34,857 bases of DNA from the IMG/VR virus record IMGVR_UViG_3300042504_002654, positions 1 to 34,857 of that record; one strand, given 5' to 3'. A program made the position numbers and the translations under genes. Position 1 is the stretch's first letter. Each line of letters begins with the position of its first letter. The notes beneath the pieces are model-generated. The model searched no databases and had not been told where the DNA came from. It was given only the letters and a program-made list of their open reading frames with translations. This document shows, piece by piece, positions 1 to 34,857 of this stretch. The stretch is from a virus.

Positions 1-740
1 TAATCAGAATTTTCAAATAATTTTCTTTTTAAAATAAAAAATTCAATTTCTATATTACCTTCAGGAATATTAAATTGTTTAGAAATAGCATGTTTATATA
101 AAAGTAGTTGAGCTTGTTTTATTTCATCTTTCTTTTGTTTATCATCCCAAGATCTAGTACTAGTTTTAAAATCGAATATTTTTAAAGTATTAGTATTTTC
201 ATGGTATATTGCCATATCTATATATCCTATATAGGTTATGTTAGGATATTTTTCATTAGGTATAAAACTAATAGGTATTTCACACCCTGCTAACCAATAC
301 CCCCTTGAAGAGAAATATTTTTTTCTATTCTTTTTTAAAAAATTTAATATTTCAATACCATCATTATAATATTCATTTATTTCTTCTTTATTACTAAAAT
401 GAACATTACTATTTTTGTTTAATTCTTCTAAATATTTTGTTTTTAATTCTTTTTCAAAATATTCTTCTAAATCAATTTCATCTGCTTTAACCCCGCTAAC
501 ATTATAAAGTACATCTAAATAATTTTGTATAGTATTATGCATTGCTGTCCCAAAAGTCATGTTTATAGAAAATGACGGTAATTTAAACCCATCTTTATAA
601 TTCAATGACCATTTATGAGGGCATTGACTAAACATAGATAGTTGAGAATGAGATATTGTTATTCCTTCTAATATTTTAATTTTAGAATTAACAATATATT
701 TATGAATGTTTTTAATTAATGGGGGAGGTTGTTTTGGCAT
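1..740 (-). CDS. PD-(D/E)XK nuclease, RecB/Cas4-like (3' end cut by window)
   Basis: The frame opens at ATG 740 and stays open to base 1, so about 246 N-terminal residues are visible and the C-terminus is missing. Near the start is the RecB/Cas4-type entry motif SHSQLSMFSQCPHKW, then GTAMHNTIQNYL with its metal-site His, then the nuclease core: GYIDMAIY (acidic residue), IFDFKTSTRSW (the D-x-K pair), and KQAQLLLYKHA, which matches the Q-x3-Y motif of the PDDEXK_1 family. These are the usual signatures of a Mg-dependent exonuclease acting on DNA ends. It lies 6 bp downstream of the preceding small gene, behind the clamp-loader genes, which suggests a role in phage DNA recombination or processing. 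I am sure of the fold; the exact substrate is inferred. Confidence 0.8.
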   Translation of the reverse strand, partial: MPKQPPPLIKNIHKYIVNSKIKILEGITISHSQLSMFSQCPHKWSLNYKDGFKLPSFSINMTFGTAMHNTIQNYLDVLYNVSGVKADEIDLEEYFEKELKTKYLEELNKNSNVHFSNKEEINEYYNDGIEILNFLKKNRKKYFSSRGYWLAGCEIPISFIPNEKYPNITYIGYIDMAIYHENTNTLKIFDFKTSTRSWDDKQKKDEIKQAQLLLYKHAISKQFNIPEGNIEIEFFILKRKLFENSD

Positions 741-746
741 ATGATT

Positions 747-1082
747 TTAATTATCACGATGATATTTTTCTGAAATGTTATTTTCTTCTTCAATCAATGC
801 CCCTAGAAAAAGAAGATAATTTCTAGCATCTTTTATACGTTCTGCAATAGGTTCACTTTGTGATTTACCATTTGTCTTTATATAATTGTAAATACTATCA
901 ATGTGTTTTTTTAAAAACATACCACATACTTGTTGAGGATTTAAACCTAACATATTTCCCTCTTTAAAATTAGTTAAAACATCTTCTGAAGATTTGGTAT
1001 AATCCATTCCTTTTGTTTGGGTGATATTGTTTTCTTCTTTAATAAATTGATTTCTTAATTGTTCAAATCTTTCTCTAGTCAT
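747..1082 (-). CDS. Small conserved phage protein, possibly nucleotide-modification associated
   Basis: A 111-residue, mostly helical protein. The central part reads KGMDYTKSSEDVLTNFKEG, LGLNPQQVCGMFLKKHIDSI, then SEPIAERIKDARNYLLFL. This order (Lys-Gly-x-Asp-Tyr, NFK, KHxD, SEPIxxRIxDAxxYL) resembles small phage proteins I associate with the DUF1599/nucleotide-modification-associated or all-alpha MazG-like group, though I recall this rather than having searched it. Its start overlaps the stop of the gp62-like gene in an ATGA junction, so the two are probably translationally coupled. Function not known. Confidence 0.6.
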   Translation of the reverse strand: MTRERFEQLRNQFIKEENNITQTKGMDYTKSSEDVLTNFKEGNMLGLNPQQVCGMFLKKHIDSIYNYIKTNGKSQSEPIAERIKDARNYLLFLGALIEEENNISEKYHRDN

Positions 1083-1498
1083 TTGAGTATTTTTTTAATT
1101 TCTTTATCTTCAACATTCATTTTTTCTAAAATAAATTTGACTTCGTCTTTAGGTAAAAAATTTAAATAATCTTCAATTTCTCTATTAGAACATTCAAAAT
1201 ATTGAGATAAATAATTTAATAAATTTTTATCAGATTTTTTTTTAGTTGATTTTATGAATTTATTCCATACTTTTTTCTTTGGTAATAAGTTAATATACGC
1301 GTTATAAACCATTTTCTTATCATTTGACGGAATACATTGACATAAATCTGCTAATTCAATATAAGGCTCATATAAACTTATATAACGGTGTAATAGAAAT
1401 GGGTTTACCGATTCTTTTTCAGAATCGGATAACTCATTCCATGGTTTTTTTTCAAAAGTTATATAACTTAATATGTTAAAAAAATCATTATTAGCCAT
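1079..1498 (-). CDS. 62: Clamp-loader small subunit, T4 gp62-like
   Basis: 139 residues, shorter than T4 gp62 (187). The pattern fits the gp62 family: NDFFNILSYI near the N-terminus, VNPFLLHRYISLYEPYIELA in the middle (family form is N-x-F-x-x-(N/H)R-x-x-S), then VYNAYINLLPKKKVWNKFIK, corresponding to the conserved Y-x-LL-x-x-x-P-(K/R) stretch. In T4, gp62 joins four gp44 ATPase subunits to load the gp45 clamp on primer-template DNA. Here a gp44-like gene lies two small genes upstream and a gp45-like gene about 4 kb upstream, which supports the call. The start is a TAATG overlap with the upstream stop. Sequence similarity alone is weak; context carries much of the weight. Confidence 0.65.
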   Translation of the reverse strand: MANNDFFNILSYITFEKKPWNELSDSEKESVNPFLLHRYISLYEPYIELADLCQCIPSNDKKMVYNAYINLLPKKKVWNKFIKSTKKKSDKNLLNYLSQYFECSNREIEDYLNFLPKDEVKFILEKMNVEDKEIKKILK

Positions 1499-1749
1499 TA
1501 AATACCAAATTCTTTATAATCATCACGTATTTCTTTTGGTAACATATCTAATAAAATTTTACCACTATTAACTTCTACTACACATGGAATTGGAACTAAA
1601 CCATCACTATCAGAAGCCAATATAAATTTAGATACTTTTCTAAAAATAATAGCTTCTTGAAAGAATAAAGGTTTACCATCTTCTCCTAAAAGTGGAGTGG
1701 TTGTTTTTAAATCAATTTTCGGTTGTTGTGGTTGTTGTGTCTTCTGCAT
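1498..1749 (-). CDS. Conserved phage protein of unknown function
   Basis: 83 residues. After a Gln/Pro-rich N-terminus comes IDLKTTTPLLGEDG, then FQEAIIFRKVSKFIL and GLVPIPCVVEVNSGKIL. It recalls small phage proteins in which a zinc ribbon (two CxxC pairs) surrounds an FRKVSK and PIP core; here the cysteine pairs are absent, so any such relationship means the metal site was lost. The first 38 bases overlap the end of the upstream gene in another frame, and the stop overlaps the gp62-like start. It sits between the two clamp-loader genes, but nothing shows that it belongs to the complex. Confidence 0.6.
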   Translation of the reverse strand: MQKTQQPQQPKIDLKTTTPLLGEDGKPLFFQEAIIFRKVSKFILASDSDGLVPIPCVVEVNSGKILLDMLPKEIRDDYKEFGI

Positions 1750-1951
1750 TTTGTGTGTTATTTATTGGTTCGTCTTCTATAATTTGTGCTTCTGTTATTT
1801 CATTACAAAAATAAAAATATCCTTCTTTTTCTAATACGGTATCACAATTCCATATTTCTTTTAATTGATTTGTATCTTTTATTCTATCTTTATTTATTTT
1901 TCGATATAAATCAAATAGTCTATCTTCAAATTTTATTAATTCTAATCTCAT
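1712..1951 (-). CDS. Hypothetical protein with Thr-rich tail
   Basis: 79 residues, not recognised. The N-terminal two thirds look like an ordinary small folded protein (RLELIKFEDRLFDLYRKI, then YFYFCNEITEAQIIEDEP). The last 15 residues are a low-complexity NTQNAEDTTTTTTEN tail. That tail is encoded by the ACA/ACC-rich stretch that also encodes the Gln/Pro-rich start of the next gene, so the tail may simply be the price of the overlap. ATG 1951 follows the clamp-loader stop directly. It ends at TGA, one of the genes showing that TGA is a stop codon here. Confidence 0.55.
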   Translation of the reverse strand: MRLELIKFEDRLFDLYRKINKDRIKDTNQLKEIWNCDTVLEKEGYFYFCNEITEAQIIEDEPINNTQNAEDTTTTTTEN

Positions 1952-2887
1952 CTATATAATTCTTTTTTTAATTATTACTTCATATATTTTATACAAAGCA
2001 GCTACCATATTAAGTTCTTTATCAACTTTAAATCCTGATTGGTAGTTCATTTCGGATAAAATTAAAATTATTTCTCCATCATTACCTTTAGAATATTTTT
2101 CCAGATTATCAAATAAAAATCTATACAAATCATCGTATTCAGATAATTCTAAATTAATCACTAATTGTCTTATATTTTTAAAATCAGGTTTTGGTTTTTG
2201 AAATTCTTTTAATATTTCTTCATACCCGTTATCTGAATTTGATAAAGATTTATCTAGTGTTAATTTATTATTAATAATATTTTTTTGACATGTATTGATT
2301 ATTTTTCTTAGATCTGGGTAGAAACGGTTGATTATTTTAACTAAATCCTCGGTTTCATAGTTTATATTTTCCTTTTCTAATATATTATCAACATAATGTG
2401 CTACTACTTTTTTTGATGGTGCTTTTAAATCAAATTCTTGAAGTCTACTTCTTAATGGTTCAATGAGTCTTTCTACAAAATTACCAGTCAATATAAATCT
2501 AGTATTCAAACTAAAAGTTTCTATCATATTTAATAGAATCACCTGAGATGCTTGGAGTAAATGAGTTGATTCATCTAATATTACTATTTTTAAAGGTTTA
2601 AAAGTAGCAGATGAAGCAAATGTTTTTACCTTATCTCTCATAACATCCATACTTCGTTCATCAGTAGCATTAAGTAATAAATAATCACAATTTATATTTT
2701 TTGCTAATAATTTTGTTAATGTAGTTTTGCCTGAACCGGGTTTTCCTACAAACATTAAGTGTGGAATATCTTGATTATTTATATATTCTTGAAGTTTTTT
2801 TAGATTTACTTCATCACATATAAAATCTTCCAATGTTTGAGGGCGATATTTTTCTACCCAAACAGTATGTTGTTTTTCTTTTATCAT
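1952..2887 (-). CDS. 44: Clamp-loader ATPase, T4 gp44-like (AAA+)
   Basis: 311 residues, close to T4 gp44 (319). The N-terminus has the RFC-type box VEKYRPQTLEDFI. Walker A is GKPGSGKT (residues 48-55) and Walker B is IVILDEST (Asp105, Glu106). Sensor 1 is in FILTGNF and the RFC-box arginine pair is in PLRSRLQEF (about 146-148), which supplies the trans-acting arginine finger in this family. A helical collar domain follows. It should power loading of the gp45-like clamp encoded at 5154-5891, together with the gp62-like subunit at 1079-1498. It lies immediately downstream of groEL with a 1-bp gap. Confidence 0.9.
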   Translation of the reverse strand: MIKEKQHTVWVEKYRPQTLEDFICDEVNLKKLQEYINNQDIPHLMFVGKPGSGKTTLTKLLAKNINCDYLLLNATDERSMDVMRDKVKTFASSATFKPLKIVILDESTHLLQASQVILLNMIETFSLNTRFILTGNFVERLIEPLRSRLQEFDLKAPSKKVVAHYVDNILEKENINYETEDLVKIINRFYPDLRKIINTCQKNIINNKLTLDKSLSNSDNGYEEILKEFQKPKPDFKNIRQLVINLELSEYDDLYRFLFDNLEKYSKGNDGEIILILSEMNYQSGFKVDKELNMVAALYKIYEVIIKKRII

Positions 2888-2888
2888 A

Positions 2889-4517
2889 TTACATCATCAT
2901 TGATGAAGGATCAAATCCTTCTTTTTTATCAGCAGGTTTATCAACTACAATAGCATCTGTTAAAATTACAGTTCCAGCAACTGATGATGAATTTTCTATG
3001 GCATTTTTTGTTACTTTTAATGGATCAATAATACCTTGTTCTTTCATATCTACAAAAGATTTAGATTTTAAATTATACCCAATCCATTCTTTTTTCTTTG
3101 AAACCAATTGAGATACTAATTCATAACAATCTAATTTATCATATCCTGCATTTGATAGTATTTTAATAAAAGGTGCAGAACAAGCATTATATATAATTTT
3201 TTTGCCAATTAAAAAATCTGATGAAGATGATTTTGGAAATGTAATATTTTTTCTTGCATGTAGTAATGCTGCTCCTCCTCCAGGTACAATTCCATTGTCA
3301 ATAGCAGCTCTAGTAGCATGTAAAGCATCATCCATACGATCTTTCTTTTCTTTCATTTCCACTTCAGTATTTCCTCCAACAAATACAATAGCTACACCCC
3401 CAACCATTTTAGCTAATCTTTCTTGTAATTTTTCAGTTTCAAATGGAGATTTTGAATTTTCAATTTGGTTTTGTAAACTGATAATTCTTTCTTCGATATC
3501 ATTTTCAGTTCCTGCTCCATCAACTATTGTTGTTTCTTCTTTACCTATTGTTGCCATTTTACATTCTCCAAACCATTCAGTATTAAATTCTTCTAAACTC
3601 ATTCCTTTGGTAGGGGATACTACTTTTCCACCAGTAAGAACAGCTATATCTTCTAATATCAATGTTCTTCTATCTCCAAAATCAGGAGCTTTTACTGCAC
3701 ATACTTTTAGGATACCTCTCATTTTATTTACTATTAATGTAGCTAATGCTTCTCCATCAATGTCTTCAGCAATAATTAATAATGATGAATTTTCTTGAGA
3801 TGTATTTTCTAAAATTGGTAATAATTCTTTAGCCTGATTTATTTTACCATCATATAATAAAATTTTAGGTTTATCTAATACTGAAGTCATATTAGCGTTA
3901 TTAGTAACAAAATATGGAGATTTATAACCTCTATTAAATTGCATACCTTCAACTGTTTCTAGATATGTTTCTTCAGTTCTAGATTCTTCAATGGTAATAA
4001 TTCCTTCTTTACCTACTTTATTCATAGCTGAAACTATGATTTTTCCAATGTTATTATCATTATTAGCAGATATAGTAGCAATTTGTTCTATTTGTTCTTC
4101 TGAGGATATTCTTTCAGAAATATTATTTTTTAAATATGTTACTACTTCAGATACAGCTTCATCAATTCCTCTTTTTATTTCAACAGCATTAGAACCATTA
4201 TTAATATGAGTTGTGCTTAAATTAATAATTTCTTGTGCTAATACTATAGAAGTTGTTGTTCCATCACCAGCATTATCTCCAGTTTTCATTGCTGCTTGTT
4301 TTACCATTTGAGCTCCTATATCTTCAATAGGATCTTCAAGATTGATAATTTTAGCAACAGTTACTCCATCTTTTGTTGATGATACAGACTGTCCATCATT
4401 ATATACTACATTTCTACCATTTGGTCCTAATGTAGATGTAACAGCATCAGATAATGTGTTAATTCCTTTGTAAATCTTTTTTCTAGCTTCTGGTCCTAGT
4501 TCTACTATTTTGCTCAT
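2889..4517 (-). CDS. groEL: Chaperonin GroEL (phage-encoded)
   Basis: 542 residues, full length compared with E. coli GroEL (548). The ATP-site residues are in place: LGPNGRNVV, KDGVTVA (Asp50, equivalent to E. coli Asp52), AGDGTTTS (Asp85, equivalent to Asp87) and DDALHATRAA with Asp397 (equivalent to Asp398), followed by the glycine stretch GIVPGGGAALLH. The equatorial, intermediate and apical domains are all present in normal order, so it should be an active ring chaperonin. The C-terminus ends GFDPSSMMM rather than in the usual GGM repeats, so the tail that lines the cavity floor is reduced. groES is 20 bp upstream, in the normal bacterial gene order. Some giant phages carry GroEL-like proteins; having the cochaperonin next to it is less usual. 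Confidence 0.95.
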   Translation of the reverse strand: MSKIVELGPEARKKIYKGINTLSDAVTSTLGPNGRNVVYNDGQSVSSTKDGVTVAKIINLEDPIEDIGAQMVKQAAMKTGDNAGDGTTTSIVLAQEIINLSTTHINNGSNAVEIKRGIDEAVSEVVTYLKNNISERISSEEQIEQIATISANNDNNIGKIIVSAMNKVGKEGIITIEESRTEETYLETVEGMQFNRGYKSPYFVTNNANMTSVLDKPKILLYDGKINQAKELLPILENTSQENSSLLIIAEDIDGEALATLIVNKMRGILKVCAVKAPDFGDRRTLILEDIAVLTGGKVVSPTKGMSLEEFNTEWFGECKMATIGKEETTIVDGAGTENDIEERIISLQNQIENSKSPFETEKLQERLAKMVGGVAIVFVGGNTEVEMKEKKDRMDDALHATRAAIDNGIVPGGGAALLHARKNITFPKSSSSDFLIGKKIIYNACSAPFIKILSNAGYDKLDCYELVSQLVSKKKEWIGYNLKSKSFVDMKEQGIIDPLKVTKNAIENSSSVAGTVILTDAIVVDKPADKKEGFDPSSMMM

Positions 4518-4537
4518 TTTTAATTATTTTTTTTAAA

Positions 4538-4828
4538 TTATTCTTCAATTATTGCTAATACCATTGTTTCGGGACATCCCCAATATTCTTTACCTTCAAA
4601 TTCTAATCTTGTAGGTCCAACATGAGGTAATTTTACTATTGTTCCTTCTTGTAAACTTGTCCTAACAAAATTTCCAGTTATTGATTGTTTTCCTGGTCCT
4701 ATAGATATTATTTTTCCCATTAGTTCTTTAGAATTTCCAACATCAGGAACAATTATTGTAGAGTTAGATTTTTTGGCTTTAATAGGTTCTACAATAATAG
4801 AATCAAAAGTAGCAATTAATTTTCCCAT
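4538..4828 (-). CDS. groES: Co-chaperonin GroES
   Basis: 96 residues, the normal GroES length (97 in E. coli). It starts KLIATFDSIIVEPIKAKK, has a mobile-loop segment with hydrophobic residues (STIIVPDV, the position of the GroEL-binding IVL tripeptide), the roof and barrel segment GKIISIGPGK, then GTIVKLPHVGP and a C-terminal ETMVLAIIEE strand. It resembles true GroES more than T4 gp31, the phage cochaperonin, which lacks close sequence similarity to GroES. It should cap the GroEL encoded just downstream. The pair is probably co-transcribed. Confidence 0.9.
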   Translation of the reverse strand: MGKLIATFDSIIVEPIKAKKSNSTIIVPDVGNSKELMGKIISIGPGKQSITGNFVRTSLQEGTIVKLPHVGPTRLEFEGKEYWGCPETMVLAIIEE

Positions 4829-4831
4829 ATA

Positions 4832-5137
4832 TTATATATTTAAATTTAAAAGTTTAGAAATTTGATTTTGGATTTTATTAAAATACTCTAAATATTCTTT
4901 AATACTATGATATTCTTTATCTTTATTAGTTAATAAAAATGCTATTCCTTTTAAAGTATTACCAAAAGATGAATAATGACCATGTGAAACCGTATAAGGT
5001 TTTGATTCCCTATTATTAGTTTTAGGACTAACATCTTCTTGTATTGTATAACAATACATGTCTTTTACAATGTAGAAAGGCTCAATTAAAGGATCAGTTA
5101 TGACTGTAATTGATGATTTTGTTGATGTGTTATTCAT
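4832..5137 (-). CDS. Hypothetical small phage protein
   Basis: 101 residues. The core reads ITDPLIEPFYIVKDMYCYTI, then KPYTVSHGHYSSFGNTLKGI and SIKEYLEYFNKI. This order resembles small uncharacterised proteins seen in phages and prophages (a DUF5405-like look, recalled and not checked). No catalytic motif, signal peptide or membrane segment is visible. It lies 3 bp upstream of groES and about 16 bp downstream of the sliding-clamp gene. Function unknown. Confidence 0.55.
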   Translation of the reverse strand: MNNTSTKSSITVITDPLIEPFYIVKDMYCYTIQEDVSPKTNNRESKPYTVSHGHYSSFGNTLKGIAFLLTNKDKEYHSIKEYLEYFNKIQNQISKLLNLNI

Positions 5138-5153
5138 AATTTATATTTATAAT

Positions 5154-5891
5154 TTAATAAGATATTTTTTTAAGCAAAAAGTAAGTATTAGTTATTTTAT
5201 CATCTTTAAATTCTATTTTTAATAATCCATCTAAATTAATATCAATATTAAAAACATCCGCATCTTTATTTGCTATTAATATTTCTTTTATAATGTTAGA
5301 ATCAAAATATATTTTAAAATCATTTAATTCTTCTTCAAATTTAACATTAGATATAGGAATAAAATATGAAATTTTATTTGAAAAATCATTATCTTCTCCA
5401 AAACAAAATTCAATCTTACTTTTGTCTTTACTAGGTAATATACAAACAGTATCTGAATCATTCAGAGCATCTTTTGCTTTAATTAATGGGTTAATATTTT
5501 CATTTTCTAAATTTATTTTAATATTATATTTTAATTCTTCAACTTGAGGTACATTTTCAATTAAACCAAATTCAGATAATGAATAAGTTAAATCATAATT
5601 GTTATCAGATATTAACAATTTGGTAAAAATAGTTTGATTTTTAACTAAATCTAAAATCAAATCTCCTGCAGTTATACTTATAAGTTTATTTAATTGAGAA
5701 GTACTATATATAGCTAATTGAGAATCCGGGATATTAAAATTTTTAGCTGAAATTTTTCCAACCATATCTCGATTAGGGGAAACAAAGTCAATATCAAGAA
5801 TATTATTTTTAATATTCCATTTTACTCCTTCTATTAAACCTTTTAAATGATATTTAGATATTATCGATTGTAAATATAACTTATTAATCAT
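5154..5891 (-). CDS. 45: Sliding clamp, T4 gp45-like
   Basis: 245 residues (T4 gp45 has 228). The pattern is that of a phage clamp: a short KISAKNF strand, the IYSTSQLNKLISIT segment (family form is A-I-Y-D-L-x-x-F-L), then YDLTYSLSEFGLI and a second beta-rich half ending in TYFLLKKISY. As in T4, its partners are near: polymerase upstream, both clamp-loader subunits downstream. The ring should tether the polymerase to DNA, and in T4 gp45 also activates late transcription. A 37-bp conserved element ends only 4 bp before the start codon, so transcription may begin close to it. Weak sequence identity but convincing context. Confidence 0.75.
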   Translation of the reverse strand: MINKLYLQSIISKYHLKGLIEGVKWNIKNNILDIDFVSPNRDMVGKISAKNFNIPDSQLAIYSTSQLNKLISITAGDLILDLVKNQTIFTKLLISDNNYDLTYSLSEFGLIENVPQVEELKYNIKINLENENINPLIKAKDALNDSDTVCILPSKDKSKIEFCFGEDNDFSNKISYFIPISNVKFEEELNDFKIYFDSNIIKEILIANKDADVFNIDINLDGLLKIEFKDDKITNTYFLLKKISY

Positions 5892-5895
5892 ACGT

Positions 5896-5932
5896 GTTAA
5901 ATATAATAAAATTTAATTAAAAAACCAAATTA
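5896..5932 (-). promoter_or_regulatory. Conserved AT-rich element, copy 2 (probable phage promoter)
   Basis: Read on the minus strand, this gap begins with TAATTTGGTTTTTTA and ends with TTTATTATATTTAAC. The two blocks match those in the gaps at 12077-12113 and 25224-25260 at identical spacing. TATTAT resembles a -10 hexamer and TTTGG a -35-like or Bacteroidota -33 block. The element ends 4 bp before the sliding-clamp ATG, so a transcript from it would have a very short leader or none. Promoter activity is inferred from recurrence and position. Confidence 0.5.
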
Positions 5933-6811
5933 TTATTTAAAAAATTTATCTGCTACTGGATTTAGGGAGGGGAATTTCCATTTTAAATCACTATATAATT
6001 CTTTTAATTTGTTTAAAAGTAAAGATTCAAATATTTCTTCAATGTCAATATATATTTTAACAAATTCTTCAATTTCTTTAGGTACTTGAGCATTTGGTAA
6101 TCCTATTGTATCTATATTATATTGATTTGGTTTTAAATTAATGATAAAAATTTTATCACCTTCAATAATAGATTCATATTTTTTATCTAATTTTTTAAAT
6201 TTAAGTAAATCATTATAACGTATTGCTGCTTTTGTATTTGCAGGAGCTTTTGTAGCAAAATTACTAAATATTTTTCCTGAATTGGAAGAAATTTTATATG
6301 AATTAATTTGTTTTACTCCTGTGGGTTTACCTAATTGTTTAATATCTATTGTTTTGAGTGATTTATAAAAATCAATAATTAATTTATCTATTTCAGATTT
6401 AGGTTTGCCAAACAAAACATTTTTAATTAAATCTTCACCAAATTTTTTAAATAATTTGTTCATGTTAGACTTCATCAATTCAAGCCCTTTCATGTCTAGT
6501 TCTTCAACAGGAACACCTTCCTTATTAGTAACATACATTGCATAACGACGTTTACCTGTTGTAAGCACTCCATCACAAATTACCTCTTGTTTTAATTGGA
6601 AGTAGTGAGTGTTTGGTTTAATGTTGAATAGGTTTTTGCTAATGTTGTTTAAGTTAGCATTTGATTCTTCTTGTATTTGATTTGCTAACTTTAATATAAT
6701 CTCATTTTTATTGGTATCATTAATTTCAATACCTTGAGATTTCATATGTTCTAATACAGGACGTAATCCTATAAAAAGACTATCCGTATCACTTATAATA
6801 ATATTTTGCAT
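5933..6811 (-). CDS. 43B: Family-B DNA polymerase, C-terminal part (motif C and thumb)
   Basis: 292 residues beginning MQNIIISDTDSLFI, so the protein starts only seven residues before the catalytic DTDS motif (Asp8, Asp10). Downstream are the palm strands and Lys-rich segment TGKRRYAMYVTNKEG, then a thumb region with KAAIRYNDLLKF and PNAQVPKEIEEFVKIYIDIE, matching the T4 gp43 C-terminus in order. The last residues, NPVADKFFK, could be a clamp-binding tail. The exonuclease domain and motifs A and B are on the separate gene at 7446-9194; the two lengths add to 874 (T4 gp43 is 898), so little is lost. The halves must assemble to give an active enzyme. The start follows ATAAAAGTT, a recurring leader in this window. 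Confidence 0.88.
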   Translation of the reverse strand: MQNIIISDTDSLFIGLRPVLEHMKSQGIEINDTNKNEIILKLANQIQEESNANLNNISKNLFNIKPNTHYFQLKQEVICDGVLTTGKRRYAMYVTNKEGVPVEELDMKGLELMKSNMNKLFKKFGEDLIKNVLFGKPKSEIDKLIIDFYKSLKTIDIKQLGKPTGVKQINSYKISSNSGKIFSNFATKAPANTKAAIRYNDLLKFKKLDKKYESIIEGDKIFIINLKPNQYNIDTIGLPNAQVPKEIEEFVKIYIDIEEIFESLLLNKLKELYSDLKWKFPSLNPVADKFFK

Positions 6812-6831
6812 AACTTTTATTTAAATATATA

Positions 6832-6894
6832 TTATTTTAATACATTTTTTATTGTATCTACAAATTCTTTAAATTCGTCATCATCTATTAACAT
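6832..6894 (-). other. Possible 20-codon ORF or gene remnant in the PolB gap
   Basis: Between the inserted gene and PolB-C, ATG 6894 opens a frame reading MLIDDDEFKEFVDTIKNVLK before a stop at 6832. The same frame is open for several codons upstream without another ATG. It looks like real protein sequence (an amphipathic helix after an acidic start), but it is too short to judge. It could be a short peptide gene, the remains of a longer gene, or chance. Confidence 0.25.
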
Positions 6895-6911
6895 ATATTG
6901 ATATTTGTCAT

Positions 6912-7430
6912 TTAAATTTTTACTATTATAAATCCATCTCTATAAGTATCCAATTTAAAATTAGACATTTGATCTATTTGTTTTTTTATATATGATTTAT
7001 ATAAATTTGTCTTTTTAGTTATATCTCCAATGCCTAATTCTTTTTCACTACCTTTAATGTATAAACCATCTAGATTTTGGGTTTTGATAAAATCTTTTAT
7101 AATATCCACTACTGTTGATAAAATAGTGAGTAATGTTTTCAAATCTGTTTTATCAAATTGTACTTCAGTTCCAGATACCTCATAACCAACATTATATATT
7201 TTATTTAAATTTCTATATTTTGGAGGAAAGTAAAACTGTTTTTCTACTTGATCTATAATTTGTTCAAAATCAACAGTTACTACTTCAGTTAAATCATTTA
7301 TATATACTAAAAATTTATATCTAACCGGGGAAGTTTTAGTCCATTTGAGTGGTTGAATATTTGCTTCTCCAATTTCATTTATAAGAATTTCATTAAGAAT
7401 AGGAATGAGTAATGTTTTATATGAAGCCAT
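6912..7430 (-). CDS. Protein of unknown function inserted between the two PolB halves
   Basis: 172 residues, not recognised by function. It has no homing-endonuclease motif (no LAGLIDADG, GIY-YIG or HNH). It shares a layout with the protein at 15376-15876: an N-terminal helix, a central beta region, then VVDIIKDFIKTQNLDGL (compare VTEICVDFIKEKNPNGL), an aligned LYKSYIKKQIDQM (compare FYKVIVIKQLSKI), and a final strand GFIIVKI (compare GFMMYKK). The two therefore look like paralogues. It sits 15 bp from the end of PolB-N and about 100 bp before PolB-C, so the polymerase was split by, or together with, the arrival of this gene. Confidence 0.7.
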   Translation of the reverse strand: MASYKTLLIPILNEILINEIGEANIQPLKWTKTSPVRYKFLVYINDLTEVVTVDFEQIIDQVEKQFYFPPKYRNLNKIYNVGYEVSGTEVQFDKTDLKTLLTILSTVVDIIKDFIKTQNLDGLYIKGSEKELGIGDITKKTNLYKSYIKKQIDQMSNFKLDTYRDGFIIVKI

Positions 7431-7445
7431 TTTATTATAAATATT

Positions 7446-9194
7446 TTATAAATTGAATTTTTTTATTAATTCTTCTTTACTTAAATATAAATATTCATTG
7501 TTTATTTTATCGTTTACAAAATCTATAGTAGACATTGTTAATCTTTGTCCACTGTTAGTGATAGCAGCACTACATATCAAATGTCCATCAGTATATCTCC
7601 AACCATTAATAGCATAAGTACCATACATAGCATTTTGTAAGATTTTAAATGCATGTTGAAACAAATCATATAATTTATAATTTGTCCAATCTTCTTCTTT
7701 ACCTGCTTTTTTCTTTAAACCACGATAATGTTCTCGTTTTTCAAACCAACCTTGTAAAATTTTAGAACAAATACTTTGTTCATCTGTTTTAAACAACGCG
7801 CCTGAAGCGGATATGGTAAAATTATTTTCTTCAATAATATTGATTAAATCTTTAATTTTTATTTGGGTGGAAATTAATGTGTAATTTTTTTTATTTAATT
7901 TTTCTATAATAATATCTTCATTAGGGTCTCTTTCTTTAAGTTTATCTAATGAATGGTTTTGTTCATAAGTAACATTATGAGATACTTTAATTCGACCAAC
8001 TAATGTTTCAATACCTAAGTTAAGTGATTTAATAATACTAGGATACAGTGAGGTAAAATCTAAATCAATAACATCAAAATATAAACCAGGTATAGGTTCT
8101 AATAAATAACCACCAGCATAAGATACATTTGCATTTTTTAGGGAAGGATTATGAGTAGTAGGTTTATTTGGTGAAATAATACCTTCACGTTTAAGATACT
8201 TTAAAATAGCACCCTCATTCATCACTGTATTATAGTAAATACTTTCATATGGAATGTTACAAATATGAGATATCATTATTGTTAATTCGATGAATTTAAG
8301 TTTTTCTTCTAACTTTTCAATAATCTCAACGTCACGTAAGTTATATTCTATAAATTTATTTATATCAGTTTTAAATAATTGATTTAAATTACCTTCATAT
8401 TCTATCTTACCTAAATTAACATATTTAGTTCCTATATCACCTAATTTATATGATGATTCTTCTTTCATAATATATTTTTTATGAAGAAGCATATAATCTA
8501 AATGGTTAATACCTCCAATAGTTAATTGCATTTCACCATTATACTCTCTATAATTAATTTTTTTAATAGGAGATAAACGTAATACTTCATCCTCACCCAT
8601 TACTTTTTTAATTCTAAAATATAAGTAAGGTACGTCAAAATACTCTGAGTTGTATCCTACTAGAATAGTTGGGTCTAGTTCTTCTAATTTGTCTAAAAAT
8701 CGTTTAATTAGTTCTTTTTCGGTACCACAAGGAATAATATGTTTACCATCTTGATTATATTCTTTAATCTCTTTAATTTTATCTATAATTAAACATATTT
8801 TTTGTTTAGTAGTAACATCTATTAGAGCAATAGAAGTAAGAGGCATAGGTGCATCCTTAATATACTCAGGAGTTAAAGCACCACCCATTTCAATCTCGAT
8901 ATCAAAATAAACAATATTATGCCATTCAGGAACTACATCATCATACTTATAATATAATTCACGTAATACAACTAATTCTTTATTAATATCTTTTTCTAAT
9001 AAATTAGTGTCTTCTTTATTATATTTTTTAGTAGGTATAGCCCATCCACCAATTAAAACTGGTTGAGCATTTTCTTGCCATTCATCAACCCGTTTCCAAT
9101 AAGTAGGTTGGTATTGGAATTGAGACCAGCCTGTTTTGTCATCACGTAAATAGTAAGTATATGATTTATGATCGTAGTAAATTGACTGGTACAT
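7446..9194 (-). CDS. 43A: Family-B DNA polymerase, N-terminal part (exonuclease, motifs A and B)
   Basis: 582 residues. The 3'-5' exonuclease is intact: Exo I VYFDIEIE (Asp98, Glu100), Exo II VGYNSEYFD (Asn182, Asp187), Exo III YNLRDVEI (Tyr284, Asp288). Polymerase motif A is LDFTSLYPSII (Asp379) and motif B is KILQNAMYGTYA (Lys517 to Gly525). After motif B it runs about 55 more residues to KEELIKKFNL and stops before motif C, which is on the gene at 5933-6811. Replicative polymerase with proofreading, working with the clamp, clamp loader and SSB of this window. The start ATG overlaps the upstream stop (TAATG). Two-gene family-B polymerases are known, including in some T4-like Aeromonas phages. 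Confidence 0.93.
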   Translation of the reverse strand: MYQSIYYDHKSYTYYLRDDKTGWSQFQYQPTYWKRVDEWQENAQPVLIGGWAIPTKKYNKEDTNLLEKDINKELVVLRELYYKYDDVVPEWHNIVYFDIEIEMGGALTPEYIKDAPMPLTSIALIDVTTKQKICLIIDKIKEIKEYNQDGKHIIPCGTEKELIKRFLDKLEELDPTILVGYNSEYFDVPYLYFRIKKVMGEDEVLRLSPIKKINYREYNGEMQLTIGGINHLDYMLLHKKYIMKEESSYKLGDIGTKYVNLGKIEYEGNLNQLFKTDINKFIEYNLRDVEIIEKLEEKLKFIELTIMISHICNIPYESIYYNTVMNEGAILKYLKREGIISPNKPTTHNPSLKNANVSYAGGYLLEPIPGLYFDVIDLDFTSLYPSIIKSLNLGIETLVGRIKVSHNVTYEQNHSLDKLKERDPNEDIIIEKLNKKNYTLISTQIKIKDLINIIEENNFTISASGALFKTDEQSICSKILQGWFEKREHYRGLKKKAGKEEDWTNYKLYDLFQHAFKILQNAMYGTYAINGWRYTDGHLICSAAITNSGQRLTMSTIDFVNDKINNEYLYLSKEELIKKFNL

Positions 9195-9430
9195 TATTTT
9201 ATAACTTTTATTTCACTTTCGGTTTCTATGACTACTCGTGCTCCACAACTAAGTATTGCTTTTGTATCACATCCTGCTCCGCTGTAAATTATTTTACTAG
9301 GGCCTAAAATTTCTACCTCATTACAATAGGTATTTTTTCTATCTTGTTTGATGGTAATGACTGGTAAGTCTGTTCCTTTTGTTTTATTAGAGCGAATGTG
9401 GTGTTGGTTGACATGAATACGTGTTTTTAT
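9194..9430 (-). CDS. Small conserved phage protein with apparent AUA start
   Basis: This frame encodes 78 residues of clearly protein-like sequence, including TRIHVNQHHIRSNKTKGTD, LPVITIK, VEILGPSKIIYS and LSCGARVVIETES. I recall short phage proteins with the same RIHVNQH, PVIT, GPS and SCGARVWIET layout, normally starting shortly before RIHVNQH. Here there is no ATG, GTG or TTG in the frame before that motif. At the expected place stands ATA (9430), preceded by AATAAAAGTT, the same leader that precedes ATG in the PolB-C gene and the gene at 11330-11725. The stop overlaps the PolB-N start (TAATG), as expected for a coupled upstream gene. Function unknown. Confidence 0.7.
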   Translation of the reverse strand: MKTRIHVNQHHIRSNKTKGTDLPVITIKQDRKNTYCNEVEILGPSKIIYSGAGCDTKAILSCGARVVIETESEIKVIK

Positions 9431-9457
9431 AACTTTTATTATAGTTTTTTAAAATTT

Positions 9458-9832
9458 TTACATTCCTGTCAAGGTGCCAGTTTGGACATCTTTCCAAGTT
9501 TCTTCAAAAGCTTCCCAATCTGCTCCTATATCACCTACACCATATTTTTCTACTACTTTACTCCATATTATTTTAAAATCTTTTCTAGAAACATCATTTT
9601 TATCAGCAAAATAACTATCAACCATTTTGTTATATTCATTAATATCATCTTTAGCTTGCCCTTCATCACAAGTATACCAAATCCATTCTTTGATTACTGC
9701 TATTTTATCTTTTTTAGATGTTTTTAAATTAAAATCTCCAAGTTCTCCTTTACCATTAATAAAGGCTTCATTAATAAGTCCTGCAAGTTTTTGCATACGT
9801 TGGAATTCTTCGTTTAGTGGTTGTTTTTTCAT
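9458..9832 (-). CDS. Unknown protein with N-terminal phage tag-like motif
   Basis: 124 residues. The N-terminus is MKKQPLNEEFQRMQKLAGL followed by INEAF. I recall this E-F-x-R-M-Q-x-LAG-(I/L)-(I/L)-(N/T)E stretch from the ends of many otherwise unrelated proteins in marine T4-like phages, where its role is unclear. The rest is rich in Lys, Asp and Trp (VIKEWIWYTCDEGQAKDDI, then WEAFEETWKDVQ) with no catalytic motif I recognise. It is a single gene between MazG and the AUA-start gene. It could be a virion or host-takeover protein. Confidence 0.6.
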   Translation of the reverse strand: MKKQPLNEEFQRMQKLAGLINEAFINGKGELGDFNLKTSKKDKIAVIKEWIWYTCDEGQAKDDINEYNKMVDSYFADKNDVSRKDFKIIWSKVVEKYGVGDIGADWEAFEETWKDVQTGTLTGM

Positions 9833-9865
9833 TTTAAATATATTCTATTATAAATATATACTTTA

Positions 9866-10459
9866 TTAAAAAAACTTTTTAAGATCAGGTTTAAAATAAT
9901 TAATATTTTTCATTACTTTTCGATCTCTTGTTCTATAAACAATCCAGTAGTCACCTACTTTTTCGTAATGACATCCTTCACCTTGTTCTTGTTCTCTTAC
10001 TTTAACTGTTTCTTTAGCTTCTTGTTCTGTTTTACAAGCCTTAGATAAATTAGATGCTTGTACTTCAGCATAACCATCTAACATTTTATCTTTTAAACCA
10101 AATACTAAAGCACCATTTCCTAAACAAACATATGTAATATCTAGTATAGCATCAAATACTCCTACTATATTATTTTCTTCTACTGCTTGTTTTAATTCAT
10201 CAAGTTCTTCCTGGATAAAATTGATTACAAAATCAGCATCTTTAGGATCAATAGTTGGAGTAGTTCTGTTCTGCCAACTTTTTCCCATTATGTTGTTAAA
10301 TTCTTCTACTTCATCAATATATGGGTTAATATCTTGAATTATTCTTTTTGAAACTATTTCGCTCCATTTTAAATAAGGATCATCTGTAGAATCTCTATCT
10401 AATAAAGAATGTAATAATCCAAAATGTTTATTTATTGTATTTTCAATTTTATTTTTCAT
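9866..10459 (-). CDS. mazG: MazG-like nucleotide pyrophosphohydrolase
   Basis: 197 residues. The MazG/HisE metal motif is present as QEELDELKQAV (E-E-x-x-E) and, after a short loop, DAILDITYV (D-x-x-x-D), followed by DGYAEVQASNLSKACKTEQE, typical of phage MazG-like proteins with the VxxSNLSK segment. A C-terminal extension ends in GDYWIVYRTRDRKVMK. Family members hydrolyse (d)NTPs or related nucleotides to monophosphates; in phages they are thought to adjust nucleotide pools. It sits 2 bp downstream of folE at the end of the modification region and could supply or protect the pool used for the modified base, which is an inference. Confidence 0.8.
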   Translation of the reverse strand: MKNKIENTINKHFGLLHSLLDRDSTDDPYLKWSEIVSKRIIQDINPYIDEVEEFNNIMGKSWQNRTTPTIDPKDADFVINFIQEELDELKQAVEENNIVGVFDAILDITYVCLGNGALVFGLKDKMLDGYAEVQASNLSKACKTEQEAKETVKVREQEQGEGCHYEKVGDYWIVYRTRDRKVMKNINYFKPDLKKFF

Positions 10460-10461
10460 AA

Positions 10462-11097
10462 TTAAAATTCATTTCCATTTTTACTAATAGCGTGAATAAA
10501 TTCTTCTCTAACTAAATTATCTTTTTCCATAAACACTCCTGAAAAACTATTAGTTGTCATTACTGATTCTGGATGTTTGATACCTCTATTACCACAACAT
10601 AAATGTTTAGAAGAAATAGATACTGCTACTGATTTACATTTTAATTTTTCAAATAAAAAATCATGTATTTGTTGGGTTAACGATTCTTGCATTTGAGGAC
10701 GACGAGCAAACCAATCTACTACTCTATTTAATTTACTTAATCCTATTACATACTCCTCAGGAATATATGCTATTGATGCCCAACCATTAAAAGGTAAATT
10801 ATGGTGTGCACATAAACTATTTACTCTGATTCCAGTTTGAATAACAACACCTGAATATCCTTCATCATTTGGGAATACAGTCATAGAAGGATTTTCTGTT
10901 AAAGAACCAATTATTAAATCTTTTGACCACGCTTTAGCTACTCTCATAGGAGTATCAATTGTTTGTCTATCTGCTTTGTAATCAAATCCCATTGCTTCTA
11001 AAAATTTACCATAATGCTTTGCAGCATTTTTTATCATTTTTTCAACTTCTTTTTGATTACGGGGTAAATTTCCGTTTGCTTTTTTAATTAATTCCAT
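10462..11097 (-). CDS. folE: GTP cyclohydrolase I
   Basis: 211 residues, normal for FolE (222 in E. coli). Zinc ligands Cys96, His99 and Cys167 have exactly the E. coli spacing (110, 113, 181). They lie in SLCAHHNLPF and SSKHLCCGNRGI. Other family boxes are TPMRVAKAW, IGLSKLNRVVDWFARRPQ and the C-terminal SGVF. It converts GTP to 7,8-dihydroneopterin triphosphate, the first step to preQ0 (and to folate). With QueD, QueE and QueC in the same region its role is almost certainly preQ0 synthesis. The start overlaps the upstream stop (TAATG). Confidence 0.95.
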   Translation of the reverse strand: MELIKKANGNLPRNQKEVEKMIKNAAKHYGKFLEAMGFDYKADRQTIDTPMRVAKAWSKDLIIGSLTENPSMTVFPNDEGYSGVVIQTGIRVNSLCAHHNLPFNGWASIAYIPEEYVIGLSKLNRVVDWFARRPQMQESLTQQIHDFLFEKLKCKSVAVSISSKHLCCGNRGIKHPESVMTTNSFSGVFMEKDNLVREEFIHAISKNGNEF

Positions 11098-11315
11098 TAT
11101 ATATTAAATTTGTTTATGAATTTTTCAATTTTTTTATAATATTCCCATTCACTTTTATTAAAATGAGCTATCATACCAAGAGATTTCACACAACTTATTA
11201 TTTCATCAATTTCATTTAAATTAATTGAATTTACAACTTCAGATAGTTTTTTAATTCTTTCATTAAGAATTTTTTCTTCTTCATCATCGTAATATTTTTT
11301 TATTGAATCTCCCAT
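11097..11315 (-). CDS. Hypothetical small protein
   Basis: 72 residues, acidic and Lys-rich, predicted helical throughout (IKKYYDDEEEKILNERIKKL, then NLNEIDEIISCVKSLGMI). No known motif. It is translationally coupled to folE by a TAATG junction and starts 14 bp after the gene at 11330-11725, so it belongs to the same transcript. Function unknown. Confidence 0.55.
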   Translation of the reverse strand: MGDSIKKYYDDEEEKILNERIKKLSEVVNSINLNEIDEIISCVKSLGMIAHFNKSEWEYYKKIEKFINKFNI

Positions 11316-11329
11316 TTTTATTAAATTTA

Positions 11330-11725
11330 TTATTTATTTATATTATCTAACATATTTGCTAATCCTATTGATTCATTTTTAAAAATTTCGTCTTCAGTTT
11401 CTTTTAAAAAATTATTTAAATATTTTGAAGATATTATTATTAATTCTTTACCTAATCTAGGATTAATAGGTTCTTTTAAAAAGAATTTATGATTAGTAAA
11501 TTTTATATAATCCTCAGAAAATACTATATTATAACTTTTATCTTTGCTTTGTATATATACTTTTGTAGGAGTAGATGTTATTTGAATTCTATTTTCAGAG
11601 TTGGAAATAAGTTTAGTAATATTTTTTTTAAGAAGTCTTTCAGGATAAGTATAACGATTGTATGGTTTAAGTTTTCTTAAAAATCTTAAATATTGTAATT
11701 TTATCATTTTATTAAATTTATTCAT
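11330..11725 (-). CDS. Hypothetical basic protein
   Basis: 131 residues from ATG 11725, beginning MNKFNKMIKLQYLRFLRKL. The frame is open farther upstream to 11794, but that extension would be translated through a GC-rich hairpin (11751-11770), whereas ATG 11725 is preceded by AAAATAAAAGTT, the leader seen before other starts here; I therefore choose 11725. The N-terminal 45 residues are strongly basic (RKLKPYNRYTYPERLLKK), suggesting nucleic-acid contact. The rest is beta-rich and then helical (LGKELIIISSKYLNNFLKE). Not recognised. Confidence 0.6.
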   Translation of the reverse strand: MNKFNKMIKLQYLRFLRKLKPYNRYTYPERLLKKNITKLISNSENRIQITSTPTKVYIQSKDKSYNIVFSEDYIKFTNHKFFLKEPINPRLGKELIIISSKYLNNFLKETEDEIFKNESIGLANMLDNINK

Positions 11726-11750
11726 AACTTTTATTTTTTTTTTAAAATCC

Positions 11751-11770
11751 CCACCCTTTAAAAAGGGTGG
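11751..11770 (-). terminator. Hairpin CCACCCTT/AAGGGTGG, probable terminator
   Basis: A perfect inverted repeat CCACCCTT-taaa-AAGGGTGG stands out in AT-rich surroundings, 24 bp after the stop of the HTH-like gene. On the minus strand it is followed by GGATTTTAAAA, so only a short U-run is present and termination may be partial. It could equally protect the 3' end of the upstream transcript or regulate translation of the gene at 11725. Confidence 0.55.
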
Positions 11771-11794
11771 AGATAAATAGCCTGTTAACTTCAA

Positions 11795-12049
11795 TTATTT
11801 AGATAATTGAGAGTTTTTCATACGTCTATATGACAATCTATAGGCTTTGTTGAGAATTTGTTTATTATTTCTCCGTCCACTCAACACATTGCAAATGTGT
11901 GATAAAGAATAGTCATATTCGGTTTTTACATCAAAAGAGAATTTATTTTTCTTAACATAAACTGTTTTGAATTTTTCTCTAATTCTTGTAGCATCTCCTC
12001 TACGACTGCGAGCATTGTAAAATGCTAATTTAGCTGTTGAATTTAACAT
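11795..12049 (-). CDS. Small basic HTH-like DNA-binding protein
   Basis: 84 residues, very basic. The middle reads TEYDYSLSHICNVLSGRRNN, then KQILNKAYRLSYRRMKN. YSLSHICNVLSGRR has the spacing of a Cro/XRE-type recognition helix (S-x-S-x-(I/V)-x-N-V-L-x-G-R-R), and the arginine-rich end is suited to DNA contact. It is preceded by a copy of the conserved promoter-like element (12077-12113) and followed by a hairpin (11751-11770), so it may be a separately controlled regulator unit inside the preQ0 region. The HTH call is from pattern alone. Confidence 0.6.
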   Translation of the reverse strand: MLNSTAKLAFYNARSRRGDATRIREKFKTVYVKKNKFSFDVKTEYDYSLSHICNVLSGRRNNKQILNKAYRLSYRRMKNSQLSK

Positions 12050-12076
12050 AAATTATTTGTTTTTTAATTAATAATG

Positions 12077-12113
12077 CTTAAATATAATAAATTTTTTATA
12101 AAAAACCAAATTA
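12077..12113 (-). promoter_or_regulatory. Conserved AT-rich element, copy 1 (probable phage promoter)
   Basis: On the minus strand it begins TAATTTGGTTTTTTA and ends TTTATTATATTTAAG, nearly identical to the copy at 5896-5932. It fills the gap between queE and the HTH-like gene and ends 27 bp before that ATG. Its position after one gene and before the next, together with its repeated occurrence, makes a promoter the best explanation. Confidence 0.55.
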
Positions 12114-12128
12114 AAATGTAATTTTTTA

Positions 12129-13055
12129 TTAAACATTTAAAGTTTTATTCCATGCAGCAATATGTAAACGTGTTAATCCAATAAAACGATATTTTTTAGC
12201 CATTTCAAGAACAAATCTAGTACGTTCTTCAAAATCAGCAGCATCATCTAATCCTGGCATGCAACAAACATTTTGTAATGGGATATCAAATGGCTCAATG
12301 AAGTCACGGAATATTTCCTTAACATCATCCTCAGTTGAAATAACGAACTTAAATTGATAGTTATCGTGCCCCATAATACGTTTGATGGCTGCAGGAACAA
12401 TACGTTGTTTTTCAGTCATACCTGAGTTGGATAGTTTTGGTGAGCAGTTAATTTGATAAAGTCTATAAAATAAATTATCCTCAATTACTATTGTACCGTT
12501 GGTTTCTATTTCATCAAACGTATTTAAACTTATTAATTCTACTTTCTTATCTTCACCTAAACCATTCCAGTAATATTTTACAGTTGATGGATTATTTATA
12601 TCCTTACTAGTAATAACAGGTGAACCATTATCATAATCTAATAAATACTTATGGAAGTTAACAATTGCCTCTTGATGTCCTTTAATTGTAGGTTCTCCTC
12701 CTGTCCAAATGATGTGAATAGTACCGTTTTTAATATCTTCATAGATACCTTGCTCTTTCCATTGGTCAATTAGATATTGAAAATCTTTATCTTCACCTCT
12801 CCATAACCATTGACTTGTGCTGTCGCAAGTCCAAGTTGCCTTACCTTCCTTATGTAAGTCGCCTTCAAATATTTCACCGTCTTCTAGCGACTGTTCTTTA
12901 GCTAACATGTTAGCGAATGCTCTAGACATACCGCAAGTTAGGTTACAGATACCTAAACGAACGAAATAAGAGGGCACTCCGCTGCTTTTTCCTTCTCCTT
13001 GCACTGAAAAAAAGTCACTTGAGATTAATAATTTGTTTGGATCTATTTTTGACAT
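12129..13055 (-). CDS. queE: 7-carboxy-7-deazaguanine synthase QueE (radical SAM), with insertion in the cluster motif
   Basis: 308 residues, longer than E. coli QueE (223). It begins with the family substrate box FFSVQGEGKSSGVPSYFVRL, then CNLTC (Cys37, Cys41). The third cluster cysteine comes only after 35 residues, in ATWTCDST (Cys77), whereas radical SAM enzymes normally have CX3CX2C; one known QueE has a different wide spacing (CX14CX2C). The glycine motif WTGGEPTIKG and the ETNGT segment are normal. QueE converts 6-carboxytetrahydropterin to CDG, the third step to preQ0. The other pathway genes lie on both sides. I take the insertion as real because both flanks are well conserved. Confidence 0.88.
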   Translation of the reverse strand: MSKIDPNKLLISSDFFSVQGEGKSSGVPSYFVRLGICNLTCGMSRAFANMLAKEQSLEDGEIFEGDLHKEGKATWTCDSTSQWLWRGEDKDFQYLIDQWKEQGIYEDIKNGTIHIIWTGGEPTIKGHQEAIVNFHKYLLDYDNGSPVITSKDINNPSTVKYYWNGLGEDKKVELISLNTFDEIETNGTIVIEDNLFYRLYQINCSPKLSNSGMTEKQRIVPAAIKRIMGHDNYQFKFVISTEDDVKEIFRDFIEPFDIPLQNVCCMPGLDDAADFEERTRFVLEMAKKYRFIGLTRLHIAAWNKTLNV

Positions 13056-13068
13056 ATATTTTTAATTT

Positions 13069-13467
13069 TTAATTTAATAAATACCTATTTTTTACTCTAT
13101 CTGAAATTGGAATTGGGCTACCATCTTCATCAACTCTAACAAATTTTATGTCTGTTGCTAATATAATTGATTGTTCACCATTATACACATTATGTCTTCG
13201 AGCTTCTACATGCAATGTAAGTGATGTTTTTCCAAAACAACCAATTTTTGCATATATTTTAATTAAATGACTTGGTCCTGCTGGTTTTTTAAATATGCAT
13301 TTTTCCATTGATACTGTAACCATTCTTGGTGTATCACATACTTCCATAGCATACGCTACAGCATCACCATCTAGCCAATATAGAAGTTTTCCTCCAAATA
13401 ATGTATTATTAAACCCTAAATCAGAATGTTTGACCGGGTGTACTCCAATAATTTGAAAGTTTGTCAT
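13069..13467 (-). CDS. Acyl-CoA thioesterase-like hotdog protein
   Basis: 132 residues, matching the YciA/BACH-type acyl-CoA hydrolases in length and motif order: NNTLFGGKLLYWLDGDA (the hotdog helix with its Asn and Asp active-site positions), VTVSMEKCIFKKPAGP, IKIYAKIGCFGKTSLTLHVE. Cellular members cleave acyl-CoA thioesters. Its place inside a preQ0 gene cluster is odd; it may act on a thioester of another metabolite, use its hotdog fold to bind a nucleotide-like ligand, or simply affect host lipid metabolism. It is coupled to the upstream gene (ATGA-type overlap) and lies 13 bp before queE. Confidence 0.82.
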   Translation of the reverse strand: MTNFQIIGVHPVKHSDLGFNNTLFGGKLLYWLDGDAVAYAMEVCDTPRMVTVSMEKCIFKKPAGPSHLIKIYAKIGCFGKTSLTLHVEARRHNVYNGEQSIILATDIKFVRVDEDGSPIPISDRVKNRYLLN

Positions 13468-13679
13468 AAATTATAATTATTGAACTTACCGTTAAAATAA
13501 TCTTTTAAAAAAAATACAGGATACATCATTATTTTTCCGGTATATTTTTTATTTTTTACTTGTTTTGTTTTACAACCAACTTTCAATAAAGATGCCACAC
13601 TTGCAACTTGTTTACCTAATTCTGGACCTGCAGCATGTCCTAAATAATCGTATAGAGATTTCATTTCATTATTCTCCAT
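13464..13679 (-). CDS. Conserved small phage protein
   Basis: About 71 residues from ATG 13679 (MENNEMKSLYDYLGHAAG). Starts at 13706 and at 13664 are also in frame. I prefer 13679 because it follows GCAAGTT, like other starts here; 13664 is also plausible, with a GGAG nine bases upstream. The core SLYDYLGHAAGPELGKQVAS and the end KKYTGKIMMYPVFFLKDYF resemble a short phage family I recall with the form YLG-x-x-AGPELGK, NPKYTGKV and YP-x-x-(F/Y)L. It overlaps the end of queD. Function unknown. Confidence 0.6.
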   Translation of the reverse strand: MENNEMKSLYDYLGHAAGPELGKQVASVASLLKVGCKTKQVKNKKYTGKIMMYPVFFLKDYFNGKFNNYNL

Positions 13680-14130
13680 AACTTGCACTGTTTCTTTCAT
13701 GTTCATATACTTCTATTTTAGTTACTCTTACACGGTTATCAGTTTCTAATTCTAGAAAACCATTAATAATATCATACAAATATTGAGCAAAACGCTCACA
13801 TCCTACAGCATCCATAATTCTTAACTGTATTATACCATCTTTATCCATTTGTTTAAATTGCTCTAAATGGGGATCATCTTGTGCTACAATTGTAGTATGA
13901 TCTAGTAAATATGCAAAGTAGTCTTTAGGAGACATACCATTCATTTTAGTCTTTGCTCTTTTCATGCCACCAAAATCAAATACCCAGTTACGATGATCTA
14001 GATCACCTTCAAACCATACTCTAAATGATATAGCATATCCATGTAAAAATCTACAATGAGTACCATCTGCTTTCCATTGTCTGAAGCAAGCTGAGTATCC
14101 GTCAAATAATTTTGTTGATTGAAATTTCAT
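13669..14130 (-). CDS. queD: 6-carboxytetrahydropterin synthase QueD, divergent phage type
   Basis: 153 residues. Recognisable PTPS/QueD elements are THCRFLHGYAISF (catalytic Cys26 and zinc ligand His30), WVFDFGGMKRAK, the LLDHTTI segment with the catalytic Asp-His pair, and YEHERNSASYGE with the substrate-binding Glu. Two usual zinc ligands differ: the HGH pair is HGY (Tyr32), and the earlier A-A-H is SACF. A neighbouring His25 might substitute. The step is dihydroneopterin triphosphate to 6-carboxytetrahydropterin. I recall other T4-like phage QueD proteins with the same FRQW and HGY pattern, so this is probably a functioning phage subtype and not a decaying gene. Confidence 0.85.
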   Translation of the reverse strand: MKFQSTKLFDGYSACFRQWKADGTHCRFLHGYAISFRVWFEGDLDHRNWVFDFGGMKRAKTKMNGMSPKDYFAYLLDHTTIVAQDDPHLEQFKQMDKDGIIQLRIMDAVGCERFAQYLYDIINGFLELETDNRVRVTKIEVYEHERNSASYGE

Positions 14131-14136
14131 AACTAT

Positions 14137-14448
14137 TTATTTTTTATTATTTAAAATATTATCTTTTTGTTTTTTTAATTCAGCTGCTTTTTCATAATTT
14201 TCATTTTTAACAGCTAATTTAATTTCTTTTTCAATTTTTAAAAGTTTTTGTCTTATTTCATCAATAATAGGTAATGATTCAGAAGATGTAATTTTTGTTT
14301 TACCATCAAATGAAATAAATGTTCTAATAATAGTTTTAAACCCTTCTTTTTCTTCTATAGTTTCAGTTACTGTACCTTCTTTTTTTAAGGCTTCCCAATC
14401 ATAATCTTCACGATTAAAATTCCAAGATGTGTTCCAATTCCAAATCAT
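14137..14448 (-). CDS. Protein with C-terminal UVR (UvrB/UvrC) motif
   Basis: 103 residues. The N-terminal half has an unusual Trp/Asn-rich start (MIWNWNTSWNFNREDYDWEA). The C-terminal third, IEKEIKLAVKNENYEKAAEL followed by KKQKDNI, matches the UVR motif that lets UvrB and UvrC bind each other (L-x-x-A-(I/V)-x-x-E-(D/N)-(F/Y)-E-x-A-A-x-L-(R/K)-(D/K)). No nuclease or helicase part is attached. It could bind host UvrB/UvrC, or the motif may be used for other protein contacts. It lies between queD and queC with gaps of 5-6 bp. Confidence 0.7.
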   Translation of the reverse strand: MIWNWNTSWNFNREDYDWEALKKEGTVTETIEEKEGFKTIIRTFISFDGKTKITSSESLPIIDEIRQKLLKIEKEIKLAVKNENYEKAAELKKQKDNILNNKK

Positions 14449-14453
14449 AGTTT

Positions 14454-15371
14454 TTAATTTTTATGGATTAATAATACTTGTTCTACATGTTTTTTAGCTA
14501 CTTCCCAACTTACAGGACCTGTTTCATCTGCATATTCTACAGGATCTGGTCTTCCTAATTTAAGAAATGCTTCTATTCGTTCTACGGATGATGCTGATTT
14601 ATAATCAGAATACCATTTATACTGACAATTTGTTGGGTGGGGTTCAGAAGCTATATAATGATTAGTTGCATTAGATGCTATTTTAATTGGTTTGTAACTT
14701 GTATTTGTTCGTTTATAAACTTCATCAAAATCTAAACCTAATTGTTTACAACATTTTAACCCGTCTTCTAAAATACCAAATTTATCAGTATGAAGATATG
14801 GTGTATAAACATTTACTTTTTCAGAACCCCAATTTCCTTGTTTAAATGCTTCAAAATCAGCATCTCTAAATTCTTGTCTACAATCAGGATAAATAGAATG
14901 ATCACCAGCATGAATCCCCATAGCAATAGAACATTCAGAATTATTTTTCTCTGCTATGGATAAAGCAACTGCTTGTATAATACTTGAAAATATTTTGTTT
15001 CTATTAGGAACTACTGTATCCTTCATATTTTCATCTGCATAGTGCCCTTCAGGTACTTCTGAACCACCTTCAACTAATGATGAATTCAATAATTGAGATA
15101 AACCATCTAATTTAATAATTTGATGTTTAATAGGGTAATAATTAAAAAATAAAGATAATTGATTTGGAAATTCACCTTCTATTCCCTCACGACATTTATT
15201 TAAATATTTTACTAATTCAGTTGCTCGTTCTAGTTCAACTTTATGTTTTTGTCCATAATCAAAACTTAAACAAGTTACTTCATACCCATTAGCTAACAGA
15301 TGAAGTAGCAAAGTGCTTGAATCCATACCTCCACTTAAAGAGAGTACAGCGTGTTTTTGTTTTTGTTTCAT
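14454..15371 (-). CDS. queC: 7-cyano-7-deazaguanine (preQ0) synthase QueC, divergent
   Basis: 305 residues against 231 in E. coli. The PP-loop is LSLSGGMDSSTLL; then come LSFDYGQKH, TVVPNRNKIF, MGIHAGDHSIYPDCRQEF and TPYLHTDKFGILEDG, all in QueC order. It makes preQ0 from CDG, ammonia and ATP. The zinc site normally formed by four cysteines near the C-terminus (S-C-Y-x-n-C-x-x-C-x-x-C) is mostly gone: the region reads TNTSYKPI, then PTNCQYKWYSDYKSASS, keeping one Cys. There is no glutamine-amidotransferase fusion as in the Gat-QueC of phages making the amido base. Extra sequence is present after the first helices and between the remains of the zinc site. Confidence 0.88.
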   Translation of the reverse strand: MKQKQKHAVLSLSGGMDSSTLLLHLLANGYEVTCLSFDYGQKHKVELERATELVKYLNKCREGIEGEFPNQLSLFFNYYPIKHQIIKLDGLSQLLNSSLVEGGSEVPEGHYADENMKDTVVPNRNKIFSSIIQAVALSIAEKNNSECSIAMGIHAGDHSIYPDCRQEFRDADFEAFKQGNWGSEKVNVYTPYLHTDKFGILEDGLKCCKQLGLDFDEVYKRTNTSYKPIKIASNATNHYIASEPHPTNCQYKWYSDYKSASSVERIEAFLKLGRPDPVEYADETGPVSWEVAKKHVEQVLLIHKN

Positions 15372-15375
15372 ATTT

Positions 15376-15876
15376 TTATTTTTTATACATCATAAATCCT
15401 TCAAATTCATCATCTAATGATAAATTTATTAATCCCCATCCTTGAATTTTACTTAATTGTTTTATAACTATAACTTTATAAAATTTAGATTTTTGAGGAT
15501 CAGTTTTAAATAAATTATTTCTATTTTTAGAGGCTGCAAAAAATGTTAATCCGTTTGGATTTTTTTCTTTAATAAAATCAACACATATTTCAGTTACAGT
15601 TTTAATTATTTTTAAATATTCATCTAATGTTGTTTTAATAAATTGGTTTTCATCTCCTTCAATATCAAAAATAACATTAAATATTGGGGCTTGATAATAT
15701 TTAGTATTAAGATTTAATGCTTCTATATCTCTATTATTATATTCTTGAAATCTAACATTTGCTTTTAAACCTAAATCCGTAGAAAAACTATTAGAAGTAT
15801 AAGGGTAAGATTTAATATTTTCTAAATCTCCTACCTCTTTTAAAAGTTGTTCATATATAAGTTTTAATTTTATCAT
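15376..15876 (-). CDS. Protein of unknown function, paralogue of the PolB-inserted gene
   Basis: 166 residues. It matches the protein at 6912-7430 in layout and in the C-terminal half: VTEICVDFIKEKNPNGL, KFYKVIVIKQLSKI and the terminal strand GFMMYKK. Both families of residues look structural, with no obvious catalytic set. It stands between queC and the DpdA-like gene, overlapping the latter's stop. Two members in one window suggest a multi-copy phage family, perhaps virion components or a mobile passenger. Function unknown. Confidence 0.65.
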   Translation of the reverse strand: MIKLKLIYEQLLKEVGDLENIKSYPYTSNSFSTDLGLKANVRFQEYNNRDIEALNLNTKYYQAPIFNVIFDIEGDENQFIKTTLDEYLKIIKTVTEICVDFIKEKNPNGLTFFAASKNRNNLFKTDPQKSKFYKVIVIKQLSKIQGWGLINLSLDDEFEGFMMYKK

Positions 15877-16685
15877 AACTTATTTATTTTTCTAAACATT
15901 GAAATATTATAATTTAATAATTCAGGTAAAATTTTATCTTTATTAATTTCTATTATTTCATCTATTTTAGTTTTTGGTTTTATATTTAATCCCGTATCAC
16001 TATATTTTAATCCTTCATATGCTGATATTATTGGGTTAGAAGTATCTATAGATTTTATAGCTTTTTTATCGTGGTAATGTACGAATTCTTGAGGTAAAGA
16101 ACAACCTAATAAATGAATATTATCATTATCTGTTAATAATCCTTTTGAATATAATATTTTAATAAATTCAATTCTCCCCAACATTTTTGCTAAATCTAAA
16201 TGGTTGTTGTTAAATTCAGCTAATGGAGATATATCTTTATACCAATTTGCTCCATATGATAAAGCAATTTTTTTATATCCCAAATCTTTATAAATTTGAA
16301 AACATTCTATTGCTTCAGTTACATTGTCTGCTTGTACTACAGCTATAAATTTAGTATTAGAATAGTTTTTTTCATAATTTATCCATGTTTTAGCAGAAAC
16401 TACAGATTTATTTTTATCTTGCCAATAATCAGGAACAAAAAATTCATTAGGTTGTAATACTTCTAACCAATGAAACAATCTATCTTCAGAATATGGTACT
16501 CCTAATTCATGAAGAGAATTATCCATTAAAATATATCTATTTAATGTTTTAGCTCTAATAAAATAATATTCATATTCTGGGTGTTTATCTATTAAATGAG
16601 GAAGACAATAATCACCATCAGTGTGTTGTTGGATTTTATCCATTAATGATAATGGGGCTTCATGAAATACTTTTATTTTGTGCAT
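15873..16685 (-). CDS. dpdA: DpdA-like TGT-superfamily transglycosylase (7-deazaguanine insertion)
   Basis: 270 residues. A TIM-barrel-type series of strands carries YILMDNSLHELGVPY, FFVPDYWQD, FIAVVQADNVTEAIECF, KIALSYGANWY, IHLLGCSLPQEFVHY and SIDTSNPI. The Asp-rich strand ends and the late LLGC-x-LPQE and S-(I/V)DTS(N/S)P elements correspond to TGT/DpdA-type proteins, in which one Asp is the nucleophile exchanging guanine for a deazaguanine. The TGT zinc site (CxCxxC plus His) is not visible, and the protein is shorter than tRNA TGT (about 375). Adjacent genes make preQ0, which strongly suggests the substrate is preQ0 and the target phage DNA. Similar phage proteins are often left unannotated. 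A tRNA target cannot be excluded. Confidence 0.65.
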   Translation of the reverse strand: MHKIKVFHEAPLSLMDKIQQHTDGDYCLPHLIDKHPEYEYYFIRAKTLNRYILMDNSLHELGVPYSEDRLFHWLEVLQPNEFFVPDYWQDKNKSVVSAKTWINYEKNYSNTKFIAVVQADNVTEAIECFQIYKDLGYKKIALSYGANWYKDISPLAEFNNNHLDLAKMLGRIEFIKILYSKGLLTDNDNIHLLGCSLPQEFVHYHDKKAIKSIDTSNPIISAYEGLKYSDTGLNIKPKTKIDEIIEINKDKILPELLNYNISMFRKINKL

Positions 16686-16707
16686 ATTTTAAATATATGA
16701 AATAAAT

Positions 16708-17343
16708 TTAACTTTTCCAAATTGTTTTTTGTTCATGTTTTCCAAAATATCCATTTTTATCTAATAACATAGATTGATGGAAACTTGAAAATTTAATATT
16801 ATTAAAATATATCCATTCTGTTAGTCCAAAAGGACCTATAGGTTCTAAATCATGTATTTTTAACTGTTTGTTTTTTATGAAAAAATCTCCATCGTATTTT
16901 AATTTATTTCTATTTTTACAATAATTAATACATGCTCCTAAAATGTTTGGTTTACTTACTATAAATGGGTCATCTAATAAATCTACTAAATTATTATTTA
17001 TGTTGATAGGATTATTATCTAAAACCGTTAATATTAAATCATTATATCCAAAATTAAAATCATTTAATATTTTTGTAAAAGATATTTTCCATGTTATATC
17101 AAAATCGGTATATATTCCTCCGAATTTATGTAATATTAAATATTTTAATAAATTACATTTACAAATAAATGTTAATTCTAACCAATAATTTGATAGTCCA
17201 TATTCATCTAATATATTAATACAATCGTGATTTTTCCATATTTGAAATGAAAAAATTGGATTTAGAGAAGTACATTTTTTAAAATTATCTAAATATTTAA
17301 AAGGTATTTCTTCAGTACCTATCCAAATATAATGAACTTTCAT
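16708..17343 (-). CDS. DXD glycosyltransferase, GT32-like
   Basis: 211 residues. It begins VHYIWIGTEEIPFKYL, as in GT32/OCH1 and capsule-type sugar transferases, and has CNLLKYLILHKFGGIYTDFD with the DXD metal and sugar-nucleotide motif (Asp80, Asp82). The C-terminal part EPIGPFGLTEWIYFNN fits the G-P acceptor-side loop of the family. No membrane segment is visible, so it should act in the cytoplasm. It lies 22 bp upstream of the DpdA-like gene. Possible acceptors are the modified base in DNA, a virion protein, or a host glycan; only the neighbourhood favours the first. Confidence 0.75.
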   Translation of the reverse strand: MKVHYIWIGTEEIPFKYLDNFKKCTSLNPIFSFQIWKNHDCINILDEYGLSNYWLELTFICKCNLLKYLILHKFGGIYTDFDITWKISFTKILNDFNFGYNDLILTVLDNNPININNNLVDLLDDPFIVSKPNILGACINYCKNRNKLKYDGDFFIKNKQLKIHDLEPIGPFGLTEWIYFNNIKFSSFHQSMLLDKNGYFGKHEQKTIWKS

Positions 17344-17357
17344 AAAATTTATATTGT

Positions 17358-19079
17358 TTAACTTTCACAGGCAACACAATCTGCTAAACGTTGTAAATTG
17401 TCTCCTCTCAACACACTTTCAGTACGTAAATAATACAATGTTTTAATACCTTGTTTCCAAGCCTCTTTATGTACTTGGGAAATCCATTTTGGAGTATCAT
17501 TTGGATCGAAGCATAAATTTAATGAAATAGCTTGATCAACATATTTTTGTCTAATACCATTCTGTTTTACAATTTCTAATTGATTAATTTCTTTGAAAGT
17601 TAAAAATATTTCTTTTTCTTCATTAGTTAAAATATAATCAGGTAAACCTAAAACAGATCCTTGATCTTTTAAAATTTGATCCCAAACACTATCAATATTG
17701 TATCCTTTTTTCTCAAGTAACGCTTCTAAAATTTTATTACGTTTAATAAAAACACCTTTTGCAGTTTTTAAATTATATACATTTGCAGGAATAGGTTCAA
17801 TTGAAGGTGATACACCTCCTGAAATATGAGCATTTGAAACTGTTGGGGCAATAGCAATGTGGTGGGTATGTCTCAAACCTGTTCCTTTACACCATTCTGG
17901 TTCACCATAAAGTTCTGCTTGTTTTCTGCTTGCTTTTAATGCTTCGTTATATATAAATTCTGATATAATTCTTGTTTGTGCACTTGCTTGAATGCCTACA
18001 AATGGTATTCCTTTTTGTTGTAAAAATGTATGCCATCCTAAAACGCCAATTCCTATTGCTCTACCTTTAGTGGCTGAGCGGACTGTGTTTTCCATGAATT
18101 TCATATTTTTAGCTCTATCAATGAATTCCTGTAATACGCCTTCTAGAAACCAGCAAATTAATTCAGGGGGAGTCATTCCGTTTTCAAATTTATAATCTTT
18201 CCATTCATCCCAACGAGCTAAATTTAATGAAGATAGACAGCAGATGAATGAGTGGAGTTCATCACTATAGAGTGCAATTTCTGAACATATATTTGTAAAT
18301 TCAACTTTTAAATTATTGTTTTTATATGCTTCAGGATTTGCATTGTTCATATTGTCCTCAAACATAATATACGGTTCACCAGTTTCAAGGCGTGTTTTTA
18401 AAATTTCACCCCACAACTTTTTAGCTCTAGAATCTCCATTTTCTAATTTATTCATGAATTCATCATCAATAACAACACATTGATGTAAATTTAAACATTG
18501 TCTATTAACATCACCTTTTGGACGGCGAATACCTAAAAATTCTTCGATATCTGGGTGGTTAATAGATAAATTAATTGAAGCTGCACCTCTACGAACTGAA
18601 CCTTGGTTTGTAGCTAGAATAGTTGAATCATATATTTTAGCCCAAGGTACAACACCTTCACTTACTCCATTATCTTTAATAGATTTACCTCGTCCTCTAA
18701 TACGAGATAAACCAATTCCAACACCTCCACCTTGAGATGATAATCGCATTAATTCTGAATTTGCATCTGCAATACCTTCAATGCTGTCTCCAACATTAAT
18801 ACCAAAACATGAAATAGGCATTCCACGTTCAGTACCCATATTTGATAAAATAGGTGAGGCTAAGCATAACCAATTTTTAACTATTGCTTCGTAAAAGAAT
18901 GGTTGTAAATCTTTACGTTTTAATCTACGGGATGCTGCTTTACTAACTCGTTTATACGCATCAAAAACATCTTCATCAGGCAATAAATAACCTTTTGAAA
19001 TCATGCTTACTGCGATGTCATCCATCCATTCAGGGTAGTTTTTTCCTTTAACCCACTTACTTGTATCTACTGTGCTCAT
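17358..19079 (-). CDS. nrdA: Ribonucleotide reductase large subunit, class I
   Basis: 573 residues. Active-site elements: MPISCFGINV (first redox Cys), TNICSEI (Asn-x-Cys-x-Glu, thiyl radical and acid residues), SFICCLSSLNL (second redox Cys), KTLYYLRTES (radical-transfer Tyr pair) and a C-terminal CVACES with the CxxC swinging tail. GGGVGIGLS and SVRRGAASINL are also typical. There is no N-terminal ATP-cone, so activity would not be shut off by dATP in the usual way, and the enzyme is shorter than E. coli NrdA (761). It reduces NDPs to dNDPs for phage DNA synthesis with NrdB (19764-20717). It overlaps the stop of the ART-like gene by 4 bp (ATGA). Confidence 0.93.
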   Translation of the reverse strand: MSTVDTSKWVKGKNYPEWMDDIAVSMISKGYLLPDEDVFDAYKRVSKAASRRLKRKDLQPFFYEAIVKNWLCLASPILSNMGTERGMPISCFGINVGDSIEGIADANSELMRLSSQGGGVGIGLSRIRGRGKSIKDNGVSEGVVPWAKIYDSTILATNQGSVRRGAASINLSINHPDIEEFLGIRRPKGDVNRQCLNLHQCVVIDDEFMNKLENGDSRAKKLWGEILKTRLETGEPYIMFEDNMNNANPEAYKNNNLKVEFTNICSEIALYSDELHSFICCLSSLNLARWDEWKDYKFENGMTPPELICWFLEGVLQEFIDRAKNMKFMENTVRSATKGRAIGIGVLGWHTFLQQKGIPFVGIQASAQTRIISEFIYNEALKASRKQAELYGEPEWCKGTGLRHTHHIAIAPTVSNAHISGGVSPSIEPIPANVYNLKTAKGVFIKRNKILEALLEKKGYNIDSVWDQILKDQGSVLGLPDYILTNEEKEIFLTFKEINQLEIVKQNGIRQKYVDQAISLNLCFDPNDTPKWISQVHKEAWKQGIKTLYYLRTESVLRGDNLQRLADCVACES

Positions 19080-19753
19080 AAATTTATTTCTTTAATTTTT
19101 TCTATTGCTTGCGGTGGGATATTGTTTAAAGTATAATACCCTAATTTATAATTTGGATCAGTATATAGTTTTAAATATCCTCCAGGAACCATATCTGTCT
19201 CTATTTTTAATATTGTCCAGTTTTTTATTCCTGTCTTTTGATAAAACATTTCTCCTAAATCTTCTATATCTTCTAAATCTTTAGATAAATAAACTCTATC
19301 AGGATGATATGATGCTTTTGATCTTGATTTAGGTACTAACCCTATATTTAAAATTTTATTAACATTTTGTGTAGGAGTAATATGATATAAAATAGAAGGA
19401 ATATTTTCAACTATTTCTTCATCAAATTTAGCTTCAAATCTTAATTTAATTTCACCTTCTTTAAAATATTTTTTATCCCACTGTCCTGTATATTTTTCAG
19501 TTTCCATAAATGAAGGAAACCATCCTAAAGTATCTGCGTCTTTAATAATATCATTTAATAAAGTATTAATATTTGTACTAAATGTTTTAATATAAAATGA
19601 ATTTTTACTTCTAGTAAATATAAATTTTGATGAATATTTTTTTTCTAAAAGATTTAATGTTTTACCAATATTAGTAGTTTTAATTAAACCCTCTTTAAGA
19701 TTTAATTTATATTCTTCTTTATATGTTTCTAATAATATGTCTAGTAATTTCAT
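19076..19753 (-). CDS. ADP-ribosyltransferase-fold protein (KptA/ART-like)
   Basis: 225 residues. The C-terminal half has the signature SILYHITPTQNVNKILNIGL, then a short gap and PDRVYLSKDLEDIEDLG, and later LKIETD and YYTLNNIPPQAIEKI. YHIT, RVYLS and a later Glu correspond to the H-Y-E-type NAD-binding pattern of the Tpt1/KptA and small ART families. The first 120 residues form a separate unknown domain beginning MKLLDILLE, a start I recall from other phage proteins. It could ADP-ribosylate a host protein or nucleic acid, or remove a 2'-phosphate. Lying between nrdB and nrdA, it is co-expressed with nucleotide metabolism. Confidence 0.65.
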   Translation of the reverse strand: MKLLDILLETYKEEYKLNLKEGLIKTTNIGKTLNLLEKKYSSKFIFTRSKNSFYIKTFSTNINTLLNDIIKDADTLGWFPSFMETEKYTGQWDKKYFKEGEIKLRFEAKFDEEIVENIPSILYHITPTQNVNKILNIGLVPKSRSKASYHPDRVYLSKDLEDIEDLGEMFYQKTGIKNWTILKIETDMVPGGYLKLYTDPNYKLGYYTLNNIPPQAIEKIKEINL

Positions 19754-19763
19754 GGTATTTATT

Positions 19764-20717
19764 TTATAAATCGTCCCAATCTGCTGTTGATTTTGAATAA
19801 CTTGTTACTCGACCTGCAAAGAAGTCTTGGTGTTCAACTCCATTAGTTAAATGTCCAAACCACTCTATTTGTTTAAGTAAAGATGGATCAATGTCATTAT
19901 ATACCCCACTGTACCCTAGTTCTACTAGTTTTTCATTTGCTCTTGCTTTAATAAAGTTTTTTAATTGGTCTTTAGTTAAACCATCAATATCACCCATCTC
20001 AAATGCTTTCTCAATAAAGTCAAACTCTAACTGAATTGATAATTCACATGCTTCTACAACTTTACTTCTTAATTCTGGGGTATCTAGTTCTGGTTGTTCC
20101 TGAAGTAATGTTTTAAATAGCCAGCATCCTGCTTTTGAATGCAATGACTCATCTCGAACACTCCAAGCGACAATTTGACCTGTGCCCTTCATTAAGTTTC
20201 TTAATTGAAAACTCATCAATATTGCAAATGAACTAAATAAATTTACACCTTCAGTAAACGCTGAGAATATAGCTAATGATAATGCTCTTTCCTCTAATGT
20301 TTCTCCAGGTACTTCAATTAAACGATCAATTTTAGCTTTTGATACTTCATCTTCTAAAAACGCTCTAAAATCATCTAAACCTAATTCTTCATTTAAACGA
20401 GCATATGCTTCAGCATGAATCGATTCAAAATCAGCAAATACACGAGCCATTGCTTGAATTTCAGGTTTAGGAAACCAAATTGATACTTTTGTTGACCAAT
20501 AATCATTAACATGTACTTCTGTTTGAGCAAATGATTTTAAAATGTTTCCAATTAAGTTTTTTTCGGATTCATTTAGTTTAAGTTTCCAATCATTTAAATC
20601 AGATGCTAAAGGTACTTCATCAGCTAACCAATGAGCACGATGTTGGTTTTTATAATATTCAAACGCTGTTTCATATTCAAAAGGTTTATAATAAAGACGA
20701 GGTTCAGTTATTGCCAT
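19764..20717 (-). CDS. nrdB: Ribonucleotide reductase small subunit, class I
   Basis: 317 residues. The di-metal ligands can be placed: Glu67 in FAQTEVHVND, Glu98 and His101 in FESIHAEAY, Glu156 in FTEGVNLF, Glu190 and His193 in RDESLHS. Tyr105 is in the place of the radical Tyr122 of E. coli. The first ligand is normally Asp (Asp84) and here seems to be Glu, as in some manganese or mixed-metal subtypes, although those often lose the Tyr. The C-terminus STADWDDL should dock into NrdA. It forms the holoenzyme with the product of 17358-19079. Confidence 0.95.
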   Translation of the reverse strand: MAITEPRLYYKPFEYETAFEYYKNQHRAHWLADEVPLASDLNDWKLKLNESEKNLIGNILKSFAQTEVHVNDYWSTKVSIWFPKPEIQAMARVFADFESIHAEAYARLNEELGLDDFRAFLEDEVSKAKIDRLIEVPGETLEERALSLAIFSAFTEGVNLFSSFAILMSFQLRNLMKGTGQIVAWSVRDESLHSKAGCWLFKTLLQEQPELDTPELRSKVVEACELSIQLEFDFIEKAFEMGDIDGLTKDQLKNFIKARANEKLVELGYSGVYNDIDPSLLKQIEWFGHLTNGVEHQDFFAGRVTSYSKSTADWDDL

Positions 20718-20762
20718 ATGTTTTATATTAATTTTTCTTTCAGTTATGAATATAAATATAAA

Positions 20763-22142
20763 TTAAGTATTAGTTTCTAATTCAAAGAATTTTCTTTTTA
20801 AAAAATCTTTTTCATCATTATTTATATTACTATAAGAATTACTTTTTTTATTTTCATTAAAATCTTTTTCATCTTCTATGTCTATTTGTTCTTCATCTAT
20901 TTCTATCTTTCCAGTAGTAGTATCTATACTTGATAAATAACTCATTCCATCAGGACCATATCTATTTTTCATTATATGCCATCTTCCAGTACCTTGTAAT
21001 TTATCTTTTCTAGTTCTTGCTAAGGATATTACTATATCTCCAATCATTAATTTATCAAAACTACCAGCAATATGTTCTCCTTCTAATATTGATTTTCCAG
21101 TTCCGGATCGATTAGCTTGAGATGGAGAAACGATTGGGATTTCTAATTCTTTAGCCAAACCTTTAGCTTCAGTATAAACATCATCAATATCATCTTTTCT
21201 TTCTTTTCTAGAACCTCTATTTTTTAATAAATCTAAATAATCTATAAAAACAACATCTGCTTCAAAATCATGGTTATTTTTTAATTGTTCTAAATGTTTT
21301 TCTACAGTTATTAAAGATGCTTTTTTAGGTGGATATCCCATAACAATTATTTTACCAGGAATATTTTCCATTGCTTGTTCAACTTCTTTTCGATGTTTAT
21401 CAATTTTATCTACAGGAATACCTGTAAAATAAGCATCTAATCTTTTTCCAATATATGTATCATCTAATTCTAAAGTATAATACACTACATTTTTTCCGGA
21501 TTTAGCAGCTTCAGCAGCCATACTAATTAAAGACCATGATTTTCCTCCTCCTGGGTTTCCAAAAATTAATACTAAATCTCCTTTACCATATCCTCCTTGG
21601 GTTATATTATTAAGAGTTTTCCAAGGAAATGGTATTTCTTTTCTACTATTTTCTCTATATCTAGATTCAATATCTTTTTCATATTCCATCCCTATATTTT
21701 GGTCTTGACCCGCTTTAAGCGCGTTATTAATGAGAGTTCTTATTGAATCATAATCATTTGCGCGTAATAAATCTACTGAACCTAATAACGCGTTTTTTAA
21801 TTTTTGATTTTTACAAAAATTTAAAAACTCTTCCTTAATATATCTTAAATCTTGTTCGGAAGCAACATATGCTTCTTTTAATTGTTCTTTAACTGCAATT
21901 TGTAATACTTCATTATCTATTTTTTTTAATTCTATTTTTAAAATTTCCATTGTTGGAAATGTATTATATTTAGAATAATATTGAAGTATTTGTTGTATAA
22001 CCCATTTATGACTTTGATTAGAAAAATATTCTATATCTAAAGAATCATTAATATTTGTTAAAAAAATTTTATCAGTTAGTAATGAAGCAATTACTTTTAC
22101 TTGAAATGAAAATCCGTATTTGTCTAGTGATTGTAATGTCAT
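20763..22142 (-). CDS. 41: Replicative DNA helicase, DnaB/T4 gp41-like
   Basis: 459 residues (T4 gp41 has 475). An N-terminal helical domain of about 150 residues precedes a RecA-type motor with Walker A GNPGGGKS (195-202), the Glu of motif H1a in YYTLELDD, Walker B VVFIDYLDLL (Asp301), SPSQANRSGTG with the sensor Gln, and an arginine finger region near SLARTRKDKLQGTG. It unwinds the fork 5'-3' on the lagging strand. The N-terminal half keeps the DnaB-type entry KVIASLLTDKIFL. The C-terminal 35 residues are acidic and Asn-rich, probably a disordered tail. It lies downstream of the FEN nuclease, UvsX and SSB genes. Confidence 0.92.
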   Translation of the reverse strand: MTLQSLDKYGFSFQVKVIASLLTDKIFLTNINDSLDIEYFSNQSHKWVIQQILQYYSKYNTFPTMEILKIELKKIDNEVLQIAVKEQLKEAYVASEQDLRYIKEEFLNFCKNQKLKNALLGSVDLLRANDYDSIRTLINNALKAGQDQNIGMEYEKDIESRYRENSRKEIPFPWKTLNNITQGGYGKGDLVLIFGNPGGGKSWSLISMAAEAAKSGKNVVYYTLELDDTYIGKRLDAYFTGIPVDKIDKHRKEVEQAMENIPGKIIVMGYPPKKASLITVEKHLEQLKNNHDFEADVVFIDYLDLLKNRGSRKERKDDIDDVYTEAKGLAKELEIPIVSPSQANRSGTGKSILEGEHIAGSFDKLMIGDIVISLARTRKDKLQGTGRWHIMKNRYGPDGMSYLSSIDTTTGKIEIDEEQIDIEDEKDFNENKKSNSYSNINNDEKDFLKRKFFELETNT

Positions 22143-22197
22143 ATTGTGATTATTATTTTAAAAACAAAACTTTAATTTAATTATAACCTATATAATT

Positions 22198-23223
22198 TTA
22201 AAAACTATTTAAAGTTAAAAAATTATCTTTAATCCAAAAATTTACATTCTTTATAACATTGTTTAATCCATCTTGATTATAAAGTACAATAAAATCTTTA
22301 ACATTCAAACTATTATTAGGAGAATTTACACATTCATTTAAGAAAATTTTATCATTATCATCTAAAAATGGATTATGTAGATTCATTAATCTATAGTTAT
22401 CCAATATTTTATTTTTTTCAAAAATTATTCTTGAATAAACAATATGTTCTTGATATTTTTTTTCACATATCTTAAAAATATCCTCTAAAGATAATATTTT
22501 TTCTGATAGTTCGGGGAATTTTTTTAATATACCTTTTTTACCTAATCCTTTAATCCCTTGAATTTTATCGGAAGCATCTCCTAATAATGTTTTATACAGA
22601 ATAAAATTTTCAGGTAAAATATTATATTTTTTATATAATATTTCTTTAGTATAATATTCTTTATCTGTTGGTTTATATACAGTAATATTATCTGTTATTA
22701 ATTGAAAATAATCTTGATCATTAGATATGATAAAAGTTTTATTTTTAGGATTTTTTGATAAAATTTTACTTAAATAAGCAATAACATCATCTGCTTCTGT
22801 TTTGGGTAAAGATATTATTTTAACAGGAAGACATCTAAGATATAAAATTAACCTAGAAATTTGATCTATTTTAGCATTGTTTTCTTCTTCAACATCATTA
22901 AATGTTTTCCAATTTACTACTTTATTGTTATTTCTATTTGATTTATATTCTGGTAGTAGAGTTTTTCTATTCATAGAAGAACCTTCACCATCAAATACAA
23001 TATACACTGAAGTAGGTTTGGTTTGGTTAATTAGAAACCCTAATGAACGTAAAAATCCTCCTAATCCCCCAATATGAACTCCATCTTGGTTTATATAATT
23101 TAAAACAGCAAAATTTCTAAAAAATAGATTTAAACCATCTATAAGTAATATTCTTTCATGTTTGGGAGTATTATTTTCATCTTTATTTATTCCATCTAAA
23201 ATTTTAAATAAATTTTTATCCAT
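22198..23223 (-). CDS. rnh: 5'-3' exonuclease/flap endonuclease, T4 RNase H-like
   Basis: 341 residues (T4 RNase H has 305). FEN-superfamily motifs: ILLIDGLNLFFR (Asp29), YIVFDGEGSSMNRK (Asp78), PKTEADDVIAYL, FIISNDQDYFQLI and the helix-hairpin LGDASDKIQGIKGLGKKG. The conserved acidic residues form the two-metal site that removes RNA primers and flaps during lagging-strand synthesis. A C-terminal helical domain follows. It is coupled to uvsX through a TAATG overlap. A 55-bp gap separates it from the helicase gene. Confidence 0.9.
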   Translation of the reverse strand: MDKNLFKILDGINKDENNTPKHERILLIDGLNLFFRNFAVLNYINQDGVHIGGLGGFLRSLGFLINQTKPTSVYIVFDGEGSSMNRKTLLPEYKSNRNNNKVVNWKTFNDVEEENNAKIDQISRLILYLRCLPVKIISLPKTEADDVIAYLSKILSKNPKNKTFIISNDQDYFQLITDNITVYKPTDKEYYTKEILYKKYNILPENFILYKTLLGDASDKIQGIKGLGKKGILKKFPELSEKILSLEDIFKICEKKYQEHIVYSRIIFEKNKILDNYRLMNLHNPFLDDNDKIFLNECVNSPNNSLNVKDFIVLYNQDGLNNVIKNVNFWIKDNFLTLNSF

Positions 23224-24314
23224 TAATCATCATTATTATCTATTTCAATTATAGGTGAAATACTTCTACTTTCTTCCCATTCAGAATTATCTTCAATTAT
23301 TTGAATATCTCCACTCCCTCCATCAGGAAACCATTCTTTAGAATAATCTTTTTTATATCTATCTATAGCTTTAACATCATCATCAATAAAACCATGGGGT
23401 GTAACTATTACTGTTGATCTAGTAGCTATACCACAATCCGCATGGATTTTATCAATGGCAATTTTAGTACGTTTAGCAAATTCTACATTTTTCTTATTTT
23501 TAACTGCTTTAATTTTTGAAGTACCACTATTGGTAACATTTCCAAAAGTTATAACAATAGAAGCATCCCAATACATTGCATTTCCTCCTTTATTAGTCAT
23601 TCTAGGTTGGGACATAGGAGTTTCTGCTGGTTGTACACCTGTTTTATTAATTACAAAAAATGTATTAATGTGTGGATAATTTTCTTTTCGAGATAATGGG
23701 AATTTTTGATTAATAAAGTTACCAAATTGTGTAGCCATTGCTCCAGCATTCCACATAGGATTATTTCTACCATTATCCATACTCATTTGACATGGAATTG
23801 AACCTACTGAATCCCAAAGAAATAATAAATCATATGGTAAATTTCCTTTGGTTTGTTCATTTAATAAATCTGCTATAAAAGCTGAAACATCTTCAATAGT
23901 ATTTAAGGATGATCTATCAATATATAAGAAAAATCCTCTATAATCTACTGAACCATTTTCTGAGTTAGGAATAGCTTCAAGTTTAAATCCCATTTTTTGA
24001 GCATGGGAAAAATCCCATTTCATTTCTGTAATTATAAAAACAGGTAATATACCCATTTTTTGGGCAGATACTGCTGCCTCTATTAAAAGAGTAGTTTTTC
24101 CAGTATCTGATCCACCTCTTGCTATAGTAATATGACCCATGGGGATGCCGGGGATGCTAAGAGCATTCTTTACAGCAGATGAAAATGGAATCCATTTTTG
24201 TTCTTTAAATTTAACATTATTATTTAAAGATTTTTTTTCTTTAAATTTTTCAAGGTCAAATTTAGCTTTCAACTGCTGTGATACAGCAGCCGTTATTGAA
24301 TTTTGTTTTGTCAT
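23223..24314 (-). CDS. uvsX: RecA-like recombinase, T4 UvsX type
   Basis: 363 residues (T4 UvsX has 391). Walker A is GGSDTGKT (67-74) in the form common in phage UvsX, followed by PVFIITEMKWDFSHAQKMG. Walker B lies in DLLFLWDSVGSIP, and KGGNAMYWDASIVITFG holds the loop-2/L2-type Gly-Gly-Asn region. The C-terminus is acidic (ending DNNDD), as in UvsX and RecA. It pairs homologous DNA for repair and recombination-dependent replication. SSB is encoded 15 bp upstream. Confidence 0.92.
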   Translation of the reverse strand: MTKQNSITAAVSQQLKAKFDLEKFKEKKSLNNNVKFKEQKWIPFSSAVKNALSIPGIPMGHITIARGGSDTGKTTLLIEAAVSAQKMGILPVFIITEMKWDFSHAQKMGFKLEAIPNSENGSVDYRGFFLYIDRSSLNTIEDVSAFIADLLNEQTKGNLPYDLLFLWDSVGSIPCQMSMDNGRNNPMWNAGAMATQFGNFINQKFPLSRKENYPHINTFFVINKTGVQPAETPMSQPRMTNKGGNAMYWDASIVITFGNVTNSGTSKIKAVKNKKNVEFAKRTKIAIDKIHADCGIATRSTVIVTPHGFIDDDVKAIDRYKKDYSKEWFPDGGSGDIQIIEDNSEWEESRSISPIIEIDNNDD

Positions 24315-24329
24315 TTTCTATAATTTTAA

Positions 24330-25202
24330 TTATTTTTCATCATCTTCAAAAAGCTCATCAAACTTTTGTTTTTTAGATTTTGAAGTATTTAATGTATAAT
24401 TGTCAGCTTTAGAAGATTTTTTAGAATTGTTTTCCCATGGTAAATCAGTACCATTTTTATTAGTCTCTTCAGTTTCTTCGGTATCTTCAGTCTCTTCAAC
24501 TTCTTCAACTTCTTCAGCTTCTTCTTCAGGAGATAGGAAATTATGGAGAATTTCTTTTATTTTATTAAAATCATGTTTTATTTGAATATCTAAAATATCA
24601 GTTTGTTCTTCTAACCATTTTTCAACTTCCTTAGCATTAGAACTCAACTGTGATGTTTTTGGTTTAATTCTTAAATTACATTTAATACTATTTTTTCTTC
24701 CTCCAACATCACCTAACACGGCTTCAACTGTGAAATCACGTCCTTCATTTATATCAGTGTAATCACCATAATCTTCATCTTCAGCAATTCCTAACAGCTG
24801 CATATAAATTTCTTTACCAAATTCCCACCAACGTACACCTTTATCTTCTTCACCTCTAATAATTACTGGGGCGAATATACGCATTTTGGGGTCTAATTTT
24901 TTAGCTAAAGACCAATTTTCTCTATCATTAGTTTTACGTAATTCTTTAGCAAATTCAACAATTGGATCTTTTTCACCCCAATTAGTTAAAGCATACAATG
25001 GGTATTTAGTATAACCATAATGAATAAATACTTCTTTGAATGGGTATTCGTTATTAAATTTATTAGGAACAAATCTAATTTGATATTTTCCTTCACTTTT
25101 GGGTTTCCAAATATACTTTGTGTAATCAATTTTTTCTTTTTTGTCTTTGTTTTCTCTTTTTTGTAAAGAACCGAGTTTGTTTTTAATTGAATTTAAATCC
25201 AT
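24330..25202 (-). CDS. 32: Single-stranded DNA-binding protein, T4 gp32-like
   Basis: 290 residues (T4 gp32 has 301). It has the three-part gp32 layout: a basic N-terminal arm (KNKLGSLQKRENKDKKEK), an OB core with YQIRFVPNKFNNEYPFKEVF, KDPIVEFAKELRKT and MRIFAPVIIRGEEDKGVRWW, and an acidic tail built from Glu/Val/Thr repeats (EEAEEVEEVEETED) with a final FDELFEDDEK. The zinc site of T4 gp32 is absent, since only one cysteine exists. It coats ssDNA and its tail should bind helicase and recombination partners. A conserved promoter-like element (25224-25260) lies just upstream. Confidence 0.88.
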   Translation of the reverse strand: MDLNSIKNKLGSLQKRENKDKKEKIDYTKYIWKPKSEGKYQIRFVPNKFNNEYPFKEVFIHYGYTKYPLYALTNWGEKDPIVEFAKELRKTNDRENWSLAKKLDPKMRIFAPVIIRGEEDKGVRWWEFGKEIYMQLLGIAEDEDYGDYTDINEGRDFTVEAVLGDVGGRKNSIKCNLRIKPKTSQLSSNAKEVEKWLEEQTDILDIQIKHDFNKIKEILHNFLSPEEEAEEVEEVEETEDTEETEETNKNGTDLPWENNSKKSSKADNYTLNTSKSKKQKFDELFEDDEK

Positions 25203-25223
25203 AATCTATTTTTTTTTAATTTA

Positions 25224-25260
25224 TAACAAAATAATAAAACCTTTTTAATAAACCAAATTA
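25224..25260 (-). promoter_or_regulatory. Conserved AT-rich element, copy 3 (probable phage promoter for SSB)
   Basis: On the minus strand it begins TAATTTGGTTTATTA and ends TTTATTATTTTGTTA, keeping the same spacing as the copies at 5896-5932 and 12077-12113. Its first TAA is the stop codon of the gene at 25258-25707. It ends 21 bp before the SSB start. SSB is needed in large amounts, so an internal promoter at this place makes sense. Confidence 0.55.
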
Positions 25261-25707
25261 AACTTCAACAATTTTGTAAATTTTGGTTTTCAATTGTTTT
25301 AATTCAGATTGCCTAGTTAATAGGATAGTATTTCTGTAATTATCCCAATTTATTTTAAAATTGTTGTTGAGTTGACCACCATTTAATGATTTTATTAATT
25401 CATTTAGTGCGTTTATGGTGTATAGAGAATTTGTTTCTTTTTTACGATGTACTAATATAGTATTTGAAGGGATACTATCTACATTTCCCTGATCTATATT
25501 ATATGTACATACTATTTCGTCTTCATTAAGTATTTTTAATACAAAAATTTTATTATACATAATACTATATGTAGATGAAAGATGACTTATAAGATCTTCT
25601 ATATCTTCATTAGTAGTAAAAGTACACAGTAATTTATTTTGCATGTTATCTATACTAGAATCATAATCATAACAATTATAAATATCCTTATACTGTTCAA
25701 AAATCAT
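25258..25707 (-). CDS. Hypothetical protein, replication-linked
   Basis: 149 residues, not recognised. Alternating strands and helices (KLLCTFTTNEDIEDLISHLS, IFVLKILNEDEIVCTYNID) are followed by a segment NTILVHRKKETNSLYTINAL and a C-terminal region KINWDNYRNTILLTRQ. It does not resemble T4 RegA closely. Its start overlaps the end of the PolA-like gene by 11 bp and its stop lies in the promoter-like element before SSB, so it is transcribed with the PolA-like gene. It may be an accessory to that polymerase. Confidence 0.6.
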   Translation of the reverse strand: MIFEQYKDIYNCYDYDSSIDNMQNKLLCTFTTNEDIEDLISHLSSTYSIMYNKIFVLKILNEDEIVCTYNIDQGNVDSIPSNTILVHRKKETNSLYTINALNELIKSLNGGQLNNNFKINWDNYRNTILLTRQSELKQLKTKIYKIVEV

Positions 25708-26980
25708 AATTTACCCCTTCTTTTATTTTTGTATTTAATTTAAAATTTTTAAATATATCTAATATATCATTAATAATATTATTTTCTTCTTTTTTCATGT
25801 CTAAACAAAACGAATCATAAGTGTATAATATTATTTTACTTTCCTTATCTTTCAATAATGTAATTATTTTCTTTAATATAACAACATTTTGTGCTGTTTC
25901 TTTACATTGTAATAAGTAATTGAATAATTTATATTTATTCATTTCTTTATTAAAATCTTTTTTGTAAAATCTAAACCCGCTTATAGATTCTTCTACATAT
26001 CCTACTTTATTAAATTCTTCCCATAAACTTTCAATAAATTTTTTTAATTTTGAAAAAAATTCTATATTTTCTAATCCTTTAAAATTTCCACCATATATAA
26101 CTTCAAACATTTTTAATTTAGCTTCCCCAACACCCATATTCAATTCTTCTGATAGTAATTCATATGGGTTTTTGTAAAAATTATATTCTATTAATTGACT
26201 TGCTAATGTAGGATGATATGCACTTATATCTATTTCTAATAAATAATCATTATCTGGAATGATTGTTTTTCTTTGGCCGGTTTTTTTATTTAATGAAAGA
26301 AAATTTAATCCATTAAAACTATTTGAAGGCCTTCCAGTAATATTATATAAATTATATTTACTATATATTTTACTATCATCTATAGAATAATTTGAATTAT
26401 GTAGGTTAAGATTGTGTAATAAATCTTTATCTATTTTTAATCCTTCTTGTTCTATAAACCAAAAAATATTTGTTAAATTTTTATTGTAAAAATTAAAATG
26501 GTTTGGTAATGGTTTATCAATAATAGGTTTTACAATTTTATATAATTCTTCACATCTTTCATAATGTTTTACTACAGGAATTATTTTGTTTATATCTTTA
26601 TTATCAGAATATAAATTATAAAAATGATTAAAAACAAATGGTAAATTTTCATCTGGTGTTTTTTCAATAAAATTAATATCTAAAACACTTTTTAATTGAA
26701 AAAAATACATATAATTTTTTTTATCGCGAACATACACTTCATCATACGTGCGTAATAACGCGTCTATATGCGTTATATTGCAAGATAAAGTCTCACTGTG
26801 CGAAATGGCCACCATGTATCCTTTATGCGCTGATAACGGTCTTATATAAATTAAAGAAAGATTATTTAATGTAGGATGATAATTATTATTTCCTAGAATT
26901 AATTCAATAAATACCTTTTTATAATTTTTAGATTGAAAATAATCTAATTGTTCTTTGTTTTCTATTAACCAAAACGACAT
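25697..26980 (-). CDS. Family-A-type DNA polymerase, divergent
   Basis: 427 residues. The polymerase core follows the Pol I order: YNITGRPSNSFNGLNFLSL (thumb/palm T-x-TGR box), motif A YLLEIDISAYHPTLASQL (Asp251), motif B AKLKMFEVIYGG (Lys288, Tyr296, Gly297), LLQCKETAQNVVILKKI (the Q-x-x-x-A-D-I-like helix) and motif C ILYTYDSFCLD (Asp389, in the place of the His-Asp-Glu aspartate). The N-terminal 130 residues resemble the remains of a 3'-5' exonuclease domain without a clear set of acidic residues. The fingers are short. This is in addition to the split family-B polymerase. It heads the replication operon, just after the terminator, and may serve translesion, repair or primer functions. Confidence 0.78.
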   Translation of the reverse strand: MSFWLIENKEQLDYFQSKNYKKVFIELILGNNNYHPTLNNLSLIYIRPLSAHKGYMVAISHSETLSCNITHIDALLRTYDEVYVRDKKNYMYFFQLKSVLDINFIEKTPDENLPFVFNHFYNLYSDNKDINKIIPVVKHYERCEELYKIVKPIIDKPLPNHFNFYNKNLTNIFWFIEQEGLKIDKDLLHNLNLHNSNYSIDDSKIYSKYNLYNITGRPSNSFNGLNFLSLNKKTGQRKTIIPDNDYLLEIDISAYHPTLASQLIEYNFYKNPYELLSEELNMGVGEAKLKMFEVIYGGNFKGLENIEFFSKLKKFIESLWEEFNKVGYVEESISGFRFYKKDFNKEMNKYKLFNYLLQCKETAQNVVILKKIITLLKDKESKIILYTYDSFCLDMKKEENNIINDILDIFKNFKLNTKIKEGVNYDF

Positions 26981-27060
26981 TTTTCATAACTATTTACTCT
27001 AATATAAATAAAATCTTTTAAAATATCAAGCTTTAATTGAATTTATTAATTTACCTAAGT

Positions 27061-27099
27061 TTAAAAAAGCACCCCTGATAGCGATTTGGGGGTGCTTTT
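27061..27099 (-). terminator. Intrinsic terminator between virion and replication modules
   Basis: AAAAGCACCCC pairs with GGGGTGCTTTT (11 bp) around a 13-base loop. Transcripts of the minus-strand virion genes would end with the hairpin followed by six U residues, a strong intrinsic terminator. The plus strand also has four T residues after it, so it could work in both directions. It is the most GC-rich intergenic spot in the window. Confidence 0.85.
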
Positions 27100-27101
27100 A
27101 A

Positions 27102-27132
27102 TATAGCCGCAGCTATAACGGTCCTAAACCGT
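27102..27132. repeat. Two small tandem hairpins beside the terminator
   Basis: TATAGC-cgca-GCTATA (27102-27117) and ACGGT-cctaa-ACCGT (27118-27132) lie back to back directly before the terminator in the direction of transcription, and directly after the stop of the gene at 27140-27784. They may stabilise the 3' end of the late mRNA or bind a protein. The gap 26981-27139 contains nothing else except a weak match to the promoter-like element near 27000-27031. Confidence 0.55.
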
Positions 27133-27139
27133 ATATTTT

Positions 27140-27784
27140 TTATTTATAAAATTTTAAATAATCTTTTAAATATACTCCTAAACCAGGTAATTTAAATTGA
27201 TTTTCAGTATATTTAGTCATGTTTTTATTAGTTAAAAATACTTGTTCTTTATCACCACTTATTTTCCATTGCATTTTAAATGGGAAATATAGTGTAAATA
27301 ATGATGTAGGGTCTTGATTAGTTAATTTAGTATAATAATCTAAAGATATTTCTATGTATATGTTTTGATTGGTTTTTTTACAAAAATATCTTGTAAATTC
27401 ACTTAATTGATAATCTGAAGGAGTTGGTGAAGGATAGTAAATAACGGGAATATTATTCGGTTGATAATTTTGTTCTGTTATGTTTTTTAATTTATTGTAA
27501 TTTAAAATTAGTTCACTATTAGTTTTGTTTAATAAATCTTCATTTACTACTGATATATAATCAAATGTTATTATTTTATTGGTTTTAAAATTACTATTCT
27601 CAGGAGAAAATTTAGTTATTATAGGGGTTAATTCTTCTGTTGGAGAATCATTTGGATTTTTTCCAGTAAAAGCTTGTCCATTATATAACTTATAATAAAA
27701 TCCAACATACGGAGAATTTTTTAAAATATATTCTTCTCCATTAGTATATAAATTTGTTTTTATCTTTGATAAAGGTGTATACAT
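27140..27784 (-). CDS. Conserved virion-region protein of unknown function
   Basis: 214 residues. The first part has SPYVGFYYKLYNGQAFTGKN, resembling phage tail-region proteins with a YxGxY(H/K) and YTGK layout. Later come NNIPVIYYPSPTPSDYQLSE and FTRYFCKKTNQNIYIEI. It has no signal peptide, membrane segment or catalytic motif. It is the last gene of the virion operon, 6 bp after the hub-peptidase gene and just before the terminator. A baseplate or tail-fibre-network component is likely from position. Confidence 0.6.
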   Translation of the reverse strand: MYTPLSKIKTNLYTNGEEYILKNSPYVGFYYKLYNGQAFTGKNPNDSPTEELTPIITKFSPENSNFKTNKIITFDYISVVNEDLLNKTNSELILNYNKLKNITEQNYQPNNIPVIYYPSPTPSDYQLSEFTRYFCKKTNQNIYIEISLDYYTKLTNQDPTSLFTLYFPFKMQWKISGDKEQVFLTNKNMTKYTENQFKLPGLGVYLKDYLKFYK

Positions 27785-27790
27785 TTTATA

Positions 27791-30679
27791 TTATATAATA
27801 GGTGCTCTTAATATGTATAAATTCCAACAATTGTGAGTACCACCACTATTTCGGTATACAAATGAACCATGTTTAAAATCTGAAAGCCATCTACCATTTC
27901 CTATATACATTGCTATATGTCCATATTTAGTGTATGCATCAATAGGTGCATCATTAGCATGATATACAGCAATATCTCCAAGTTTATATTGTTGACTGTC
28001 TATTAATTTTATTATATTAGCTTTGGTATAATTTTTAGCTACTATATCTAACTTATAACCAATACTATATAAAAAATTTCTTGTTGAATCGTCTTTAGCA
28101 TTTCCTTTTCCACTTAGTTTTAATGATGGTCCTGGATCTTTACCTGAAGGGATGTTAATAAATTTATCAGCATAATTATAAGCATAACGAGAACAATATC
28201 CACTAGATTGTGCAAGGGGTGGTTGTATTTTTTGTATTCGGTCTATTATACTTTGAGCAGTATTTAAATTTTTATGGGGACTAAATATATTATTATTTAG
28301 TAATGAAGGTGAACCACAAGAACCAATATTTGATTGATCTGCAGTATTACCTGTTACAGGTGCTAAGCTTTTACCGGTATTTTCTTCAGCAGGAGTGGAA
28401 GAATTTATAATTATTTGTGGGGGTGTATATGATGAACCAGAAGGATCTGCTCCTGTAGTGAGTGATTGAATTTTAGTTATCCACCCATTACTATCTATAG
28501 AATGATCTAAATTCTTTATAATAAATCTTAAATTTTTATTATATGTTGGGGGTAATAAATTTTCAGTTACTTTAAAAGTTTGATATAATTTCATTCCTGA
28601 TAATCCTTTCATATTTAATCCTAAATTAAAAGGAATAAATCCAGGAGGAGATATTTGATTATTTTGTGCTAAATAACCCATATAATAATTTAAAGTATCT
28701 GTATATAATTGGGTTAATGTATTAATATCTTCATCTGATGACCAATCAAAATCATTATATAATCTTAATAAAATATTATTAATTAGTGTAACATTATTTA
28801 TAAATGTAGTATAAGGATTTGAATTACTTCCTGGTTCACCAGCTGTTATTTTTTCAGGAATTATTCTATCTATTAATCCTTTATTCCAGGTTGAAAATGC
28901 AGTAGCATTTGCTCCTACAATATTTCCACTAGCTTGAGCTCCTACAGCTATTATAGTTGCTAATTCATTGCTTATTTCAGCCTTTAAATCAATACTATTA
29001 ATAAAACTTCCTAATTTTTCATATTGAACTCCATTTATATTAAATGTAGTTAATTTATTTTGATAGTTTAATTCTGTTATATTTTTTAAATAAGGAATAG
29101 GATTATCGTCTAATATTTTTAAAGTATTTGTAATATCATCATATGTAACTGTAAATTTGTTTATATTTCCTAAAGCTTTTTGAATCTCCTCCATTAATGT
29201 TTCTAAAAAAGAAAGTATAGGTACTTTTCCATCTTCATCAATAAGTTGATCCAAAATTTTAGGAATAATATCCATATTTATGTGAATGTGCATTAATTTT
29301 CCAGCATATACATTTTCACTTATTCTTACTTGACTTCCTAATTTATCTTGTAATAAAGATATTCCATTATTTTGGTCAGTTGCAACTGTAGTGGGTATTA
29401 AACATATGTTATAATCTGATGAGAATTGGTATGGGACTGTTAAAAATATATTTCTATCAAAATCATTATCTATTTTAATATAAGGTACTTTTTCTCCAAA
29501 TTGTTTATTATATATTAATAATTGTTGTTCTATAACTTGTAATAATATTCCTAATTTTATATAATAATATGGTTTTTCATCTTTGCCTTTAGGTGTTATA
29601 GAAATTAGTTGTTTTTCAATATTATTAAATTCTGGTATTGTTGTTAATTTGTATTCACCATTATTACTGTCAATAGCTTGTTTTCCTAGGTCTATTAATG
29701 TACTTGCTATATTTTTAGCAGGTTCTACAGTATCCTTTGTATCAGTGGTTTCATTATTTATTATTTCATTATTTAATGAAATGTTAGTTTTTAAAGATTC
29801 TATAACATCTCCAATAGAAATCATAGTAATATTTATATCATATGCTCCATTTGGTGTTAAAGACCAATTAAAACTAGTTATTTTTCCAAAAAAACCATCA
29901 TAATTCCCACTTCTTAATTCTCTTTCTTTTTCTATATCTTCTATGATACTATATTGAGTTACATTATTAGGGTTAAGTATTTTTTGTCGGGCAATAGCTA
30001 TTTCTAATTGTGATGCAGCTGTAGGCTTAGATTGGGGGATATTATTTAAGTTGGGTGTGGTTGGATTTAAAGAATTTTTTGAAAATAAATTAGTATATGG
30101 TGTTGTTACAAATGTATTATTTTTTTCATAATTTTCATTATTATTAAAATATAAAGAATGACCCCATTCTAATAAAGCAGTATAACCAACTCTCATATAT
30201 AATATATCTATTATATAAAACTGGAGTGTGTTGTATGCTCTTAGTTTAATTTCTGCTTTTCTTAAAGAACCTCTATTATAACTAGTAATATTTACAGATT
30301 CAATACCAGGTAAAGGAACTAATCCATTATTTAATCCTCCAAACCCATATGACTTATTCAAATTAAGACTATTATTTGATCTAGCTACTCCAGAAGTATG
30401 ATTTCCAGAATATGTTGATACTCCTCCAAATAAAACAAAATTTTTAGCTAATTCACTTCCTTTATAATTTGAAAAATTACTCCCTAATATTTCTTTAACT
30501 TTACTATCTTCATCAGTAAGATTAACACTAGATGCTAATCTAATCCAAGGAGCACTAGAATTAAAAACTAAAATACTTTCATTAGTTTTATCTAATTCAC
30601 TAAGTTTTTTTTGCCTTATATTTATTTGTTTTTCAACATAATCATCAAATCCTTCTCCAATTATATTTCCACTTTTCAT
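27791..30679 (-). CDS. Baseplate hub-like protein fused to a cysteine peptidase/amidase domain
   Basis: 962 residues. The first 200 contain SYGFGGLNNGLVPLPGIESV and SLRKAEIKLRAYNTLQFYII, a pattern of large phage baseplate proteins, followed by a long Asn-rich middle. A low-complexity linker (about 740-790) joins a C-terminal domain of NlpC/P60 or CHAP type: catalytic Cys829 in SSGYCSRYAYNYA, GDIAVYHAND, and His921 in YGHIAMYIGNGRW, ending near the C-terminus. This domain should cut peptide cross-links in cell-wall peptidoglycan, so the protein joins tail-tip structure and wall opening during DNA entry. T4 places a lysozyme in gp5 for the same purpose, with different chemistry. The stop of the LysM-like gene overlaps its start. 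Confidence 0.8.
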   Translation of the reverse strand: MKSGNIIGEGFDDYVEKQINIRQKKLSELDKTNESILVFNSSAPWIRLASSVNLTDEDSKVKEILGSNFSNYKGSELAKNFVLFGGVSTYSGNHTSGVARSNNSLNLNKSYGFGGLNNGLVPLPGIESVNITSYNRGSLRKAEIKLRAYNTLQFYIIDILYMRVGYTALLEWGHSLYFNNNENYEKNNTFVTTPYTNLFSKNSLNPTTPNLNNIPQSKPTAASQLEIAIARQKILNPNNVTQYSIIEDIEKERELRSGNYDGFFGKITSFNWSLTPNGAYDINITMISIGDVIESLKTNISLNNEIINNETTDTKDTVEPAKNIASTLIDLGKQAIDSNNGEYKLTTIPEFNNIEKQLISITPKGKDEKPYYYIKLGILLQVIEQQLLIYNKQFGEKVPYIKIDNDFDRNIFLTVPYQFSSDYNICLIPTTVATDQNNGISLLQDKLGSQVRISENVYAGKLMHIHINMDIIPKILDQLIDEDGKVPILSFLETLMEEIQKALGNINKFTVTYDDITNTLKILDDNPIPYLKNITELNYQNKLTTFNINGVQYEKLGSFINSIDLKAEISNELATIIAVGAQASGNIVGANATAFSTWNKGLIDRIIPEKITAGEPGSNSNPYTTFINNVTLINNILLRLYNDFDWSSDEDINTLTQLYTDTLNYYMGYLAQNNQISPPGFIPFNLGLNMKGLSGMKLYQTFKVTENLLPPTYNKNLRFIIKNLDHSIDSNGWITKIQSLTTGADPSGSSYTPPQIIINSSTPAEENTGKSLAPVTGNTADQSNIGSCGSPSLLNNNIFSPHKNLNTAQSIIDRIQKIQPPLAQSSGYCSRYAYNYADKFINIPSGKDPGPSLKLSGKGNAKDDSTRNFLYSIGYKLDIVAKNYTKANIIKLIDSQQYKLGDIAVYHANDAPIDAYTKYGHIAMYIGNGRWLSDFKHGSFVYRNSGGTHNCWNLYILRAPII

Positions 30680-30978
30680 AAACCATTTATTTTATTAAAA
30701 TTAGTTAATATTTCATCTAAATTTGTAGGAATCCTTAATTGTGTTCCTACTTCTGGGTAAAGACTTGATTGATCTGAAGTTGGGTTTGATGAAAGTAATA
30801 TCCAGTATAAAGAACTATCAGAATAATATTGTTGTGATATTATATCTAATCTATCTCCAATAGAAGTAATAATATATATATCATTTTCAGATAAAGGTAT
30901 TTCCGGGTATGTAACTCCTTTATAGTATTTTTTACCAGTTGGTGAAGATAATATATCTATTTTAGAATATCTGTCCAT
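30676..30978 (-). CDS. LysM-like baseplate protein
   Basis: 100 residues. The core DIYIITSIGDRLDIISQQYY, then SLYWILLSSNP and YPEVGTQLRIPTN, is the LysM-type fold used in phage baseplate proteins such as P2 gpX and T4 gp53: threonine-serine-Gly-Asp-Arg-Leu-Asp followed by a Y-x-D/W segment and a final (V/T)-G-(T/Q)-x-L-x-(I/V)-P strand. It probably links hub and wedge rather than binding cell wall. It lies between two large baseplate genes and is coupled to the one downstream (ATGA). Confidence 0.78.
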   Translation of the reverse strand: MDRYSKIDILSSPTGKKYYKGVTYPEIPLSENDIYIITSIGDRLDIISQQYYSDSSLYWILLSSNPTSDQSSLYPEVGTQLRIPTNLDEILTNFNKINGL

Positions 30979-30981
30979 TTT

Positions 30982-32793
30982 TTAAAATAAAATATTTGTT
31001 GTATCACTATAATTATCATTTCCACTTTTTAATGAAATAAATCTAGCTCTACCATTAACATCATCTCCTTGAAATTTAGGAAGAAAACTATGAATAGGAA
31101 CAAATGTAAATGAACTTACTTTTATAATATGAGGTAATTCTTTAACACTTTTATCAATTTCTCCATTAGTATTTAATGCTATTTCCCAAGGAGATTCACT
31201 AGGAATATCATATGTTAATGATTTAATAATTCCAGGTTGTTCATAAACATATCCACCTACAGTTAATTTAGCAATATTACCTCTCATAAATCCTCCATTA
31301 TTTTGATTATAATCTGGGGTTAGAGATGATGCTAGGTAATTGAGTTTTTTATACATTGGAATTAATTCTTGCTTTGATTGAGCAGGAACAGTAAATGCTA
31401 AAGATATACTTCTATCAAATCCATTATAATTATAAAATTTTTCTCCTCTTCCTACATATTTTACATCCCCCCATTCTGCAGTATATGAATCTGAAAAACT
31501 ATCTATAAATGCTCTAAAATGAATAAAATGATATTGACTAGGATTATCATTATCTATTATTGCTATTCTAAAAGAAACTAAATCGTTTAATTCTTCTGGG
31601 TCTTTGCCTGTATAATCTTGTTTATGACTTGAAGCTTTATAGATAGGAGAAGCAGTAATTTTGTCTAAAGGCCCATCACTAGAACCAGAAGTATAATTAA
31701 ATCTATCTCTATTTCTTATTCCTGGATCTCCTAAATTTACTCGGTTTTCAATATTTTTTGTAGAATAATCTGGAGATAATGATAATATTGTAGATGTATT
31801 TAGTTTATTATCTTTTATTAATACTTGTCTAAAATCAGTAAGATTAGTAATTGGGTTATTTTTTATTAATCTTGTTGAGCCTGTGGTGTTTGTATTTATA
31901 GATTCTAATAAAGTTCTATTATATGTGTAAACAATATTATAATTTTCTGTAAAGTTAGTAGTAGAATTAGCATAATTGTTAGAAACATAACTTCCAGAAA
32001 GTAAGGTATATTGGGGTACTTCTCCATCTATAAATTTTATTGATGAAGAAATAGGTATTTGATATGTTGTAACAGTAGCACCATTATATTTTCCTGTTGG
32101 GAAAGATATAGCAATTGATCCTGATTTTGGTAATGTTGGATTTGTAATTCTAATAATTGTATTTCCAAATCCTCCAACAGAATTAGGTCCACCAGAATAT
32201 TTTAATAATACACCACTACCATCTGCGCTATCAACCCCAAATGTTTTATTTGATATTGAACCTGAATTTTCTATTTTTGTTTTAAATAGTAAAGTTAATC
32301 TGTTTGATAAATGATTTGCGGATTCTAAATCTTTAGTTATATAAAAATATTTTTCTTGATCACTTGGTGGAATAGGTAATAAACCTTGTTTTGGTAAGTG
32401 TATTCCTAAAGGATTAACTAAAGCTTGAGCTATGGTATTAGTAGGTAAATATATGCCTCCATTTATTGATGAAGGGATTAAATTTGAATTTGCTGGGAAT
32501 CCTACAGATTTTACATTTTGTAATGATAAAAGATTTTGTTTTGTGGTGAATAAAAGTCCTGCAGGAGATTTAATATCAAACATGTATTTTGTTAATCTTG
32601 CAGCATCAAACGCGGCAAGAATAGGAGATAATATTCCCCCTCTCAAAATAAAGTCTGTATTTTGGTTTCCTAAAGCACTTACTCCATCAGGAATAGGGGT
32701 TTGGATGTATGGTTGATTTGAAGAACCACCACCAAATCTATCATTTCCAAATTTTAGGCTTTTTAAATCTGTTTGAAGATTAATTAAACCCAT
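30982..32793 (-). CDS. Large baseplate or tail structural protein
   Basis: 603 residues. The first 160 carry DGVSALGNQNTDFILRGG and LTKYMFDIKSPAGLLFTTKQ, which resemble a phage virion family. The C-terminal 230 residues form a recognisable unit with YHFIHFRAFIDSFSDSY, EKFYNYNGFDRSISLAF, ELIPMYKKLNYLASSL and QPGIIKSLTYDIPSESPWEI; the same layout occurs in baseplate proteins that carry a tail-tube-like fold. The middle is Ser/Thr/Asn/Gly-rich and probably extended. It lies 3 bp before the LysM-like gene. The exact T4 counterpart is unclear. Confidence 0.72.
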   Translation of the reverse strand: MGLINLQTDLKSLKFGNDRFGGGSSNQPYIQTPIPDGVSALGNQNTDFILRGGILSPILAAFDAARLTKYMFDIKSPAGLLFTTKQNLLSLQNVKSVGFPANSNLIPSSINGGIYLPTNTIAQALVNPLGIHLPKQGLLPIPPSDQEKYFYITKDLESANHLSNRLTLLFKTKIENSGSISNKTFGVDSADGSGVLLKYSGGPNSVGGFGNTIIRITNPTLPKSGSIAISFPTGKYNGATVTTYQIPISSSIKFIDGEVPQYTLLSGSYVSNNYANSTTNFTENYNIVYTYNRTLLESINTNTTGSTRLIKNNPITNLTDFRQVLIKDNKLNTSTILSLSPDYSTKNIENRVNLGDPGIRNRDRFNYTSGSSDGPLDKITASPIYKASSHKQDYTGKDPEELNDLVSFRIAIIDNDNPSQYHFIHFRAFIDSFSDSYTAEWGDVKYVGRGEKFYNYNGFDRSISLAFTVPAQSKQELIPMYKKLNYLASSLTPDYNQNNGGFMRGNIAKLTVGGYVYEQPGIIKSLTYDIPSESPWEIALNTNGEIDKSVKELPHIIKVSSFTFVPIHSFLPKFQGDDVNGRARFISLKSGNDNYSDTTNILF

Positions 32794-32796
32794 TTA

Positions 32797-33054
32797 TTAT
32801 CCAGGTAGATTATCTAAATACTGAGTAGGTGTAGCTCCGTCTAAATCTAATTGTGAAGGTTGGGGTAAAATATTAATAGCTCCATCATTATATGAAGCAT
32901 ATTGACTATTTACCAAAGAAGCATTACTTCCATTTATAGAATAGCTATCATGTAATCTAGAAGCAGCAGTTGCTAATGGATTGATAGATGGTGTAGCTCC
33001 ATTACCTACAGAAAGTGTAGATCCATTGTTTGTTAATTTATCTAATAGTCCCAT
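32797..33054 (-). CDS. Small virion-region protein
   Basis: 85 residues rich in Ser, Asn and Gly with no predicted core. The end reads ILPQPSQLDLDGATPTQYLD followed by NLPG. I recall the PQPS-x-LDL-x-GA-x-P element from tail proteins of other phages, where it looks like a docking peptide. The start MGLLDKL resembles the start of the next gene (MGLINLQ). It lies between the tape-measure gene and the large baseplate gene. Probably a structural or adaptor peptide. Confidence 0.6.
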   Translation of the reverse strand: MGLLDKLTNNGSTLSVGNGATPSINPLATAASRLHDSYSINGSNASLVNSQYASYNDGAINILPQPSQLDLDGATPTQYLDNLPG

Positions 33055-33082
33055 ATTTTTGTTTTTATTATAAATATTGTAA

Positions 33083-34857
33083 TTATTGAGTTTTATAAGA
33101 TGCTAAACTCAAAGCTTGACCAATTTTATTTCCATCAATATTTATAGTTCCTTCTTTAGATAATATTTGTGATAATAATTGTTTTATAGCTTTTAATTCT
33201 TCTACCATACCTGCAGATGAAACATTATTACCTTTAGACATGTTTGGGCTAACAGCTAAATTATCACCTTGAGCTGTTACTGCTGTAGCTCCATATTTAT
33301 CAGTTATAGTAAATGGACCTTTACTTGATGGAGCTATACCATCTTGAACACCCACTGCTGATTTTATACTACCAAAAATATTTGTAGAACCTAAAATTCC
33401 TGCTCCTTTTTTTATAACACTTCCAAGCATAGAATTTTCGATTCTGTCAATTATGCTATTTATTAAACCTTTAAGTGGATCAAATGCTGATATTATTTTT
33501 TTAGGAACAAAAGTAATTATTTCAAAAAGATATTTAAAAGGTGATATGAAATATGATTTAGCAGATTCACCTATTTTTTTTATTGCTTCTTCGTTTCCAT
33601 TAAGTGCTGGGCCTATATTTTGTATTATTGTTTTAATTAAATTAAATCCTTTAACTATTTGCAAAATAGGAAACATTATTACTTTAACAGCTAATTGTAG
33701 ACTAATGATTGCTGGGTTTAGTTTGGTTATTATTGGTATAATTTTTTTCATTATATCCATAAACCCTCCACTACCTTCTTTAATTAATCCTAATTCTTTA
33801 CCAATTTCTTTAAAAGGTTCCATTATTGCCTCTACTTGTTTAAAAAGTTCACCCCAATATACAGTTAATAATTCCATATAAGGACCAACAAATTGCATTA
33901 ATGGTTCAACCATTTGAACAAATAATTCTTTACCTTTTTCAATTAATTGATTAAATCTTTCCTGTAAACTAGCACTTTGGAGTTGTTTGGCATATTGTTC
34001 ATCTCCTAATTCTTTAACAGCAGTAGCATATCCTTTTTCCTTTACTAATAAATCAAATTTTTTCTTTGCTTCAGCAGCATCTTTAACACCTATGTTTTTC
34101 AATGCTTCTCGTTCAGTTAATGCTTTTGCTAATTCTTCTCTTTCCATTCCTACTCCTTTAGCTAATGCTTCTTGTTGAAGAACATTCATTTTACCAAATT
34201 GAGCAGCAGTACCAACTTGTTTAGCTATTTCTTCAGCAACTGTAGCTATATCTCCATTTAAAGATGCTAATCTAGCTCTTTCTAAATTTATTTGTTTTCC
34301 AGTTAATAATTCAGCAGCCATTTCATTTTCAATAGAGGATTCAAATTGTAATAATGAATTAGCTATTTTTTCTACTTGATCCATCTCAACTCCTAAAGCT
34401 TTAGCATTTACTACAGCTTCTGCCAATGCTTTAGGATTTGCTTTTAATGAAAGAGTAGTTGCTGATGAAATTTTGGAGATACTTTCTTGGAGTTGTTTTT
34501 GATTAAGGGCTAAACCTTTTTGTACGGACATTAATTTAGCTTGCCCCATAAATTCTTTAGTAGTTTTTTCTAAAGGTTTACTGGTAAGTAATGAACTTTT
34601 AAATAAAGATAAAGATGCTTCTTTGGATAAACCTATTTGTTTTGTTAATTCAGTATAGGTAAGTAATGTTTTATCATTTAATCTAGCAAATGTACCAAAT
34701 GCATTGTTTATATCTGAATATGCTTCTTGTAGATTTTTTGTAGTAGCATATATATTTTCTGATGAAGCTGCTGTTTGGATTAATTCAGAATTAAGTTTTG
34801 CTGCTTCATCATATGAAGTTCCAAAATTTTTAGCTAGTACACCACTTGAACTATCAA
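33083..34857 (-). CDS. Tail tape-measure protein (5' end cut by window)
   Basis: About 591 C-terminal residues are visible. The frame stays open from the first internal Met (34549) to the edge, reading for example SKEASLSLFKSSLLTS upstream, so the gene extends beyond the window. It is Ala/Lys/Glu/Leu-rich and helical (SISKISSATTLSLKANPKAL, EEIAKQVGTAAQFGKM), then has hydrophobic segments (PAIISLQLAVKVIMFPIL) and a flexible Gly/Ser-rich end, typical of tape-measure proteins that set tail length and help DNA cross the inner membrane. Its place next to baseplate genes fits. The last helix EELKAIKQLLSQILS could be a coiled coil that binds the hub. Confidence 0.8.
   Translation of the reverse strand, partial: DSSSGVLAKNFGTSYDEAAKLNSELIQTAASSENIYATTKNLQEAYSDINNAFGTFARLNDKTLLTYTELTKQIGLSKEASLSLFKSSLLTSKPLEKTTKEFMGQAKLMSVQKGLALNQKQLQESISKISSATTLSLKANPKALAEAVVNAKALGVEMDQVEKIANSLLQFESSIENEMAAELLTGKQINLERARLASLNGDIATVAEEIAKQVGTAAQFGKMNVLQQEALAKGVGMEREELAKALTEREALKNIGVKDAAEAKKKFDLLVKEKGYATAVKELGDEQYAKQLQSASLQERFNQLIEKGKELFVQMVEPLMQFVGPYMELLTVYWGELFKQVEAIMEPFKEIGKELGLIKEGSGGFMDIMKKIIPIITKLNPAIISLQLAVKVIMFPILQIVKGFNLIKTIIQNIGPALNGNEEAIKKIGESAKSYFISPFKYLFEIITFVPKKIISAFDPLKGLINSIIDRIENSMLGSVIKKGAGILGSTNIFGSIKSAVGVQDGIAPSSKGPFTITDKYGATAVTAQGDNLAVSPNMSKGNNVSSAGMVEELKAIKQLLSQILSKEGTINIDGNKIGQALSLASYKTQ

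Follow-up and report, generated by a model that had tools for sequence, protein, structure and literature searches.

The virus studied herein, a virus of bacteria, was found to encode its T4-like (gp43-like) family-B DNA polymerase as two separate polypeptides of 582 and 292 amino acids (874 in sum), and the same cut version of the gene seems to have moved among related viruses on repeated occasions. On the basis of sequence comparisons, we consider it likely that the two chains constitute a two-subunit enzyme and that the split allele was spread by homing-type gene conversion, the endonuclease later having often been replaced; that is, the split was probably first spread by a selfish DNA-cutting gene which has since been lost from many copies. 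The whole stretch of DNA analyzed (hereafter, the window) is a linear IMG/VR record of 34,857 bp, in which end repeats were looked for and none were found, and it is probably a fragment. The features of the polymerase locus within the window are as follows.

7446-9194, minus strand: N half of a gp43-like family-B DNA polymerase with the exonuclease domain and motifs A and B, 582 aa (profile matches)
7494-7556, minus strand: upstream part of the tract shared by split alleles, approximately residues 547-567, bound approximate (identity profiles)
7446-7493, minus strand: 15-codon tail YLYLSKEELIKKFNL plus stop, found in split alleles only, predicted short helix (variable sites 7/4/12 by codon position in ten split alleles)
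6812-7445, minus strand: interval of 634 bp between the halves, from the N-half stop codon to the C-half ATG, a variable-cargo site in split alleles
6912-7430, minus strand: 172-aa ORF between the halves (weak similarity to DUF6934/phrog_6387)
6810-6822, minus strand: AAATAAAAGTT-AT(G), start-codon-linked motif of the phage clade, directly 5' of the C-half ATG (clade counts)
5933-6811, minus strand: C half of the polymerase with motif C (DTDS), the remaining palm and the thumb, 292 aa (profile matches)
6623-6802, minus strand: downstream part of the shared tract, approximately C-half residues 4-63, bound approximate, carrying a 3-codon insertion relative to continuous alleles (identity profiles)

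The N half matched PF00136 (6e-26), PF03104 (3e-16) and phrog_262 (1e-95), and the C half matched phrog_1918 (5e-42) and phrog_262 (9e-41), while a profile of the continuous relatives matched T4-like gp43 structures at E 5e-72. The Pfam and PHROG matches of both halves were far beyond chance, and the identity of the protein as a family-B polymerase is without doubt. Motif A (DFTSLYPS) and motif B (KILQNAMYG) were located at residues 379-386 and 517-525 of the N half, respectively, and motif C (DTDS) at residues 8-11 of the C half, which starts with MQNIIIS, placing the break after motif B and seven residues ahead of motif C. The exonuclease domain and motifs A, B and C with the catalytic carboxylates of a T4 gp43-like enzyme were thus all found. 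These coordinates, motifs and profile matches bore out the first-pass annotation, which had described a family-B polymerase in two genes cut just before motif C, with exonuclease motifs and motifs A and B in the N-terminal gene, a C-terminal gene starting seven residues before DTDS, a combined length of 874 residues, and 634 bp with another gene (the 172-aa ORF) between the halves.

The clade was collected from IMG/VR by scans with the C half, the N half and an alignment of the C half, resulting in a tree set of 58 rows, 47 continuous and 11 split (window included); the codon analyses were performed on 56 rows, with the distant continuous L073 and L075 left out. All 11 split rows were cut at exactly the same place, where the continuous relatives have a loop of about six residues within one frame. 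Since the contigs L003, L005 and L009 showed the same junction before being cut off at the contig end, the total amounted to 14 split contigs, the window and 13 others, from many different metagenomes. The N half of the window was 79-87% identical to those of the other split alleles. An additional IMG/VR search, started from conserved motifs of the C half that lie beyond the tract, gave no more split members, and thus the clade sample in IMG/VR looks near exhausted. The first-pass annotation had held that related genomes with one continuous frame would speak against the split; most relatives do literally have such a frame, but because 13 other contigs are split too, the split is polymorphic and not an error. 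The catalytic motifs were intact in all split alleles, and no other PF00136 match was detected in split contigs of 155 kb (L002), 128 kb and 99 kb, which may be incomplete; the two halves are thus the only family-B polymerase seen in those larger contigs.

Pairwise dN/dS among split alleles ranged from 0.06 to 0.13 for the N halves and from 0.07 to 0.13 for the C halves, resembling that of continuous-allele pairs. In the loop's stead, every split allele of the clade carries a tail of 15-19 residues, most often YLxLsKEELIxKFNL, and in ten alleles the variable sites in its 15 codons numbered 7 at first, 4 at second and 12 at third positions, indicating that the tail is selected as protein. These substitution patterns indicated that both halves and the 15-residue tail are under purifying selection. 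The earlier proposal of a two-subunit enzyme rather than a pseudogene is supported by the intact motifs, the dN/dS near 0.1, the kept tail and the lack of another PF00136 match in the L002 contig. As for the start signals, 56 of the 80 copies of ATAAAAGTT in the clade had an ATG immediately behind them (an approximate count, as the loci overlap). The C half begins with this arrangement in the window, L002, L004, L006 and L007, and in L008, L010 and L012 the nuclease gene ends in overlap with the C-half ATG.

In a fold model of the continuous relative L038 (mean pLDDT 74, pTM 0.52), a long helix extends to residue 568, followed by a loop (569-574) and the motif-C strand from residue 575. The earlier description of the break as lying in a core structural region is right as to the core, but the cut is mild: in the predicted fold it hits a short loop and spares the helices and strands. 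When the N half was modelled alone, the palm strand with motif A, present in the continuous model, was absent, and the region showed a pLDDT of about 25-40; with models of moderate confidence, this is only a hint that the N half may need the C half.

The 172-aa ORF, which fills 519 of the 634 bp between the halves, was not recognisable as a homing endonuclease. Its relatives were found at two viral loci (27% identity), and neither a cultured-phage match nor a defence family was found for it. After its stop codon, another frame within window 6812-6911 (minus strand) reads NSKNLNDKYQYMLIDDDEFKEFVDTIKNVLK, which is protein-like in look and may be a frameshifted end of the ORF or a remnant. No tandem repeats were found at the locus. 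Non-nuclease genes also occupy the gap in L002, L003/L004, L005/L006 and L007, and in L069 (882-4999) the halves are separated by a 4.2-kb block that includes a gene for a collagen-like tail fibre of 1037 aa; at least six distinct split alleles (window, L002, L004, L006, L007 and L069) are free of nuclease. A GIY-YIG homing-type gene sits in the gap of L008, L010 and L009 (partial) and of L012, where the copy is interrupted by a stop, and the gaps of L011 and L013 hold an HNH/endonuclease-VII-like gene and an HNH/homing-type gene (E 9e-64), respectively. GIY-YIG-like genes were present at the same place in the distant L076 and L078, that of L076 being recognized by sequence pattern without a profile match, and the 168-bp gap of the distant, likewise split L212 retains of such a gene no more than roughly its final 28 codons. 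A homing endonuclease gene inside the split was thus found in L008, L010, L011, L013 and L078, and not in the window.

GIY-YIG-like genes were also observed 35 bp upstream of the N half in L002 (L002:1806-2528) and directly upstream of the polymerase N terminus in the continuous L081 (upstream of 3297), suggesting that the polymerase gene has more than one site at which such genes attack or flank it. Elsewhere on the minus strand of the window, genes for GroEL-like (2889-4517) and GroES-like (4538-4828) chaperonins and an RFC-like clamp-loader ATPase (1952-2887) lie downstream of the polymerase, and a 7-deazaguanine pathway cluster comprising GTP cyclohydrolase, QueE-like, QueD/PTPS and QueC genes (10462-15371) suggests modification of the phage DNA or of tRNA. 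N-terminal leaders such as MKKQ-EEFxRMQKLAGLIxEA or MKKSxLRQIIKEEIxKVLNEN recur in many small proteins of the clade that are otherwise unrelated, several of them encoded in the polymerase gap (window 9458-9832, minus strand; L002:4335; L004:4275; L007:875; L005:981; and others). As these leaders resemble the capsid-targeting leaders of T4 internal head proteins, the leader-bearing genes may encode proteins packed into the head.

The history of the split was traced by DNA trees of separate parts of the gene. For codons 1-480 (distal N), the split label took 10 changes for 10 split rows, and a single split clade was rejected with an AU p of 7e-36, which for a quick tree is to be read as "strongly rejected"; for codons 651-855 (distal C), it took 11 changes for 11 split rows. 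On the tree of codons 561-606 (junction tract), the label took a single change, as low a value being reached in none of 500 shuffles. The whole-gene tree, with 12 scattered changes, became readable once cut into distal N, tract and distal C. The identity profiles were in good agreement with such a mosaic: compared with their nearest continuous relatives, the split alleles were mostly 80-100% identical outside and mostly 24-80% identical inside approximately codons 546-626, with nucleotide profiles of L010 and L012 giving 93-100% just outside and 24-73% inside columns 546-626. Between L010 and L079, dN was 0.004 for codons 1-480 and 0.57 for codons 567-606.

Furthermore, random-label tests revealed excess similarity among split alleles only in the tract (0 of 200 in each of four blocks) and none outside. 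At codons for the same residue, third positions agreed more among split alleles, again only in the tract (0 of 1000 for codons 566-606 and 8 of 1000 for 546-626), and because the sharing thus extends to synonymous third positions, convergent adaptation is unlikely. All these comparisons of aligned genes indicated that a sharply bounded tract of about 80 codons of common descent around the break has been passed between lineages by horizontal exchange, the flanks being co-converted with the split. Split and continuous alleles occurred in the same metagenomes in at least four cases (e.g., 3300007734, 3300032331 and 3300017917), which gives opportunity for such exchange. The shared tracts are old and partly saturated, which limits the reading of gain versus loss of the split in single events, and L013 may represent a separate event, since it shares the tail but shares the tract weakly.

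We thus propose that the phage replicates with a heterodimeric family-B polymerase, in which two separately translated chains would join non-covalently and meet in the palm, where motif A of the N chain and motif C of the C chain would together form the active site. The break would have originated by entry of a free-standing homing endonuclease gene into the loop that links the helix on the motif-B side to the motif-C strand; afterwards the halves would have adapted through the tail on the N chain and the altered stretch following motif C. Co-occurring related phages would repeatedly have acquired the split allele, about 80 codons plus the insert, from one another, with gene conversion putting it in place of the continuous one; the mosaic trees demonstrate the horizontal movement, and we infer that nuclease cleavage of continuous alleles, i.e., homing, drove it. 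At a presumably later stage, the endonuclease would have been lost and unrelated small genes would have taken its place in many copies, including the window. Each of these steps is made plausible by precedents compiled in reviews (PMC2988022; PMC2993671). It is also conceivable, although we hold this only tentatively, that the split allele is mobile in its own right, nuclease-free cassettes spreading with homing endonucleases acting in trans or by recombination alone, and the gap serving as an exchange site for arbitrary small genes and even the 4.2-kb tail-fibre block.

Because nuclease-free alleles are scattered as well, the main rival to homing-type conversion is that the same two-subunit enzyme and spreading tract were moved by ordinary homologous recombination under selection, with the nucleases as later passengers; the advantage could be, for example, immunity of the split allele to homing nucleases or a useful cargo. 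The scatter of at least six distinct nuclease-free split alleles and the co-occurrence of split and continuous alleles in samples would agree with it, and the insert in the window, which is not a homing endonuclease, speaks against homing-type conversion. We nevertheless regard it as unlikely, considering that the several nuclease types, the decayed copy in L012 and the remnant in L212, all at one site, fit homing followed by decay, and that the exchanged tract is small and has the insert at its centre.

The clustering of amino-acid changes at the likely interface would be accounted for if many lineages had been split independently and had converged around the break, and L076/L078, L212 and perhaps L013 may indeed be separate events; the common 3-codon insertion and tail, the single clade on the tract DNA tree and the excess sharing at synonymous sites, however, render this explanation for the clade highly improbable. 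Still less credit is given to splicing of the interval as a group I/II intron or to joining of the proteins by a split intein. Both have precedents, as gene 43B of phage 25 has a group I intron and phage MIJ3 has a split intein in its PolB (PMC6892783), but here the 172-aa ORF occupies most of the interval, and the tail, which a stop codon closes, shows conservation at the protein level. Rfam scans at the gathering threshold detected no intron, and those of six nuclease-bearing loci at E up to 1 gave no match, a setting at which a divergent intron core may escape; CRISPR-DR44, hit by a window segment at E 0.96, was below its gathering score and was taken as chance. The 15-residue tail and the seven residues before DTDS leave no room for intein blocks, and the Pfam scan was without an intein domain. 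Finally, a pseudogene or assembly artefact, to which the continuity of most relatives might point, can on the sequence evidence be dismissed in view of the 14 contigs, the intact frames, the dN/dS near 0.1 and the lack of another family-B polymerase in the large contigs.

Splitting of phage genes, gp43 among them, by homing endonucleases is already known. What is new is where this gene is broken, that the split persists once the nuclease is gone, that unrelated genes are exchanged within the gap, and that the split, by population-level evidence, moves with a tract of about 80 codons; the literature searched, outside of which most subscription journals lay, contained no description of such a case. 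The findings add a further natural break point to family-B polymerases, immediately 5' of the catalytic motif C and tolerated in a replicative enzyme. In addition, the coexistence of split and continuous alleles in a natural population, with short tracts swapped between them, makes testable both the assembly of a polymerase palm from two chains and the movement of DNA by homing enzymes without their own gene, for which, according to a review of T4-related phages, no experimental evidence is available (PMC2993671).

Whether the break matches that of the Aeromonas phages or of archaea had been left open in the first-pass annotation; judging from the motif positions, it matches neither, and the break between motifs B and C represents a third position beside those two. 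Like the window, Aeromonas phages 25 and 44RR encode a T4-like gp43 in two genes, gp43A and gp43B, and these split subunits are reported to co-purify with polymerase activity (PMC2988022). The break of phage 25, however, separates motifs A and B, since gp43A (498 aa) ends before motif B (NRKILINSLYG) of gp43B; its two halves flank a GIY-YIG gene, and 43B carries an annotated group I intron. A tract moving among lineages was seen in the window's clade. The split PolB3 of Methanobacteriales, whose origin has been attributed to intein loss, is likewise a family-B polymerase in two genes with a break near motif C (PMC4104785). In the Methanobacteriales genomes, which were located through an mcrA peptide scan, motif C (YADTDGFYATY) is still part of the N half, which stops directly beyond it, whereas motif C opens the C half in the window.

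The PolB of jumbo phage MIJ3 shares with the window's clade the arrangement of two ORFs with an endonuclease between them, but it possesses the intein blocks A, B, F and G (PMC6892783), for which the window halves have no room. Parallels in the mode of splitting are the Aeh1 nrdA (mobE) and T4 gene 60 (mobA), in which insertion of a homing endonuclease gene splits an essential gene in a critical region, so that two chains result (PMC2988022). A continuous allele without the insert in relatives, as for Aeh1 nrdA, was found in 47 of the 58 rows; those are other genes, and the window's clade keeps many nuclease-free derivatives with other cargo. The HEG-islands of ICP1-like phages similarly place interchangeable, unstable nucleases beside essential genes at exchange boundaries (PMC10448857), whereas in the window's clade the gene itself is cut by one insertion, and exchange involves a tract of about 80 codons.
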